A stretch of 64,000 nucleotides of DNA, from contig NZ_JAGGMN010000001.1 of the NCBI RefSeq assembly GCF_017875325.1, positions 434,001 to 498,000 on the forward strand. Direction: 5' to 3'. Position numbers and translations under genes: made by a program. Below, piece by piece: positions 1 through 64,000 of this stretch (position 1 is its first letter; each line of letters begins with the position of its first letter). The stretch is from Methanofollis sp. W23 (lineage in GTDB: Archaea; Halobacteriota; Methanomicrobia; Methanomicrobiales; Methanofollaceae). The notes beneath the pieces were generated by a model. It had not been told where the DNA came from. It was given only the letters and a program-made list of their open reading frames with translations, and did not search any database.

Positions 1-183
1 GTGATGAGGGAAATATGATATGGCCGTATTCTTTTGGGTATTTCCGGAGAGAGGAGATATGGATGCATTTTGAAATTTCGGGGAGACCGATCGGCCAGGA
101 TCCATTCAGCGCTTTAAAATATTTGTTGAAATCTAAAAAAAGCAATATATTATGGATATTTCAAAGATCTCGGGCGCCCTTTT

Positions 184-3100
184 TCACGCCCCTATCGCCG
201 CAAGATCTCCCTTCTCGCTCATGAAGATCCAGTAGCCCTCCTTTGGCCCCATATGCTGTATCCGGTTGCTCCCGGCGGTGACGGCCGGCCTGTACTCCTG
301 TCTGATCCTGTCGAACCCGACGAGAGAGGACCATGCCCCGTCCACCGACTGGAGCGTCTCCTCCACCGGTGCGGGGACGGTGTCCGAGAACCCGATCGCG
401 TTCCATCCGGGCGCGAGGTGCTTCACCGGCGGTACCTGTCTGAGGTCGGGGTTGTACGTCAGCCCGACGGCGGTGCTCTCCTTTGCATAGATCCAGATGC
501 CGTCCAGCACCCCGAGCCGATCGTCAGACTTGAGCACCCGCCAGCCGTCCGGCTGGGCGTACCCGAAGATCGAGTGGCCCGCACAGTCCACCGCCTCGAA
601 GACCGCCATCGTGTCGGCGCCGGGCGCCAGCCGTTTCGGCACCGAGACGAAGTTCCAGCCGGGGATGAGGGTGAGCGTATCGGACTCGTCGCCGCCCGCG
701 CCCACGACGACGACGCGCCTGAAGATGTTGTTCTCCTCGTCCGCCTCCTCGACGGCGCCGTCGGGATCGGCGATGACGGAGAGTTCGTAGACCCCTTCGG
801 CCGCCGGCCTCCAGACGAAGGAGACATCCGCATGGTCCCCGGCCGCAAGCCGGGCCACCGTTTCGGTCCCGGCCTTCGCACCGTCCACCGCGAACACCAC
901 GGCGAAGGCGTCGGCGTCTTTGCCTCCGCTGTTCTCGACCCTCGCCGTGACCGTCGCATTGACGCCCGGATCGAGATCAGGCACCTCGATCCCGGTGACG
1001 AGAAGATCAGGCACCCCGCTCCGGTCGATCACCACCCGGTCGAAGACCTCGCCGGGCGGACGGATACCGAGGACTTCCTTGTTGTCCTCGGAGATGTCTG
1101 CCACCGGCACGAACTCCATCGTCATCGTCTCGTTCGCTGGGTCCACCGTCACCCGCGTATAACCGAGCGTATGCTCCAGACTGTTCTGGTACCCGGCCTC
1201 CTTCTCCTCGGTGAGAGTGTACAGCGGACCACCGCCGGTCGCCGCGACGACGTACTGCGTGCCGTTCACCAGGTACCGCTGGTACGAATGGACATGCCCG
1301 TTGAAGACGACATCGACATCGTTCGCCTCGAAAGTCGGCCCCCAGAGCGTCCGGAAGTTCTTCCATCCGCCCGGATGACGGGTGCCAGAGCTGTACGGCG
1401 GATGGTGGAAGGCGACGAACGTCCAGGACGCGGTGCTCTCCGCCAGATCCTCTCCGAGCCACGCCGTCTGTTCGGTCATCCTCGGTCCCACATCGTCGTT
1501 GGAGTCGAGCATGGCGACATGCACGTCCCCGCAGTCGAAGGAGTACCAGTGGGGAACCGGGAACGCCGCCATGAACTCTTCGGCATCGTCCCAATACTCG
1601 TGGTTCCCGCGCGTCGGGTACAGCGTCGTGTTCGCATACAGCGCCCGCCCGGAGGCAAAGAACCGGTCCCACTCCTCTGGGTTGTTCGGGTCGCAGACCG
1701 TGTCGCCGACATGGACCACGAAGGCAGCGTCCTGCTCCTCCGCGGCAATCCGGTCCGCGACGAGTTTGTGCCGCTCCAGTTGCGTGAAGTCGGAGATCTG
1801 CTCCTGCGTATCGCCGTAGACGATGAAGGTGCACGGCCCGGCCGCAGGGAAGGTCCTGAAGGTCAGGTCCGCGGAGACATTCCTGCCCGCGTGGACGCGG
1901 TAATGATAGCGGGTATCGGGCGCAAGATCGGTGAGGTTCACATGCCTGAGCACCTCCTCGCCGGCAGCGGAGACATTGCGGTCGTACTTCCCGTGCTCGG
2001 TGAAGTACGCTTCAGCGGCGTACTCCACCATCCCGGCCGCCGGGATATCGGTCTTCCAGTTGACCGTCGTCCCGCTCGTCGTCGTCCCGGTCAGGTACGG
2101 CCCCCATTGCACCTCTGGCATCGGGGGGAGGACCTCGTACCGGTCGGCCGGTTCCATCAGAGGATAGAGATCTTGATCCGTCGCCGAGGCGATATAGGGA
2201 GTGTCGCCGATACCGTCACCGTCTGCATCGGTCCCATCGTAGTTGTAGTAGTAGTTGCCCAGATAACCCTGGTAGAGGGTGCCGTTGTACCAGTAATCGC
2301 ATGGTTCGGGGGTGTTGACCATATTCGAGGAGCCTTCACTGATCCAGCTGGTCTTGCCGCTGGTGGGTACATCTTTGGTCTTGGCCCAGGTATTCAGGTA
2401 GATCTGGTTTTCGTTCGCACTCTTGAGGTAAAGGTCTGTTTTCCCGCATCTGGAGCATGTATTGTTGACGATGACGTTTCGTTTCGATTGACCCAGATAT
2501 AATCCATTATAACTCCCGACAATTGAGTTGTCGCAGATCAGGCTGTCGCTGGAAGACGTTATAATCCCACAATATCCGCCTGAAACAGAATTCCCGGATA
2601 CCGTGGCGTTTGCGATGCTCCCGAGTTTCATCCCTCTGGAAACAGTATTTTTATCGACGGTGAGATTCTCGAACCGGCCTTCCCCCCTGATACCGTCACT
2701 GCTCATGGGTACGCTCCCGGTAAAGGTGTTCCCCTCCAGTACGAGATCAGATGATGTACCCAGCACGATCTCAAATAATGCACTCTCTGTGATGGCGCTG
2801 TTCAGCACCGACGACCTGTCCGATCCGGTTATGCGCAACCCGGACTTCTTGCTTGAAGTCATGGAGCAGTTCTCAATCGTCGTATCCGGCGAATCGGTCA
2901 CGTCAATATGATATACGCCGTTCCAGGATCCTGTACAGTCTAGAATCGTTGTCCTGTCCGCCTTCTGGAGACAGATGCCGTTGAATGTATTCTCGGAGAT
3001 CGTGCATCCGGTGATTGCCGAATTTCTGGTGGCATTGAGGGACATCCCGTTTTGTGCGTTTTTATTTGCCGAAGAATTGCGGATAGTAACGTTCTCTGCA

Positions 3101-4734
3101 TCCTTCAGGACGATCCCCTGATAGTTGGAGGACGCGACGATATCTGCGGCCCGGCAGTCCCGCACGCCGTCCAGGAGAAGCCCGACCCCCTCGTTCGTCG
3201 CCCCGGTCAGCGCAAACCCTTCGATGGTGACGTTGTCAGCGTTCACGGCGATCACGTCGTCGCGAGTATTCACTGCTTTCACTGTCACGGCTGTGGCGCC
3301 ATGCTCTGAGACGAGGGTCAGGCGTTTGCCGACATCGATGTTCTCGGTGTACGTCCCGTCCCTGACAAGGACGGTATCTCCGGGATTGGCAGAGAGCACC
3401 GCTTCCTGGATGGTGGTGTAGTCCCCGCCGCCGTCGATATCGACGACGATCGTCTTCGCCGCGGGCGGCGCCTGGCCCACCGTCACCGTCACCGACCCTG
3501 AGACCTCGCCCGCCGTCGCCGTCACCGTTGCCGTCCCCTCTGCCAGCGCCGTGAAGAGCCCGGTGGCCGGGTCCACCGTCCCGACCGTTTCGTTGTCGCA
3601 CGACCAGGAGACCGCGACGCCCTCCATCGGTTTGCCGTTCTGGTCCCTGGGCACGGCCGAGAACTGCTTCGTCTTCCTGACCACCGCCGTCGCATCCGCA
3701 GGATAGACCGAGACCGCGGTCAGCACCGGCCGCTCGCTCACCCTGATATACCCCTTCTTTGTCCAGGCCGCCGTACCCTCCGCGGCCGTCACCGTGAGCG
3801 TGACGTTGTACGTGCCCGGTTCGGTGTACTCATGCACTGGACTCTCTGCCGGCGAACCGGCGGTCTCGTCGCCGAAGTCCCACTGCCATCCGGTCGGTGT
3901 CGTCGCCGAGGTCTCGGGCGTGAAGGCGACGGTGAGAGGGGCATATCCTGAAGTCTGGTTCGCGGCGAAGTTGACCCTGAAGAGGGGGGCCGGGTCCTGC
4001 GAACGGATGATGACCCGGTCGATGTACTTTACTGACAGTCCGGTGGTCGCCGGGTACTTCTCCCTGCTGGAGATGTAATAGTGCCAGTACTTCTTGTCCA
4101 TGCACTCGTGCATGTCCCACGTCCCGAAGACATGCCACCCCCACGGGTTGGTGGAGTCGTCGGCAAAGAAGATCAGGCGCATCCCGTCAAAATAATTCGG
4201 GACATACCCCTTGTCCGGCCGCCACCAGGTGACGACCATCGGCCCCTGCCTGGGATCGGGGTCGTAGACGTTCCGGTACCCGAAGATTTGGTACATCCCG
4301 TCATTGGCCTTGATCATGATGGTGTCGTTCGGGCTCATACCGCCGACCAGTTCGCAGAGATCCCTGACGTCGGTCCCCTTGACGGCATGATAGTCCTTGT
4401 CCGGGATGTTCCCGTCCTCTTGGGGGTTCCATCGCAGGTCCTCGTCCTCTTCCCCGAGTTCGGGCCCCTGATGATAGTAATGCGTCACTCCGTCTCCCTG
4501 TATCGGGAGATTCTTTTCCATCCATTGATAGTCGACTGTCTCCTGAGCGATCAATGTCCCGTCCTTTGCCAGTTTTGAGACCGTCAACTCGGTCGTCGCC
4601 GACCCGGCCGAGACCGGTGCCACGAGGAGGAGGCCAGCAAGAAGGAGGAAGAGGAGAAAAACTCCCGGTTTTATCCGTGCTTCGAGATTAGAATGGTTGG
4701 ATAATTTGTATTTTCGATCGATTTTCGATTTCAT
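184..4734 (-). CDS. Secreted mosaic surface protein: PKD, Ig-like, NosD-type beta-helix, metallophosphatase, CARDB
   Basis: A 1516-residue exported protein. Residues 23-43 are a signal peptide ending in VSA. Residues 46-250 form a Trp/Tyr-rich domain I cannot name. Next come a PKD domain (254-332, WDFGD motif), a bacterial Ig-like domain (337-420), and a NosD-type parallel beta-helix (428-860) that closes with the DADGDGIGDTPY signature. A fibronectin-like lead (872-960) precedes a purple-acid-phosphatase-like metallophosphoesterase (965-1210). Its metal ligands are present: D975, D1011, GNHE at 1043-1046, FHH at 1109-1111 and GHVH at 1146-1149. A CARDB domain (1240-1340) and a C-terminal module of two related GW-N/F repeats follow. 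The ATG at 4734 is chosen because the signal peptide starts there and a TATA box lies upstream; a longer in-frame ORF reaches 4917. No C-terminal anchor is visible. Likely a cell-surface phosphoesterase or adhesion protein; its substrate is unknown. Confidence 0.88.
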   Translation of the reverse strand: MKSKIDRKYKLSNHSNLEARIKPGVFLLFLLLAGLLLVAPVSAGSATTELTVSKLAKDGTLIAQETVDYQWMEKNLPIQGDGVTHYYHQGPELGEEDEDLRWNPQEDGNIPDKDYHAVKGTDVRDLCELVGGMSPNDTIMIKANDGMYQIFGYRNVYDPDPRQGPMVVTWWRPDKGYVPNYFDGMRLIFFADDSTNPWGWHVFGTWDMHECMDKKYWHYYISSREKYPATTGLSVKYIDRVIIRSQDPAPLFRVNFAANQTSGYAPLTVAFTPETSATTPTGWQWDFGDETAGSPAESPVHEYTEPGTYNVTLTVTAAEGTAAWTKKGYIRVSERPVLTAVSVYPADATAVVRKTKQFSAVPRDQNGKPMEGVAVSWSCDNETVGTVDPATGLFTALAEGTATVTATAGEVSGSVTVTVGQAPPAAKTIVVDIDGGGDYTTIQEAVLSANPGDTVLVRDGTYTENIDVGKRLTLVSEHGATAVTVKAVNTRDDVIAVNADNVTIEGFALTGATNEGVGLLLDGVRDCRAADIVASSNYQGIVLKDAENVTIRNSSANKNAQNGMSLNATRNSAITGCTISENTFNGICLQKADRTTILDCTGSWNGVYHIDVTDSPDTTIENCSMTSSKKSGLRITGSDRSSVLNSAITESALFEIVLGTSSDLVLEGNTFTGSVPMSSDGIRGEGRFENLTVDKNTVSRGMKLGSIANATVSGNSVSGGYCGIITSSSDSLICDNSIVGSYNGLYLGQSKRNVIVNNTCSRCGKTDLYLKSANENQIYLNTWAKTKDVPTSGKTSWISEGSSNMVNTPEPCDYWYNGTLYQGYLGNYYYNYDGTDADGDGIGDTPYIASATDQDLYPLMEPADRYEVLPPMPEVQWGPYLTGTTTSGTTVNWKTDIPAAGMVEYAAEAYFTEHGKYDRNVSAAGEEVLRHVNLTDLAPDTRYHYRVHAGRNVSADLTFRTFPAAGPCTFIVYGDTQEQISDFTQLERHKLVADRIAAEEQDAAFVVHVGDTVCDPNNPEEWDRFFASGRALYANTTLYPTRGNHEYWDDAEEFMAAFPVPHWYSFDCGDVHVAMLDSNDDVGPRMTEQTAWLGEDLAESTASWTFVAFHHPPYSSGTRHPGGWKNFRTLWGPTFEANDVDVVFNGHVHSYQRYLVNGTQYVVAATGGGPLYTLTEEKEAGYQNSLEHTLGYTRVTVDPANETMTMEFVPVADISEDNKEVLGIRPPGEVFDRVVIDRSGVPDLLVTGIEVPDLDPGVNATVTARVENSGGKDADAFAVVFAVDGAKAGTETVARLAAGDHADVSFVWRPAAEGVYELSVIADPDGAVEEADEENNIFRRVVVVGAGGDESDTLTLIPGWNFVSVPKRLAPGADTMAVFEAVDCAGHSIFGYAQPDGWRVLKSDDRLGVLDGIWIYAKESTAVGLTYNPDLRQVPPVKHLAPGWNAIGFSDTVPAPVEETLQSVDGAWSSLVGFDRIRQEYRPAVTAGSNRIQHMGPKEGYWIFMSEKGDLAAIGA

Positions 4735-5204
4735 GTGATACCGCCCTGTAAATTGTAGATCGATATCATCTCTCGATATATAATATAAATTGATTTTGAT
4801 GTTTCTGTTAATTATGTTTAACAGATCTTGTGAATTTCTCGCCGTCGCTGTGGGGGACGATCCAGGCAAAAATGAGCGTTCTAACAAGAGATAGCGCCAC
4901 ATAAAGAATAGAGTCACAATCGTGTCGTCGTATGGAGAAAAAACTGGTTATATCGTCCGATTGTTTCGGAACCCGCCCATATCCGGAAGTGTGGGGGGCG
5001 ATCCGGGATGCGCCCGCCTCCCGTCCGGAAGGGATCGGCGGTGGGTCGGCGGCCGAACGCTCCGGAGAAGAACTCCGACCGTTTTTCAGGGGGGCGTGCT
5101 GTTCAGACGGGCCGCCCTCGCAACTTCTTCACCGTCGTCTCGCACCGGGGGGAATCCTCCCGCCGGCAAGTTCAACAAAAAGGATCGGGTCCGCACCCCG
5201 CCCC
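4735..5204. other. Intergenic region without a convincing gene
   Basis: This 470-bp gap holds the promoter of the surface protein at its left end. The remainder is GC-rich and lies downstream of the zinc-ribbon membrane gene. ORFs crossing it have Arg/Pro/Ser-rich translations typical of shadow frames. I see no repeat copy here. Confidence 0.6.
4776..4790 (-). promoter_or_regulatory. TATA box for the surface mosaic protein gene
   Basis: An A/T-only stretch (ATTTATATTATATAT on the minus strand) lies 42-56 bases upstream of the ATG at 4734. With the usual archaeal spacing, transcription would start near 4755 and give a leader of about 20 nt containing GGCGGT as a weak ribosome site. Confidence 0.6.
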
Positions 5205-5573
5205 TCAACAATCCACGCCGCGCGCTCTCAGTTCCTCGGTCTTCTTCTGCGAACAGGTCTCGCACCGAAACTCAGGAGCGTGGTCGTCGGTCCTGTCGTA
5301 GTTGGCGGTCTTCACCAGGCGGTAACCCCGGCAGACCTTCCCGCAGTCCACGCACGCGATATTCTCCTTCACCTCCCACTGAGCGGCGAGCGCCTTCGAG
5401 GTGAAGATGAACCGGTCGACCCAGAAGAAGATGAGCCCGCCGATGAGGTTGGCGATGACGGTCGCAAGGAGAGGGTCCATCGTGGAGAGAAGGATGAGCA
5501 CGCCGGCAAGGATCGGGGTGGAGAGTTGCCACCTGATCAGGTAGAGGCCGTAGCGCTTGAAATTGACGTCCAT
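5205..5573 (-). CDS. Small membrane protein with C-terminal zinc ribbon
   Basis: A 122-residue protein. Two hydrophobic helices (about residues 15-35 and 36-55, the second ending NLIGGLIFFWVDRFIF) are followed by a cytosolic tail with two CxxC pairs: CVDC near residue 74 and CETC near 105. These probably bind one zinc ion. The helical pair resembles half of a GtrA-like membrane protein, but the zinc-ribbon tail is not part of that family. The gene sits alone, 94 bp downstream of the cyclophilin gene on the same strand. No function can be assigned; proteins of this shape occur as conserved hypotheticals in methanogens (from memory, not searched). Confidence 0.75.
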   Translation of the reverse strand: MDVNFKRYGLYLIRWQLSTPILAGVLILLSTMDPLLATVIANLIGGLIFFWVDRFIFTSKALAAQWEVKENIACVDCGKVCRGYRLVKTANYDRTDDHAPEFRCETCSQKKTEELRARGVDC

Positions 5574-5667
5574 GTCTGTACTCAGGTACGAACCTGCGGG
5601 GATAAAACTGCGGATGGGGGTAGGGAGAGCCCTTGCGAAAAAGAGAGAAAAAACTGAGATGCCGGGT

Positions 5668-6138
5668 TTAGAGGACCTCGGCCTTCGTGATCCTGACCTC
5701 GGTGCGCGGCCGGTCCTGGCGGTCGGTCCGGGTTGTGCCGATGGCGTCGACGACCTCCAGACCCTCGACTATCTCACCAAAGACCGGGTGCATCTGGTTG
5801 AGATGGACGTTGTCCACGAGGTTGATGAAGAACTGGCTTCCCCCGGTGTTCGGGCCGGCATTCGCCATCGAGATGGTGCCGCGGTCGTTCCTGTTCGAGG
5901 GCGTGAACTCGTCAGGGATCACGTATCCAGGCCCGCCCATCCCGGTCCCGGTTGGGTCGCCACCCTGGATCATGAAGTTCGCGATGACGCGGTGGAAGAT
6001 GACGCCGTCGTAAAATCCTTCTTTCACGAGTTTCTCGAAGTTCCCTGCGGTGATCGGCATGTCGCCATAAAGCTGGATGGTGATGTCGCCCATCGTCGTG
6101 TGGAGGACGACCTTTGCTCCTTCTGGATGATTTGCCAT
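5668..6138 (-). CDS. Peptidyl-prolyl cis-trans isomerase, cyclophilin type
   Basis: A 156-residue single-domain cyclophilin that should catalyse proline isomerisation during protein folding in the cytoplasm; no signal peptide is seen. Family motifs are clear: TTMGDITIQLYGD at the start, the catalytic FHRVI, the MIQGGD loop, SQFFINL, and HPVFGEIVEGLEVVD. The sequence is the compact prokaryotic form. The start at 6138 is chosen over the in-frame ATG at 6159 because GAGAGGAGTT sits 5-6 bases before it. It appears monocistronic. Confidence 0.94.
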   Translation of the reverse strand: MANHPEGAKVVLHTTMGDITIQLYGDMPITAGNFEKLVKEGFYDGVIFHRVIANFMIQGGDPTGTGMGGPGYVIPDEFTPSNRNDRGTISMANAGPNTGGSQFFINLVDNVHLNQMHPVFGEIVEGLEVVDAIGTTRTDRQDRPRTEVRITKAEVL

Positions 6139-6236
6139 GTTAACTCCTCTCTGTTTCATGGCAGTGACACTTTATAGACCTTCCCGCGAGGCGGTCCATG
6201 AGGATTTTTCTTCTGGAGAGGAGGCGAGGGGAGGGC

Positions 6237-6381
6237 GTGCCGCCCCCTGGACCCCCCGCGACATGATAGGTCGAGGACGGCAGCACTCTCTCTATGAACA
6301 TCTATTCTGCCTTCCCGGCTCAATCTTCTTCATCTCGGGGGTCTGGGGGCAGCGCCCCCGGCGCGATTCATGAGGAAGGCA
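6237..6381. repeat. Intergenic repeat copy with two hairpin modules
   Basis: Two modules of the window-wide repeat family lie end to end. The first (6237-6283) starts GCCGCCCCCTGGACCCCCCG and ends GGACGGCAG. The second (6308-6381) is bounded by GCCTTCCC and GGAAGGC and encloses the hairpin CTGGGGGCAGCGCCCCCGG. The same arrangement recurs near 14.6, 19.5, 25.9, 46.6 and 47.3 kb. Confidence 0.8.
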
Positions 6382-6506
6382 TGTCGATCCGGTTTTCCCC
6401 CACAGAAGAAAAAAGGCGGGAGATAGGATCTCATCTTCATGAAATCCGAATATCCTCCTCCTGGCCGGGTGGTCATCCCGGGAAGAGGCGGTCGGGAGTG
6501 TACCCG

Positions 6507-6569
6507 GAAAAATGTCATGCGATATTCACGGAGGCGCGTGCTCGATTCATGCCAGATTCTCCAGAGTCC
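6507..6569 (-). repeat. Terminal segment of the miniature inverted-repeat family, degenerate
   Basis: This segment reads GGAAAAATGTCATGCGATAT, continues through a CATGCCAGATTCT segment and ends TTCTCCAGAGTCC. It matches, with mismatches, the right-hand ends found near 26.46, 30.94, 40.62 and 47.80 kb. It lies about 40 bp before the HEAT-repeat gene. Confidence 0.6.
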
Positions 6570-6609
6570 AACAGGCAGGTTTTTGCCTGGCCGCGCCTAT
6601 GGGAGGCAT

Positions 6610-6936
6610 ATGAGAGAGGAGGAGCGAGAACTGGTGGTGAGGGAGTTCCTCGGGAACCTCGACCACGAGAGACCTGAGTTCAGGTGGGGGGCGGCCGAAG
6701 CGCTCGGGCGGCTCGGGGATATGCGGGCGGTCGAGCCCCTGATCAGGGCGCTGGAGGACGACCCCGACCCCAGGGTGCGCAAGAAGGCGGCATGGGCCCT
6801 CGGCCAGCTCGGGGACCTCAGGGCGCAGCGCCCGCTTCTCGTGGCCCTCGGCGACCGGGACGACGACGTGCAGGAGATCGCCGGGGAGGCGCTGGAAGTG
6901 TTGAAACGGAAACTCCTTCTGCAGAGTGTGAGGTGA
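6610..6936 (+). CDS. HEAT-repeat protein
   Basis: A 108-residue protein made almost wholly of HEAT/PBS-lyase-type repeats: RWGAAEALGRLGDMRAVEPL, VRKKAAWALGQLGDLRAQRPL and VQEIAGEALEVL. Such short solenoids are usually protein-interaction modules or accessory lyase-like proteins; no catalytic residues are visible. The ATG at 6610 is chosen because GGGAGG sits just upstream and the repeat fold begins soon after. A longer in-frame ORF starts at 6439, but its extra residues run through a repeat element and look non-coding. The gene stands alone between two repeat-filled gaps. Confidence 0.78.
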   Translation: MREEERELVVREFLGNLDHERPEFRWGAAEALGRLGDMRAVEPLIRALEDDPDPRVRKKAAWALGQLGDLRAQRPLLVALGDRDDDVQEIAGEALEVLKRKLLLQSVR

Positions 6937-7561
6937 TGAATACCGCTCATTACACGGGCTCAACCTCTGTCGCTACACCTCGCGAGAGCCCTCTCCTCTC
7001 TCCATGCATCAACACGGTCTGGGGACCTCCCCGAGGATGACCGCAAGAGGACAGAACAGATCCCACAACCCCCAGGGGTGTGCGCACCCCCTCGAATCAA
7101 AACATTCTTTTCAGAGATTCCGGCTCTGGAGAACCCCTCCCCTATCGTGTGGGGGAGACGTGTGTCCCTCGCCATCTCACCTCTTCATGCCGGAGGCGCT
7201 GCCCCCCGGTCGAGGCCAGGGCGTCGCACTCCAGGAAGGAAAGATTTCAGTTCAAGACGAGGGTCGGGCCTCAGGGAATTTTGGGACATGCTCATGGTTC
7301 AGGAATGATCGACTAGAACCTGGAGGATCGTCGCGCTGTGTGTGGTGTCGAAGTGGATCTCGTGCATGGTGATGTGGACGTAGGGGTAATTACAGACACA
7401 CGCCTTGATGAGTGGCCTGACCTGCAGTGTGGAGAACCGGACAGTCGTGATACTCTGTGAATATCAGTGTGGTCCTGCCGGCGTGCGCAACGGATCTGCG
7501 CGAAAAAAGAGGAGACGAACCAGGGGAGATGGTTGCACCCAGTCTTCCATTTATTTCAGGC
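6937..7561. repeat. Gap filled with degenerate repeat copies
   Basis: No convincing gene is present. Positions 7084-7172, on the minus strand, match the segment at 63330-63440: a GGGACACACG-CTCCC stretch, then an end-like GGTTCTCCAGAGCC, then GAATCTCTGAAAAGAA. Positions 7186-7217 hold a decayed GC hairpin. Positions 7232-7305 resemble the outer repeat seen at 42.83-42.90 and 62.69-62.76 kb (CAGGGAATTTTGGGACATGC). The whole gap looks like an old nest of the window's repeat family. Confidence 0.55.
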
Positions 7562-8779
7562 TCAGACGATCTCCAGGTACTCGAGCATCAGGGCATCGAC
7601 AATGGAATCGGTCGTAGCCTCGTCAGTATCGTAGAGTTCGACGATGTATTCCCTGATCCAGGTCTCCAGGTCGACATCTGCACATCGGTCAGGATAGACC
7701 GCCTTTGCCATGATCATCATGTTGATCGGGAACTCGAGCCGCTCGGATTTGCAGGGCGTGGCCGCCAGAGCGTAGACCTCCCCCTCTTTAAGCGCCCTGA
7801 GGTCCTGGATGGTGTCATATTGTGTGTCCTCGTAGAGCTGCCGCGGCGGATGGTAGCCACTCCAGGTGCTGAGGATGATGACGTCTGGATCGAGGGCGAG
7901 CAACTGCTCTGCCGAGATCATATTTCTGCCCGATTCGGTGTAGGCACTCCTGACATGGACGACGTCCTCCATCATCCCCACCTCCGTGGTCCCTGAACCG
8001 AATGCGTATCCCGCTCCTCCTTTGTCCTTTGCATAGGTCGGGGCCCCGAAGTAGAGGACGCGTTTCTGTTCGGCCGGTGGGATGTCCTGTGTGCGGTCGT
8101 GGATAGAGGTAACCCGTGAATGGATCGTTTCCACGATCTCTTCTGCCCGGTCCTCTTTCCCGAAGACCGCACCAAGCACCCTGATCTCCTCGTACATCGT
8201 ATCCACTGACGGGTGTTCATAACAGGAGGGATACTTCAGGACGACAACCGGGACCCCGGCAGACTCGAGCTGGTTCAGGAACCTCCCGGTGTTCTCTTCC
8301 TGTTCGCCGAGATCGCGAAGGATGACGAGGTCGGGGTTTAAGCCGGCGATTGTCTCCACATTGGGAGGACCATATGGCCCGCCAAACCCGCCGACATTGG
8401 TCAGACGGTCCAGTTCAGGATTGAGTATTTTTCCGATCCAGGTATTTACCGTGTAATCGGTGCCGTTCCAGACATATGTTCCTTTTATTATGGGTTTCTC
8501 GTAGATGCTCCCTCCCACGATACGGTCTTCCACCCCGAAGATGTACATCGTGGTGTCGATGAGGGACCTGGAGATGGTCACGACCCGTTGCGGATCGTCG
8601 GGGACCGTCACCTCGACGCCACGCATATCGGTGATGGTCTTCCACCTGTCTGCGTCGGTGTTCTCCGGCCCGGGCGTTCCCTCTCCGGCGGGGTGTGCCG
8701 TCGCAAGGAAGAGAGTGACGATGATCGCAACGCAGATGCACGCCGCGACACCGATGATCAGAACATTCTGCTTTTCCAT
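7562..8779 (-). CDS. ABC transporter substrate-binding protein (iron-siderophore/cobalamin type), first of three
   Basis: A 405-residue periplasmic-binding-like protein. One hydrophobic anchor spans residues 7-27; there is no lipobox, so it is probably membrane-tethered on the outer face. The fold signatures are TDMRGVEVTVPDDPQRVV, ETIAGLNPDLVIL, AEQLLALDPDVIIL and WSGYHPPRQLYED. They define the FepB/BtuF-like family that binds metal chelates or corrinoids. It is the last gene of a five-gene run and begins 7 bp after the preceding binding-protein gene. It is clearly paralogous to the two neighbouring binding proteins but more diverged. The ligand cannot be read from sequence. Confidence 0.88.
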   Translation of the reverse strand: MEKQNVLIIGVAACICVAIIVTLFLATAHPAGEGTPGPENTDADRWKTITDMRGVEVTVPDDPQRVVTISRSLIDTTMYIFGVEDRIVGGSIYEKPIIKGTYVWNGTDYTVNTWIGKILNPELDRLTNVGGFGGPYGPPNVETIAGLNPDLVILRDLGEQEENTGRFLNQLESAGVPVVVLKYPSCYEHPSVDTMYEEIRVLGAVFGKEDRAEEIVETIHSRVTSIHDRTQDIPPAEQKRVLYFGAPTYAKDKGGAGYAFGSGTTEVGMMEDVVHVRSAYTESGRNMISAEQLLALDPDVIILSTWSGYHPPRQLYEDTQYDTIQDLRALKEGEVYALAATPCKSERLEFPINMMIMAKAVYPDRCADVDLETWIREYIVELYDTDEATTDSIVDALMLEYLEIV

Positions 8780-8786
8780 AACTCAT

Positions 8787-10040
8787 TCACTCGCAGGTCG
8801 GGCAGGTCTCGACGCACCAGTCCATCCACTGCGCCGACCGCAACGCCTCTGCGGTCTCGTCGTCCACGCCGTAGACGTTTTTGTAGAAGTCCAGCAGCCA
8901 CTCGCCGAGATCGATGTCGGCGAAGCGGTCTGGATAGGCGGCCTTGGCGATCACCATCACGTCGATCGGGTACTCGAGACGCTTGGCGCAGTTGCAGGGC
9001 TCCCACGGGAACGATGAGACGCGCAAGTTTTTCACGGCCGAGAGTTCTGCGACATTCTGGTAGTAGGGCGCCGAGTAGAGTTCCTCAGGTGGGTGGTATC
9101 CCGAAGAGGTGCCGAGCACGATCACATCCGGGTCCAGGGCAAGGAGTTGCTCTGCCGAGACGACGACCGAATTTCCTGGTTCCTGGTAGGCGTTCTTTGC
9201 GTGGACAATCTCCTCGATAAAGTACGACTCGATGGTGTCGATCCCCTTCACATTTCCTGCCCCTCCATTTTTCCGGGAACTGGGCGAGGCACCGAAGACG
9301 AGAACGTCCGGTTTTTCATCTTCTGGAATGCCTATGGTTCGTTCAAATACTTGAGTGGTCTGGGATTCAAGATAGTCTGCAAGTTCGCCAGCCCTCTCTT
9401 CTTTTCCGAAGACCTCGCCGATGATCCTGATCTCGTCTGACATCGTCGAGAGGTCGGGGTCGTCATAGCACGGGTGTGCCTTGAGCACGACAACCGGGAT
9501 CCCGAGATCTTCGATGGTCCGGATGGTCTTCTGCACCCCCTCGTCTTTCATCGAGCGAAGCGTGCATGACCCTGCCCGCAGGATGACCACGTCGGGGTCA
9601 AGCCCTGCCAGGGTCTCGTAATTGATGGCCGTACCTGATTTTCCGACAAGAGGTAGGTCCATGATCCAGGGGTTCAGGTAGGTGACAGGGTTCATCCCGT
9701 CTTTATACTCGTAGGTCTCCCCGCCACTGGTCTGAAAGGTGTAGTTGAAGTTTCTCTGGATGCACGACGATCCAACCCCGACGATCTTTTTCTCCTCTCC
9801 AAGAACAGTCATCACGCTCTCGATGAGGCCGTCGGAGACCGTGACGACGCGCCTGATCTCGGTCGGCACCTGCACCTCGACGCCGCGGGAGTCGACGACT
9901 GTCCGGTATTCGGTTTCGTCGCCGCTCAGGCCAGATGCATCTCCCGACTGTTCTGTACCCATACATCCCGCGGAGAGGATGAGCAGAAATGCCAGACACA
10001 GGACGACGGTCGCCCGGCCGCGCCTCCCGCTCACTGGCAC
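8787..10040 (-). CDS. ABC transporter substrate-binding lipoprotein, second of three
   Basis: A lipoprotein of about 417 residues with the lipobox LSAGC. It shares VVDSRGVEVQVPTEIRRVV, INYETLAGLDPDVVIL, AEQLLALDPDVIVL and GYHPPEELYSAPYYQNV with the divergent binding protein at 12974. Cysteines are unusually frequent in the mature part (SSCIQ, AGSCTL, HPCY, EPCNC, CVETCPTCE at the C-terminus), whereas the paralogue at 12974 has Y and W where this one has PCNC. The GTG at 10040 is chosen because GGAGGTGA sits 4 bases upstream; an in-frame GTG at 10055 is possible. The start overlaps the methyltransferase stop, so translation is probably coupled. Confidence 0.88.
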   Translation of the reverse strand: MPVSGRRGRATVVLCLAFLLILSAGCMGTEQSGDASGLSGDETEYRTVVDSRGVEVQVPTEIRRVVTVSDGLIESVMTVLGEEKKIVGVGSSCIQRNFNYTFQTSGGETYEYKDGMNPVTYLNPWIMDLPLVGKSGTAINYETLAGLDPDVVILRAGSCTLRSMKDEGVQKTIRTIEDLGIPVVVLKAHPCYDDPDLSTMSDEIRIIGEVFGKEERAGELADYLESQTTQVFERTIGIPEDEKPDVLVFGASPSSRKNGGAGNVKGIDTIESYFIEEIVHAKNAYQEPGNSVVVSAEQLLALDPDVIVLGTSSGYHPPEELYSAPYYQNVAELSAVKNLRVSSFPWEPCNCAKRLEYPIDVMVIAKAAYPDRFADIDLGEWLLDFYKNVYGVDDETAEALRSAQWMDWCVETCPTCE

Positions 10041-10876
10041 CTGTTCACCTCCCACCAGAACTTCACCCGTGTGGTCATGCCCGAGTGGAGGAGCGTCCCG
10101 CCGTTCGTCGTGAGCGTCCTGGCGAGATAGTCTCTCAGCACCCTCTCCTGTGCGGGCGTCTCGACCCTGTACTGCGCTCTGAATTCGGCGACTGCTGTAT
10201 CGAGGTCAGGGAAGGTGCGGGTGTGTGCCATCCGTGAGGTCTGGACATTCGGGCAGATCCCCATCGAATAGAGGACATTGAAGAGGACATCGGCCTTCGG
10301 TCCCTGGCGATATTCTGTCCCGTGGAGTGCCGGCCAGAGGTCGATCTGCGCCTGTTCCCAGGTCGTCGTGCCGGCAAACCAGTAGAGATACACCCATCGC
10401 GAGGAGACCTTGCACATCGCCTCGATCGCCGCCCTGATATCAGGCATCCCGAGCGAATACGACGCGACCACGACGTCGAACCGTCCGTCGAGATCGACGG
10501 CCGGGTCGAGATCTTCCCAGCGTTTTCGCACAACCGAGAGGTTTGTTAGCCCTTCTTTCTCGGCATATTCGGTCATCACCTCGGCCATCCCGTCTGCCGG
10601 TTCGACGGCGGTGACGTGAGCGGCGACACCTGCAAGCGGCACCGCCAGGGTTCCAGGCCCGGCCCCGATATCGAGCACCCGTGTGCCGGACTCGACCGGC
10701 AGGGTGGTGATGATGTTGAGGATCCGTTCTGGATTGTCCAGGGATCGATTCAAGAAATCCCGTGCTCTCTCCCGGGACTCCCAGATCGAGGCACATTCGT
10801 CGCTGCCGCGGCAGTGCAGATTTTCATTGTACAGTTCCTTCCAGACATCGTTCCAGTCAATTTTGTTGTGTTTCAT
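10031..10876 (-). CDS. SAM-dependent class I methyltransferase within the transport operon
   Basis: A 281-residue protein with a Rossmann methyltransferase core: motif I VLDIGAGPGT at 67-76, an acidic residue in TAVEPADGM, and a later FDVVVASYSLGM strand. The C-terminal half (YWFAGTTTWEQAQIDLWPALHG) is not a domain I can name. Its ATG overlaps the ATPase stop by four bases (ATGA), and its own stop overlaps the next binding-protein gene, so it is an integral operon member. The location suggests it modifies the transported chelate, its metal or its precursor, but that is inference. The substrate is unknown. Confidence 0.88.
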   Translation of the reverse strand: MKHNKIDWNDVWKELYNENLHCRGSDECASIWESRERARDFLNRSLDNPERILNIITTLPVESGTRVLDIGAGPGTLAVPLAGVAAHVTAVEPADGMAEVMTEYAEKEGLTNLSVVRKRWEDLDPAVDLDGRFDVVVASYSLGMPDIRAAIEAMCKVSSRWVYLYWFAGTTTWEQAQIDLWPALHGTEYRQGPKADVLFNVLYSMGICPNVQTSRMAHTRTFPDLDTAVAEFRAQYRVETPAQERVLRDYLARTLTTNGGTLLHSGMTTRVKFWWEVNRCQ

Positions 10877-11763
10877 TGAGATTCTCCATACTTTTGATAA
10901 TTGTGCGGTACTGCATCCACATCAATACTCAACTGCATCTCAGCCCCCTCCACGCCAGGCACCCGGGCATCCCTGGTGCAGGGACGGTCGGTCACGCAGC
11001 GCGGCATCACCATCTGCACGCCGTCAAGCGTCCGGACGGAGCAGGCGTCCTCGTATATCGTCCTGAGCACCTCCTCTGAGATCACGCTGGCAGGTTCGCC
11101 CTCGGCCACGACGCGGCCATCCCCCACCACCACCACCCGGTCGCAGAACCAGGCGACATGGTTTGGGTCATGGCTGCAGGCGAGGATGGTCTTGCCGTCC
11201 TCGGCGATATCGCGCATGATCTCCCAGATGCGCATCTGGTTCTGGAAGTCCAGCGCGCTTGTCGGCTCGTCAAGGAAGAGTATCGGGGTGTCCTGCGCAA
11301 TGGCGCGGGCCATCAGGACCATCTGGCGTTGCCCGCCTGAGAGGTGGTTGTACGGGCGGTCGGCAAGATCGGTGATGCCGAGGGCGGCAAGGGCGTCCAT
11401 CGCGATCTCTTTGTCACGCCTCTTCACCCCGAAGAACCCCCCCAGGTGGGGTGTCCGGCCCATAAGGACGACTTCTCGCACAAGGTACGGGAAAGGGGGT
11501 TTGTGCTCCTGCGGCACGTAGGCCACGACCCGTGCGAGGTGCTCGATTGAGCGCTGCGAGATATCTTCGCCGCACATCTGCACCGTACCCTGTTCGGCAC
11601 GCAAAAAGCGGAGGCAGCACTTGAACAGTGTGGTCTTCCCTGACCCGTTGGGGCCAAAAAGCCCGCAGAGTTCACCTTCTCCTACCGAGAAAGAGACCCC
11701 CGAGAGAACAGGGACATCTTCGTATTTGAAATGGATATCCTGGACACGTAACATCGCATTCAT
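10873..11763 (-). CDS. ABC transporter ATP-binding protein, FecE/BtuD type
   Basis: A 296-residue ATPase that should power import through the adjacent permease. Walker A is GPNGSGKT at 37-44, the signature LSGGQ is at 141-145, Walker B is ILFLDEP ending at D165-E166, and the switch histidine is H198. The family normally ends near residue 255. Here an extra tail of about 40 residues carries two cysteines (MPRCVTDRPC), which could be regulatory or metal-sensing. The ATG overlaps the permease stop by four bases. Confidence 0.93.
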   Translation of the reverse strand: MNAMLRVQDIHFKYEDVPVLSGVSFSVGEGELCGLFGPNGSGKTTLFKCCLRFLRAEQGTVQMCGEDISQRSIEHLARVVAYVPQEHKPPFPYLVREVVLMGRTPHLGGFFGVKRRDKEIAMDALAALGITDLADRPYNHLSGGQRQMVLMARAIAQDTPILFLDEPTSALDFQNQMRIWEIMRDIAEDGKTILACSHDPNHVAWFCDRVVVVGDGRVVAEGEPASVISEEVLRTIYEDACSVRTLDGVQMVMPRCVTDRPCTRDARVPGVEGAEMQLSIDVDAVPHNYQKYGESQ

Positions 11764-12839
11764 CCGAAGATCACCTTGCCCTTATGACGGAGCAGATAGC
11801 AGAGGTAGGGGGCGCCGAGGATGGAGGCCAGGATGCCGACCGGGATCTCTGCCGCGGTCAGCGTCCTGGCAAGGGTGTCGCAGATGATCAGGTAGCACCC
11901 TCCCATCATCATCGACGCAGGGATCACGAATCGGTTGTCAGGGCCGAGGATCATCCTGGAGGCGTGGGGCATCATGAGCCCGACCCATGCGATGATCCCG
12001 ACGAGCGAGACGGCGAAGGCGGTGATGGCGGTGGCGAACGTGATGACCACGATCTTGTACTTTTCCGGGTTCACCCCGAGTGTCCGCGCCTCCTCGTCGC
12101 CCATGGAGAGGATGTTCAGTTTCCACCCGAGCGCCCAGAGAACAAAAAAACTCACGAGGACCACGGGGACAAAGAGGATTACGTCGTTCCATGTCGCGTA
12201 GTAAAACCCGCCCATCAGCCAGAAGACGATCTCCCTGAGTGCGGTGTCGTCCGCGATGTACTTGAGAAGCGAGACGAGGGCGGCAAAGATCGACCCGATG
12301 ATGACGCCGGCGAGGATGAGGGTGATGACAGGGGTCTCACCGCGGACGCGGGCGAGGAAGTAGGCCATTGTCACTGCAAGGGCGCCGAAGGCGAACGCGG
12401 AGACCTGGATCGAAAAAAATATCGCGGGAAAGACGATTGCAAGTGCCGCCCCGAACGCTGCTCCCGACGAGACGCCGAGGATATAGGGTTCGACCAGGGG
12501 GTTTCGGAAGACGCCCTGAAAGACAGCGCCCGCAATGGCAAGCGCCCCGCCGACCGAGGCGGCGAGGAGAACTCTTGGTACGCGGATGTTCCAGATGATG
12601 GTGTTGTGCAGTTTGGGCAGGGCGGTCACGTCGCCGAGGGTGAGATGGACGAAGATCGTCTGGTACACGTCGGCGATCGTGAGGTCGTATGCCCCGGCGA
12701 TGACGGCGATACACGCCGTCACAAAGAGGAGGATTGCGAGGGCCACAAGGACGGCGATCTTTCTCCCTTCGCCAAATCCTTCGACGTGATCATAGCCGAG
12801 ATTGGTAAAAAACTGTTTGAAGCCTGTCGATTCTGTCAT
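11760..12839 (-). CDS. ABC transporter permease, FecCD/BtuC family
   Basis: A 359-residue polytopic permease with about nine to ten membrane helices. Family motifs are RVPRVLLAASVGGALAIAGA, FQGVFRNPLVEPYILGVSSGAAFGA, and near the C-terminus WVGLMMPHASRMILG and AEIPVGILASILGAP. It would form the homodimeric channel for import of a metal chelate or corrinoid. GGAGGAGAC sits just upstream of the ATG. It is the first gene of the operon, which contains one permease and one ATPase for two operon-borne binding proteins plus a third across the divergent promoter. Confidence 0.93.
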   Translation of the reverse strand: MTESTGFKQFFTNLGYDHVEGFGEGRKIAVLVALAILLFVTACIAVIAGAYDLTIADVYQTIFVHLTLGDVTALPKLHNTIIWNIRVPRVLLAASVGGALAIAGAVFQGVFRNPLVEPYILGVSSGAAFGAALAIVFPAIFFSIQVSAFAFGALAVTMAYFLARVRGETPVITLILAGVIIGSIFAALVSLLKYIADDTALREIVFWLMGGFYYATWNDVILFVPVVLVSFFVLWALGWKLNILSMGDEEARTLGVNPEKYKIVVITFATAITAFAVSLVGIIAWVGLMMPHASRMILGPDNRFVIPASMMMGGCYLIICDTLARTLTAAEIPVGILASILGAPYLCYLLRHKGKVIFG

Positions 12840-12973
12840 ACGGTCTCCTCCTGTCTGTGCGGGCCAGTGTCTATTTCTTTTAATTTTGTAATAATTTTTG
12901 TGAACATTTAATCATCTTATTTTTAAAATTGTGACTATAGAACATATAAATAATATCATTTCGCGATAGTATT
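12840..12973. promoter_or_regulatory. Divergent promoter region of the chelate-transport locus
   Basis: A 134-bp AT-rich stretch between two divergent transport units. On the plus strand the TATA box ATATAAATAA at 12944-12953 is placed so that transcription should begin at or next to the ATG at 12974; no ribosome site is seen, so that mRNA is probably leaderless. On the minus strand the operon has GGAGGAGAC before its ATG and AT-rich sequence near 12875-12895 as a promoter candidate. A shared regulator binding here is plausible, but I cannot identify an operator. Confidence 0.6.
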
Positions 12974-14209
12974 ATGAAACGTAACCCGGGTGTTGTGGGA
13001 CCAGCCTTTTTATTCATCACCCTACTCTGTGCGGCCCTTGTCTGCGGATGCACAGGAACGACTGCTGATATATCATCGACAGAAGATACCGCCGGTACAC
13101 GGACAGTCACCGATATGCGCGGAGAGACGGTGGCACTCCCGACAACGATCGAGCGAGTCGTCGCCATCGACGACGGGTTCGTCGAGGGCATCATGTACCG
13201 GTTCGGGATGCAGGACAGGATTGTCGGTCTCGGCGGCGCCTGCTGCCAGAAGAACTATACCTATGCCTTCGAGACAACGGACGGCAGGACGCATGAGTAC
13301 CGGAATGGTATGAACCCGGTCAGGTACCTCATACCAGGTCTTGCCGACCTCCCGGTGGTGGTCGAGAGCGGCACAGGGATCAACTATGAGACCCTCGCCT
13401 CCCTTGATCCCGACGTCGTCTTCCTCCGCATGGGGGCATCTTCGTTCAGGGCGGGGTCTGATGAAACCCTTGAGAAGACCATCCAGACGATCGATTCGCT
13501 CGGCATCCCGCTTGTCGTCCTTGTCGGCCCGCCATACCAGGAACGCCCGGACGTAGACCAGATCGGCGAGGAGATCCGGGTTGTTGGCGAGGTATTTTCT
13601 CGCCAGGAAGATGCCGATGCGCTCGCGTCCTATCTCGAAGGGCGGATTGCAGATATCCGTGCGCGCACAAAGGACATTCCTGAAGACGAAAAGACACGGA
13701 TGATGCACCTTGGCCTCTCACCGAGAGCCCGGCAGGGCGGTGGTGCAGGGATGGCCTGGGGCGGAGATACGATCGAGTCATATTTCATCGAGGAGATCGC
13801 GCACGCAAAGAATGTGTATGAGGGTACAGGCGCATTTGTTGTTCTTTCGACAGAACAGATTCTTGCGCTCGATCCCGACGTCGTCGTTCTCCCGACGGCG
13901 CAGGGCTACCACCCGGCGAGTGAACTCTACACCGCCCCATATTACCAGAACCTGCAGGAGATCTCGGCGGTGAAGAATCAGCGCGTCTATGCTCTCCCCT
14001 GGACTCCTTACAACTGGGCAAAGCGTCTTGAGTATCCAGTTGAGGCGATGGTGATTGCAAAGGCCGCGTATCCCGAGCGTTTTGCGGACGTCAATCTTGG
14101 AGAGTGGACGCTCAACTTCTACCAGGAGGTCTATGGTGTCGACGAAGCGACGGCAAAAGAACTTAGATCGGTCCAGTGGCTTGATTGGACTGTGGAGGAG
14201 GGGTTCTAG
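12974..14209 (+). CDS. ABC transporter substrate-binding lipoprotein, third of three
   Basis: A 411-residue lipoprotein (VCGC lipobox near residue 26) of the FepB/BtuF-like family. It carries TDMRGETVALPTTIERVV, INYETLASLDPDVVFL, TEQILALDPDVVVL and GYHPASELYTAPYYQNL. It is closest to the protein encoded at 8787-10040 (shared DTIESYFIEEI-HAKN-Y and AKRLEYP-EAMVIAKAAYP blocks). It is transcribed away from the operon and has no permease or ATPase of its own, so it probably delivers to the same channel with a different ligand or affinity. The ATG at 12974 matches a leaderless start. Confidence 0.9.
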   Translation: MKRNPGVVGPAFLFITLLCAALVCGCTGTTADISSTEDTAGTRTVTDMRGETVALPTTIERVVAIDDGFVEGIMYRFGMQDRIVGLGGACCQKNYTYAFETTDGRTHEYRNGMNPVRYLIPGLADLPVVVESGTGINYETLASLDPDVVFLRMGASSFRAGSDETLEKTIQTIDSLGIPLVVLVGPPYQERPDVDQIGEEIRVVGEVFSRQEDADALASYLEGRIADIRARTKDIPEDEKTRMMHLGLSPRARQGGGAGMAWGGDTIESYFIEEIAHAKNVYEGTGAFVVLSTEQILALDPDVVVLPTAQGYHPASELYTAPYYQNLQEISAVKNQRVYALPWTPYNWAKRLEYPVEAMVIAKAAYPERFADVNLGEWTLNFYQEVYGVDEATAKELRSVQWLDWTVEEGF

Positions 14210-14532
14210 ACGATCCTCTCTCCTCTCTGAAATAGAAATCAGGATCTGATCTCTCTCGCGTGAGTGGGGGGTGGAGTATGGGAACCTCCTCTAAACAATT
14301 CTCCCCTCCCCCCACCTGCCCCCATCGCAGTCCCAGGGTTCTGGTGGAAACGAGCGATAGCGCGTTCGAGAAGATCTTTGATGTGTGAGCGGAGTGGAGA
14401 TGAGAAACATGGAGTGTTTCGATGAGTCCCCAGACCCCTGGGATGACGATTGGGTCGGGGAGGCACACCCAATAGACATGGAGCATATCCCAAAACTCTC
14501 TAGGGTTGAAACTCTCCTCGACCGGGGTGCTT

Positions 14533-14669
14533 GCCGCCCCCCGGACCCCCCGCGTCATGATCGGTCGTGGACGGCAGCACTCTCTTTATGGTCATCGATT
14601 CTGCCTTCCCAACCCTATCGTACTCCCGGGGGTCCGGGGGCATCGCCCCCGGCGGGGGCGAGGGGGAAG
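14533..14669. repeat. Intergenic repeat copy with two hairpin modules
   Basis: Module one (14533-14577) begins GCCGCCCCCCGGACCCCCCG and ends GGACGGCAG. Module two (14601-14669) is bounded by GCCTTCCC and GGGAAGGC and contains the hairpin CCGGGGGCATCGCCCCCGG. It closely matches the copies at 6237 and 19425 in order and orientation. Confidence 0.85.
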
Positions 14670-14940
14670 GCGACGAATGCATGGGTGCGCGATGAAAAAG
14701 TTGGGATCTCTTCATTGTCATCCATCGCTCTCAATCGGTGAGGATGAGGGCCGGAGAGTTTTGGGATGACTTCATGAAGAAGGGACTGCGTACCCCGCAC
14801 CATCTTGACACGGGGGATGTGTGGGAGCGCAGCCATCCCTCTGCAGAGGGAGTTACCGTGAGGAACTTTACAGAACCATGCAATAGAACCATTTTTGAGA
14901 TCCAGGTGAAACCTGACCTTCACCTCCCTGAAAAAAACAC

Positions 14941-14950
14941 CTTATAGATA
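14941..14950 (+). promoter_or_regulatory. TATA box for mutS-mutL
   Basis: CTTATAGATA is centred about 26 bases before the mutS ATG at 14971, which predicts a leaderless mutS-mutL transcript. No strong ribosome site precedes the ATG. Confidence 0.5.
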
Positions 14951-14970
14951 CACGGCCGATCTCATACAGG

Positions 14971-17628
14971 ATGAAGGCGGCGAAGATGACCCCGGCCATG
15001 CGGCAGTTCTATGCGATGAAGGAAGAACACCCAGACTGCATCATTTTTTTCCGCATGGGGGACTTTTACGAGACATTTGGTCACGACGCCGAGGTGGTCG
15101 CCCGTGAGCTCGATATCGTGCTCACCTCGCGGGGCAAGGACAAGAACGGCGAGAAGATGCCCCTCGCCGGCGTCCCGTACCACTCGGCCGAGACCTATGT
15201 CTCCCGCCTTGTCGCACGTGGCCACCGGGTCGCGATCTGCGAGCAGCTCGAGGATCCCAGGAAGGCGAAGGGGATCGTGAAGCGCGGCGTGGTCCGGGTG
15301 GTCACGCCCGGCACGGTCATCGACGCCTCGATGATCGCCTCGCCCAGCGCCAGGTACCTGATGGCCCTCTCCCCTGACGGGAAGAGCGGGCGGTGGGGGC
15401 TGGCCTTCCTTGACATCTCGACAGGGGAGTTTTTCGTCGAAGAGGTCGGTGGCGACGCTCCCGGCGACGCTGACGCCGCCCCGGTCCTCTCAGAGGTGGA
15501 GCGCTACCACCCGCACGAGTGCATCACCGGCACCCCCCTCCCAGACGCCCTCACGACCCGCCTCTCCCATGCCGGGGTGCTCGTCACCCCGTACCGCCCC
15601 GAGGCCTTCGCCCCAGCCAGGGCCCGCTCGCTCCTCCTTGAGCACTTCGGGATCAGGTCGCTCGACTGCTTCGGGTGCGAAGGGATGAAGGCGGCCGTCG
15701 GGGCCGCCGGGGCGGCGCTCACCTATGCCACCGAGACCCAGTACAAGTCCCTCACCCACATCACGGGCCTTGCGGTCAGGGCCCCGGCCGACCGGATGGC
15801 CCTGGACGCGATCACGCTCAAAAACCTGGAGATCACCGAGACGATGCAGGGCGAAGGGAAAGAGGGGACGCTCCTCCACCTCCTCGACCGGACGGCGACC
15901 TCGATGGGGAGCAGGACGATGCGGCAGTTCCTGGTCAACCCCCTCCTCTCGCCTGCGGCGATCGACGCACGCCTCGACGCCGTGGAGTTCTTCTACCAGG
16001 ACACCAGCCTCAGGAGCGATCTCCGCGACGTGCTCAAGGAGTGTGCCGACATCGAGCGGATCGCCGGGCGGATCGCCTACGGGAATGCCACGCCCCGCGA
16101 CCTCGTCACCCTCAAGACCTCGGTCGAGACCCTCCCGACGGTCCGCACTCTCCTCGGCGGCGACCTCCCCGAACGGATCGCCGCCGCCCTCGGAGCGGTC
16201 TCAGACTTCTCGGCGGTGAGCGCCCTCCTCGGCCGGGCCATCGTCGACGACCCCCCGGCCAACACCAAGAACGGGGGGTTCATCAGGGACGGCTACTCGA
16301 AGGAACTCGACGAACTCAGGGAGGTCTCGGGCTCTGGCAAGACCTGGATCGCCAAGTTCCAGCAGCAGGAGCGGGAGCGGACCGGGATCAAGTCGCTGAA
16401 AGTGAAGTACAACCGGGTCTTTGGCTACTATATCGACGTGACCAAACCCAACCTCCACCTGGTCCCGCCAGAATACGAACGCCGGCAGACGACCGCAAAC
16501 GGCGAGCGTTTCATCACCCCTGAACTCAAGGAGAAGGAGTCGCTGATCACCCATGCCGACGAGCGCCTCCTCAGCCTGGAAGCCGAACTCTTCGCCGCCC
16601 TCCTTGCAGAACTCAACGCCTATGTCCCGGCCTTCCAGGAGACGGCGCGGGCAATCGGGCTCCTCGACGTCTATGCCGCCCTCGCCGAGGTGGCGGTGAG
16701 GAACAATTACGTGCGCCCGACCCTCGACGACTCGGTGCGCACCGAGATCAGGGACGGGCGCCACCCGGTGGTCGAGGCGATGGTGCCTGGCACCTTTGTC
16801 CCAAACGACACCTGCCTCGACGGTGCGGGCGACCAGATCCTCATCCTCACCGGGGCGAACATGGCAGGCAAGTCCACGTATATGCGAGCGGTCGCCCTGA
16901 TCACCGTGATGGCCCAGGTCGGGAGTTTCGTCCCGGCGGCCGACGCCTCGGTCGGGATCGTCGACCGGGTCTTTACGAGAGTGGGGGCCTCAGACGATCT
17001 GGCGAGCGGGCGGAGTACCTTTATGGTCGAGATGCAGGAACTCGCAAATATCCTGAACAACACCACCGACAGAAGCCTCATCGTCCTCGACGAGATCGGG
17101 AGGGGCACGAGCACGGTCGACGGCTACTCCATCGCAAAGGCGGTGCTCGAATATCTCCACGGGACCGGGGCGAAGGGGCCGCGGACCCTCTTTGCCACCC
17201 ACTTCCACCGCCTCATCGAGGTGGAGAAGGAACTGAGGCGGGTGAAGAACTATCACTTCGCGGTGAAGGAGGCCGGGGGCGAGGTGGTCTTCCTCAGGAA
17301 GATCGTGCCTGGGGCGACCGACCGGAGTTATGGGATCCATGTCGCCCGCCTGGCCGGGGTGCCGCGGGCCGTCACCGAGCGGGCCGGGAGGGTGCTTGAA
17401 GAGACGGCGCAGGAGGTGAGGAGCGGGGGGAAGACGGCGCAGGCGCGTTCGGCCCAGATGTTCCTCTTCCCGCCGCAGGAGGGGGTCGCCCCGGCCCAGG
17501 CACCCCCCCAGGAGAGCCCGGTCCTCAGGGCGCTCCGCGACCTCGACCCTGACGCGATGACGCCGCGCTCGGCCCTCGAAAAACTCTACGAGTTGAGGGA
17601 GATGGCCAGGAAGGAGGGGTCGGCATGA
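14971..17628 (+). CDS. mutS: DNA mismatch repair protein MutS
   Basis: An 885-residue MutS1 that should recognise base mismatches and recruit MutL. The N-terminal mismatch-binding motif FFRMGDFYE is present near residue 28, with its Phe and Glu. The core and lever domains follow, then the ATPase with Walker A GANMAGKST at 628-636, the STFMVEM and LDEIGRGTST motifs, and the ATHFH switch. Length and domain order are those of the bacterial protein. In archaea, MutS1-MutL pairs are generally regarded as acquired from bacteria. Its stop overlaps the mutL start by four bases (ATGA). An in-frame ATG at 14986 is an alternative start. Confidence 0.97.
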   Translation: MKAAKMTPAMRQFYAMKEEHPDCIIFFRMGDFYETFGHDAEVVARELDIVLTSRGKDKNGEKMPLAGVPYHSAETYVSRLVARGHRVAICEQLEDPRKAKGIVKRGVVRVVTPGTVIDASMIASPSARYLMALSPDGKSGRWGLAFLDISTGEFFVEEVGGDAPGDADAAPVLSEVERYHPHECITGTPLPDALTTRLSHAGVLVTPYRPEAFAPARARSLLLEHFGIRSLDCFGCEGMKAAVGAAGAALTYATETQYKSLTHITGLAVRAPADRMALDAITLKNLEITETMQGEGKEGTLLHLLDRTATSMGSRTMRQFLVNPLLSPAAIDARLDAVEFFYQDTSLRSDLRDVLKECADIERIAGRIAYGNATPRDLVTLKTSVETLPTVRTLLGGDLPERIAAALGAVSDFSAVSALLGRAIVDDPPANTKNGGFIRDGYSKELDELREVSGSGKTWIAKFQQQERERTGIKSLKVKYNRVFGYYIDVTKPNLHLVPPEYERRQTTANGERFITPELKEKESLITHADERLLSLEAELFAALLAELNAYVPAFQETARAIGLLDVYAALAEVAVRNNYVRPTLDDSVRTEIRDGRHPVVEAMVPGTFVPNDTCLDGAGDQILILTGANMAGKSTYMRAVALITVMAQVGSFVPAADASVGIVDRVFTRVGASDDLASGRSTFMVEMQELANILNNTTDRSLIVLDEIGRGTSTVDGYSIAKAVLEYLHGTGAKGPRTLFATHFHRLIEVEKELRRVKNYHFAVKEAGGEVVFLRKIVPGATDRSYGIHVARLAGVPRAVTERAGRVLEETAQEVRSGGKTAQARSAQMFLFPPQEGVAPAQAPPQESPVLRALRDLDPDAMTPRSALEKLYELREMARKEGSA

Positions 17629-19415
17629 ATGTGGAGGACGCCACCATCCAGGTGCTCCCGACCGGGACGGTGAACCAGATCGCCGCCGGTGAGGTGGTGG
17701 AGCGCCCGGCTTCGGTGGTGAAGGAACTGGTGGAGAACGCCGTCGACGCCGGTGCAGGTCTGGTGCGGGTGGAGGTGACCTCCGACCGTCGGCAGGTCAC
17801 GATCGTGCGGGTCGTCGACGACGGGGTCGGGATGGGCCGGGCCGATGCGGTGCTGGCGTTCAAGGAGCATGCGACCAGCAAGATCAGGGAGATCGAGGAC
17901 CTCGACCGTCTCCACACCCTGGGGTTCAGGGGGGAGGCGCTTGCGAGCATCGCCTCGGTCGCGGAGGTGACCATCGTCACGAAACCGCGGGACCGCGGGG
18001 TCCTTGCCGGGACGCGGGTGCAGGTCAGGGGCGGGGGCGAACCCGAGGTCTCCGAGGTCGGGGCGCCTGACGGGACGAGCGTGGAGGTGAAAGACCTCTT
18101 CTTCAACACTCCCGCACGCCGAAAATTTCTCAAGACCCTCCATACCGAACTGGCTCATATCCATGGGGTCGTCGAGAAGACCGCTCTTGCCCATCCAGAG
18201 GTCGCCTTCCGCCTCCTCCACAATGGACGGGAGCGGATCGCCACCTATGCCGCCGACGACCTGAGAGAGACGGCGGGTGCCCTCTTTGGGACCGACCTTA
18301 CCCGCGCCCTCGTGCAGGTGGGCGGCGGGAACCGGTTTGTGCGGGTCGGGGGTTTTGTCGCCCGCCCGTCGCATACGCGGGCCGACCAGTACCAGATCTT
18401 TCTCTCGGTCGACGGCCGTCCGGTCTATTCGACCGGGCTTGTGCGGGCGATCAAGGAGGGGTATGGGACGCTCCTCCCGGCGAACCGTTTTCCGGTGGTC
18501 TTTCTCGCCCTCACGACCGAAGAGGGCCTGGTGGACGCCAATGTCCACCCGACCAAGCGGCAGGTGCGCTTCACCCATGAGCGCGAGGTCTACGAGGCGG
18601 TGACCGGGGCGGTGCGGGCGGCGCTCCATGGCGAGGACCTCCTTGCCGGGGAGCAGGAGGCCGAACGCGTCACCCCGGCGCCGCACGCTCCGGCCCCTCT
18701 CCCATCCCGCATTCCCACCTCCGTCCCCGCCCCCGCCGTTCCCCGTCCTGGTGTCGGCGAGAGCCTTGCACACTATGCGAAGTCGGACCGCCGCCTCCGC
18801 CAGACCCAGCTCCCGCTCGCGGGTGCCGAGCGCAACCGCCTCCCTGAGGTCACGGTCCTCGGGCAGGTGGACGCCACCTATATCGTCGGCTCGACCGGCG
18901 GGCGCACCCTGGTGCTCATCGACCAGCACGCCGCTCACGAGCGGATCCTGTACGAGCAGGTGCTGGCAAAGCAGGCAGGCGGCCCAAAGACCCAGGAACT
19001 GATCGTCCCGGTGCTCATCACCTTCTCGCCGACAGAGGTCGAACTCGCCCGTGAGGCCCTCCCCACTCTTGCGGAGGAGGGCTTCGTCGTCGAGGAGTTC
19101 GGGCCCTCGACCTTCGCGGTGAACGCCATCCCGGTGGTCCTGGGCAAACTCGAGGAGCCAGAGGTGGTCCGCGACCTCGTCTCTGCCCTGGTGCGCGAGG
19201 CGCCTTCAGACCCGGTGGGGAGGCGTGAGGCGATCACCAGACGGGTGGCCTGCCGGGGTGCGATCAAGGGCGGCGACCCCCTCACCCACGAGCAGATGCA
19301 GCGGCTCGTCGAGCAACTGGCGCATACCGAGAATCCGTACACCTGCCCGCACGGGCGGCCAACGGTGATTTTATTTTCGCCTGACGAGATGGCGGCGATG
19401 TTCCGGCGGACGTGA
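17625..19415 (+). CDS. mutL: DNA mismatch repair protein MutL, endonuclease type
   Basis: A 596-residue MutL. The N-terminal GHKL ATPase carries the motifs ELVENAVDAG, DDGVGM and GFRGEAL. The C-terminal dimerisation domain has the metal-binding endonuclease motif DQHA(x)2E(x)4E beginning at D433, together with ACRGAIK and CPHGRP. This MutL should therefore nick DNA itself, fitting an organism without MutH. A proline-rich linker (about 350-385) joins the two halves. It is translationally coupled to mutS. Confidence 0.97.
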   Translation: MNVEDATIQVLPTGTVNQIAAGEVVERPASVVKELVENAVDAGAGLVRVEVTSDRRQVTIVRVVDDGVGMGRADAVLAFKEHATSKIREIEDLDRLHTLGFRGEALASIASVAEVTIVTKPRDRGVLAGTRVQVRGGGEPEVSEVGAPDGTSVEVKDLFFNTPARRKFLKTLHTELAHIHGVVEKTALAHPEVAFRLLHNGRERIATYAADDLRETAGALFGTDLTRALVQVGGGNRFVRVGGFVARPSHTRADQYQIFLSVDGRPVYSTGLVRAIKEGYGTLLPANRFPVVFLALTTEEGLVDANVHPTKRQVRFTHEREVYEAVTGAVRAALHGEDLLAGEQEAERVTPAPHAPAPLPSRIPTSVPAPAVPRPGVGESLAHYAKSDRRLRQTQLPLAGAERNRLPEVTVLGQVDATYIVGSTGGRTLVLIDQHAAHERILYEQVLAKQAGGPKTQELIVPVLITFSPTEVELAREALPTLAEEGFVVEEFGPSTFAVNAIPVVLGKLEEPEVVRDLVSALVREAPSDPVGRREAITRRVACRGAIKGGDPLTHEQMQRLVEQLAHTENPYTCPHGRPTVILFSPDEMAAMFRRT

Positions 19416-19424
19416 GAGAGGCGG

Positions 19425-19566
19425 GTGTGCCACCCCCCGGTCCTCCGCCACACGATTGGTTGAAGACGTCACCCCTCTCTTCATGTCTATCGATTGAGCC
19501 GTCCCGGCCCAATCGCCATCCTGGGGGTCCGGGGGCAGCGCCCCCGGCCGATGGTGTTGGGAAGGC
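19425..19566. repeat. Intergenic repeat copy with two hairpin modules
   Basis: This copy starts immediately after the mutL stop. Its second module (19498-19566) reads GTCCCGGCCCAATC, then the hairpin CCGGGGGCAGCGCCCCCGG, and ends TGGGAAGGC. It belongs to the same family as the copies at 6237 and 14533. Confidence 0.85.
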
Positions 19567-19582
19567 GAGATGGTCAGAACGT

Positions 19583-19675
19583 GCCGCCCAAGTTCGGAGA
19601 AATATTTCTGCTGTCTCGTGCCGGGGGGTTTCACCCCCCGGACCCCCCACGGACCAAAGATAGGTGGGGGCGGCG
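19583..19675. repeat. Intergenic hairpin repeat, GCCGCCC-bounded module
   Basis: The outer inverted repeat GCCGCCC / GGGGCGGC encloses the near-perfect hairpin CCGGGGGGTTTCACCCCCCGG (9-bp stem, 3-base loop) followed by ACCCCCCACGG. Near-identical copies are at 25981, 26260, 33307 and 40402. Confidence 0.88.
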
Positions 19676-19737
19676 GTGGAGTGAATCACCCACAACTTTC
19701 TTACCCCCCATGACCCCATCCCGCTCAGGTGGCACCG

Positions 19738-20469
19738 ATGAAAATCGTGGCATTCAACGGGAGTCCGAAGGCCGAGGAGAGCAGCACCCACGTCATGGTC
19801 GACGCCTTTCTCGAAGGGGCGGCAAGGGCGGGTGCCGAGGTGGAGAACGTCTTTCTCGCACAGAAAACGATCGGACACTGCCTGGGATGTTTTCAGTGCT
19901 GGGCGTCCCCGGCGGGGAAATGCGTCCTGAAAGACGACATGGAAGACCTGATCGAGCGTTACTCCGCCGCCGACCTCGTCGTCTTTGCGACGCCGCTTCA
20001 CAACGACAACATCTCCAGTCACCTGAAGGTCTTCATCGATCGCCTCCTGCCGACCGGAGATCCTCATTTTATGGTGGACGAAGGAGGGGAGACGGTCCAT
20101 CCGTCGAGGGGCGGCCGGAAGATCCCGAAGTTCGTAATGATCTCGAACTGCGGTTTTCCTGAGCAGAGTCATTTTCAGGTGCTCAGGCTGCTGACGAAAC
20201 GGATGGCACGCAATTACAGGACTGAGTTCGTCGCCGAGATCTACCGCGGCGGCGGGCCCTGGCTGACCGAGCCGGCCGCCGCGGAGGCGGTCGAGGGGTA
20301 CCGGGAGGTGGTGCAGGCGGCTGGAGAAGAGGTGGTGAGGGCCGGAAGGCTCTCCGAAGAGACACGAGAGCGCCTCGAACAACCCCTCATTCCGTCGCCA
20401 GATTTTCTTGAGTTCTACCGGGAGGGGGTCAACCGGTACTGGGACGACCTGTGGGGGAGGCAGGGATAG
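19738..20469 (+). CDS. Iron-sulfur flavoprotein-like NAD(P)H-dependent FMN reductase
   Basis: A 243-residue flavodoxin-fold protein. KIVAFNGSPK at the N-terminus is the FMN phosphate-binding loop, and VVFATPLHNDNISSHLKVFIDR is typical of the NADPH-dependent FMN reductase family. A compact cysteine motif C48-x2-C51-x2-C54-x7-C62 fits the CX2CX2CX4-7C pattern of methanogen iron-sulfur flavoproteins, which bind a [4Fe-4S] cluster near FMN and handle oxygen or peroxide stress. The length is close to that family. The start at 19738 is chosen because AGGTGG precedes it; a GTG at 19729 is in frame. It stands alone. Confidence 0.85.
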   Translation: MKIVAFNGSPKAEESSTHVMVDAFLEGAARAGAEVENVFLAQKTIGHCLGCFQCWASPAGKCVLKDDMEDLIERYSAADLVVFATPLHNDNISSHLKVFIDRLLPTGDPHFMVDEGGETVHPSRGGRKIPKFVMISNCGFPEQSHFQVLRLLTKRMARNYRTEFVAEIYRGGGPWLTEPAAAEAVEGYREVVQAAGEEVVRAGRLSEETRERLEQPLIPSPDFLEFYREGVNRYWDDLWGRQG

Positions 20470-21042
20470 GGCCGGTGCACCCGCCCCCAGATCTCTTTAT
20501 TTTAGGCTCTATTTTAGATTTCCAACGTTTTTATATGGGCGGAACAGGGCGCGTTCCGGCAAACGGTATTCTGGGGGATAAGGACTGATTCGCCGCCGGG
20601 AACCGCCCCTGTATCCGGCCGAGGATGCTTCTTCTGGCGGGAGATGATTCACATGGTCAGATGGGTGTGTCGAAGAGACGAGAGGCGGCGATAAAACGGG
20701 TGGAAATCGGGGGGAATTGGGGAGAGCAGGAATGCCTCTTGCGGCCGGAGTGCATGGGATCCAGGAGAGGAGATGGCGGCGTGGATATCTGTGCGGCGAT
20801 CCGTCGCCCCCCTGGTGAGCGTTGGAAAGGAAGGCTACTTTCGCTATTGAGCAGAAGACGAAGAAGAGCGGACACTGGGGGGTCGTCTCTCTCAGATGAA
20901 CAACAGATAGCATGGATCCCCCTTGGAGGAGGTGACCGGTCGCAACAGTGTATGGGCTTTTTACACCAAAGAAGAGGCTCTCATTATTCTGAGATGCATA
21001 GTACCGACACACAAACGATATATAACCATACAATTATACTTG
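20470..21042. other. Gap with a T-rich terminator and a possible structured segment
   Basis: T-rich sequence at 20496-20530 follows the flavoprotein gene and may end its transcript. The TATA-like TTTTTATATG at 20528-20537 is followed by GGGCGG (20537-20542), which can pair with CCGCCC (20603-20608) around an inner GGAAC/GTTCC hairpin, so a small RNA is possible. Long ORFs on both strands here are Arg/Pro/Ser-rich and unconvincing. TATATAAC at 21019-21026 lies ahead of the stronger RNA candidate. Confidence 0.4.
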
Positions 21043-21190
21043 TGGCTGAGGACACCTGAATAGGTGTCCCGTCGGGGTCGGCGAACTTGACAAGAGTACT
21101 TACCGACCCCAACGCTTCGCCCGGAGGCTATGGTGCTGTTTGGTCATCATCCTTGATAGCCATTGCGGTGCCGTGCCTTCGGGAGAGCAT
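21043..21190 (+). ncRNA. Candidate structured RNA or structured mRNA leader
   Basis: A TATA box (ATATATAAC, 21018-21026) lies about 25 bases before this segment, which contains successive stable stems. GGACACCT (21050-21057) pairs perfectly with AGGTGTCC (21062-21069) across a GAAT loop. GGGGTCGG (21074-21081) pairs perfectly with CCGACCCC (21103-21110). GGCTAT (21126-21131) pairs with ATAGCC (21156-21161). A UUCG loop lies near 21178. The segment ends about 20 bases before the ATG of a small secreted protein, so it may be that gene's leader or an independent RNA. It matches no RNA family I can name. Confidence 0.5.
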
Positions 21191-21211
21191 GTTTGAAAGA
21201 AGGTGCAGAAC

Positions 21212-21655
21212 ATGAAAACAAAATGTGGAATCGGTATTGTGCTTGCAGGACTGCTGCTTACCAGTCTTGCGTTCATGCCGGTCAGTGCAAATGAGGGAAT
21301 TATTCCTTCAGAAAATGCTCTCTCAGAACAAGTTATGGGAGGAGACGACTTCCTTAGTTGCTATGGATACCTCAAAGGAGAACAGTACTGGATCCGATTT
21401 GGAGGTTGGGCACAGTCATATAGCATCGCAGGACGTATGCATATCGCCGTTTATCTCTATGACTATAATTCCGGGGAAAAAATGACGCACACTGCCAATT
21501 CAGGGCAAGGTGTTGACTACCTTGAGCCACAGGAGAACCTAGAACTCCATCCTCCTACTGGAGATTACTACGTCTACGCGGAAGCATGGACTGTAGCTCC
21601 ATCCCATGACGCGGATTACACCTCAAGTAAAATGCGCTACGTCTATAATCCCTGA
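21212..21655 (+). CDS. Small secreted protein, function unknown
   Basis: A 147-residue exported protein. The signal peptide MKTKCGIGIVLAGLLL continues to a likely cleavage after VSA near residue 26. The mature part is rich in aromatic and polar residues (CYGYLKGEQYWIRFGGW, HIAVYLYDYNSG, DYYVYAEAW) and looks like an all-beta extracellular domain. GAAGGTG sits 6 bases before the ATG, which favours it over the GTG at 21203. The gene is less GC-rich than its neighbours and lies directly downstream of the candidate structured RNA. I do not recognise the family. Confidence 0.78.
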   Translation: MKTKCGIGIVLAGLLLTSLAFMPVSANEGIIPSENALSEQVMGGDDFLSCYGYLKGEQYWIRFGGWAQSYSIAGRMHIAVYLYDYNSGEKMTHTANSGQGVDYLEPQENLELHPPTGDYYVYAEAWTVAPSHDADYTSSKMRYVYNP

Positions 21656-21772
21656 GTCTTGTTGATTGAACAACAGAAGAGGGTCTAAAAACCTTTTTGG
21701 ATAGAGACTGAAGGTAGGGAGAGGTTTTCTCTGCCCTCCCTCAGAAAATCCACATAAATTTTGGTTGATACG

Positions 21773-22762
21773 ATGTACAAAAAGTTATTCAGTTCATTTT
21801 TAATTATTCTTGCAGTATTCATCATATTCATATGGTTCTCCAGCCCCTGGCAGGCCGATCCCGTCCAGCAAGGTCCTTCTCCCTCTCCCTCACCAACCCC
21901 TCCAGAGACGACCAGCCCGGCGACGACTATCGCCACAGAGATCACCGAAGAAGAGGCGAAGGCCATCGCCGTCGACGCCTTCCCTGAGATCGTCGGTCCT
22001 GACACGGCGAAGGTCAGGTTCGAGCAGATGAACGACGCACTTGGGGAACGACGATCATGGGAAGTCGATGACTACAGCGCCGACCTCAATGTCGAGGGTG
22101 CGAGACATGCCCAGGTCTGGGTAGATGCGGCCACCGGCGAGATCATGGAGTTTGCTATCCATACCGGTAAAAAGGGGCGGCCAGATGAACCTGTCCTCAG
22201 CGAGGAAGAAGCATGCGCATGTGCCGATGAATTCTTTCAGGGAAGAGAGGAGGGTGCTGTCCTTGAACGGCGGCCCGATGTATCCTACATGACCTACACC
22301 AGCCGACTGGAAGGCAGCAAGGAAGTGGCCGGGTTTTATGGGGTCCGATATGCCCGCCTTGTCAGGGGAGTGCCGTGCAGCGGCGACGGGTGTGATCTTG
22401 AGGTTGACGCCGTCAACGGAGAGACGAGGCGGTTCTGCAAGACCTGGGCACTCGACGAAGACCGCTGCCGTGCCGATACCACTCCTTCGATACAGGCAGA
22501 AGAGGCGGAGGAACATTTCAGGGCATATCTCACCGAGACCTACGGCGACCTGCCTGGGCTCACCATCCATGCCACGCTCCTGAAGTGGGCTGACCGTCCT
22601 CTCTGGACCAAAGACCCGTCCACCCCCGTACCTCTCGGGTGGGAGGTCACCTTCGACAACGACCACTACCGCTCGCTCACATGGCCGCGAAACGCCACAG
22701 CCTGGGTCGACGCCCACACTGGCGAAGTCTTTGCCTGCGACTATCGCCCTGACCTTACCTGA
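21773..22762 (+). CDS. Membrane-anchored PepSY-like domain protein
   Basis: About 329 residues. One N-terminal membrane anchor (residues 5-24) is followed by a Pro/Ser/Thr-rich linker and a soluble exterior part. That part contains three PepSY/YcdB-like units, each an EEA-A-A helix followed by a beta strand ending VDA-TGE: ARHAQVWVDAATGEIMEF, CDLEVDAVNGETRRF and ATAWVDAHTGEVFACDY. Such domains are often inhibitory or scaffold modules at the cell surface. The ATG at 21773 is preferred; an in-frame TTG at 21761 exists. The downstream permease gene begins 11 bases after its stop, so the two probably form an operon. Confidence 0.78.
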   Translation: MYKKLFSSFLIILAVFIIFIWFSSPWQADPVQQGPSPSPSPTPPETTSPATTIATEITEEEAKAIAVDAFPEIVGPDTAKVRFEQMNDALGERRSWEVDDYSADLNVEGARHAQVWVDAATGEIMEFAIHTGKKGRPDEPVLSEEEACACADEFFQGREEGAVLERRPDVSYMTYTSRLEGSKEVAGFYGVRYARLVRGVPCSGDGCDLEVDAVNGETRRFCKTWALDEDRCRADTTPSIQAEEAEEHFRAYLTETYGDLPGLTIHATLLKWADRPLWTKDPSTPVPLGWEVTFDNDHYRSLTWPRNATAWVDAHTGEVFACDYRPDLT

Positions 22763-22773
22763 AGGAGGAGACT

Positions 22774-23793
22774 ATGGAGAGCAGACGGATCTTCATCATC
22801 GCCGGGAAAGAATTTGCCGAGACCCTCAGGGGTCGGCGTTTCCTGATGGTGCTCGGGATATTCCTGATCATCGCCTTCATCGGCACCCTGCAGGGCATCC
22901 AGAGTTACACCGCCGACCTCGACCACTACACCCAGGCCCTGACCATGGGTGCGGAGTCGATCTCGCCCCTCTGGCAGGTGCGGCCAACGCTCCTGGACGT
23001 CTTTTACCAGATGGGCGAGATGGTCGCGGTCCTGGGGGCGGTGCTCGGGATCGCCGTGGGATTTGATCTCATCTCAGGCGAGAGAGAGGAGAAGTCGCTG
23101 AAGATCCTCCTCTCCCACCCGGTCTACCGCGACGAGGTGATCACCGGCAAGGCACTTGGCGGGATGGCGGTCCTCACCCTCTCGGCCGTGACCGCCCTGC
23201 TCATCACCCTTGCCGTCCTCCTCCTCTCTGGCCACATGCCTCTTCTCGGCGAGTGGGGGCTGATTTTTCTCTTCGGTGCCGTCTCTCTCCTCTACCTCGT
23301 CGGGTGCTTTGCGATCGCTCTGGCGATGTCGACGGTTGCACGCCGGAGCGGCGAGGCGCTGATGTACAGTCTGGTCTGTTTTTTCTTCCTCTCCCTCGTG
23401 ATGCCGGCCGCCGGGCTCGTCGTCGCCGATGCCATCGTCGGCGAGGCACCTGAGAGGATGCCCGCCGGTGGCGATCTCGACGACTGGTACGACTACCAGG
23501 AGAGATGGGAGGCATGGGAGCACCGCACCGAACTGCGGGCGGCCGTCCTCTCGACCGGGCAACTCTTCTCGCCCGAGCAGAACTTCCATGCGATCAGCCA
23601 GGCGATCACCCAGCCCCAAAAATATCTGATCATGCGCGGGCAGGCTGACGATCCCTGGTATCGCCCCGACGAGGAGCCTGACTATGGTGTGGTGCTCGGC
23701 TACCTCTGGCAGAACGTCGTCGCGCTCCTCCTCATCCCGGCAATCTTTTTTGGGTTTGCCTATGTGCGGTTCCTGAGGATCGACTTGAGATGA
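22774..23793 (+). CDS. ABC-2 type transporter permease
   Basis: A 339-residue membrane protein with about six helices and a large exterior loop between helices 5 and 6 (about residues 215-300). FDLISGEREEKSLKILLSHP followed by R-EVITGKALGG is the family signature after the second helix. GAAGGAGGAG lies before the ATG. ABC-2 permeases need an ATPase, yet none is encoded next to it; its only operon partner is the PepSY-like protein. It may borrow an ATPase encoded elsewhere. Confidence 0.88.
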   Translation: MESRRIFIIAGKEFAETLRGRRFLMVLGIFLIIAFIGTLQGIQSYTADLDHYTQALTMGAESISPLWQVRPTLLDVFYQMGEMVAVLGAVLGIAVGFDLISGEREEKSLKILLSHPVYRDEVITGKALGGMAVLTLSAVTALLITLAVLLLSGHMPLLGEWGLIFLFGAVSLLYLVGCFAIALAMSTVARRSGEALMYSLVCFFFLSLVMPAAGLVVADAIVGEAPERMPAGGDLDDWYDYQERWEAWEHRTELRAAVLSTGQLFSPEQNFHAISQAITQPQKYLIMRGQADDPWYRPDEEPDYGVVLGYLWQNVVALLLIPAIFFGFAYVRFLRIDLR

Positions 23794-23809
23794 GGCACCA
23801 TGGTCCCTC

Positions 23810-24793
23810 TCATCCAGATCGGTTTTTGACTTTACCTCCCAGGGCCAGCACGCCGCAGACGATGACCCCGGCGAGGACAAAGACAAAGAGGGGGTGGGCG
23901 GGGACCAGGATGGAGAGGTCAGGATGCCCGGTGAGTCCAAGGAATACATCGACGACCTTGATCGATGCCGTCCCCAGCAGGATCCCGACCGTCGGGGTGA
24001 ACCTGGAGAACCTGAGAGATGCTGCGGCTTCGAGGCCCGCCACCATCCCGAGCGCGAGGACGGTCTGCGAGAGCAGCAGGACGAGGAACGGTGTGTCGTA
24101 GGCGGTGACGATGCTCCCGGCATAGGCAAGAAGAGTCGAGACCGTGAATGCGAGCAGGAGCGGGAACGAGAGCGCGAACACGGGGTGGCGGATGGACTTT
24201 GCCAGGTGCCGTCCGGCGGCGGCGAGGGCGGCGATGAAGAAGCAGTCGGCGACGTACAGCACCGGTGCGAGGACCACGACCGCGTTCATCCACCCGATCT
24301 TCGAGAAAAAGTCGGGGTAGTCTTCCCTTATCTGGCCGATGAAGAGGACGAATCCGCAGATCGAGGCGGCGACGAGGAGGTATGCCAGGTAGGTCGTGAG
24401 GAGGTCCAGCGAGAAGAAGAAGGTGCCGACGGCCTCCGGGGCAGGCGGGGCGTTGAACTCAGTCGCAAACCCTTGCAGGAAAAAGAAGAGGACCGAGGCG
24501 CAGGAGACGGTTGAGGCCAGAAGATATTTTTTGTGGTCTGTGAACTTCTCCATGACGAGGGGGAGGGGTGTCATGATGCCGAGCACCTGCACGGCGACGA
24601 TCGTGAGGGTGCCGGGCAGTGCCTCGGGGGCGGCGATCTGGAACTGGTAGTAGTGCGGTATGATGAGCGCAAGGGCAAGGGCGAGGAGGGCGGGCGTGAG
24701 GGCACGGAGGAGAGCGGAGGGCAGTCTCTCGAAGAGCCAGTACAGGACCGGCGGGGCGAGGAGGAATCCAATGAGAATGATAAAACCGATCAT
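23810..24793 (-). CDS. Polytopic membrane protein, function unknown
   Basis: A 327-residue protein with about nine predicted membrane helices, few charged residues and no motif I recognise. It converges with the ABC-2 permease (16 bases between stops). Upstream on its strand TTTTGTAAAGA lies about 35 bases before the ATG as a weak TATA candidate, and no ribosome site is visible. The next gene upstream on the same strand also encodes a membrane protein, but 53 bases and a probable separate promoter lie between them. Confidence 0.75.
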   Translation of the reverse strand: MIGFIILIGFLLAPPVLYWLFERLPSALLRALTPALLALALALIIPHYYQFQIAAPEALPGTLTIVAVQVLGIMTPLPLVMEKFTDHKKYLLASTVSCASVLFFFLQGFATEFNAPPAPEAVGTFFFSLDLLTTYLAYLLVAASICGFVLFIGQIREDYPDFFSKIGWMNAVVVLAPVLYVADCFFIAALAAAGRHLAKSIRHPVFALSFPLLLAFTVSTLLAYAGSIVTAYDTPFLVLLLSQTVLALGMVAGLEAAASLRFSRFTPTVGILLGTASIKVVDVFLGLTGHPDLSILVPAHPLFVFVLAGVIVCGVLALGGKVKNRSG

Positions 24794-24846
24794 ATTTTAT
24801 ACAGGAGTTCATCCTCGTCTCTTTACAAAATGGTTGTGATCTCTTC

Positions 24847-25695
24847 TCAATACACTCCTTCTCCGGTGATCAGGACGCCTCTCACCGGGTACGTCCCATT
24901 GCATGCCCCCTGAAATTCGTGCCTGATCCTCTGCCAGTACGAGTTCGACTGCCACCCAAGCACCCACCACTGGTTGGTCCCCTGAAATTCGGTGGAGATG
25001 CTGAGGACGTTCTCGTCGTCGGCCTCATAGGTGAGGATGAACGGCACCTCGACGAAACATCCGGAAGATCCTTCGCTCAGGTAGTAGTCGTCATCCATGC
25101 CCCCCTCAGCCCTGCTGAAATTCTCGGTGATCTGGTAGGGCATGAAGAGGGGTTCGTGGCCGAGCGGCGTCCTGGTATCGATCTCATGGTCGACCGCGGT
25201 GTCGAGCATATGCAGTTCCATCTCGACCGGCACCGGCGTCTCCTCTGAGTAGTGGTCAGCGTAGATATGCGTCGGTTGGGGGAGGTCGGATTCGTTCTCG
25301 CCCGGCATGATCGGGATCGGTTCGATCCGGTTGGTGTAGAGCGGGGTGATCCGGTCGGCTGAGATATTCAGCATCGGCACCCCGTTCACCTCCTCGATCT
25401 CGACCGAGATCTTCTCAGTGTCGAAGTTTTCAAAACTGGTGCGGGAGAGGTTGACGACCGTCGTGTTCTCTCCGGTGGTCGCGTTGTAGTAGGAGGGGAG
25501 GGGGATCAGGAGGGTCGCGTTCTCCAGCGGGCCGGTGGTCGAGAGTTCGAGGTCGTAGTCGTAGACCGCCTGTGAAGTTTCCGGTGCGGTGAGACTGAAG
25601 TAGCCAAGGACCAGTACAAAGGAGACGACCAGAGCGGCGACGAGGATGACGAGGGCGAGAGCGATTTTTGTTGCGATGTTTGGGAGGCTTCCCAT
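24847..25695 (-). CDS. Membrane-anchored exterior protein, function unknown
   Basis: A protein of about 282 residues with one N-terminal anchor (residues 11-36) and a long exterior part with several N-glycosylation-like sequons (NATTG, NTTVV, NLSRT, NISAD, NESD). Strand-rich blocks such as YDYDLELSTTGPLENATLLI suggest a beta-sandwich. The start at 25695 is chosen because the TATA-like CATATATC is centred about 26 bases before it, predicting a leaderless message. An in-frame ATG at 25782 would add 29 residues before the anchor and is the longest option. No family is recognised. Confidence 0.7.
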   Translation of the reverse strand: MGSLPNIATKIALALVILVAALVVSFVLVLGYFSLTAPETSQAVYDYDLELSTTGPLENATLLIPLPSYYNATTGENTTVVNLSRTSFENFDTEKISVEIEEVNGVPMLNISADRITPLYTNRIEPIPIMPGENESDLPQPTHIYADHYSEETPVPVEMELHMLDTAVDHEIDTRTPLGHEPLFMPYQITENFSRAEGGMDDDYYLSEGSSGCFVEVPFILTYEADDENVLSISTEFQGTNQWWVLGWQSNSYWQRIRHEFQGACNGTYPVRGVLITGEGVY

Positions 25696-25824
25696 GGGGA
25701 GTTCGTTGACGGTGGGAGATATATGGATGATCATGTATTGTCTGGGTTGCAATGGGATCGTGAGGACCTCGGGTTCTGCCATCCCTGCCTCTATCGTGAG
25801 GGGGAAAGTGAGCGATCAAAGTGG

Positions 25825-25960
25825 CCGCCCCCCGGTCCCCCCGTGCGAGCGATAGGCGGTGCGGCAGTACGCTCTTCAGGGCCATAGATTGTGCCTTCCC
25901 GGCCCTATCTTCATCCCGGGGGTCCGGGGTGCTAGCCCCCGGCATGGTGGTGGGGAAGGC
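25825..25960. repeat. Intergenic repeat copy with two hairpin modules
   Basis: GCCGCCCCCCGGTCCCCCCG is followed by the module GCCTTCCCGGCCCTATCTTC, a slightly decayed GC hairpin (CCGGGGTGCTAGCCCCCGG) and GGGGAAGGC. Same order as the copies at 6237, 14533 and 19425. Confidence 0.8.
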
Positions 25961-25980
25961 GTGATAGAATGATCAGCCGT

Positions 25981-26073
25981 GCCGCCCCCCATCACAGGAT
26001 CTTCACCCCCATCTCGCGCCGGGGGGTTGCACCCCCCGGACCCCCCATGGACCGAAGATAGGTGGGGGCGGCG
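25981..26073. repeat. Intergenic hairpin repeat, GCCGCCC-bounded module
   Basis: GCCGCCCCCC and GGGGGCGGC bound the hairpin CCGGGGGGTTGCACCCCCCGG. The internal text CATCTCGCG before the hairpin and GAAGATAGGTGGGGGCGGC after it is shared with the copies at 19583 and 26260. Confidence 0.88.
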
Positions 26074-26259
26074 GTGGAGTGAGGTCTCCATCAAGTCTCC
26101 AGTCTTGAAAAGAGAGAGAGAGTGCGTGCTCTCGCCTCATGAAAAATTACCATGAAAACGATCTAGGCGATCCTCTCTTCAGGTTTGCATGAGAGTTTGA
26201 ACTCGCCATATCCCGTTGAAGCCGATACACAGAGGATAGAAAATTCTTCAGATGGATCG

Positions 26260-26477
26260 GCCGCCCCCAATCGTCGAGATTTCCCTGCCATCTCGCGCCG
26301 GGGGGTTTCACCCCCCGGACCCCCCCCACGGACAGAAGATAGGCAGGGGCGGCGATAGAACAGGATCCACACCGATTCCCCTATCTTGAAAAGAGAAAGA
26401 GAGAGCACGTGACGAGAAATTTTCATCGCGTATGCCTGAGGCGTGCTTTCCCCTCATGCAAAATTCTAGAGAGCCCG
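26260..26477. repeat. Hairpin module joined to an inverted terminal segment
   Basis: The GCCGCCCC-bounded hairpin module (26260-26353) is followed by CTTGAAAAGAGAAAGAGAG, then GAAATTTTCATCGCGTATGC, and ends TTCTAGAGAGCCC. The last part is the right end of the miniature element family. The order module, spacer, terminal segment repeats at 40402-40629. Confidence 0.82.
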
Positions 26478-26806
26478 GAAATATGAAAAAAAAAGTTCCG
26501 TGAAGGTTGGACGGATCCTGACCATCATGAAGAGGTCTGTCATAAACCTCTCCCGAACACACACCGGCGATACGGCGGTAACGTGCCGGTGTCGGGTTCG
26601 AGGTCTTTATTCCCGGAGGAGCAGAGGAGTCTGCTCATGCCGGATATTTCGCCACATCACTGTGGCATGAATGATCATGATACGATACCAGGGATAAATC
26701 TGGCCCGTGCGGTGTGAAAGTGATCTCCTCTCCGCGTTATAATAAACCGACCGTTTTCACAATCTGCAATTTGGATATTTGGACGTTATTGGGCGAGTCC
26801 TATTAA

Positions 26807-26820
26807 TGTAATATAAATAA
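26807..26820 (+). promoter_or_regulatory. TATA box for the CHAT gene
   Basis: TGTAATATAAATAA lies about 45 bases before the ATG at 26860. Transcription near 26840 would include GGAG (26849-26852) at suitable distance from that ATG. Confidence 0.55.
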
Positions 26821-26859
26821 TACTGCTGATTAAAATGGAAGTTGAATTGGAGCATTAAA

Positions 26860-29331
26860 ATGATACTTATGAATCCCGAAATTAACAAATTACTGGAAAA
26901 TGCAATCAAATATCAAAACAATGGATCCGAGACTGAGGCATATGATTACTTCAATGAAGCTTGCCGTCAAGCAGAACAAGTATATGGTGTAGATCACCCC
27001 TGTTATGCGATAGCACTTGGCTATTTTGGACTGTTTCTTTACAAAAGTAAACAGGATAGAAATTCGATTCAATACTGCGAATCTGCAAGAGAGATAATGG
27101 AAAAGGCAGGAGAGGTAGATTCACAAGAATACAGAACGCTCTTAAATAATCTTGTGAATATCTACTCATCTCTTGGATTAAAATCAAAAGCGCGTTCTAT
27201 ATACACATCTATTTTGAAAATAGAATCTAAAGAAAAAAAAGATTCAAACTATGCAAAAACATTGGTCAATCGCGGCTCCATCCATCGAGAGATGGGCAGA
27301 TATCATGAAGCACTGAACGATCTCAAAGAAGCAAAAAAAATCTATGAAGACAATGGAAAAACAAGAACTTCAGATTATGCTGCTATGCTTAATCATATCG
27401 GCCTTTATTATATTGAATTGCAAAATTATAATGGATCAATCAATTATTTTAACAAAGCACTTATTCTGTTGAAAGAAATCGGACTGGAAAACGGACCGGA
27501 TTACCTTCCAATATTGAATAACATTGCCTTAGCACATCAGAAAAAGGGTGATTATGAGAAGTCAATTGAGATCTATACAGATGTTTTGAACTTATTCCGA
27601 TCGAAGTTTGGTGAAAACCATATTGACATTACAAATATTTACGATAATCTATCTGGGATTTACATCAAATGTAATAATTACGAAAAAGCATTTGAATTGA
27701 TTATTAAATCATCAAAGATAAATGAGAAATATCTGGATGATTTTGCTGGTTTTCTATCTGATACTGAACTTTCGGGCCCCATTAACCAATTCCAGTTGCA
27801 TGTCCACATATTGTTTTCACTCCTTCAGCAATGGAAAAATCCACCACAAAAATGCATAAATTTTGCATTCAACGTAATTTTTCGGCGAAAAGCATTTGTT
27901 ATGGACTCTTATATTTACCGAAGACGAATGACATCTCTTAAGTGTGATGAGGGGATCAAAAATGATCTTGGTCGATTAACATCTACGAAATATGAAATTG
28001 CTCGGATGATAAATACTCAACCTCAAGATATCGAAAATTTTGAAGAATTCAAAAATAAACTGTACCAACTTGAAAATGAATGCAAAATATTGGAGCGAAA
28101 TATTGCATATCAGATTCCAGATTCATATTTAGAAAATATTAAAGATATTGAGGGGAATGAAGCGATCAGAGCGCAATTGCCTCCAAATTCAGCAGTTATT
28201 GAATTCATAAGGTACAACTCTATTAATTTGAAGAAAAAAACTCCACATATACCCAAACCAAGATATGCTGTATTTATCCTGACAAGCGACGCAGATATTC
28301 AATTTGTGGATCTAGGATCTGCTCTTGAGATCGAGAATCTCATTAAAAAAACAATTTCTGAGATTGGAGAAGGAGAACTAATCTTTCCGACTCTTGAAAG
28401 ATTGAGTGATAGAATATTATCTCCTATATCGTCTGCAATAGATCAGAAACAACACTTGTTCGTCATCCCTGATGCTTCATTAAATTTACTGCCAATTGGC
28501 ATCTTAGTAAGTGATGGGAAATATTTGATTGAGAAAACTCGAATCACATATCTTACGTCTTCACGAGATCTGCTCAAAAACAAGGCGTGTGAGCCACAAA
28601 ATCAAACAAATCCAATTATAATAGCAGACCCAGATTACGACTTAGTTGACAAAGATGACCATTCGAACCTAATATCCACAGTAGATGATCAAAGAATTTT
28701 TTCCGAGCCTCTGAAACAGTTTGAGAGACTCGAAGGGACAAGAGTCGAAGGGAAAAAAATACACAGCATCATTGGAGGTGAACTTTGGCTGGATGCAAAT
28801 GCTCTCGAATCAAAATTAAAAAATCTTCATTCACCAAAGATTCTTCACATAGCATCACATGGATATTATCTGCCTGAAAACCAAAAAAATAATTCACATT
28901 CTCTTTTTCGATGTAGTTTTGTCCTCGCAGGAGTGAATTCATTCATTCATGGTCTGCCTCTTCCAACAGAAGCAGAAGATGGAATTGTAAATGCATATGA
29001 GGTTGCCGAGTTGGACCTAAAATCAACAGATATGGTGGTTCTATCCGCATGTGAAACAGGCCTTGGAGATAGTCTCGCTGGTGAAGGGGTGTTTGGTTTT
29101 CGTCGATCATTTGCATTAGCAGGGGCAAAGACACTTGTCATAAGTTTATGGTCAATACCAGATGAAGAAACAAAAGAATTAATGGTTTCATTTTATTCTA
29201 ATCTAAAGGCTGGAATGGAGAGAGCTGAAGCGTTGCAAAAAGCACAGTTGTCAGTAAAAACAAACCATTCTAACCCCTATTATTGGGGTGCGTTTATCTT
29301 GCAAGGAGTATCTGATAAGATACTTTGGTGA
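26860..29331 (+). CDS. TPR-CHAT caspase-like protease
   Basis: An 823-residue protein. Residues 1-300 hold about six tetratricopeptide repeats (for example YAKTLVNRGSIHREMGRYHEA, YLPILNNIALAHQKKGDYEKS). A helical linker leads to a C-terminal CHAT domain (about 560-823). The caspase-like dyad is intact: H667 in LHIASHGYYL and C731 in VVLSACETGLGD. CHAT proteases cut partner proteins; TPR-CHAT proteins act in several prokaryotic defence or cell-death systems. No substrate, gasdermin or nuclease partner is encoded next to it. The gene is strikingly AT-rich in its codons compared with its neighbours and sits between repeat-filled gaps, pointing to horizontal acquisition. The ATG at 26860 is chosen on GGAG; an upstream in-frame TTG is at 26842. 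Confidence 0.88.
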   Translation: MILMNPEINKLLENAIKYQNNGSETEAYDYFNEACRQAEQVYGVDHPCYAIALGYFGLFLYKSKQDRNSIQYCESAREIMEKAGEVDSQEYRTLLNNLVNIYSSLGLKSKARSIYTSILKIESKEKKDSNYAKTLVNRGSIHREMGRYHEALNDLKEAKKIYEDNGKTRTSDYAAMLNHIGLYYIELQNYNGSINYFNKALILLKEIGLENGPDYLPILNNIALAHQKKGDYEKSIEIYTDVLNLFRSKFGENHIDITNIYDNLSGIYIKCNNYEKAFELIIKSSKINEKYLDDFAGFLSDTELSGPINQFQLHVHILFSLLQQWKNPPQKCINFAFNVIFRRKAFVMDSYIYRRRMTSLKCDEGIKNDLGRLTSTKYEIARMINTQPQDIENFEEFKNKLYQLENECKILERNIAYQIPDSYLENIKDIEGNEAIRAQLPPNSAVIEFIRYNSINLKKKTPHIPKPRYAVFILTSDADIQFVDLGSALEIENLIKKTISEIGEGELIFPTLERLSDRILSPISSAIDQKQHLFVIPDASLNLLPIGILVSDGKYLIEKTRITYLTSSRDLLKNKACEPQNQTNPIIIADPDYDLVDKDDHSNLISTVDDQRIFSEPLKQFERLEGTRVEGKKIHSIIGGELWLDANALESKLKNLHSPKILHIASHGYYLPENQKNNSHSLFRCSFVLAGVNSFIHGLPLPTEAEDGIVNAYEVAELDLKSTDMVVLSACETGLGDSLAGEGVFGFRRSFALAGAKTLVISLWSIPDEETKELMVSFYSNLKAGMERAEALQKAQLSVKTNHSNPYYWGAFILQGVSDKILW

Positions 29332-29567
29332 GTTAATATTCTCTGCGTTTTGTATCAAGGAAGTGTATCTCTGTGATCTACTTAGCCCGACATTCCCCTT
29401 CAGGGATGGAAAGATATCCCCTCTAGGATGAAGTAGAAATCTCACACGATCTATGCAAATCAAAGATCCCTTGAAGATTTTTGATTGTCTTCATCTCCCT
29501 CCGTTTGCTCCTACTCAGACAGATACTCAAGATCCATCCAGAGAAAGAACACTCTCCCTCCCCCCCC

Positions 29568-29577
29568 AAAAAAAAAA
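29568..29577 (-). terminator. Poly-T terminator after the SelB-like gene
   Basis: A run of ten A on the plus strand (T on the transcript strand) begins two bases after the stop of the minus-strand gene at 29580. Oligo-T runs are the usual archaeal terminators. Confidence 0.65.
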
Positions 29578-29579
29578 GA

Positions 29580-30524
29580 TTACTCCAGAGTGATCGTCCC
29601 TGCCACCCGCAGACTCCCACCCTCGAGATAGGTCACGACCGCCTTCGAACCAGCCTTAAAGACCAACTCCTTCTCCAGTTCGACGGTGACCGTCGCCCCC
29701 TCCACGGCGACGACGCGTGACGGCAAATACTGCACCCAGTGCCCGAGATGGAGGACCATCCCCTCGGTGATGGGGGTCTTCCAGAAGGGGACGAGGTCGA
29801 GGGTGCCGGTGAGCGTGGTCTCGCACCTGAGCGTGGGGTCGTCGGAGAGGACATACCCCCGGTCAAAGTCCTCCTCATCGACGTTCTTGAGAGCGATGCC
29901 GGCGCGGTCGCCGACACTCGCCTCGTCGAAGTCGTCGTCGTGCTTCTGGATGGACCTGACCAGGGCCTTCTTCTCGGTCGGGAAGACCCGCAGTTCGTCG
30001 TGCTTCCTGAGCGTGCCGTCGGCGACGGTGCCGAGGACCACGGTCCCGATCCCCCTGACATTGAAGAAGTGGTCGATGGGGACGATGCAGGTCTCTTTTG
30101 TTTCGGCGTCGGCATGGGCGCTCGCCGCCTCGTCGAGGAGACGCTCCCTGAGCACGATGGGGTCGTCCTCCACGCACTCGTAATTTTCGAGGGCGGTGCC
30201 CTTCAGGAGCGGGGTGACCTGCTCGGGGGCGATGTAGTTTCGCAGGACTATAAAGCCGCGGGGCACCCCGGCCGCCTGGAGCATCAGCAGGCACTCCCCG
30301 AAGGTGGCGTCGAGCTGGTCCACCACAACGACCGCCGCGTCGGCCATCGAGACCGCATAAAAGAGCGGGGCAAGACGGTCGGGATATCTGGTCGGCTCGA
30401 TGAACGTGAGTGTAGCGGTGCCTTTCTTGAGGTTATAGAAGGTGATATCGGTGCTTGTCCCCTTTTTGCCCAGGTTCTTCGCATACCCAGTGGGACCAAG
30501 CACTGCAACCGTGAGGTTTGCCAT
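29580..30524 (-). CDS. Archaeal SelB-like (aSelBL) translation-factor homologue with degenerate GTPase motifs
   Basis: A 314-residue protein with the layout of the EF-Tu/SelB family: a G-like domain (1-145) and two beta-barrel domains (about 150-235 and 240-314). The second domain keeps the hallmark HFFNVRGIGTVVLGTVADG. The GTP-binding motifs have been lost. The P-loop position reads GPTGYAKNLGKKG, the DxxG segment reads FIEPTRYPDR, and NKxD is replaced by LRNY. SelB-like proteins with lost GTPase motifs have been described from methanogens; the role is unknown. The start at 30524 gives the G-domain start directly and fits a leaderless message; the in-frame ATG at 30551 is an alternative. Confidence 0.82.
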   Translation of the reverse strand: MANLTVAVLGPTGYAKNLGKKGTSTDITFYNLKKGTATLTFIEPTRYPDRLAPLFYAVSMADAAVVVVDQLDATFGECLLMLQAAGVPRGFIVLRNYIAPEQVTPLLKGTALENYECVEDDPIVLRERLLDEAASAHADAETKETCIVPIDHFFNVRGIGTVVLGTVADGTLRKHDELRVFPTEKKALVRSIQKHDDDFDEASVGDRAGIALKNVDEEDFDRGYVLSDDPTLRCETTLTGTLDLVPFWKTPITEGMVLHLGHWVQYLPSRVVAVEGATVTVELEKELVFKAGSKAVVTYLEGGSLRVAGTITLE

Positions 30525-30691
30525 AGATAGATGTTGGCAGGAGAACGGCATAATGGTTCTCCGCGGGGCAACCGCCGGGGTCCCTGGGTTTTGTTCGAGG
30601 CGTACAGGGGACGATCAGATCCTCGCATGGCGGCTCAAAAGGACGATGCCTCGGTCGAAAGAAGATCTCAGGCATATTGGTCGCGAGAGTG

Positions 30692-30947
30692 GGCTCTTTA
30701 GAATCATATATGGGCCGGGATCACGCCTCACGCCTACGAGATGAACATTTCTCGTCGCGTGTTTTCTCTCTTTTCAAGACTGGAGAATCGGTAGAGACCG
30801 TGTTCAATCCGCCGTTCCCCCCAGCGAGAAAATGGAGGAAGGCCGTTGAATCGCGCTCGCACCGAGAATAGGTGAGGGGTTCTGCAGGCCCGAAAATTTT
30901 CATCGTGTATGCTTGAACCACGGGTTCATGCTGAACTCTACAGCGCC
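30692..30947. repeat. Miniature inverted-repeat element, degenerate copy
   Basis: Left end GGCTCTTTAGAA, right end AACTCTACAGCGCC. The right terminal segment (from about 30893) reads GAAAATTTTCATCGTGTATG and then CTTGAACCACGGGTTCATGC. The left part carries CTCTCTTTTCAAGACTGGAG, the reverse complement of the spacer at 26095-26400. The hairpin core is mostly lost. Confidence 0.68.
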
Positions 30948-31037
30948 GAATTTTTATTCTTCGCGCGGACGGTCCAATGTGCTCCCGGCATCCTGGAGAT
31001 GACCCGGGGGTGTCGACGCCCTGCCTGAGCGACAGAT

Positions 31038-31046
31038 GTATATACT
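31038..31046 (+). promoter_or_regulatory. TATA box for the acyl-CoA synthetase gene
   Basis: GTATATACT lies about 36 bases before the ATG at 31078. GCCGGGAG immediately before the ATG is the ribosome site on a short leader. Confidence 0.6.
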
Positions 31047-31077
31047 TCCCGTCTGAACTCCGGCAGGGTGCCGGGAG

Positions 31078-33180
31078 ATGAATGAGAGGCTCAACGAGGC
31101 CGCAAGCTATGCCCTGCTGGAAAAATACGGGATCGGGGTGCCGGCCCACCGTCTTGCCCGCGACCGTGCCGGGGCGGTGACTGCGGCACGGGCCGTCGGC
31201 TACCCGGTGGTGGTCAAGGTCGTCTCCCCCGAAATCGTGCACAAGTCCGACGTCGGCGGGGTGGTGACCGGGGTCGTCGACGAGATCGGGGTCATGGCGG
31301 CCTATGAGCAGGTCCGCACCGCCGCCGCCGCCGTGCCAGACGCACACTTCGAAGGGGCGATCGTCGAAGAGCACCTCCCGCACGGCCAGGAGTTTCTCAT
31401 CGGCGGGACGACCGACCCGGCCTTCGGGAAGGTACTCACCGTCGGGACCGGCGGCACCCTTGTCGAACTTCTCAGGGACGTCTCGTTCAGGGTGCTCCCT
31501 ATCGACGAGGCCGGGGCGCAGGCGATGGTGAGGGAACTGCGGAGTTATGCCCTGGTGAAGGGCTACCGCGGCGCCCCTCCCCTCGACGAGGAGGCCCTGA
31601 TCGGCGCCGTCCTCGCGGCGGCACGCCTCTTCGAGCACGAGGCGATCGTCGAGTTCGACATCAACCCCCTCGTCCTGTACGCCGACGGCGCCGTGGCCGT
31701 CGACGCCGGGGTCGTCACCAGCACCCCGGAGGTCACACAGATGTTTGAGACTGCCCCCTTTACACTCCCTGAACCCCGGACCATTGCGGTCGTCGGGGCC
31801 TCCACCGACCCGGCCAAGGTCGGGTATGCGGTCATGAGAAACCTGCTCGGCTTCGACGGCCGGCTCTGCCCGGTCAACCCGCACCGCGAGCAGGTGCTCG
31901 GCCTCCAGGCCTACCCCACGGTCAGGGCGATCAGGGGCGAGGTCGACCTTGCCGTCGTCGCCGTCAGGGCCCCGCTGGTACCGGGGGTCATCGAAGCGTG
32001 CGGGGAGAAGGGCGTGCCCCTCGCCGTCGTCATCTCGGCCGGATTCGGCGAGACCGGCGAGGCCGGGCAGCGGCTTGAGGACGAGACCAGGGCCATGGCC
32101 AGGAAATACGGGATGCGCCTCCTTGGCCCAAACTGTCTCGGGCTGATGCTCCCGCACCTCGGGATCAATGCCACCTTCGACCCCATCGCCCCTAAGAAGG
32201 GCCATCTCGGGTTTCTCTCGCAGAGCGGCGCCGTGATCACTACGATCGTCGACTGGAGCGTCATGACCGAGACCGGGTTCTCGGCGGTGGTCAGCGTCGG
32301 CAACCAGGCCGACCTCGGGTTCGCCGACCTCCTCCCGGCCGTCGCCGCCGCTCCCGAGACCAGGGCGGCGATCCTCTATGTCGAGGAGGTGAAGGACGGC
32401 CGACGGTTCCTGGAGGCGGCGCGGCAGGTGACCGGGACCGTCCCGGTCATTGCCGTCAAGTCTGGCTCGTCTGCGAAGGGCCGGGCGGCCGCCTCCTCAC
32501 ACACCGGATCGCTTGCAGGGTCGTTCGAGGTCTACTCGGCTGCCTTCAGGCAGGCCGGGATCCTCCATGCAGGGTCCATCGAGGAGGCCTTCCAGCTCGG
32601 CGAACTCCTCGCCTCAGAGGGCTACCCACAGGGCGAGCGTGCCTATGTCATCTCTGGCGCCGGCGGGTTTGCGGTCCTGGCCTCAGACTTTGCCGAGCGC
32701 CATGGCGTCTCCCTCCAGACGATCCCTGACGACATCCTCCGCGACCTCGACGCCGTCCTCCCCTCTCTCTGGAACCGCGCCAACCCCATGGACATCGTCG
32801 GCGACGGCGGGGCCGGGCGCTACGCCCGCGTCTTCGACGTGATGATCGAGCACCAGGACGCCTGGGACATCGCCTTCGTCGTCACCGTCCCCTCGGCCGT
32901 CCTCAACCCCATCGAGATCGCCCACGAGATCGTGCGTTTCTCCAGAAAGACCGGGAAGATGGTGGTCCCCTGTCTCCTCGGCGGCGAGACGATGCAGGGG
33001 GCGGTGCGGGTGCTGAAGAACCATTGCATCCCGAACTTCCCTGAGATCGAGGACGCCTTCAGGGCCGTCGGGACGGTGCTTCGGAGCGGGCGGCGGGGGA
33101 GCGGAGGGCGCCCTGCCTGCGACCGCCACGGGGAGAGAGCGCGGTTCAGGACCGCCCCCCTGCCTCCGCCGCCGAGGTGA
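31078..33180 (+). CDS. ADP-forming acyl-CoA (acetate-CoA) synthetase, single-chain beta-alpha order
   Basis: A 700-residue enzyme that should convert acyl-CoA, ADP and phosphate to the acid, CoA and ATP, or the reverse. Residues 1-220 are the ATP-grasp (beta) part (GYPVVVKVVSPEIVHKSDVGG, VEFDINPLVLY). Residues 230-680 are the CoA-binding and ligase (alpha) parts (IAVVGASTDPAKVGYAV, LGPNCLGLM, FLSQSGAV). The phosphorylated histidine lies in SSHTGSLAGS. Many single-chain enzymes have alpha first; here beta comes first. The last 30 residues are Arg/Pro-rich and unlike the family. The acyl substrate cannot be read; acetate is only the commonest. Confidence 0.88.
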   Translation: MNERLNEAASYALLEKYGIGVPAHRLARDRAGAVTAARAVGYPVVVKVVSPEIVHKSDVGGVVTGVVDEIGVMAAYEQVRTAAAAVPDAHFEGAIVEEHLPHGQEFLIGGTTDPAFGKVLTVGTGGTLVELLRDVSFRVLPIDEAGAQAMVRELRSYALVKGYRGAPPLDEEALIGAVLAAARLFEHEAIVEFDINPLVLYADGAVAVDAGVVTSTPEVTQMFETAPFTLPEPRTIAVVGASTDPAKVGYAVMRNLLGFDGRLCPVNPHREQVLGLQAYPTVRAIRGEVDLAVVAVRAPLVPGVIEACGEKGVPLAVVISAGFGETGEAGQRLEDETRAMARKYGMRLLGPNCLGLMLPHLGINATFDPIAPKKGHLGFLSQSGAVITTIVDWSVMTETGFSAVVSVGNQADLGFADLLPAVAAAPETRAAILYVEEVKDGRRFLEAARQVTGTVPVIAVKSGSSAKGRAAASSHTGSLAGSFEVYSAAFRQAGILHAGSIEEAFQLGELLASEGYPQGERAYVISGAGGFAVLASDFAERHGVSLQTIPDDILRDLDAVLPSLWNRANPMDIVGDGGAGRYARVFDVMIEHQDAWDIAFVVTVPSAVLNPIEIAHEIVRFSRKTGKMVVPCLLGGETMQGAVRVLKNHCIPNFPEIEDAFRAVGTVLRSGRRGSGGRPACDRHGERARFRTAPLPPPPR

Positions 33181-33221
33181 GTGCTATTGGCCCACTCTGG
33201 GGGGCTATATTCATTGATGGT

Positions 33222-33396
33222 GCCTTCCCGGTCCCATCGAGGTCCTGGGGGTCCGGAGGTAGCGCCCCCGGCACCGATGTTTGGGAAGGCATGATGATCC
33301 AGACGTGCCGCCCTCAATCGTAGAGGTTATCCCACAATCTCGCGCCGGAGGGCGTTGCCCCCCGGACCCCCTACGATGAGGATAGACGGGAGCGGC
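33222..33396. repeat. Two intergenic hairpin modules
   Basis: 33222-33290 is bounded by GCCTTCCC and GGGAAGGC with the decayed hairpin CCGGAGGTAGCGCCCCCGG. 33307-33396 starts GCCGCCCTC, contains TCTCGCGCCGGAGGGCGTTG and ends GAGCGGC. Here the order of the modules is reversed relative to the copies at 6237 and 14533. Confidence 0.8.
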
Positions 33397-33467
33397 AGTT
33401 GAGTGGTGTTCCCACCGGTGTCCTGCTCCAAGGGGAGCAGGATCCATGCACACCCCAAAAGCCCACA

Positions 33468-33665
33468 GGAATTTTTATCCGATGTGCCCGAGGGGGGCGT
33501 TCGGCTCATGCCCAATACAACAGAGCCCCTTGATCTTTCTCCTTGCAATAGAGGATCGGCCGGAAATCTCTGATCATGCCGCCCCTGTCTATCTTCTCTC
33601 CGTGGGGGTCTGGGGGTGAAACCCCCGGCGCGAGACGGCGGAGAAGATTCTACAATACGGGCGGC
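33468..33665. repeat. Terminal segment plus inverted hairpin module
   Basis: 33468-33529 reads GGAATTTTTATCCGATGTGC, then CTCATGCCCAATACAACAGA and GCCC, a right-end segment of the miniature element family. 33578-33665 is a GCCGCCCC-bounded module whose hairpin reads GGGGGTGAAACCCCC, the reverse orientation of the copies at 25981 and 40402. Confidence 0.75.
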
Positions 33666-33769
33666 ACGTTGGATCATCGCGACAAGGATAGCGGTGTCCG
33701 CCGCCCGCCCGCGAGGAGCGCGACCAAAAACTTTCTACCGAACCGATCGAAGAGAGAAGAGTCGTTACC

Positions 33770-34747
33770 ATGAAAAAAGTCCTGATCAACGCGCGCAAAG
33801 AGGACTACGCACACCTCGCTTCCGTCATCGAGGACCACCACCATGTCGTCCTCAGGCAGGACCCGGTCTACGAAATAAAAATCTTTCTGCCAGACAACGA
33901 CCTCGACGCCTTCATCGAGGAGGTGCGCGAGACCGTCGACCTGCGCTACAAAGAGAATCTTATAGAGGTCTCCTCGCCTGAGTTCGTCATCTCGCCGTAC
34001 CTCACGCGGGCCGAAGAAAAGGCAGAGAAGGGGGAAAAGACCGAACGGACCCCGATCGAAAGACTCGTCGAGACAACGAAGCCCTATCTCCGCCTCAACG
34101 CCGACACCCTGGCCATGACCTCCATCGCCGGACTCATTGCTCTCACCGGGCTCTTTCTCAACAATGTCGCCGTGATCATCGGGGCCATGCTCCTCTCCCC
34201 GATCCTCGGGCCCATCTACGCCTTCGCGATCAGCGTCGCCGTCGGCCACGGGAAAGACGGGGTGCGGAGCCTCTCGGTCCTTGCCGCCCTTCTTCTTTCG
34301 GTCTTCGTCCTCTCGGCCCTCTCCACCGCGGGCCTCCACCTGCTCGTCCCGCTTGCCGTCACCCCTGAGATCCTCTCGCGCACCATGGTCAGCCCCATCT
34401 ATATCCTCATGGCCGTCCTGCTCGGGTTTGCGGCGGTGCTCGCCCTCGACCGCGGGATGTCCGACCTCATCGCCGGCGTCGCGATCGCCGCCGCCCTCCT
34501 CCCACCGACCGTGGTGGCCGGGATCGCCACCGTCCTCCTCACTGACCGCGTCCTCCAGGCCGGGGTGCTCGTCCTGGAGAACGTGGTGGGCATGCTTGCC
34601 GGGGCGCTCATCGCCACCCTGGTGCTCGGGATCGGCGCCCGCGACTACTACGAACAGGTCGCCGCCAGGAAGGCGATGGTGCGGACCGCCCTCGCGATAG
34701 CCCTCCTCCTTGCCATTCTGCTCGGGCTCAGCCTGGCCCTCACTTGA
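33770..34747 (+). CDS. DUF389 / TIGR00341 family membrane protein
   Basis: A 325-residue protein. The N-terminal soluble part (1-100; MKKVLINARKEDYAHLASVI) is followed by about six membrane helices with the family signature NNVAVIIGAMLLSPILGPIYAFAISVAVG and, later, LIAGVAIAAALLPPTVVAGI. The family is widespread and its function is not established. The last eight bases overlap the convergent phoU stop. It stands alone on this strand beside the phosphate regulon, but no functional link can be claimed. Confidence 0.9.
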   Translation: MKKVLINARKEDYAHLASVIEDHHHVVLRQDPVYEIKIFLPDNDLDAFIEEVRETVDLRYKENLIEVSSPEFVISPYLTRAEEKAEKGEKTERTPIERLVETTKPYLRLNADTLAMTSIAGLIALTGLFLNNVAVIIGAMLLSPILGPIYAFAISVAVGHGKDGVRSLSVLAALLLSVFVLSALSTAGLHLLVPLAVTPEILSRTMVSPIYILMAVLLGFAAVLALDRGMSDLIAGVAIAAALLPPTVVAGIATVLLTDRVLQAGVLVLENVVGMLAGALIATLVLGIGARDYYEQVAARKAMVRTALAIALLLAILLGLSLALT

Positions 34748-35390
34748 TCTCGATCCGCTCGCCGGTCAGCATGAAATGGACCTTCTCGCCCATCGCGCAG
34801 CAATGGTCCCCGCACCGTTCGAGATAGCGGGCCACCATCACATAGTCCATCCCGCGCTCGATGTGCTGCGGGTCCTCCATCATATAGGTGAGCGCCTCAC
34901 GGAAGACCGAGTAGCGCAGGTCGTCGACACAGTCATCGCGTGCCGAGAGATCTTTGATCAGCGAGATCTCCCCGGTCCCGTACGCCGCCAGGACGTCGTT
35001 GACCATCGAGGCAACGATCCCCGCCATATGAGGCAGGTTCAGCATCCGCCCCAGGTGTCCGGCGCCGGCGAAGTGGCGGACCAGGAGGGCGATGTCCTTG
35101 CCATAGCGCCCGATGCGGTACAGCGAGGCATTCATCCGGATGGTGCAGAGGATCGCCCGCAGGTCCAGGGCCATCGGCTGGTACAGGGCGATGAGTTTGA
35201 GCAGCCGCTCGTCGAAGGCGTCTGAGCGGTCTGCAAGTTCGCCCTTCCGCGCCAGCACCGAATTGGCAAGGTCCTCGTCGCCGGTCTTCAGGGCCTCGAA
35301 GGCGTCGACGAGCATCCCGCGTGCGAAGTGCCCGTATTCGAGAAATTCTTCTTTGAGAGTGTCCAGTTCTTCATGAAACTTCTCGCTCAT
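34740..35390 (-). CDS. phoU: Phosphate-signalling protein PhoU
   Basis: A 216-residue all-helical protein with two PhoU repeats (EYGHFARGMLVDAFEAL in the first; YMMEDPQHIERGMDYVMVARYLERCGDHCCAMGE in the second, with the family ERxGDH motif). It is expected to restrain phosphate uptake by acting on the Pst transporter. AGGTGAGACG precedes the ATG. It lies 8 bases downstream of pstB and is the last gene of the operon. Confidence 0.94.
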   Translation of the reverse strand: MSEKFHEELDTLKEEFLEYGHFARGMLVDAFEALKTGDEDLANSVLARKGELADRSDAFDERLLKLIALYQPMALDLRAILCTIRMNASLYRIGRYGKDIALLVRHFAGAGHLGRMLNLPHMAGIVASMVNDVLAAYGTGEISLIKDLSARDDCVDDLRYSVFREALTYMMEDPQHIERGMDYVMVARYLERCGDHCCAMGEKVHFMLTGERIEIK

Positions 35391-35398
35391 CGTCTCAC

Positions 35399-36163
35399 CT
35401 ACCCGAACCTGCCGGTGATGTAGCGTTCGGTCAACTCCTCCCGCGGCGCCTCGAAGACCTGCGGGGTCTCCCCGAATTCGACGAGTTCGCCGAGGTACAT
35501 GAACCCGGTATAGTCGCTGGCCCGCGCCGCCTGTTGCATGTTGTGCGTGACGATGATGACGGTGTAGCGGGTCTTGAGGTCTTCGATCAGCCCCTCGATC
35601 TTTGCGGTGGCGATCGGGTCGAGGGCCGAGCAGGGCTCGTCCATCAGCACCACCTCGGGCTCGACGGCCAGGGTCCGTGCGATGCAGAGCCGTTGCTGCT
35701 GCCCGCCTGAGAGGCTGAAGGCCGGGGCGTCCAGGCGGTCCTTCACCTCGTCCCAGAGGGCGGCGTCCTGCAGACTCTTCTCGACGACGGCGTCGAGGGT
35801 CGAGCGGTCCCGCACCCCGTGGACGCGGGGGCCGTAGGCGACATTCTCGTAGATGGATTTGGGAAAGGGGTTGGGACGCTGGAAGACCATCCCGATCCGT
35901 TTCCTGATCTCGACGACGTCGACCTCAGGGGCATAGATGTCGGTGCCGTTAAAACGCACCTCGCCCTGGATCCTGACATTCTCGACCAGGTCGTTCATCC
36001 GGTTGAGACACCGCAGCAGGGTGGACTTGCCGCACCCTGACGGCCCGATGAGGGCGGTGACCTTGTGGCGTGCAAACCCGACCTCGATCTCCTTGAGGGC
36101 GTGGTGCTCCCCATAGTGGAGATCGAGGTGGTTGACGGTGATGATTGTGTCGTGTTCTTTCAT
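35399..36163 (-). CDS. pstB: Phosphate ABC transporter ATP-binding protein PstB
   Basis: A 254-residue ATPase powering phosphate import. Walker A is GPSGCGKST at 40-48. [23 protein letters not shown] is the PstB-specific Q-loop region. The signature LSGGQQQR, Walker [14 protein letters not shown] and switch VTHNMQQA follow. Only three bases separate it from the permease stop. Confidence 0.97.
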
Positions 36164-36166
36164 GGT

Positions 36167-38095
36167 TCACCAGTGGATTTTCTTCTGTGAGTGGTGCCTG
36201 AGGGCGATGGCCACGGCATAGATCCCGACGACCAGGACCAGGAGGACGAGGGCCGTCCCGTACTGTTGCTCTTTTGCGCCCGGTACCGTGGTCGCCAGGA
36301 TGAAGAGGTGGTAGGGCAGGGCCATTACGGGATCGCCGAGCGAGTCTGGGAGGAAACGGGTGGAGAAGACCGCCGCCGTGAAGAGGATGGGGGCGGTCTC
36401 CCCCGCGGCACGGCCGATGGAGAGGATGGTGCCGGTGAGGATGCCGGGGACGGCCGGGGGCAGGACGACACGGTGGATCGTCTGCCACCTGGTGGCGCCG
36501 AGCGCAAGGCTCCCCTCCCGCACCGAATCAGGCACGCTCTTCAACGCCTCTTCGGTCGTCCTGATGATGGTCGGGAGGATCATCAGCCCGAGGGTGATCA
36601 TCCCGGCGATGAGCGAGACCCCGAAGTTGAGGAAGATCACCAGGAAAGTGAAGCCGAAGAGCCCGAAGACGATCGAGGGCGTGCCGTTGAGGAGGTCGAT
36701 CCCGGTCCTGATCGCTGCGGTCACCCGGCCGCCGCGAGTGTATTCTGAGAGATAGACCGCGGCCCCGATCCCGATCGGGAGGGCGAAGAGGATCGCCCCA
36801 CCGACGAGGTAGAGGGTGCCGACGATCGCCGGGAAGATTCCGCCGGCCCGCCCGAGGTCGCGGGGGGGCTGGGTGAGGAACTCCCAGGTGATGGCCGGGA
36901 GGCCGTTGACGACGATGTAGCCGAGGATGACGGCGAGGACGGCGAGCACCACCCCGAGGGCGGCCCAGAGGAGAGCGAAGGCGAGGTGCTGCATGTTCGC
37001 TCTGGAGAGGCGGCGGTGTATGAGGACGGCGCCCGCCCCGAGGCCGAGGAGTGCCGCGGCCGCAGGGAGCGGGAGGAGGAGCAGGACGAGGAGGGCGAGG
37101 ACAAGGAAGGTGATGAGCTTCCCTTTCCCCTGCAACCCCGGCACCCTGAGACGTTGCCGCCCCTGCTCCTCGGTCCCGTACCCCGCCTGGATCCGCGTCA
37201 TGATCCAGAGGGCGGCGAGGTTGACCCCGAGGGTGATGAGGAGGAGGACCACCGCCACCCCGAAGAGGGCGTGGTAGTGAGTGCTCCCGACGGCGACCTC
37301 GCCCATCTCGATCCCCAACGTGCCGGTGAGGGTGCGGATCGGGGAGAGAAGGTTGGTGATCGGGTCAGGGATGATCGCGGCGTTGCCGGTGACCATGATC
37401 ACCGCCATCGTCTCGCCGATGGCCCGGCCCATCCCGAGGATCACGGCGGCGGTGATCCCTGAGAGGGCCGAGGGGACGAGCACCCGGCTGATCGTCTGCC
37501 ACCTGGTGGCGCCGAGGGCCAGGCTCCCTTCCCTGTACGATCCTGGCACGCTGTTGAGGGCGTCCTCAGAGACCGAGATGATCGTCGGGAGGGCCATGAC
37601 CCCAAGGAGGATCGAGCCGGCAAGCCAACTCTCGCCTGAAGGGACGTCGAAGGCGACCCGCAGCCAGTCGGTGAGGATGATCAGCCCGAAGAACCCGTAA
37701 ACGACCGAAGGGATCCCGGCAAGCAGTTCAATGGCAGGTTTTGCCACGGCCTTCACGCGGGGCGGGGCGAGTTCGGCGAGGCAGACCGCGCTCCCGATCC
37801 CGAGCGGGACGGCGATGACCATCGCCCCCAGGGTGACGAGGAGAGTGCCGACGAGGAGGGGCCAGATCCCGTAGGACGGGACGGCGCCGGTCGGGTTCCA
37901 GGTGCCGCCGGTGAGAAATTCGAGGGGGCTGACGGTGGCAAAGAGGGGGAGGGCGTCGTGCAGCAGGAAGAGGAGGATGAAGAAGACAGTGAGGGTGGCA
38001 AAGGAGGCGGCAAGGAACCAGACCGACCTGACGCCCTGCTCTTTCAGGTTCTTCAGCCAGGTCGACCCGGCCTCTGGATGAGTGCTCTCTGGCAT
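36167..38095 (-). CDS. pstCA: Fused phosphate ABC transporter permease PstC-PstA
   Basis: A 642-residue protein that joins both permease subunits in one chain. The first half (1-310) is PstC-like with GSLALGATRWQTISRVLVPSALSG, and the second (about 335-642) is PstA-like with GSLALGATRWQTIHRVVLPPAVPG. Each half has about six helices and its own EAA-type cytoplasmic loop contacting PstB. The two parts are usually separate genes. A helical stretch of about 60 residues (310-370) bridges them. The ATG at 38095 has GGAGT just upstream; an in-frame TTG lies at 38107. Confidence 0.95.
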   Translation of the reverse strand: MPESTHPEAGSTWLKNLKEQGVRSVWFLAASFATLTVFFILLFLLHDALPLFATVSPLEFLTGGTWNPTGAVPSYGIWPLLVGTLLVTLGAMVIAVPLGIGSAVCLAELAPPRVKAVAKPAIELLAGIPSVVYGFFGLIILTDWLRVAFDVPSGESWLAGSILLGVMALPTIISVSEDALNSVPGSYREGSLALGATRWQTISRVLVPSALSGITAAVILGMGRAIGETMAVIMVTGNAAIIPDPITNLLSPIRTLTGTLGIEMGEVAVGSTHYHALFGVAVVLLLITLGVNLAALWIMTRIQAGYGTEEQGRQRLRVPGLQGKGKLITFLVLALLVLLLLPLPAAAALLGLGAGAVLIHRRLSRANMQHLAFALLWAALGVVLAVLAVILGYIVVNGLPAITWEFLTQPPRDLGRAGGIFPAIVGTLYLVGGAILFALPIGIGAAVYLSEYTRGGRVTAAIRTGIDLLNGTPSIVFGLFGFTFLVIFLNFGVSLIAGMITLGLMILPTIIRTTEEALKSVPDSVREGSLALGATRWQTIHRVVLPPAVPGILTGTILSIGRAAGETAPILFTAAVFSTRFLPDSLGDPVMALPYHLFILATTVPGAKEQQYGTALVLLVLVVGIYAVAIALRHHSQKKIHW

Positions 38096-38133
38096 ATGTG
38101 ACTCCAAAAAAATACCCTGAAGGGTGGAGAAAT

Positions 38134-38997
38134 TTATTGCACCGGGACAAAACCCTCTTCTTCCACGATCATCTGCCCGTCAGGGCTGAGGATGAAGTCG
38201 AGGTACTCCTGTACCAGGCCGGTCGGTTCGCCATTGGTGAACATGGTGAGGGAGCGGGCGATCGGGTACTGGCCGCTGGTCACGGTGGCGACGCTCGGTT
38301 CGATCTGGGTGCCGCTCACCTCGATATTCACAGCCTTCACCGAGTCGTCGAGATATCCGAGTCCCACATACCCGATGGCGCCCGGCGTCTGAGCGACGGT
38401 CTGCTGGATCGCCCCGTTCGAGTTCTTCTCAAGCTGGGTGGCGACGAAGTCTTCCTTCTCCATCACCAAGTCGTGGAAGAACTCGCGGGTGCCTGAAGCG
38501 CTGTCCCTGCCGACGACGACGATCGTCTCGTCGGGCCCGCCGACCTCCTTCCAGTTGGTGGTCTCGCCTTTGTAGATCGCCTTCACCTCGGCGGTGGTGA
38601 GCGCTCCGACGGTGTTGGAGGGGTGGACGATGAGGGCGATCCCGTCGAGGGCGACGACGTGCCGGACAAGGTCAGGGAACCTGGTCTTCTCTGAGGATTT
38701 CAGGTCGCGGGAGGCCATGCCGATCTCGGCGGTGCCGCTGCCCACGGCCTGGATCCCGACGCTGGACCCTCCGCCGCTCACCCGGACTTCGGTCTTTGGG
38801 TGGGTGTCCATGAAGAGGTCGGCGGTCAACTGGGCGACCGGGAGGACGGTCGTGGACCCGGTGACCGAGATGCTCTGCTGGGCCTCTGGGGGTTGGGTGG
38901 GGCCGTCGCCGGTGTCCATGCACCCGGTGAAGAGTGTGGCACCGACGAGGAGTGCCAGGACACCCCCGGCAAGGACGGTGGTCTGTGTGTTCTTCAT
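38134..38997 (-). CDS. pstS: Phosphate-binding lipoprotein PstS
   Basis: A 287-residue lipoprotein (lipobox LFTGC) that binds phosphate outside the cell and hands it to the Pst permease. Typical contacts are SISVTGSTTVLPVAQ, GGGSSVGIQAVGSGTAEIGMASR and GRDSASGTREFF. The ATG at 38997 begins the signal peptide; a longer ORF reaches 39069 but would bury it. It is the promoter-proximal gene of the pst operon, 38 bases before pstCA. Confidence 0.95.
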   Translation of the reverse strand: MKNTQTTVLAGGVLALLVGATLFTGCMDTGDGPTQPPEAQQSISVTGSTTVLPVAQLTADLFMDTHPKTEVRVSGGGSSVGIQAVGSGTAEIGMASRDLKSSEKTRFPDLVRHVVALDGIALIVHPSNTVGALTTAEVKAIYKGETTNWKEVGGPDETIVVVGRDSASGTREFFHDLVMEKEDFVATQLEKNSNGAIQQTVAQTPGAIGYVGLGYLDDSVKAVNIEVSGTQIEPSVATVTSGQYPIARSLTMFTNGEPTGLVQEYLDFILSPDGQMIVEEEGFVPVQ

Positions 38998-39143
38998 GAT
39001 AGTTCGCCGAGATATCACTCTCGCCGTAAAAATATAATGGCTCTCGAAGGAGACTATTTTTCGCCCCATAAATATTGGGTGCTATGTATCTCTATAGAGC
39101 AAATGGAAATACATATATCTTCATGAGAGAAAGAAAAACGTGA
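38998..39143. promoter_or_regulatory. Divergent promoter region, pst operon and AbrB-PhoU regulator
   Basis: On the minus strand TTATATTTTT (39028-39037) is the TATA box for pstS, with a leader of about 10-15 bases. On the plus strand ACATATATC (39111-39119) is centred about 28 bases before the ATG at 39144, predicting a leaderless message. The divergent layout suggests that the regulator controls both units from this 146-bp stretch; no operator is proven. Confidence 0.6.
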
Positions 39144-40151
39144 ATGGAGATCAGGAAAGTTCAGGTGACAGGAGGGTCTTCCTACATCGTCTCCCTCCCC
39201 AAGGACTGGGTGAAGACGTCAGGGATCCAGAAGAACGATCCCGTCGGCCTCATCGTACAGCCAGATGGCACGCTCCTCGTCACCCCCAAGATCACCCCCG
39301 AGGTGGTGCAGCGTGAGAAGCGGTTCGAGGTGAGCGCGGCCACTGACCAGACCTTCATCTTCAGGTGCCTTATCGGGGCCTATATCGCCGGATACACGAC
39401 GATCACCCTCTTTGCCAGGGCACGCCTCCCCCCGCAGGTCAGGATCCAGGTGCGGCAGTTCACCCAGATGGCCATCGGGCAGGAGGTGGTGGACGAGACC
39501 GAGACCTCGATTACCATCAAGGACCTTCTCAGCCCGGCCGAGATGCCCTTCCAGAACACCATCAAGAGGATGGGCGTGCTGGTGCGCGGGATGCACCAGG
39601 ACAGTGTCGAGGCGTTGATGAGCGGGAACCGACGATTGGCCAACGACGTCCTGACGCGGGACAATGATGTCGACCGTCTCCACTGGCTTGTCGCGAGGCA
39701 GACTCATCTCGTGCTTACCGACCCCAACCTCTCCAGGAAGATGGAGGTGAACCCGTCGATGGCCATGAGTTTCTTCCTCATCTCACGGATCATCGAACGG
39801 ATCGGCGACCATGCGACGCGGGTCGCAAAGAACGCCCTCCTGCTCCTCGACGACGAAGTCGCGGGCGGGGTGACCGAGATGGTCCGCGAGGCGAGCGCCA
39901 CCTCCCAGACCCTCTTCGACCAGGCGCTCAGGTCGCTCTTCAGTCAGGACCTGGAGGCCGCCAACGAGACGCTCAAACATATCTCCCACCTCGAAAAACA
40001 GGCGCGGGCCCTCAACGAGGAGGCGATGCGTTTCGACGCGGCGACGGCGACGGCGATCGTCTCGCTCTCTGACAGTATCAAGCGGACCGGCGAATATTCA
40101 GGCGACATCTGCGAGACGGTCATCAACTATCTCATCAATGGGGAGGCGTGA
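39144..40151 (+). CDS. Phosphate-uptake regulator: AbrB/SpoVT DNA-binding domain fused to PhoU
   Basis: A 335-residue protein. Residues 1-50 form a SpoVT-AbrB swapped-hairpin DNA-binding domain (VQVTGGSSYIVSLPKDWVK). Residues 110-335 hold two PhoU-like helical repeats with ISRIIERIGDHATRVAKNAL and SIKRTGEYSGDICE. This archaeal architecture is generally annotated as a phosphate-uptake regulator that couples transporter state to transcription. Its position, divergent from pstS, supports control of the pst operon. Confidence 0.92.
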   Translation: MEIRKVQVTGGSSYIVSLPKDWVKTSGIQKNDPVGLIVQPDGTLLVTPKITPEVVQREKRFEVSAATDQTFIFRCLIGAYIAGYTTITLFARARLPPQVRIQVRQFTQMAIGQEVVDETETSITIKDLLSPAEMPFQNTIKRMGVLVRGMHQDSVEALMSGNRRLANDVLTRDNDVDRLHWLVARQTHLVLTDPNLSRKMEVNPSMAMSFFLISRIIERIGDHATRVAKNALLLLDDEVAGGVTEMVREASATSQTLFDQALRSLFSQDLEAANETLKHISHLEKQARALNEEAMRFDAATATAIVSLSDSIKRTGEYSGDICETVINYLINGEA

Positions 40152-41057
40152 GCTGAGGGGGCGGAACTTCGTGATCGCTCGTCTTCCCTTTCGCGCGTTT
40201 TCCAGGGTTGCGGGCGCCGCATGGAGATCAGTGAGGATAGATCAACGGCCTGAAGATGTATACTCAAGAAAGGGCTCTGTAGAATTTTTCATGAGGCGAG
40301 CGCCCGCCTCAAGCATACGCGATGAAAATATCAGATCAGATCTGGATTGATTCCTGACCCTCATCCTTGCGTTCGTGGAGTGCATCGAAGTCGAGCATCA
40401 TGCCGCCCTCAATTACAGAAAACTTCCCTGCCGTCTCGCGCCGGGGGGTTGCACCCCCCGGATCCCCACGGACGAAGAGAGTCGAGGGGCGGCAGGTCCA
40501 GAGATCTCTGGCCGTTCCCCTGTCACGAGGAGAAGGATCAAGGATCATCTCACACACCAGAGACCTGCACTATGAAATTTTCATCCCGTATGCTTGAGCC
40601 AGGGGTTCATGCCCAATTCTACACAGCCCAAGAAAGTTTGTACGATGAATCGGTGAAGGTCTCATGAAAAAAACCTGGATTTCTTAAATATCCTCTATTT
40701 TTGGCTCTGTAGAAAAATCCTCTTTTCATCACTTCAACCCCCCTGTGAACTGAATCCATCGCCTTCCCTCATGCTTATGCCGGGGGCGAGTGCCGCCCGG
40801 ACCCCTGGATGAAGATTGGGGCGGAAGGCGGAGAAATGACCATGAATGGGGGGTTGCTGTCCACTGTCTATCTTCGCGCCGGGGTTCGGGGAGCGGCCGG
40901 CCCCCCATCGAAAAGAACCATCAGGATGATTTCTACAAAGCCCTATTTTTTACGATAGGCCGGCGATGTCGTTGCCGTCTCCCTGGCGTTCCTGATTTTC
41001 GCAGATAAAACCCGCAGATATATATGTGCATCAAAATCATCTCCGGATGTATCCATC
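40152..41057. other. Gap with a complete miniature element
   Basis: No gene seen in 906 bp. It contains the intact inverted-repeat element at 40273-40629, a lone end GGCTCTGTAGAA at 40703-40714, a decayed GCCTTCCC-bounded module at 40761-40829, and the TATA box of the beta-lactamase gene at about 41018-41026 (ATATATATG). Confidence 0.65.
40273..40629. mobile_element. Miniature inverted-repeat transposable element, best-preserved copy
   Basis: This 357-bp element has inverted ends GGCTCTGTAGAA (40273-40284) and TTCTACACAGCC (40618-40629). The inverted similarity extends about 55 bp inward: the left side reads GGCGAGCGCCCGCCTCAAGC then ATACGCGATGAAAAT, the right side ATTTTCATCCCGTATGCTTG. Between them lies the GCCGCCC-bounded hairpin module (40402-40493) with CCGGGGGGTTGCACCCCCCGG. 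It encodes no protein. The left half through the hairpin module is repeated in the same order at 46409-46600. Confidence 0.8.
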
Positions 41058-42557
41058 ATGCCCAAAAAGATCCTCCTGATCATGATCCTTATCGCCGCCG
41101 CCCTGATCCTTGCTGCGGGATGCACCCAGACGAAATCGGAGAACCGGTCCGCCGGGAAACTCGACGGCTTTGATGCGTTTGTCACCCTGACGATGACGGA
41201 ATACGAAGTTCCGGGCGCCGTTGTCGGTATTGTCGAAAACGATTCGGTCGTGTACTTGAAAGGGTTCGGCGTCCGCGAAATAGGGAAACCCGGAGTTGTG
41301 GACCCGGATACCAGGTTCCAGATCGCATCGGTCACCAAGTACATCACCGCACAGGCAATCGGGACGCTCGTTGACGAAGGAAAACTCGATTGGGACACGC
41401 CGGTCGTCACGTACATGCCTGACTTTGCATTCAAAGACCCTTATGTCACCGGGCACGTAACGCTCCGGGACCTGCTTGCCCACCGGACCGGCTTAAAAGA
41501 GTACGACGGTGACATGCTGGGCCGGCTCGGGTACTCGAACCGCGAGATGCTCGAACGGATGCGATACCTCGACCTGCCGTACGGGTTCCGGGAAAAATAC
41601 GCGTACTCGAATGCCGGATATTTCATTGCCGGGGAAGTCGCGGCAGGCATGGACAACCGGAGTTGGGAGAACCTGACCGACGCCCGGATACTCCAGCCGC
41701 TCAACATGACCCGCTCGGGAGCCCATCCCGAGACCCTGTACCTTGATGACAACCATGTTGTTGCCCATGGCGGCAGTGAGGGGAATGTCACCGTCATCCC
41801 GCTCGAAGAGGCAGCGCTTCCGGCCGGCGGCCAGGTGGTCTCCACCGGCCGCGACATGACGCAGGTTCTGCGGATGATGCTCAACGACGGTTCGGTCGAC
41901 GGGAAGCAGGTTCTTTCGAAAAAGACCGTGGCGGAGATCCATACGGCGAGTTTGGTCGCAGGGCGTGCCGGTCCGCTGGGAGATCCTGACGGTGCGGTCT
42001 GCCTCGGCTGTGACGCCTATCATTTCCTGGGCGAACGGGTTATCGAGAAGAACGGGGCGCTTGAAGGGGTCAGGTCAATCGTGATCCTCGTCCCGGACAG
42101 GAAAGTCGGGCTCGTGGTGATCGCAAACAAGCAGTTAACGGTATTTCCAGAGGCCGTAAGAGACGAATTCCTCGAACGCTACATCGACAGGAGCGGGATC
42201 GACTTACAGGCACGGGAAAAACTCAACCAGAAAGGATGGTATTCCCTTTTAATGAGCATGGAGGTGCCGGCCGATGCACAGCCCGCAACGATCCCGGCGT
42301 CCGCGATTGCGGGGACGTACACAGGCGACCTGTACGGCACGATGATTCTCAACGCGGGACCTGATGCCGACACCATGACCGTCCTGCTTGGTCCGGCAGA
42401 ATACCCGGGCACCCTGGAACACCAGACCGGCGATACCTGGTACCTCTCGTGGCCGAACCCTGACGACGCAGTCGGCTATCTCACCTTTGCCGCAAACCAG
42501 TCGGGAGCAGTCACCGGCTTTACATCGGATGACTACGGGTCGTTTGCCCGGGCATGA
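41058..42557 (+). CDS. Class C beta-lactamase-like serine hydrolase lipoprotein
   Basis: A 499-residue lipoprotein (lipobox LAAGC, C22). The N-terminal 360 residues are a beta-lactamase/penicillin-binding-protein-like serine hydrolase with S91-x-x-K94 (SVTK) and Y183-S-N185. The usual third motif (HxG/KTG) appears only as KNGALEG, so the specificity is uncertain. Residues 400-499 form a C-terminal beta-barrel typical of D-aminopeptidase or LACTB-like relatives. It is unlikely to confer drug resistance in an archaeon; an exterior peptidase or esterase is more likely. Codon choice is somewhat less GC-biased than in its neighbours. Confidence 0.86.
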   Translation: MPKKILLIMILIAAALILAAGCTQTKSENRSAGKLDGFDAFVTLTMTEYEVPGAVVGIVENDSVVYLKGFGVREIGKPGVVDPDTRFQIASVTKYITAQAIGTLVDEGKLDWDTPVVTYMPDFAFKDPYVTGHVTLRDLLAHRTGLKEYDGDMLGRLGYSNREMLERMRYLDLPYGFREKYAYSNAGYFIAGEVAAGMDNRSWENLTDARILQPLNMTRSGAHPETLYLDDNHVVAHGGSEGNVTVIPLEEAALPAGGQVVSTGRDMTQVLRMMLNDGSVDGKQVLSKKTVAEIHTASLVAGRAGPLGDPDGAVCLGCDAYHFLGERVIEKNGALEGVRSIVILVPDRKVGLVVIANKQLTVFPEAVRDEFLERYIDRSGIDLQAREKLNQKGWYSLLMSMEVPADAQPATIPASAIAGTYTGDLYGTMILNAGPDADTMTVLLGPAEYPGTLEHQTGDTWYLSWPNPDDAVGYLTFAANQSGAVTGFTSDDYGSFARA

Positions 42558-43177
42558 GCGGACCAAAAAACGGTTCTGTAGAAATCTTCATGAATCTTTC
42601 TGGCGGTGGGCGGCACGCCTCCCAAACCCCCGCCACAACACGATCGTTCGAGGACGGCATCACCCCTCATGGTCATCTATTCTGCCTTCTCGGCTCCGGG
42701 GGTGCAACCCCCGGCGAGAGACGACGGGAGAGGTTCTGCACTGAGGGCGGCATGTTCTGATCATCATACCTTCCCTCACCATACACGCCGGCGGCACTGC
42801 CCCCGGACCCCAGTGGAGGAGAGAGTTTAGAATTTCTGAAAGGAAGCACTTTGGTTCGGAGGGATGTTCACCCCAAGAGAGTTTTGGGATATGCTCATAG
42901 GAAACCCTCCTGTCGAGTGATCACTCCCGAAGAGGAAGATCGATAAAATCGTTGCTCCTTGCGTAAGTGACCAGAACCTGCCGCAATAGTCGAGGAGGAC
43001 AAGATCTGCTGGCACTTTTCGACCACGAGCCCGGTTTTCTCCCTCTCTGCGATCGGCGGCGGTCCCTCCCTGACATCGACCCCTGCGATGACCGCCGCCG
43101 CATTCGCGGTCTGGAGAGTGGGATAGAGACCTCCACACTTTTTTAATACTCCGACGACCACTTCCCTCCTGATCGCC
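42558..43177. other. Gap between beta-lactamase-like and thioredoxin genes
   Basis: The left half is repeat material, listed separately. The right half (42905-43137) has no feature I can support. TTTTTTAATA at 43139-43148 is a likely TATA element for the thioredoxin gene, with a very short leader. Confidence 0.55.
42572..42904. repeat. Miniature-element end, decayed hairpin modules and outer repeat
   Basis: It starts GGTTCTGTAGAAATCTTCAT (42572), a second type of left end whose reverse complement closes the copy at 62687. Decayed hairpin modules occupy 42605-42810. The last part, AGAATTTCTGAAAGGAAGCA then CCCCAAGAGAGTTTTGGGAT, is the outer repeat also at 62688-62755. Confidence 0.7.
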
Positions 43178-43573
43178 ATGGCCGACGAGAAGACACTGGT
43201 AGAGGTGAGCGACCGCACCTGGGAAGGACTGGTCGAGCGGGGGGAGAGGCCTGTCGTGGTCATGTTCTACAGCGAGACCTGTCCCTTCTGCAAACAGATC
43301 GAACCATATTTCAAGCAGTTCTCAGGGGAGTTCGGGGGCGACCTCCTCTTTGCCATGCTGAATGTGACGCAGAACCCCTGGACGGTCGAACGTTATGCCG
43401 TGCGGCAGACCCCCACCTTCAAGTTCTTCTGTCAGGGGCGCCCGGTCCAGGAGATCGTGGGGGCGGCATTCCCCGCCCTGCTCAGGAAGAACATCGAGGG
43501 GTTCCTGGAACATGGCGAGGCATGTGCCCGGAGCAGTCGGGAGATCGACTACGAGATCACGGGATATGGGTGA
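43178..43573 (+). CDS. Thioredoxin-family protein
   Basis: A 131-residue thioredoxin fold with the redox motif C35-P-F-C38 in FYSETCPFCKQI and the cis-proline in RQTPTFKFF. It is slightly longer than classic thioredoxins, with a C-terminal helix (FLEHGEACARSSREIDYEI). CPFC rather than CGPC suggests a glutaredoxin-like potential or a specialised reductant role. No signal peptide, so cytoplasmic. It stands alone. Confidence 0.9.
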   Translation: MADEKTLVEVSDRTWEGLVERGERPVVVMFYSETCPFCKQIEPYFKQFSGEFGGDLLFAMLNVTQNPWTVERYAVRQTPTFKFFCQGRPVQEIVGAAFPALLRKNIEGFLEHGEACARSSREIDYEITGYG

Positions 43574-44177
43574 CACCCCTGCTTCTGGATCCCAGGCCCA
43601 CCCGCCATATGATTCTGGTCATGGACATCCCTGCCACCTTCCAGGCCTGATCTTCCTCCCTGGGGTCAGGGGATGAATGAGGATGACTGGGGGCAGATGT
43701 ATGAGAGGTGTTTCAGGCTTTCAAATTCTCTTCAATTATCTGCCAGGTCTACCCTGGTCGGAGAGGGGGTCTGGTACCAGGGTTTTGCTGAATGCTCCTG
43801 ATGACAGGTTCCGACCTGGTCCGTGGGGACAATAGAATATTACGTGAGAAATACGCGTCAAAGAATTCAAATGAAAATAGAAATGTATTTATATTGTGAT
43901 TGTTAACCATAATACTGGAGTGAATTGGGACCTCAGTGACACGTCCCCCCCGTAACATGTGTCTTTTTTCTGGGGTGCCTGTTCCTCCACTTTCCTGTGA
44001 ACTGATTCCACGAGCCCCTGCTCCAGGGATCGCGTCGCCGCCGCTCTGAGATACGATTCATTTTCTGCACGATCCTTGATCAGACCTTTCAATATGGATA
44101 TCCAGTCCTGACACCCTGCCGCCCTGTGGAGAGGGTATATATATTGGTCTGAGTATGAATGGCTGTGGGGGGACAGC
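43574..44177. other. Gap before the nucleotide-sugar genes
   Basis: A decayed GCCTTCC-type module lies at 43638-43675. An AT-rich stretch follows (43830-43920) without a convincing ORF. GGTATATATAT at 44134-44144 is the TATA box for the sugar genes, giving a leader of about 12 bases with GGGGGGA as ribosome site. Confidence 0.55.
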
Positions 44178-45254
44178 ATGAAAGGGCTAATTCTATCCGG
44201 CGGGCATGGTATCAGACTCAGACCACTCACCTACTCCCAGCAGAAGCAACTGATCCCGGTTGCCAACAAACCGATCCTCTTCTACTGCATCCAGGATCTC
44301 ATCGACGCCGGGATCCACTCGATCGGGATCATCATCGGCCCGAACAGGGAACAGGTCATCAGCGAGGTGACCGCCCGGGAATGGGACGCCGAGATCGAGT
44401 TCATCACCCAGGACCGCCCTGGAGGCCTGGCCCATGCGGTCAGGGTCGCGGGCCCGTTCCTCGGCGACGACCCCTTCGTGATGTACCTCGGCGACAACAT
44501 CCTGCTTGGGGGCATCAGGAAATTTGTGCAGGACTTTGTGGAGTCGAAGGCGGAGGCAAGTCTGCTCCTCACAAAAGTTGCCCACCCGGAAGAGTATGGG
44601 GTCGCCCTTGTCGACGAGCAGAAGAAGGTGATCGTCCAGCTCCTTGAAAAACCGAAGAACCCGCCCTCAGACCTGGGGATCGTCGGGATCTACGGGCTGA
44701 CACCCAGGATCTTCGAGGCGATCGAGCATATCGCCCCGTCGTGGCGGGGCGAACTCGAGATCACCGACGCCCTCCACTGGCTGATCCTCAATGGCCATGA
44801 CGTCACCTACAACCTGGTCGAGGGGTGGTGGAAGGACACCGGGAAACCAGAAGATCTCCTGGACGCCAACCGTCTCATCCTCGACGCCCTTGTCGCGGAG
44901 AACGGGGAAGACCCGGTCTGCGGGGTGGCCGAGGGGAGCACGGTCGCGGGGCGGTGCCGGATCGGGAAGAACACGGTCATCAAGGAGAACTCGGTGGTGA
45001 AAGGTCCGGTGGTCATCGGCGACGACTGTATCATCTCCAACACCTATCTGGGGCCGTACACCAGCATCGGGAACGGGTCGCACCTTGCAAACACCGAGAT
45101 CGAGGACTCGATCGTGATGGAGGGGACGGTGATCATGAACTCTGAGCGGATCGTGGAGAGTTTGATCGGGAAGAACGTGACCATCAACCGGAACGGCCGG
45201 CATCCTGGCGGGCGGCGGTTTGTGATCGGCGACAACTCGAATGTGGTCATCTGA
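44178..45254 (+). CDS. Glucose-1-phosphate thymidylyltransferase, long form
   Basis: A 358-residue nucleotidyltransferase that should activate glucose-1-phosphate as dTDP-glucose. The N-terminal catalytic domain has GGHGIRLRPLT (usually GG-GTRLRPLT), VANKPILFYCI, YLGDNILLGGI, EYGVALVD and GWWKDTGKPEDLL. The C-terminal 120 residues form a left-handed beta-helix (hexapeptide repeats such as CRIGKNTVIKENSVVKGPVVIGDDCIISNTYL). This marks the long type found in archaea and antibiotic clusters rather than the short RmlA. It is followed 15 bases later by the dehydratase. Confidence 0.9.
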   Translation: MKGLILSGGHGIRLRPLTYSQQKQLIPVANKPILFYCIQDLIDAGIHSIGIIIGPNREQVISEVTAREWDAEIEFITQDRPGGLAHAVRVAGPFLGDDPFVMYLGDNILLGGIRKFVQDFVESKAEASLLLTKVAHPEEYGVALVDEQKKVIVQLLEKPKNPPSDLGIVGIYGLTPRIFEAIEHIAPSWRGELEITDALHWLILNGHDVTYNLVEGWWKDTGKPEDLLDANRLILDALVAENGEDPVCGVAEGSTVAGRCRIGKNTVIKENSVVKGPVVIGDDCIISNTYLGPYTSIGNGSHLANTEIEDSIVMEGTVIMNSERIVESLIGKNVTINRNGRHPGGRRFVIGDNSNVVI

Positions 45255-45269
45255 AGGGGAGGGAGCGAC

Positions 45270-46226
45270 GTGAAGATTGTCATCACCGGCGGTGCCGGAT
45301 TTATCGGGTGCAACTTTGTTCGTCTCATGCGTTCGAGGCACCCTGAGGCAGAGATTACGGTCTTTGACAAGTTGACGTATGCAGGACGGATGGAGAACCT
45401 CCAGGGGTGCAACGGCCAGATCGAGTTTGTGAAGGGAGACATCTGTGCGGCCGAGGAGGTGGCGGCGCTCGGGGACTGCGACCTCCTCTTCAACTTCGCC
45501 GCCGAGACCCATGTCGACCGTTCGATCGAGGACGCCGGGGTTTTTGTGCGGACCGACGTCCTCGGCACGCACACTCTCCTTGAACATGCCCTGCACCACG
45601 ACGTCGGGCGCTTTGTCCAGGTCAGCACCGACGAGGTCTATGGGAGCGTGCCGGCCGGCTACTCGCGGGAGCACGACCCCATGTGCCCGTCTTCCCCGTA
45701 CTCGGCGAGCAAGTGCGGGGCCGAGATGCTGGTGAAGGCCTACCATACCACCTATGGCCTGGACGCCGTCATCACCAGGAGTTCAAACAACTTCGGGCCG
45801 TACCAGTACCCTGAGAAACTCATCCCTGTCCTGATCCTCAGGGCGCTGCGGGACCAGCACCTCCCGATCTATGGGAGCGGCCAGAATGTCAGGGACTGGA
45901 TCTATGTCGTCGACAACTGTGAGGGGATCGCCGTCGCCGCCGAGGAGGGGAAGTCTGGTGAGGCCTATAATATCGGCGGCGGGAACGAGCGGACGAACCT
46001 GGAGATCGCACGGGCGGTCCTGGCGATCCTCCACAAGCCAGAGAGCCTCATCACCCATGTGGCCGACCGACCGGGGCATGACCAGCGCTATGCCCTCGAC
46101 TGTTCGAGGATGCGCGAGATCGGGTGGAAACCGCGGTTCCTCTTCATGGACGCCCTGAGACATACCTGCAGGTGGTACCAGGAGAATGAGCGGTGGTATG
46201 CCCCGCTCCTCCAGGTGAGCACCTGA
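45270..46226 (+). CDS. rfbB: dTDP-glucose 4,6-dehydratase
   Basis: A 318-residue extended short-chain dehydrogenase catalysing the second step of deoxysugar synthesis. NAD binding is GGAGFIG at 7-13. The catalytic features are STDEVYG and the YSASK motif near residue 147. RSSNNFGPYQYPEKLIP and NIGGGNERTN are RmlB signatures. GGGGAGGGAG precedes the GTG start. No rmlC or rmlD follows, so only dTDP-4-keto-6-deoxyglucose synthesis is encoded here; the product probably feeds surface glycan or S-layer glycosylation. Confidence 0.93.
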   Translation: MKIVITGGAGFIGCNFVRLMRSRHPEAEITVFDKLTYAGRMENLQGCNGQIEFVKGDICAAEEVAALGDCDLLFNFAAETHVDRSIEDAGVFVRTDVLGTHTLLEHALHHDVGRFVQVSTDEVYGSVPAGYSREHDPMCPSSPYSASKCGAEMLVKAYHTTYGLDAVITRSSNNFGPYQYPEKLIPVLILRALRDQHLPIYGSGQNVRDWIYVVDNCEGIAVAAEEGKSGEAYNIGGGNERTNLEIARAVLAILHKPESLITHVADRPGHDQRYALDCSRMREIGWKPRFLFMDALRHTCRWYQENERWYAPLLQVST

Positions 46227-46732
46227 ACTTTTTCTTTCAAGTCTTTCAAGACCTCTGCCGCCTGGTTGCCGCCCGCCACGGGCCCCTTGGTGGGAGACTG
46301 GTGGATCAGGTGAGGGGGGGGCTCTGTCATGGTCCCATTGGACCGGCATCTCACTTGAGTCGCGCTCGCCCCGGGAATCGGTGAGAGTTTCTACAGAACC
46401 CTGATTTCGACTCTGTAGAATCTGGCATGAGTCGAGAGCACGCTTCAGGCATATGGGATGAAAATATCATCTCAAATTTGATCAATTCTTGACCCTCATC
46501 CTTTTACGAATGAGGAGTGATCGAAGTCGAGCATCATGCCGCCCCCCAAACCCTCGCACCATGATAGGTCGAGGACGGCAGTCCCTCTTCAAGAATTTAG
46601 AATATGCCTTCCCGGCCCAATCTTCACCCCTGGAGTCCGGGGAGCGGCACGCCACTGGGGCGATTCATGAGGGAAGGCGGGAGAATCACGCGTGCTCCCA
46701 TAAAGGGTGAGCGTTTTTACGGGGCTCTTATT
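46227..46732. other. Gap with a miniature element and adjoining ends
   Basis: One element end (TTCTACAGAACC, 46389-46400) and the start of the next (GACTCTGTAGAA, 46409-46420) lie only 8 bases apart, so two copies were once adjacent. Positions 46227-46380 show no supported feature. Confidence 0.6.
46409..46727. mobile_element. Miniature inverted-repeat element with two hairpin modules
   Basis: The left terminal segment is at 46409-46468 (GGCATGAGTCGAGAGCACGC, then CATATGGGATGAAAATATC). A spacer ending TCGAAGTCGAGCATCATGCC is nearly identical to that at 40386-40404. Modules GCCGCCCCCC...GGACGGCAG and GCCTTCCCGGCCC...GGGAAGGC follow (46538-46679). A decayed right end reaches about 46727 (TTTTTACGGGGCTC). 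Confidence 0.72.
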
Positions 46733-47547
46733 TCAGAATCTTCGTACTTCTCCCTCCTCGACCCTCTTGTATGAGGTCTTTGCCAGTTCTCCGGGGGTGA
46801 AAAGGATCGAGCACCTCACTTCGCTCCCATCGATCCCGACCTCCTCTATACCCGCGCCGCTCCCGTGCTCGGTCTTCACGGTCTTGTCGGGGATAGGGAC
46901 CGTGCAGACTGAGAGGTAAAAGACCGGCGAGGAGGCACCTGCGGTCGAGGCCCACTCAAGAGGAGTGAGGGTTTAGTTCTCCATGAGGTACACCCTGACG
47001 GCGGGGGGAGCATAGGTCACGCCCCTGATCTCATTCAGGCGAATGGTCCAGTTCCCTTTCCCATACAATCCGTCTGGACCGACTGCTTCGAGGTCTTTGA
47101 AGACCTGGTCTGGATGGGGGATGCTAGGGAGCGCGCGGTCTTTGGTCGGTGTGACGCTCACGGTGCCGTCCTGTTGGTAGTAGGCATTGAAGTGCTGACG
47201 CGCTCCATCGATCACGCCTGAAAAAATGAGGTTCATCCGGACGATACGCCCGTCCTCCCGACGGGGGTTTGCACCCCCCGGACCCCCCGCCACACGATAG
47301 GTCAAGGATGGCATCCCGTCTATCAGGATCTTCTTTTCAGCCTTCCCGGCCCAATCTTCATCCCGGGGGTCCGGGGGCAGCGCCCCCGGCGGGAGGCTAT
47401 GGGAAGGCGAATGACACGCATTTTTCCTACGATAAGTGAGGGTTTCTACAGAGCCCTTATCATCCCGCTCTCTTCCATCACCCCGCTACACCCCGCGGTG
47501 CAGAGGAGAAGAATCAGGAGTCCGGGAATGGAATATGAGGAGTGCAT
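46733..47547 (-). pseudogene. Lipoprotein gene broken by a repeat element and a stop codon
   Basis: An intact lipoprotein start at 47547 (MHSSYSIPGLLILLLCTAGC lipobox, then SGVMEE) is preceded by a TATA box placed for a leaderless message. After about 26 residues the frame runs into repeat DNA (47250-47455) and stops at 47446. Beyond the repeat, in another frame, coding-like sequence resumes (from about 47236: MNLIFSGVIDGARQHFNAYY, VFKDLEAVGPDGLYGKGNW). It meets a TAA at 46973-46975 and continues in the same frame for 79 more residues (TLTPLEWASTAGASSPVFYL, GSGAGIEEVGIDGSEVRCSI) to a TGA at 46733. The intact protein would have had about 200 residues. The middle may be partly lost. Family unknown. 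Confidence 0.68.
47250..47455. mobile_element. Miniature element copy inside the lipoprotein pseudogene
   Basis: It contains the hairpin GGGGGTTTGCACCCCCCGG, the GCCTTCCC...GGGAAGGC module with CCGGGGGCAGCGCCCCCGG, then GACACGCATTTTTCCTACGA and the right end TTTCTACAGAGCC (47443-47455). The same right half is at 63330-63392. The left end is missing or unrecognisable next to the coding remnant at 47236. Confidence 0.72.
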
Positions 47548-48453
47548 GGGTCCACGCACCATAATATATTCCACATGCGATAATTGTTGCTGATATCCTT
47601 GGCGATGGAGAGGAGCAGGAGACCGAGACCATGCTCCTGCCTCTTCCCCCTTCGCTCGTTCTCGTAAGATTAAGAGAGGGGCGGGGAAGGCAGGATAGGT
47701 GATCATGACGAGAGGGGGGCACAGGTCCACACACCATGGCGACCCACGATCATGTTCAATCGTGTATGCGTAAGCCGGAGGTTCATGCCCGATTCTACAG
47801 AGTCCTCAGGTATGGCTGGCGAGTGACGGGGTGTCATGAGGGACGTTCGCCCGCATGACGATTGGCACATGTGCACCTGGTATGCACCGAAATTGTACTG
47901 AAAACGTGCAATGAAAGCGGACGGAGGAGTGGTCTTAGAGTACCTATTCTAGAGAGAGGAGAGAGAGATCTCTCTCTCATAGTACTCTATTGCACCAGAT
48001 TGAAGGAACACCCACCACGCTCGATCGGGCAGGGTCTCTGTGGATGTGTGTGCGCGATCGGGATCAGGGTGCAGATGAGGATCAAATCGCTGGTAAAAAA
48101 GTTTGATTGAAGAATGGGATTCAAAATATCTCTTATTCGGTGGCAGTCGTGGTGTGCAAACGGGTGTATGCCGGTGCACAGGTGCAAACAAGACGACGAT
48201 GCATTTTCTCGCCGGCATGCGGCGGGACTGTTGTTCAAGGGTCTGTGGAGAAGAGTGTGGTGCTCATCGAATATAGGATTTGTTTGTGAGTTCTCTCCTA
48301 GAAAAAGATGTGAGGATAGATCATCCCGTGCCTTCACGGATCGATGCGTCGGAGAACCGATCGTTTCAGCACCCCGTGATGGAGATGCTCACCACAGGAC
48401 GGTAAGCACCAGAAAAATGGCGAACGAGTTTTTCCTCGTGCCGTCTCTTCGGT
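47548..48453. other. Gap with pseudogene promoter and scattered repeat remains
   Basis: ATAATATATT at 47561-47570 is the TATA box of the broken lipoprotein gene on the minus strand. A right-end segment lies at 47755-47805 (GGTTCATGCCCGATTCTACA). A perfect palindrome GAGAGAGATCTCTCTC is at 47961-47976. I see no gene; ORFs across 47860-48470 have unconvincing compositions. Confidence 0.5.
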
Positions 48454-48792
48454 TCATGCTCCCTGCTTAAACGATTCGTTGAAGAAGAGGAACGACGTGT
48501 CGTTATATTTCATCATCAGGTCATCACCCAGATAAACGGAATCGGTACGGTTGGCATTATCTCTGATTTTATAGTAGGTCGGGTAGGGTTTGTTCAGGTC
48601 GGGAGAATTCGGTACCTCCGCACCTCCGCCTCGTACTTCTCCGGCCTCTTCATCGACGGTGAAGGCGAAGAGGATGTCCTGGTACCTGATGAAGAGTTTT
48701 GGATCTCGATCGCAGCTGGGATCATTTCGCGGGCACGAATGAAATATCACTGCAATTTTTTCCGGAATTCCTCCGCGCCCGAGCAGTTCCAT
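48454..48792 (-). CDS. Hypothetical protein, possibly a truncated remnant
   Basis: A 112-residue ORF whose translation looks coding (KLFIRYQDILFAFTVDEEAG, YYKIRDNANRTDSVYLGDDL, NDTSFLFFNESFKQGA), with NxT/S sequons suggesting an exterior protein. It has no signal peptide. Its ATG lies four bases after the stop of the TPR-PIN gene. It may be a real partner in that operon or the 3-prime remnant of a surface-protein gene whose 5-prime part was lost when the AT-rich gene arrived. I do not recognise it. Confidence 0.5.
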   Translation of the reverse strand: MELLGRGGIPEKIAVIFHSCPRNDPSCDRDPKLFIRYQDILFAFTVDEEAGEVRGGGAEVPNSPDLNKPYPTYYKIRDNANRTDSVYLGDDLMMKYNDTSFLFFNESFKQGA

Positions 48793-48795
48793 TTT

Positions 48796-51700
48796 TCACG
48801 ATTGGGACGAATGGGAGTCACCATTGAGCAAATTAGATCGTCTCTGTGTTATTATGGATTGTACATACTCCCCAAAAATTTTCGAGGATTCGCTTTCGAG
48901 CAAATTTCCACATTCTTTCTCAAGAAGATCTAATTCTGATGATTTACTTTGAGATATGACTTTTTTCCAAATTTGTTTAAGATCATATTTTAAAATCTCG
49001 GCATCAGCCATCTGTTTCATCTCACATCTCTGATGAATTGTAAAAATCATTCTTTCTGTAATTAGCATTAACCATCTTGTTTTGTCCTCATATAATGATC
49101 CAGATTCCCACAATTTGTCGATAAAATATTCCAATTGACGAATATATGCAGCAGGTCTTACTTCGGGTATTGTGATGTGATTTATTAAGTGGTAGGACCT
49201 TAAATGAATTTTACAATCATCATTCATTACAATGTGAAATAGATCTTCACCATCGAATGGTAAAATAATGTACATCCGATCCGCTAAAGTTCCGATTGCA
49301 ATCCCATACGATTTTGAGTCAATGTAATTTTCATCCAATAAATAATTCAAAAAAATGAACGTTGTTGTTCCTTTAACTTTAAATGACTTCGATAATCTGA
49401 TAAGATTAAAATCATCCGTGAATAACACAGAATTGTCTCCATTTGATGCCAAATCTATTGAGTCGACTATCCATTCATCTAGATGTTTGGAAATAGCAGT
49501 ATATTTTGCAGGGTTAGCATCAATGTCCTTTATTGTGATGGAACTTGAATGTCGGATAAAATCCCATAATCTTCTTAGATCCTGATTCTCGTACGAAATA
49601 AGATCAGACTGTATTGTATCGAAAAGTGATTTGGTTATTAGTAGTGTACCTGGGATTTTTTCTAACTCCTCAAGCAATCCCATTTTTGATAGATTTAATA
49701 ACGAAGAATAATCAAAAACGAAAACATTCCCACCATTGAAATTGTCTTTTATCTCCTGTTGTGATTCTTCATCTGGAGGGAAATAGCGCAAATGAAAACT
49801 AGGATCATTTAATCTATCCATCAACACGGGAAATCTCAAATGATGAGCATTTGCAAGGATATACAGGGGCACTTGATACTCTTGAATGACTTTTTTTGAT
49901 CTTTGGTCACTTTCAATGGCGTCTGTAACGTAATCTATAATTTCTTGAGGTGTTTTGTCATCATTTTCGTCGACAGGGATCATTTTGAGAATTTTTTGAT
50001 CGGGGAATCTTTTGTCATATTCTTTAATGCTAGATATAAATCTGTCAGTTTCTTTATCTTTATCGTTGTCAATGTATCTTTGTATCATAGCATAATGATG
50101 AGCAAAAATCCGCTCTTCATCTTCAGATCCTTTGGCTACACTTCTCGCTTTATTGATGTGCTGAAGCATTCCGGCTTTATTTCCTAATAATGCTTCAATA
50201 ATGCTCATATAAATCCAGAATCGAACATCTTTTTTGGATTCAGCTTCAGATTCCAGAGGTTTGAATATTCTCTTTGCTTCTTCAGGACTGCCTCGATTTA
50301 GGAAAATCCAACCCAGTTTTAATTTTGTGTTGTAGGGATATTTTTCCCATTCTTTAAGTGAAAATAATTTGTACGAGGCCGAACTAAAATTACGACAATT
50401 CAATTCATTTACAAAATCCAGAAATTCGATTATATTTTGTTCATTCTCAGATAAAATCGACAAATTAATAGTCGATCGAATTTGTCGGAATTCACCTTCT
50501 TTTGATTTATTAAGCCAACTTGAGCAGATGTAAACGTCTTTTTTTATTCTTTCTTGGAAGAGTGAACCTGTCTCTCCAGTACATAGCGACAAAGCGAGTT
50601 TATAATTATTTAATGCATTTTCAACACAATCTGTTTTCTTTAGTTTTGGCACCAGTTCAAACTCGGAAGATAAACAATCTTCTGCAAGCGCAATCTCTCG
50701 ATACGCTTCAGCTTTTACCGCGTAATGATCTGGATCTTGAGGGTTCAACTCAATCGAATTATTGATGAATCGGAGTGATTGCCCTGGATTTTTCGTTGAA
50801 AGATAGAACTTCGCAATAACATTCGACAGAATATCATCTTTTTTCGTAATATCTTGAATATTATTTGAATTTTCAAAAAATTCTATTGTTTCAGAGGGTG
50901 ATTTTGTTAACCCGATACCCAACAAATATATTTCAAGTTTTTTGGGATCTTTCTCATCAGAATTATCCCATAGAGGTTTTGCTATAGAGAATGATTTTTC
51001 GTAGTTCTCTGTTCCACCTTTGTTGATATAGACAGATGCCAATGTCCATTTTGCTTCTTCATATGAAGGATTATGTTCCAAAGATTGTTTGGCATAATAT
51101 TCGGCGGTATCATAATTCCCGCCTAATTCTTTATCCCGATTATAAACTATTGCTAACAAATTATATGCTGTTGATAGCATTTTTTTATTGTCTTGTGGTT
51201 TATTATTAAGAATTCCAATGACAGAGATTATTTTTCTTTTGGCATCCTCATATTGCTTAGTTTTAATTAGCGCCAATGAATCCTTGAGTTCATCATCAAT
51301 ATACTCAATACGAACAGTACTTGAAATGATACCAGGAAGTACCTGAGAGGATGAAATCATTTCTTTTAGTTTCTTAAACTGTTCTTTGGTTTCTTTATGG
51401 CGCTCTTCTGCTTTGTATTCATGCGCAAGAAGCTCATCCTTAGAAATCAACTCTTGAAGTACTCTGTTACATATCTCTCGGATGTATGAAAATAATTTCT
51501 TGGCAAGATTTTCATTTGATTTCTCTTTTAATGGCTTTTTCTCACAGAAAAATTGAACAAATTCATTTTCAATTTCTGAGGGTAAGTTATCGGATTTTAT
51601 ATAGATTTGAGAAATAATCTCTATAATCTCATCTGATTTAAAAAAAACATCAAGGGCATCTATGTCTTCATCAGATATCTCATCAAGAATTACTTCTTCT

Positions 51701-51846
51701 TTGAATCTGTCTTTGTATGAAATGGAATGCAAGTAATCCTCAATATCTTGCTGACGGAGGATACCTGAGGAAAATTTTTTGATACCTGAAGTGATCCCTG
51801 AAGAAACTAAATTTAGGAATATCGCTCCGGTTAGGGGGTCTGTCAT
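48796..51846 (-). CDS. TPR protein with C-terminal PIN-like nuclease domain
   Basis: A 1016-residue protein. The N-terminal 130 residues are helical (LVSSGITSGIKKFSSGIL, then acidic helices). A central solenoid (about 170-640) contains tetratricopeptide-like repeats (YNLLAIVYNRDKELGGNYDTAEYYAKQSLEHNPSYEEAKWTLASVY). The region 700-860 looks like a PIN nuclease: D712 in VFVFDYSSLL, and the paired acids D811-D812 in VLFTDDFNLIRLSK. The gene is very AT-rich against its GC-rich surroundings, suggesting transfer. ACTTATATTC centred about 28 bases upstream predicts a leaderless start at 51846; an ATG at 51903 is in frame. A sensor-effector role in defence or RNA cleavage is possible but unproven. 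Confidence 0.78.
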   Translation of the reverse strand: MTDPLTGAIFLNLVSSGITSGIKKFSSGILRQQDIEDYLHSISYKDRFKEEVILDEISDEDIDALDVFFKSDEIIEIISQIYIKSDNLPSEIENEFVQFFCEKKPLKEKSNENLAKKLFSYIREICNRVLQELISKDELLAHEYKAEERHKETKEQFKKLKEMISSSQVLPGIISSTVRIEYIDDELKDSLALIKTKQYEDAKRKIISVIGILNNKPQDNKKMLSTAYNLLAIVYNRDKELGGNYDTAEYYAKQSLEHNPSYEEAKWTLASVYINKGGTENYEKSFSIAKPLWDNSDEKDPKKLEIYLLGIGLTKSPSETIEFFENSNNIQDITKKDDILSNVIAKFYLSTKNPGQSLRFINNSIELNPQDPDHYAVKAEAYREIALAEDCLSSEFELVPKLKKTDCVENALNNYKLALSLCTGETGSLFQERIKKDVYICSSWLNKSKEGEFRQIRSTINLSILSENEQNIIEFLDFVNELNCRNFSSASYKLFSLKEWEKYPYNTKLKLGWIFLNRGSPEEAKRIFKPLESEAESKKDVRFWIYMSIIEALLGNKAGMLQHINKARSVAKGSEDEERIFAHHYAMIQRYIDNDKDKETDRFISSIKEYDKRFPDQKILKMIPVDENDDKTPQEIIDYVTDAIESDQRSKKVIQEYQVPLYILANAHHLRFPVLMDRLNDPSFHLRYFPPDEESQQEIKDNFNGGNVFVFDYSSLLNLSKMGLLEELEKIPGTLLITKSLFDTIQSDLISYENQDLRRLWDFIRHSSSITIKDIDANPAKYTAISKHLDEWIVDSIDLASNGDNSVLFTDDFNLIRLSKSFKVKGTTTFIFLNYLLDENYIDSKSYGIAIGTLADRMYIILPFDGEDLFHIVMNDDCKIHLRSYHLINHITIPEVRPAAYIRQLEYFIDKLWESGSLYEDKTRWLMLITERMIFTIHQRCEMKQMADAEILKYDLKQIWKKVISQSKSSELDLLEKECGNLLESESSKIFGEYVQSIITQRRSNLLNGDSHSSQS

Positions 51847-51919
51847 TATAACAAAATATTCATGTTGGGGGAATATAAGTACGTTGACGAAGGTATAAGG
51901 CATGATGGAGACAGAGGGC

Positions 51920-51975
51920 CGCTCCCATCACAGGATCTTCACCGCCATCTTGTGCCGGGAGGCGGTGAGCGTTTC
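51920..51975. repeat. Decayed GCCGCCC-type hairpin module
   Basis: GGCCGCTCCCATCACAGGAT followed by CTTCACCGCCATCTTGTGCC is nearly identical to the start of the module at 25981 (GCCGCCCCCCATCACAGGAT, then CTTCACCCCCATCTCGCGCC). The hairpin itself is truncated. Confidence 0.6.
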
Positions 51976-52045
51976 TGAACCCACTGCCGCTCTATCAGAA
52001 GGGGAAGAATAGAGGAATTCACCAGGACTGAGAAACCGTTGATCC

Positions 52046-54139
52046 TCAGATCAACCGCACGATCCCGCGCCGCGGCTGCATCGCCTCGCCATAGCGACAC
52101 ATCTTCTCCAGGTTCTCCTCGACCTCCTCGCGGTTAAAGCCCTCGCTGGCCAGGGTCTCGATCACCTCGGCGGTCCTGGCCGTGCCGTCCTCGCCGCTGA
52201 GGGATTTGATCGTGTCCTTGATCATATGGAGGAGGTCGCGTTTCTTCTTGGTGATCCCGGTCGTCCACTTGTCGATGTCCAGGGTACCGGTCTCGGCGTC
52301 GTAGGCCACCTGCCTGAGACAGAGGTCGACGATCCTGACGACCCGCTCGGCGTCCTCAGGCTCGACCGTGCGCGAGAGCCTGATCCGTGCGCTCGCCTCG
52401 CCGAGACGGACCAGGGCCTCGAGCTGCCGGGCCGTCACCGGTACCGGTTTGTTCTCGTCTGCCAGGTGCCTGAGTTTGAGATAATAGGCGATGAGGATCT
52501 CCCGCGCCTCGTCGGTGATGAGGGGCGTGATATGCCGCTTCGAGTAGGCGACATATTTGCGCAGCACTTCTGGCGGGATGGGCGGGTCGACGGTGACACT
52601 CTCCGCCGCGAGGAGTTCGGCGTGGCCAGGGGAGACCGGGCCGGTCTGCTGCTGCATGATCAACTCGCCCACCCGGTGCGCCGAGACGATGTGGTTGGCG
52701 ATGGCCGAGTCTCGCTTCTCGTCAGGCTTGTCGGTCATGATGAAGATGAGGTCGAAGCGCGAGAGGAGCGAGGGCGGCATATTGATCTGCTCGGCGATGG
52801 GGGCGTAGGCATCGAACCGCCCGAGTTTGGGGTTGGCCGCTCCGAGAAGGGCGCAGCGCGACCTGAGCGTCGCCGTGATCCCGGCCTTCGCCACCGAGAT
52901 CGTCTGCTGTTCCATCGCCTCGTGGAGGGCGCTCCGGTCCTCCTTGGCCATCTTGTCCATCTCGTCCACGGCGGCGACTCCCATGTCGGCAAGGACCAGG
53001 GCACCGGCCTCAAGGGTCCAGCTCCCGTCGCCGAAGTCGTCCTTCACCGCCGTCGCCGTCAGCCCGGCAGAGGTCGAGGACTTGCCAGAGGTATAGACCC
53101 CTCGCGGCGAGAGCTTGACGACGTACCTGAGCATCTGCGACTTGGCGATCCCGGGATCGCCGACAAGGAGCATATGGATGTCGCCGCGCAGCCGCGACCC
53201 GTCTGGCAGGTTCTTGGCCACCCCCCCGAAGAGCTGCAGGGCGATCGCCTCCTTCACCTCGGTGTTCCCGTAGATGGACGGGGCGATCGAGCCCGTGATC
53301 TTCCCGTAGAGATGAGGGTCCTTTGCAAGCGCCCAGATCTCGGCCTCGTCCTCCTCAGAGATGTTCACCTCCTCGAACTCTTTTTCCGGCGCCTCGACCG
53401 AGGAACATTCCAGGTAGAGGTCGAAGAGCGTGGACTTGGTCCCATAGTTCACCCGCTGTTTCGAACGGAGGATCCCGTTGAGGACCACCCGGTCGCCAGG
53501 GGCGATCGACCCGGTGAGGTCGTCGGCCATCTCGACGTCGAGGGTCTGCGGACGCTCGCCGCCGCGCAGGCCCTCAGGCGATTCCTGGACCCGCACCTTC
53601 TGCGAATCGACAAAGCGCGACCGCGTCGGGATAAGTTTCATTTTTTTGCGCTGGCACTCCTCGGTTGGACACGCGGTGGGCTCCTCGAAGAGCCCGAACC
53701 CCTGCCTGATCCGTGTCTCGGCCCCGCACCCAGGACACTGGAAGAGGGCCTCGACGATCCTCGGGCGGACGTCGGTGGTCTTCCTGATGATCCCCTGGAC
53801 CGAGACGAACCTGTTGATATGAAAGGCCCTGATGTCCCTGATCCCGGTGACCCGCTCGATATGGTGGAGGCGGATGTTGACCTTCCCGACCTTCGCCTCG
53901 TCGATAACCGTCATCCGGCGGAGGGCGTCCCTTATATCCCCGATCGCCTTGCCCGGCTTCTCGATCACTTCGTCTGCCAGGCGCAACCCCGAGGCCCCCG
54001 AGGCCTGGAGGGTCTGGTAGTCGATGTACAGCGAACGCTTGAACGGATATTCTCGCTCGATCTCGGCGACCTCGCGCTTGCAGTACCTGGAGAGGAAGGA
54101 GACCCACTCGCCGACCACGTCGGTGATCTCGTCTGCCAT
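52046..54139 (-). CDS. mcm: Minichromosome maintenance helicase MCM, copy 1
   Basis: A 697-residue replicative helicase. The N-terminal domain has a zinc site (CPGC, then C-x4-C in CPTEEC) and an OB-fold hairpin. The AAA+ motor follows: Walker A GDPGIAKS at 327-334, Walker B LADMGVAAVDEMDKM, sensor AANPKLGRFD and arginine finger SRFDLIF. The C-terminal winged helix ends GEAMQPRRGIVRLI. Its ATG overlaps the stop of the second mcm gene by one base (TGATG). The two paralogues differ most in the N-terminal zinc region and in the loop after the arginine finger. Confidence 0.96.
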   Translation of the reverse strand: MADEITDVVGEWVSFLSRYCKREVAEIEREYPFKRSLYIDYQTLQASGASGLRLADEVIEKPGKAIGDIRDALRRMTVIDEAKVGKVNIRLHHIERVTGIRDIRAFHINRFVSVQGIIRKTTDVRPRIVEALFQCPGCGAETRIRQGFGLFEEPTACPTEECQRKKMKLIPTRSRFVDSQKVRVQESPEGLRGGERPQTLDVEMADDLTGSIAPGDRVVLNGILRSKQRVNYGTKSTLFDLYLECSSVEAPEKEFEEVNISEEDEAEIWALAKDPHLYGKITGSIAPSIYGNTEVKEAIALQLFGGVAKNLPDGSRLRGDIHMLLVGDPGIAKSQMLRYVVKLSPRGVYTSGKSSTSAGLTATAVKDDFGDGSWTLEAGALVLADMGVAAVDEMDKMAKEDRSALHEAMEQQTISVAKAGITATLRSRCALLGAANPKLGRFDAYAPIAEQINMPPSLLSRFDLIFIMTDKPDEKRDSAIANHIVSAHRVGELIMQQQTGPVSPGHAELLAAESVTVDPPIPPEVLRKYVAYSKRHITPLITDEAREILIAYYLKLRHLADENKPVPVTARQLEALVRLGEASARIRLSRTVEPEDAERVVRIVDLCLRQVAYDAETGTLDIDKWTTGITKKKRDLLHMIKDTIKSLSGEDGTARTAEVIETLASEGFNREEVEENLEKMCRYGEAMQPRRGIVRLI

Positions 54140-56262
54140 CAGTAATCACGCTCCAGCAACCGCACCACCCCTGGCCTGGTCTCGACCACTTCGCCCTGGT
54201 TCCTGAGCATCTTGATCGCCGCCTCGATCTTTTCTTTCGGGAAACTCTGTTTGAGCATCTCCTCGACCACCTGTTCGAGGTTTGCCAGACCGTCCTCGCC
54301 GCCGAGGTCGCGGATCACTTCCTTGACCGTCCGCACGATGTCGCGCTGCTGTTTCGAGATCCCGGTCGTCCACTTGTCGATGTCGAAGGTGCCCGACTCG
54401 GCGTCATAGGCCACCTGGCGCAGACAGGTATCGACGATCTTGATGACCCGCTCGGCGTCCTCGATCTCGACCGTCTCAGAGAGCCTGATCCGTGCACTCG
54501 CCTCGCCGAGACGGACCAGGGCCTCGAGCTGCCGGGCCGTCACCGGCACCGGTTTGTTGGTGTCGGCGAGGTTCCTGAGCGTGAGATAATAGTCCCGCAG
54601 GGCGTTCCTTGCCTCAGGGGTGATCGTCGGGAAGCAGTTCCGCTTCGCATAGGCGATGTACTTCCTGAAGAGGAGGGGGTCGATGTCAGGGGTGACCGGC
54701 CTGAGTTGCTGCTCGATGTATGCGTCGTCCACTCCTTCGACCGGCATCCGCCTCTTCTTCTCGATGAGTTCGCCGACCGAGTGGGACTTGAGGATATGCT
54801 CGGCGATGGCCATGTCCAGTGTCGAGTCTGGCTTGTCGGTCATGATAAAGATGAGGTCGAACCTTGAGAGGAGGGAGGGCGGCATATTGATCTGCTCGGC
54901 GATAGGAGCGTACTCGTCGAAGCGTCCCATCTTCGGGTTGGCCGCCCCGAGGAGAGCACAGCGCGACTTCAGGGTCGCCGTGATCCCGGCCTTGGCAATC
55001 GAGACCGTCTGCTGTTCCATCGCCTCGTGAAGGGCGCTCCTGTCCTCTTTGTCCATCTTGTCCAGTTCGTCGACTGCCGCCATACCCATGTCGGCAAGGA
55101 CCAGGGCACCGGCCTCAAGGGTCCAGCGCCCGTCGCCGAACTCGTCTTTCACCGCGGTCGCCGTCAGCCCGGCAGAGGTCGAGGACTTGCCTGAGGTATA
55201 GATCCCGCGTGGGGAGAGCTGCACGATATAGCGGAGGAGCTGGGACTTGGCGATCCCTGGGTCGCCGACAAGGAGCATGTGGATGTCGCCGCGCAACCGC
55301 GACCCGTCAGGCATCTCTTTGGGGATCCCCCCGAAGAGTTGCAAGGCCACCGCTTCCTTCACGTCGGTGTTCCCATAGATCGTCGGGGCGATGGAGCGTG
55401 CGATCTTGGAGTAGATCTTTTCGTCCTGCGAGAGTTCCTGGATCGCCGCCTCGTCCTCTTCAGAGATGTTCACCTCCTCGAACTCCTTCTCGGCCACCTC
55501 GACTGAGTTGCACTCGACATAGATGTCAAAGAGCGTGGACTTGGTCGAACCGTTCACCCGCTGGACTGAACGGAGGATCCCGTTGACCACCACACGGTCG
55601 CCAGGCGCCGACGAACCCGTGAGGTCGTCGGTGACGTCGACGTCGATGGTCTGGGGCTGTTCGCCGCCGCGCAAACCCTCGGGCGACTCCTGGATCCGCA
55701 GTTTCTGGGCGTCGACGAAGGTGGAGTGTTCTGGGACGAGTTCGAGGGGCGTCTTCTTCTGGCACTGAGCGCACACCCTGAAGGGCTCCTGGAACTTCCT
55801 ATAACTCTGCGAATACGGCGGGGTGAGTTGCCCGCACTCCAGGCACCTGAAGACCGCGGCGGTGATCCGCGGCCTCACCTCGGTGGTCTTCCTGAGGATC
55901 CCCTCGACGGCGACGAAGGTGTTGATCTGGTTGGACCTGATGTCTCTGATCTTCGTCTTCCTGGTCAGGTTGGTGAACCTGACATGGACCCGTCTGCGGT
56001 CCTTCTCGCCGATGATCCCGAGGCGGACCAGGGCGTCCTTCACATCGGCCATCACCTTCTCGGGCTTCGCGACGACCTGGTCGGCGAGGGCCAGACCCTT
56101 GCGTCCGAAGGCTTCGAGGTTGTGGTAGTCGATGTAGAGGGACCGCTTGTGCGGAAACTCTTTGGCGAGTTCTATCCGCTCTTTCTTGTTGTAGCGCCGC
56201 TTGAGGAACTTCTCCCAGTCGGCGACCACGTCGGTCACGTCTGCATTCTCTCTTGCTGCCAT
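54139..56262 (-). CDS. mcm: Minichromosome maintenance helicase MCM, copy 2
   Basis: A 707-residue MCM paralogue of the downstream gene. The zinc site here is CLEC / CAQC with normal x2 spacing. Walker A is GDPGIAKS at 333-340, Walker B LADMGMAAVDELDKM, and the arginine finger is in SRFDLIFIMTDKPD. The C-terminal winged helix ends GEVVETRPGVVRLLERDY. A strong AGAGGAGGTAC precedes the ATG. It lies 39 bases downstream of rfcS, so rfcS-mcm-mcm probably form one replication operon. Both copies keep all catalytic residues, so hetero-oligomers or separate roles are possible. Confidence 0.96.
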   Translation of the reverse strand: MAARENADVTDVVADWEKFLKRRYNKKERIELAKEFPHKRSLYIDYHNLEAFGRKGLALADQVVAKPEKVMADVKDALVRLGIIGEKDRRRVHVRFTNLTRKTKIRDIRSNQINTFVAVEGILRKTTEVRPRITAAVFRCLECGQLTPPYSQSYRKFQEPFRVCAQCQKKTPLELVPEHSTFVDAQKLRIQESPEGLRGGEQPQTIDVDVTDDLTGSSAPGDRVVVNGILRSVQRVNGSTKSTLFDIYVECNSVEVAEKEFEEVNISEEDEAAIQELSQDEKIYSKIARSIAPTIYGNTDVKEAVALQLFGGIPKEMPDGSRLRGDIHMLLVGDPGIAKSQLLRYIVQLSPRGIYTSGKSSTSAGLTATAVKDEFGDGRWTLEAGALVLADMGMAAVDELDKMDKEDRSALHEAMEQQTVSIAKAGITATLKSRCALLGAANPKMGRFDEYAPIAEQINMPPSLLSRFDLIFIMTDKPDSTLDMAIAEHILKSHSVGELIEKKRRMPVEGVDDAYIEQQLRPVTPDIDPLLFRKYIAYAKRNCFPTITPEARNALRDYYLTLRNLADTNKPVPVTARQLEALVRLGEASARIRLSETVEIEDAERVIKIVDTCLRQVAYDAESGTFDIDKWTTGISKQQRDIVRTVKEVIRDLGGEDGLANLEQVVEEMLKQSFPKEKIEAAIKMLRNQGEVVETRPGVVRLLERDY

Positions 56263-56301
56263 GTACCTCCTCTGTGGTTGGGGAATGGGTTGAGGGCCTC
56301 T

Positions 56302-57270
56302 TTACGCATGTTTCTGCGCAGAGAGGACGAAAAGGGCGATGAGAGCTTCCATCTGGATCTCGGCGTCGGCCCCTTCCGAGATCCTGAAGTCGGCCTCGCC
56401 GAGGTGGTCGATATAGGCGACCTTGAGGGCGGTGGGCATCTCGCCCCTGACGACGGCCTTGAAACACTGGTTGATGAGTTCGTTGGGGGCGATGCCGCGG
56501 TCGTGCATCAGGTACCTGAGCGTGCCTTCGGCGCCTGCAAAGTCGCCGGCCATCGAGGAGCCGAGGAGTTCGGCGATCTCGTCGGGGCGGGCGGTCGAGG
56601 TGGTCTCGTAGACCATCGTCTCGTCGATCTCAGGGGAGAGGATCGCCGCGCCCTGGAGAGCGTTGAGCGCCTTTCTCATATCTCCCTCTGCGATCTCGGC
56701 GATCGCCCGGACTGCAGTGTCTGAGACCGTAAGTTTCTCGATTGCGGCGACCCGCCTGACCTGCTCGGCGACTGCGCTCTCGTCAAGACGTTTGAACCGG
56801 TAGATCGCGCACCTGCTCTGGATGGGGTCGATGATCTTGGAAGAATAGTTGCAGGAGAGGATGAACCGGCAGGTCATGGCATAGTTCTCCATCGTCCGTC
56901 TCAGTGCCGCCTGGGCGTCGTTGGTGAGGGCGTCGGCCTCGTCCAGGAAGAGGATCTTGAAGGTCGCCCCGCCGAGGGGGGAAGTCCTGGCAAACTGTTT
57001 AATCTGGTTGCGGACCACGTCGATCCCACGCTCGTCTGAGGCGTTCATCTCCCTGAAGTTCATCTGCCAGGTCTCGCCGTAGAACTCCTTGGCGAGGGCG
57101 ACCGCCGCGGTGGTCTTGCCGACCCCGGCCGGACCGGTGAAGAGCAGGTGAGGGAGGTCGCCGCTCCTGACATATGACCTCAACCGCTCGACGATCTCCG
57201 CCTGGCCCACCATATCGGCGAGCGTCTGCGGACGGTACTTCTCGATCCAGATGGTGCTGTTGCCCTCCAT
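56302..57270 (-). CDS. rfcS: Replication factor C small subunit
   Basis: A 322-residue clamp-loader AAA+ subunit that loads PCNA on primed DNA. Features are [16 protein letters not shown], Walker [13 protein letters not shown], Walker [11 protein letters not shown], the SRC arginine-finger motif in [11 protein letters not shown], and the C-terminal collar helices. No intein interrupts it. The start at 57270 matches the family N-terminus; a much longer in-frame ORF to 57444 overlaps the divergent gene and is rejected. An AT-rich element (57295-57305) about 28 bases upstream predicts a leaderless transcript. Confidence 0.96.
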
Positions 57271-57349
57271 TATAGATTCAATTGTCTCCGCCCCAAGAAT
57301 AATGCTCTCATCCTGATCTTTATTACCGGAGGGAGTACACGAATATCCC
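57271..57349. promoter_or_regulatory. Divergent promoter between rfcS and the RPA-associated gene
   Basis: In 79 bp, GCATTATTCT on the minus strand (about 57295-57304) serves rfcS and CTTTATTA on the plus strand (57318-57325) serves the gene at 57350. Both sit about 25-30 bases from their start codons, so both messages would be leaderless and the two core promoters are nearly back to back. Confidence 0.5.
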
Positions 57350-58117
57350 ATGAATGAGCGGAGCGGACCGCCCGGCGGGTTGGAGGCGGCCGTGCGCCTC
57401 TTCGCCGGAGAACTCGCACAGACACGCATTTTTGAGGAGGACACCTTCCTCTCTCCGACCGGGGCGTGCGGGCGGCGGGTCTTCTTTGCCGGGGCTCTTA
57501 CCGCCGTATGGACCGGCGAGGGTCGGGTCTATGCCAGGGCCGCCGATCCCACGGGCACCCTCCTCCTCTCTGCTGGGTGGCGGGAGAGCGAGGCGGCGTC
57601 GGCGTTGCAGGCGGCGTCGCCCCCGGCCTTTGTGGCGGCGAGCGGGAGAGTGGTGCAGGGTGAGATGGGAGTCTGCCTGGTGCCCGAGTCTGTGGTGCTG
57701 GCCTCGCGCCAGGTGCGCGACACCTGGGTGCTGCGGACCGCTGACCTGACACTCTCGCGGATCGAGGCGGTGATGGACCTCCTTGCCGGCGAGGGGGAGG
57801 ACCAGGACGCCCGTGCTGCGGCCGAGCAGTATGCCCTGACACCTGATCTCCTTTCAGAATATGTGCAGATGGTGAAGGACGCCCTTGCAAGTGTGCACGA
57901 GGACGAGGACGGGGAGGGATCGGCGCCGCTCGACGCCCGTGCCCTCATCGTCGCTCTCCTGGAAGAGGCGCCGGGGCGGCGCGCCGCCGAGGCCGACCTT
58001 GTGGCGGCGGCGGCGGAGCGGGGCGTCGGGCAGGCCGAGGCCGAGGCGGCGATCGAGAGACTGATGGCCGAGGGTGATTGCTATATGCCTTCGACCGGGC
58101 AGGTCAGGCTGATCTGA
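57350..58117 (+). CDS. Probable RPA-associated protein (COG3390-like)
   Basis: A 255-residue protein. The first 140 residues look like an OB-fold ([32 protein letters not shown]). An acidic linker (EDEDGEGS) leads to a C-terminal winged helix ending [14 protein letters not shown], which resembles the ends of both MCM proteins in this window. From memory, this shape and neighbourhood fit the archaeal RPA-associated proteins that partner single-strand DNA-binding RPA; I could not check by search. It is divergent from rfcS, and its stop overlaps the next start by one base. Confidence 0.65.
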
Positions 58118-58848
58118 TGCGCCCGCAGTTTCTCCCCGACCTCCCGGCCCTCCTCGTCGAGGAGTGCCGGCGGGTGCTCGTCGTCGCCGACCTCCATTTC
58201 GGGATCGAGTCAGGGCTTGCAAGGGCAGGCGTGCATGTGCATAGCAGGAGTCGGGCGCGGGCCGCCCGCCTCATCGCCGCCATCGAAGAGACGAACCCTG
58301 ACCTTGTCCTTCTCCTCGGCGACGTGAAGCATTCGGTCCCACTGACAAGCAGGCAGGAGTTCGCCGAACTCCCGCAGGTCTTTGCGGCGGTGCGGGCACG
58401 GGCCCCGCTCCGGGTCGTCCCTGGCAACCATGACGGCGGGATCGCGAGGTTCCTGGAGGAGGACGAACTTCTCCAGGCAGACGGTGTGGTCATCGACGGG
58501 GTCGGTTACCTCCACGGCCACACCCATCTGGCGCCCGCTCTCCGCGGCGGTCTGGTCGTGGCCGGGCACCTCCATCCGGCGGTGACCCTCTGCGACGAGG
58601 TGGGGTGTTCGCTGCGGGCCGAACCTGCCTATGTGTACACCCCGCTCATCGGCGAGTACGAAGGGACGCGTCTCCTCGCAATCCCGGCCGCCTGCGAATT
58701 TTCCGGGGGCGTGGACGTCCTCGAACTCCCCCAGAGCGGGCTTGGGCCGCTGGCGCGGTGCATCGATGAAGAACATGCCGAGGTATGGCTACGTGACGGG
58801 ACATATATCGGGACCTTCGGAGAGATCAGAGAACAGCGACGTGCTTGA
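58117..58848 (+). CDS. Calcineurin-like metallophosphoesterase (COG1407 type)
   Basis: A 243-residue phosphoesterase with a dimetal site: VADLHFG (D-x-H), LLGDVKH, GNHDGG, GHTH and GHLHP. This is the family commonly found beside archaeal lhr genes; the substrate is unknown, though a nucleic-acid phosphodiesterase is likely by context. The ATG at 58117 overlaps the upstream stop (TGATG) and is preferred over the in-frame ATG at 58078. Its last eight bases overlap the lhr start, so the three genes are tightly coupled. Confidence 0.86.
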   Translation: MRPQFLPDLPALLVEECRRVLVVADLHFGIESGLARAGVHVHSRSRARAARLIAAIEETNPDLVLLLGDVKHSVPLTSRQEFAELPQVFAAVRARAPLRVVPGNHDGGIARFLEEDELLQADGVVIDGVGYLHGHTHLAPALRGGLVVAGHLHPAVTLCDEVGCSLRAEPAYVYTPLIGEYEGTRLLAIPAACEFSGGVDVLELPQSGLGPLARCIDEEHAEVWLRDGTYIGTFGEIREQRRA

Positions 58849-61537
58849 ACTCCTCAGGCCGGAGGTGCGGGCGCTCATCGAGGAGCGCGGGTTTGAGGAT
58901 CTCTCTGAGGCGCAGATGGGGGCCATCCCCCCGCTCCTTGCCGGCGAGCACCTGGTGCTCATCGCCCCGACCGGGACCGGCAAGACCGAGAGCGCGATGT
59001 ACCCGGTCTTCAACACCCTCCTCTCCTCCTCTGGCCCCGGGTTCAGGGCACTTTACATCACTCCTCTGCGTGCCCTCAACCGCGACATCCTCGGGCGCCT
59101 CACCTGGTGGTGCGAGCGGCTCGGACTCACGGTCGGGGTGCGCCACGGCGACACTCCGCAGAGTGAGAGGAGAAAACAATCTCTCCATCCGCCAGACCTC
59201 CTCATCACCACTCCTGAGACGGTGCAGGCCCTCTTCATGGGCAAGAGGCTCAGGAAACATCTCGAGCAGATCACCCATGTCGTCGTCGACGAGGTCCACG
59301 AACTTGCCGGGAACAAGCGTGGCGCCCAGCTCGCCGTGGCCCTGGAACGTCTCCAGGAGTACGCCGGCGAGTTCCAGCGGGTCGGGCTCTCGGCCACCGT
59401 CGGGAACCCTGACGAGATCGGACGCTTCCTCTGCGGGGAGCGGCCTTTCACCCTGGTGGAGGTGCCGGTCGCCGCACACCTCGACCTCGGGGTGCGGTGC
59501 TGCGCCGGCGAGTTTGGCGAGCAGGCGAAGTGCGTCGAGGAGATGATCGACGCCGAACCCTCGTCCCTGGTCTTCGTGAACACCAGGGTGACCGCCGAGG
59601 CGCTGGGCCACGCTCTCCACGAGCGCGGGGACGTCGAGGTCCACCACGGTTCGCTCTCCAGAGAGGTGCGGGTCGATGCCGAAGACCGGTTCAGGGCCGG
59701 GGGGGTGCGGGCGCTCATCTGCACCTCCTCGATGGAACTCGGGATCGATATCGGGCACATCGCCCATGTGCTCCAGTTCGGGAGCCCGAGAGAGGTGGCG
59801 CGCCTGGTCCAGCGGGTCGGCCGCGCCGGGCACCACCTCCATGCGGTCTCGCGCGGCACCGTCCTTGCCACCGGCTTCGACGACCTCCTCGAGTCTCTGG
59901 TGATCATCCGCCGGGCGCGGGCCGGCGAGGTGGAGAGGGTCGAGCCCTATGTCAATGCCGCCGACGTCCTCGCCAATGCCGTCGACGCGATGGCGGTGGA
60001 GTACGGCGAGGTCCCCCTGGAAAAGATCCGCGAGGTCGTCGAACGCTCAGGATGTTTCGAGGACGCCGGACCGCTCCTGGACCGGGTCTGCCGCCAGATG
60101 GTCGGCCACCGCCTGATCAGGCTCGAAGCCGAGGGACCGGCGACGCGGGTGGTCACGACAGGCCGCGCCCGGCGTTACCTCTACTCCAACCTCTCGATGA
60201 TCCATGACGAACGCAAGGTGCCGGTCTTCGACATCGTTGCGAGGCGGACGGTCGGGACGCTGGACGAGTCGTTCGTGGTCAGTTCCCTCTACCCTGGCGC
60301 GGTCTTCATCACACGCGGCGAACTCTGGCGGGTGCTCGAGTTCGAGGAGGGGACGCTCACCGTCGAACCGGCACGGGAGGCGAGGGGCGAACTCCCTTCA
60401 TGGGAGGGCGAGCAGATCCCGGTCCCGTACGAGGTGGCGCAGGAGGTCGGGGCGTTGCGCCGGACGCGTGACCTTGCCGCCTACACCCCTGACGCCGGGG
60501 CGATCGCCTTCGCCGACCGGATGTTTGCGCGGATGGACGAGAGCGGAGCGCCGGTCCCGACCGACCGCCTCATCACCATCGAAGAATCTGACGAAGGCGT
60601 GGTCTGCAACATCTGCGCCGGGCACCTGGCAAACGAGGCGATCGCACGGGTGCTCTCCATCCTCATCTCGGCACGGACCGGCACCTCGATCGGGACCGAG
60701 ACCGGGGCGTACAGAGCGGTGTTGAGACTCCCGAAGAGCGTGAAGCCCGCCGACGTCCGCGACCTTCTCCTTGCCACCGACCCGACGCACCTTGGCGGGA
60801 TCCTCCGTCTCGCCCTCCGCCACACCGCCCTCTTCAAGTGGAAACTTGTCCAGGTGGCCAAGAAGTTCGGGGCCATCGACGCCGACGCCGATTACGAGAA
60901 GTTCAGCCTCCACCGGTTGCTCGAAACCTTCAACGACACGGTCGTCGCCGACGAGGCCTACAACGAACTCTTCAGGGCGTATATGGACGTCGAAAAGGCC
61001 GCCGAGGTCTTCAGGGCGGTGCAGAACGGAGAGGTCGGCGTCGAGGTCGGGAGGCTGTCGGCGATCGGGGCCGAGGGGCTTTCGTCGTCGCACGACCTTG
61101 TCCCGCCCCCTTCCATCGACCATGCCGTCATCTCGACCCTCAAGCGCCGTCTTGCCGGCGACAGGGTCGTCCTCTTCTGCATGCACTGCAAGGCATGGAC
61201 GAGTAGGACGCATGTCGAGCGGGTGGCCGAGAAACCGCAGTGCCCGAAGTGTTCGGCCCGCCTCATCGCCGCCCTCAAACCCTGGGAAGAGGAGACGACC
61301 CGTGCCATGAAGAAAAAGAAAAAAAGTGCGGAGGAGCGGGCGGCCGAGAGACGGTTTATGCAGAACGCAAACCTCGTCCTCTCCTATGGGAAACCGGCCG
61401 TCGTCGCCCTGGCCGCACGGGGAGTCGGTCCCGAGACCGCCGCACGGGTCCTTGCGCGGTCACGGGGCGAAGAGAGTTTTTACCGGGAAATATTGAAAGC
61501 AGAGAGGAATTATCTCCTCACCCGCAGGTTCTGGTGA
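58841..61537 (+). CDS. lhr: Lhr-type superfamily 2 ATP-dependent helicase
   Basis: An 898-residue helicase for DNA repair or RNA-DNA remodelling. Motif I is APTGTGKT at 42-49, motif II DEVH at 150-153, motif III SATVGNP, and motif VI QRVGRAGHH. The Lhr-specific C-terminal half follows, with a zinc pair CMHCKAW / CPKCSARL near residue 785. It ends with a basic helical tail. The GTG at 58841 inside the upstream gene is the best start because the helicase fold begins there; an in-frame ATG at 58766 would add residues translated from the phosphoesterase frame. Confidence 0.93.
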   Translation: MLELLRPEVRALIEERGFEDLSEAQMGAIPPLLAGEHLVLIAPTGTGKTESAMYPVFNTLLSSSGPGFRALYITPLRALNRDILGRLTWWCERLGLTVGVRHGDTPQSERRKQSLHPPDLLITTPETVQALFMGKRLRKHLEQITHVVVDEVHELAGNKRGAQLAVALERLQEYAGEFQRVGLSATVGNPDEIGRFLCGERPFTLVEVPVAAHLDLGVRCCAGEFGEQAKCVEEMIDAEPSSLVFVNTRVTAEALGHALHERGDVEVHHGSLSREVRVDAEDRFRAGGVRALICTSSMELGIDIGHIAHVLQFGSPREVARLVQRVGRAGHHLHAVSRGTVLATGFDDLLESLVIIRRARAGEVERVEPYVNAADVLANAVDAMAVEYGEVPLEKIREVVERSGCFEDAGPLLDRVCRQMVGHRLIRLEAEGPATRVVTTGRARRYLYSNLSMIHDERKVPVFDIVARRTVGTLDESFVVSSLYPGAVFITRGELWRVLEFEEGTLTVEPAREARGELPSWEGEQIPVPYEVAQEVGALRRTRDLAAYTPDAGAIAFADRMFARMDESGAPVPTDRLITIEESDEGVVCNICAGHLANEAIARVLSILISARTGTSIGTETGAYRAVLRLPKSVKPADVRDLLLATDPTHLGGILRLALRHTALFKWKLVQVAKKFGAIDADADYEKFSLHRLLETFNDTVVADEAYNELFRAYMDVEKAAEVFRAVQNGEVGVEVGRLSAIGAEGLSSSHDLVPPPSIDHAVISTLKRRLAGDRVVLFCMHCKAWTSRTHVERVAEKPQCPKCSARLIAALKPWEEETTRAMKKKKKSAEERAAERRFMQNANLVLSYGKPAVVALAARGVGPETAARVLARSRGEESFYREILKAERNYLLTRRFW

Positions 61538-61544
61538 GCGCCCC

Positions 61545-62099
61545 TCACATAATGCTCTCGAGCTTCTGCTCGAGGAAGTCGAGGCCACGCTTGATGTCGT
61601 CGAGGTTCTTCCCGCCGGTGAGGATGATCTTGCCTGAGGAGAAGAGGAGAGCCACGATCTTTGGGTCCTTGATCCGGTAGACAAGTCCAGGGAACTGCTC
61701 GGGTTCGTACTCGATGTTCTCGAGGTTGAGGGTGATGACAACCTTGTTGAGGTTGATGTACCTGCCGATATCGTACGAGCAGACGATGTTGGTGATCCCG
61801 ACCTGGGGCTCGTCGTAGGTGTCGACTCCCGCCTCTTTGAGCGAGGAGACGATGATGTTGAGGCCTTTATAGAGGTCTTCCTTCTTCCTGATCCCGGTCA
61901 GGACCACCTTGCCCGACGAGAAGATCAGGGAGGCGATCTTCGGGTCGGTGATCCGGTAGACCGCGCCAGGGAAACGTTTGGTGTTCAGTTCGCAGTTTGC
62001 GACTTTCTGGGAGACCTCGCCCAGGTCGATGGAATCCGCGATGACACCAGATGCAACGATATTTTCGATCTTTAGTGACTCGTACCTTGAATCATCCAT
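61545..62099 (-). CDS. tbp: TATA-box-binding protein
   Basis: A 184-residue general transcription factor made of two direct repeats (about 7-95 and 98-184). Each contains the family block PG-VYRI-DPKI--L-FSSGK--LTG (RFPGAVYRITDPKIASLIFSSGK; QFPGLVYRIKDPKIVALLFSSGK). It lacks a long acidic tail. It converges with lhr, 7 bases between stops. GTATTATAGT at 62125-62134 lies about 30 bases before the ATG, so tbp itself probably has a leaderless mRNA. Confidence 0.97.
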   Translation of the reverse strand: MDDSRYESLKIENIVASGVIADSIDLGEVSQKVANCELNTKRFPGAVYRITDPKIASLIFSSGKVVLTGIRKKEDLYKGLNIIVSSLKEAGVDTYDEPQVGITNIVCSYDIGRYINLNKVVITLNLENIEYEPEQFPGLVYRIKDPKIVALLFSSGKIILTGGKNLDDIKRGLDFLEQKLESIM

Positions 62100-62988
62100 T
62101 ATTTATGTGTGCATCCCCTCGCACTATAATACTAACTGGAAATCTTTATGATACGTTGAGTGCTCCGGGTATTGGCGCATAATCTGACAGATCCCGTGGC
62201 CCGGATCACCCCCCGGGCGCGTCAGACGCGGTTTCAATGGTCGTGTCCCGAAATAACGCCGGGACGTCCCCCGGGCTTTCGAGGATTCCTCTTGATTGGT
62301 CAGGGGGCGTGGACAACGGTCTTCCAGGGTCGCCGGGGTCAGGAGAGATCTCAGGGGGCTCTTCTGTCTTCACCTCGATGGGGGGAGGGGAAGAGAGGCA
62401 TGAACCGAAGAAAGGCTTCCTCTCTTTGGTGGGGAGGGGTCGCCGTTCGAGAATCCATGACTTTCTGGCCCTGCAGAACCTCTTCTTTTTTCATCACCAT
62501 ACCCTCTCTCTGGCTCACGCCGGAGGCGTGTCCCGGGATCCCCTGGATGACGATAGGGACGGGAAGGCTGGAAAAAAGATCCTGAAAGGCGAGATGTTGT
62601 CTGTTGCCTCTCTTCGTGCGGGAGGTTCGGGGGGCGGCATGCCACGCCCCCGCCAGAGAGATTCATCAAGAGGATTTCTACAGAGCCGAAAGGATGCACT
62701 TCAGTTCGAAAAAATGTTCACTCCAAGAGAGTTTTGGAATATGCTCATGGCAAACCCGTGCCGATTCTTGAAGGCGTGATGATCAGATCGCTCCTCCAGA
62801 ACAAGAGCGCCGGTCCACAGACCCAGGGACCCACGAGAGTGTGCAGCCACATATGCGCGGGGCCTGGTAGTCCACGGGCCGCATATCCCCTGTCTCCTCC
62901 CCTGCCCGGGAACCACAGCCTCCATGCCGGGTCGGCGAGGGCGTCTGGCCAATATCTTTATTTTCGAGGAGCGACAATAGGTAATAAC
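62100..62988. other. Gap with tbp promoter, decayed repeats and tRNA promoter
   Basis: No gene seen. The tbp promoter occupies the first 40 bases. Positions 62150-62460 show no supported feature. Repeat remains fill 62468-62755. CTTTATTTT at 62955-62963 is the likely TATA element of the tRNA gene. Confidence 0.55.
62468..62755. repeat. Decayed miniature element and outer repeat
   Basis: Decayed GC modules lead to GGCATGCCACGCCCCCGCC, then AGAGAGATTCATCAAGAGGA and the end TTTCTACAGAGCC (62675-62687), the reverse complement of the left end at 42572. The outer repeat follows (62688-62755; GCACTTCAGTTCGAAAAAAT, then CACTCCAAGAGAGTTTTGGA), also found at 42840-42900. Confidence 0.7.
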
Positions 62989-63073
62989 GCGAGGGTTGCC
63001 GAGCCAGGCCAAAGGCGTTAGGTTCAGGGCCTAATCTCGTAGGAGTTCGAGCGTTCGAATCGCTCCCCTCGCA
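62989..63073 (+). tRNA. tRNA-Leu (CAG)
   Basis: An 85-nt class II tRNA. The acceptor stem is GCGAGGG / CCCTCGC with discriminator A. The anticodon stem TTAGG/CCTAA encloses the loop TTCAGGG with anticodon CAG (63025-63027). A long variable arm follows, then the T arm GAGCG-TTCGAAT-CGCTC. CCA is not encoded and there is no intron. The long variable arm and discriminator A fit leucine. Confidence 0.95.
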
Positions 63074-63669
63074 CTTCGTTTCTGAGATCTTCTTTTGAAA
63101 GAGCGTATGCCCTCAGTGTTCGAGTGTTCCAACTGGGGGTCCTGTAGAAATCCTCCCCCTCTTCGTTGCCCAACCATGCCTTCCCACGCCACCGCGCCGG
63201 GAGGTTCACCCCCCGGACCCCTGGGATGGCGATAGGGGCGGGAAGGCAGAGTGATTGATCGTGAAGACGGGTTGCGATCCCCTGGCTATCTTCATCCAGG
63301 GGGTCTCGGGCGGCAGTCGCCCCCGTCGAAAGGCCGTGGGAAGGCGGGGGACACACATTCTCCCTGCGATACGTGAGGGTTTCTACAAGGCCAGAATTTC
63401 AGAAAAGAAGCACTTCGGTTTGAAGGGATCTGCTCCAGGTCTGCGTGAAGCGAGATCTCTCTGCAGACCCGAAAGTGCAGGACAATTCAGGAGAGTGTCT
63501 CCGGGCATTTACAGGGGACGATACTTTGAGATATGGTGCATCTCCACGCCTGTGAGGGCCGGTGAAACCGGCCCGACACCGCGCTCTCCCCGCGGCCCCG
63601 CGACACGATCACGGCCAACACAGAACCCACATATACCCCGGAGACCATAGCCGGACCTGTGAACGACCT
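63074..63669. other. Gap between the tRNA gene and the last gene
   Basis: T-rich sequence (63079-63102) may terminate the tRNA transcript. An end-like GGTCCTGTAGAAA occurs at about 63139. Repeat modules occupy 63178-63440. CATATACC near 63630 is the likely TATA box of the gene at 63670. Confidence 0.55.
63178..63440. repeat. Intergenic hairpin modules with a miniature-element right end
   Basis: GCCTTCCC...GGGAAGGC (63178-63247) encloses CGCGCCGGGAGGTTCACCCC. A second decayed module follows, then GGGAAGGCGGGGGACACACA, ACGTGAGGG and the end TTTCTACAAGGCC (63380-63392), then the outer repeat GAATTTCAGAAAAGAAGCAC. The right half aligns with 47395-47455. Confidence 0.75.
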
Positions 63670-64000
63670 ATGGCACCCTCACAGAAACCCCGGAAAAAGA
63701 TGGGGCAGTACCATGTGATCTCTCTTCTTGTCGCCGCCCTCCTTACAGGATGCGTCCTGGTGGGGGCCGCAGTGCTCCTCTCCCCAGGTGAAGAGAACCA
63801 GGTGAGTGTACAGGCCGATATGAACGAGAGCGCCGCCTCGGCGATCGTACACGCCGCAGTCCCCGCCGCAGAGACGCCGATACAGGGCACCCTCGTCGGC
63901 GACGCACCTGACGCCCGGGTCTGGGAGTTTGAGGTCTCCTCAAAAGAACAGGGATCAGGCGTGATCGGGATCGACGCAAAAACCGGAGAGGTCGTGTACG
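63670..64000 (+). CDS. Membrane-anchored exterior protein, truncated by the window edge
   Basis: The first 110 residues of a gene that runs off the window. A basic N-terminus (MAPSQKPRKKMG) precedes one membrane helix (HVISLLVAALLTGCVLVGAA), and the rest is exterior. Near the edge, EFEVSSKEQG, then GVIGIDAKTGEVVY, resembles the strand that ends PepSY-type units, as in the protein at 21773. The cysteine in LLTGC could be a lipobox, but the segment continues hydrophobic. The full length is unknown. Confidence 0.7.
   Translation, partial: MAPSQKPRKKMGQYHVISLLVAALLTGCVLVGAAVLLSPGEENQVSVQADMNESAASAIVHAAVPAAETPIQGTLVGDAPDARVWEFEVSSKEQGSGVIGIDAKTGEVVY

Follow-up and report, generated by a model that had tools for sequence, protein, structure and literature searches.

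A family of miniature inverted-repeat elements in a Methanofollis genome and its probable IS5-family parent

The element at positions 40273-40628 of the window (the whole 64,000-nucleotide stretch of Methanofollis sp. W23 DNA that was analysed) is very probably a miniature inverted-repeat element (MITE) that was mobilised in trans by the IS5-family DDE transposase of a ~1.0-kb insertion sequence, judging from comparison of ends, duplications and transposases across the genus and beyond. It belongs to a large family of MITEs, characterised by short size, shared terminal inverted repeats, a target duplication of fixed length, an empty site and a partner insertion sequence with the same ends.

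The focal element and its family in the host genome

The focal MITE is bounded by GGCTCTGTAGAA on the left and GGCTGTGTAGAA (reverse complement) on the right, and the same perfect 8-bp sequence, CAAGAAAG, lies on both of its flanks. The preliminary description had recognised an element here and given it 357 bp; the element is real, and its length is 356 bp, because base 40629 belongs to the target duplication. The inverted ends, extended inverted similarity and GC-rich hairpin described for it were all found, with inverted arms reaching ~55 bp inward as blocks of 36 and 23 nt that are 83% complementary, and with a DNA fold z of -5.0 for the element relative to its shuffles. No transposase gene is present in the element, and its central hairpin module is common to many other copies, in either orientation. 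The features are as follows, none with an assigned strand:

40273..40628: focal MITE, 356 bp, with type C arms round a GC-rich hairpin module
40265..40272: left target duplication CAAGAAAG
40629..40636: right target duplication CAAGAAAG
40402..40495: central GC-rich hairpin module with approximate boundaries, about 130-222 in element coordinates

The genome search with the 12-bp ends and their flanking repeats that the preliminary description had proposed yielded 265 exact copies of the 12-mer GGCTCTGTAGAA in the own genome, which has 2.9 Mb in 2 contigs, while the reversed control of this 12-mer had 0 copies there. Within 0.51 Mb of own-genome stretches that were chosen around ends, and that do not amount to an unbiased whole-genome count, 177 inward-facing end pairs were found at a spacing of 80-700 bp. 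A perfect 8-bp flanking repeat was present in 32 of these 177 pairs, whereas the number of such pairs averaged 0.4 over 200 shuffles and never exceeded 4. When the length of the repeat was left free between 4 and 12 bp, 32 pairs fell at exactly 8 and every other length was represented by three or fewer. The duplicated sites are AT-rich and near-palindromic, with a consensus of about GAAATTTC. Among copies validated by a duplication, which span 99-672 bp, the main class measures ~230 bp and another class, shortened internally, ~123 bp, while the many singletons reach 672 bp. Many further copies carry no recognisable duplication. Placement is mostly intergenic, and the Rfam search gave no family match. 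Together with the empty site in a congener described below, the shared ends and exact 8-bp duplications bear out the earlier proposal of a non-autonomous miniature inverted-repeat family.

Several other members lie in the window, again with no strand assigned:

40703..40942: second MITE, 240 bp, a young insertion; duplication CTATTTTT present, site empty in congener G005
40695-40702 and 40943-40950: the CTATTTTT duplication on both flanks of the 240-bp MITE
7122..7209: MITE fragment, left end GGCTCTGGAGAA, from BLAST and end search
26147..26475: MITE-like copy with an end at 26464-26475, lacking an intact pair and a duplication
30692..30947: degenerate copy of 256 bp whose two ends can still be recognised, with 1 and 2 mismatches; duplication absent
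42572..42826: MITE-like copy, left end GGTTCTGTAGAA, from BLAST and end search
46355..46725: MITE-like stretch in which two ends abut, 8 bp apart (46389-46400 and 46409-46420; spacer CTGATTTC)
47259..47455: MITE-like copy, right end exact, from BLAST and end search
47709..47804: MITE fragment, right end GACTCTGTAGAA (reverse complement), from BLAST and end search
62467..62687: 221-bp copy, left end with 2 mismatches, right end exact, duplication absent
63138..63392: 255-bp copy, 2 mismatches at each end, duplication absent

In a BLAST search with the duplication-validated elements, about 20 MITE-like intervals accounted for 4,097 of the window's 64,000 bp (6.4%), whereas the reversed window gave 0 bp. 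The degenerate 12-mer occurs 57 times in the window against 41.6 expected by chance, a modest excess. Most of the end sites listed in the preliminary description are true copies or fragments according to BLAST, and among the listed sites both ends with an intact duplication are found only at 40273-40628 and 40703-40942. At 46389-46420, exactly 8 bp (CTGATTTC) lie between the outward-facing ends, an arrangement that would fit two elements inserted side by side with a shared duplication.

The parent insertion sequence and its probable loss

Matches to DDE_Tnp_1 in relatives of the host sit within ~1-kb elements that bear the MITE ends. These parent elements, intact in congeners and in other families of the order, are 977-1,014 bp long and have one open reading frame. 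Their ends are GGCTCTGTAGAA, GGCTCTGTTGAA or variants close to these, and perfect 8-bp duplications flank many of them. The full-length insertion sequence with the same ends that the preliminary description had suggested looking for is thus represented by IS5-family elements in G005 (a 1,008-bp copy with duplication GAACAATC), in G009 (a broken 954-bp copy), in G020, which belongs to a different family and holds seven near-identical 1,009-bp copies, and in others. Relatives of the transposase were found in 54 of the 159 genomes of the order. The transposase, a DDE enzyme of ~300 aa, matches the NCBIfam IS5 profile NF033579 with an E-value of 2.4e-70 (237 bits versus a cut-off of 140) and the Pfam profile PF01609 with an E-value of 2.5e-21. 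D118, D191 and E247 (numbered by the first sequence of alignment A2), which the IS5 motif pattern marks as putative catalytic residues, are invariant in 14 of 14 aligned transposases. The transposase profile matched no solved structure, and the phage search returned no strong relative. The reading frame of the parent transposase runs through the end of the element, and its final residues, EFYRA, come from the terminal inverted repeat (L083, L085, alignment A2).

The MITE ends equal the parent ends exactly over up to 20 bp, and similarity between MITE and parent is confined to the outer 12-20 bp. Beyond their first ~14 bp, the type C arms (55 bp) of the focal element have no match in any intact insertion sequence. 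These limits, together with the many copies that carry no recognisable duplication, count against the favoured reading, and the comparison gives no support to an origin of the MITEs from this parent by direct deletion.

The preliminary description had stated that no transposase with such ends lies in the window, and this extends to the whole genome, which holds a truncated relic only. No match to the parent transposase was found in the own genome at an E-value of 1e-6, and a profile search detected only a fragment pair at C1:1034446-1034613, where the NCBIfam profile also places a match below its cut-off. In this relic (L196:1501-1621, G000 C1 about 1034512-1034632), residues about 122-144 are joined to residues 260-293, followed shortly, at the 3' end of the relic, by an exact TTCTACAGAGCC terminal repeat and then GAAATTGC; on the other side, it abuts a fragment of an unrelated gene. 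The MITEs of the own genome are orphans whose parent has probably been lost.

In the proposed mechanism, the transposase would bind the MITE ends and excise or copy the element, which would then be joined to staggered cuts 8 bp apart in the target. The parent would have been active in the host lineage after its split from G005 and subsequently lost, a loss that would have left the truncated relic and the orphaned MITE population.

Three other loci were considered and rejected. The first, L087 (G000 C1:19483-23340), has type C arms whose GGCTCTGTTGAA ends lie 2,788 bp apart, and no target duplication. It contains a DDE_Tnp_1 gene, interrupted by TGA, which alone among those of the own genome passes the cut-off. 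The second, a 1,488-bp unit of nested mobile elements (L095:1398-2885; G005 C1, about 1048042-1049529) with the perfect duplication GATAATAT and type C ends, resembled a direct parent, but reads as a MITE cluster with further MITE pieces and a different, two-ORF IS5-like gene, the relatives of which (L090, L097) do not have these ends. The third, a 1,677-bp end pair in G004, consists of two MITEs flanking a cellular gene.

Alternative origins of the ends and arms

As the ends start with GG..CTGT and IS6, too, typically makes 8-bp target duplications, the copies could have been taken for IS6-type MITEs, and the preliminary description had noted such a loose resemblance. This resemblance did not hold up, however, as PF13610 had no match in the own genome or in 12 relatives (0 of 13) with control genomes positive, and ~1-kb elements with these exact ends contain IS5-family transposases, so that an IS6 origin is exceedingly improbable. 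ISL3 and IS1595 also produce 8-bp duplications, and the ends of ISL3 are similar (GGCTCTT...), a likeness that serves as a lead only. Derivation from either of these is hardly credible given that an IS5 parent was found, that the Pfam profile PF01610 for ISL3 is absent from the own genome with controls positive, and that PF12762 for IS1595 is absent from nine genus members (the own genome and eight congeners), its sole match being in G015, which belongs to another family. The GC-rich hairpin modules with their strong folding, the mosaic interiors with block exchange and the mostly intergenic placement would also suit structural or regulatory repeats that are maintained by the host (REP- or terminator-like) and spread by recombination instead of transposition. 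We consider this very unlikely in view of the exact 8-bp duplications, the empty site, the ends identical to those of an insertion sequence and the exact-end counts, which range from 0 to 356 within the genus. The MITEs may nevertheless have a secondary role in transcription termination.

The main alternative concerns the type C arms, which might come from a second, unseen autonomous IS5 relative, in which case there would be two MITE lineages that share the outer 12-14 bp only. Type C arms (GGCTCTGTAGAATCNGGCATGA...) are common to many copies in several species, are found at both ends of no intact insertion sequence, and in one locus, L089, precede an IS5 transposase gene. Mixed elements, however, in which a type C end is paired with an end of type A or B, also carry perfect 8-bp duplications, which suggests that one transposase evidently accepts both types of end. 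On this evidence we judge a second autonomous relative to be unlikely, though appreciably less so than the origins weighed above, and favour mobilisation by the ~1.0-kb IS5-family element. At L089:1000-2500 (G005 C1, about 2308225-2309725), the IS5 gene follows a type C arm with a GGCTCTGTTGAA end and is followed in turn by two tandem right ends; this locus is possibly a hybrid of a MITE and an insertion sequence.

Relation to known elements and history of the copies

By size, a single open reading frame and an 8-bp duplication, the parent is consistent with the ISH1-type group as described for ISTth7 of Thermus (IS5/ISH1, 900-1150 bp, 8-bp duplication, one ORF; PMC6352166). ISH1 of Halobacterium itself has 1130 bp and 8-bp duplications (PMC10264941), and the parent is alike in its one DDE open reading frame, its 8-bp duplications, its size (977-1014 bp) and its match to the IS5_2 profile. 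Archaeal MITEs related to IS5 have been reported from Methanosarcina acetivorans (ISMma12, 140 bp, 24 copies; ISMac15, 252 bp, 12 copies), M. barkeri (ISMba19, 147 bp, 5 copies) and M. burtonii (ISMbu10, 185 bp, 5 copies) (PMC3852290 Table 4), and similarity limited to the ends is usual between archaeal MITEs and their partners (PMC3852290). The present family resembles these in being short and gene-less with less than ~20 bp of end similarity to an IS5 partner, but differs in having far more copies (265 exact ends in 2.9 Mb), in its clean 8-bp duplications, and in a partner that is lost from the host and kept in congeners. In addition, 19 orphan "MITE-like" repeats without an autonomous partner have been reported in archaeal genomes (PMC3852290). 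The present family shares with these its inverted ends, its duplications and a host without an intact partner, whereas its lost partner could be identified, both from elements in relatives and from the relic that the host retains. Among high-copy bacterial MITEs, which include Correia with >120 copies, ERIC with up to 711 and Chunjie (PMC10969869), copy number is of the same order and size variation and intergenic placement are likewise seen; ends and hosts differ.

While MITEs derived from IS5 in methanogens, orphan MITE-like repeats and families of >100 copies have already been described (PMC3852290, PMC10969869), this MITE family was not found described in the limited open-access literature searched. 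What is new is a large MITE family together with its parent in a methanogen genus, otherwise of a well-known kind and representing ordinary transposon biology. It provides a worked case in which relatives and a relic allow an apparently orphan MITE to be traced to its lost parent, and this tracing and the rearrangement of an interior module are its two modestly interesting features. As ~6% of the window is MITE-derived, annotation of these genomes should treat intergenic repeats and hairpins as MITEs instead of taking them for regulatory elements by default.

Comparison of orthologous sites places two neighbouring copies at different ages. In G005, the gap orthologous to that of the 240-bp element lacks this element and contains a single CTATTTTT between flanks that are otherwise alignable, and this clean empty site proves the insertion of the 240-bp copy. 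The focal MITE, on the other hand, is present at the same position in G005 in a 389-bp version that shares its duplication and its imperfect right end. As the duplication is the same on both sides in both species, the insertion of the focal copy predates the split from G005. The outer parts of the two versions align well and the interior does not, positions 99-176 matching in opposite orientation, with the central hairpin module of the focal element inverted relative to its G005 counterpart. The focal copy is thus an older insertion whose interior was rearranged later. Congener G001 retains only the left part of the focal element, and G004 is without the region through a larger deletion and is therefore not a clean empty site for this copy. 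Orthologous gaps carrying copies at identical positions in distant species, without shared boundaries or duplications elsewhere, had been named as evidence against a mobile family; such a gap was found for the focal copy in one close congener, where it marks the older insertion, and shared boundaries and duplications were found elsewhere.

Congeners have between 0 and 356 exact copies of the 12-mer. The highest count is in G001, a 360-contig, 81%-complete assembly in which the transposase is present only as a fragment. With hundreds of copies in two congeners whose genomes now have no intact transposase for them, these numbers may reflect a hit-and-run burst: the autonomous element would have passed through, amplified the MITEs and then disappeared, while the copies still evolve by recombination at palindromic hairpin modules, including the inversion of the focal module; we put this forward tentatively, as a reading with somewhat less than an even chance. 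The 23-base type C pattern has matches, among named genomes, only in Methanofollis sp. MAG contigs, and the closest relatives of the own genome make up one genus; both findings point indirectly to Methanofollis as the host. Finally, an end variant with TTGAA has 59 copies in G004 and is rare elsewhere, and TTGAA ends are also found on some of the parent insertion sequences.
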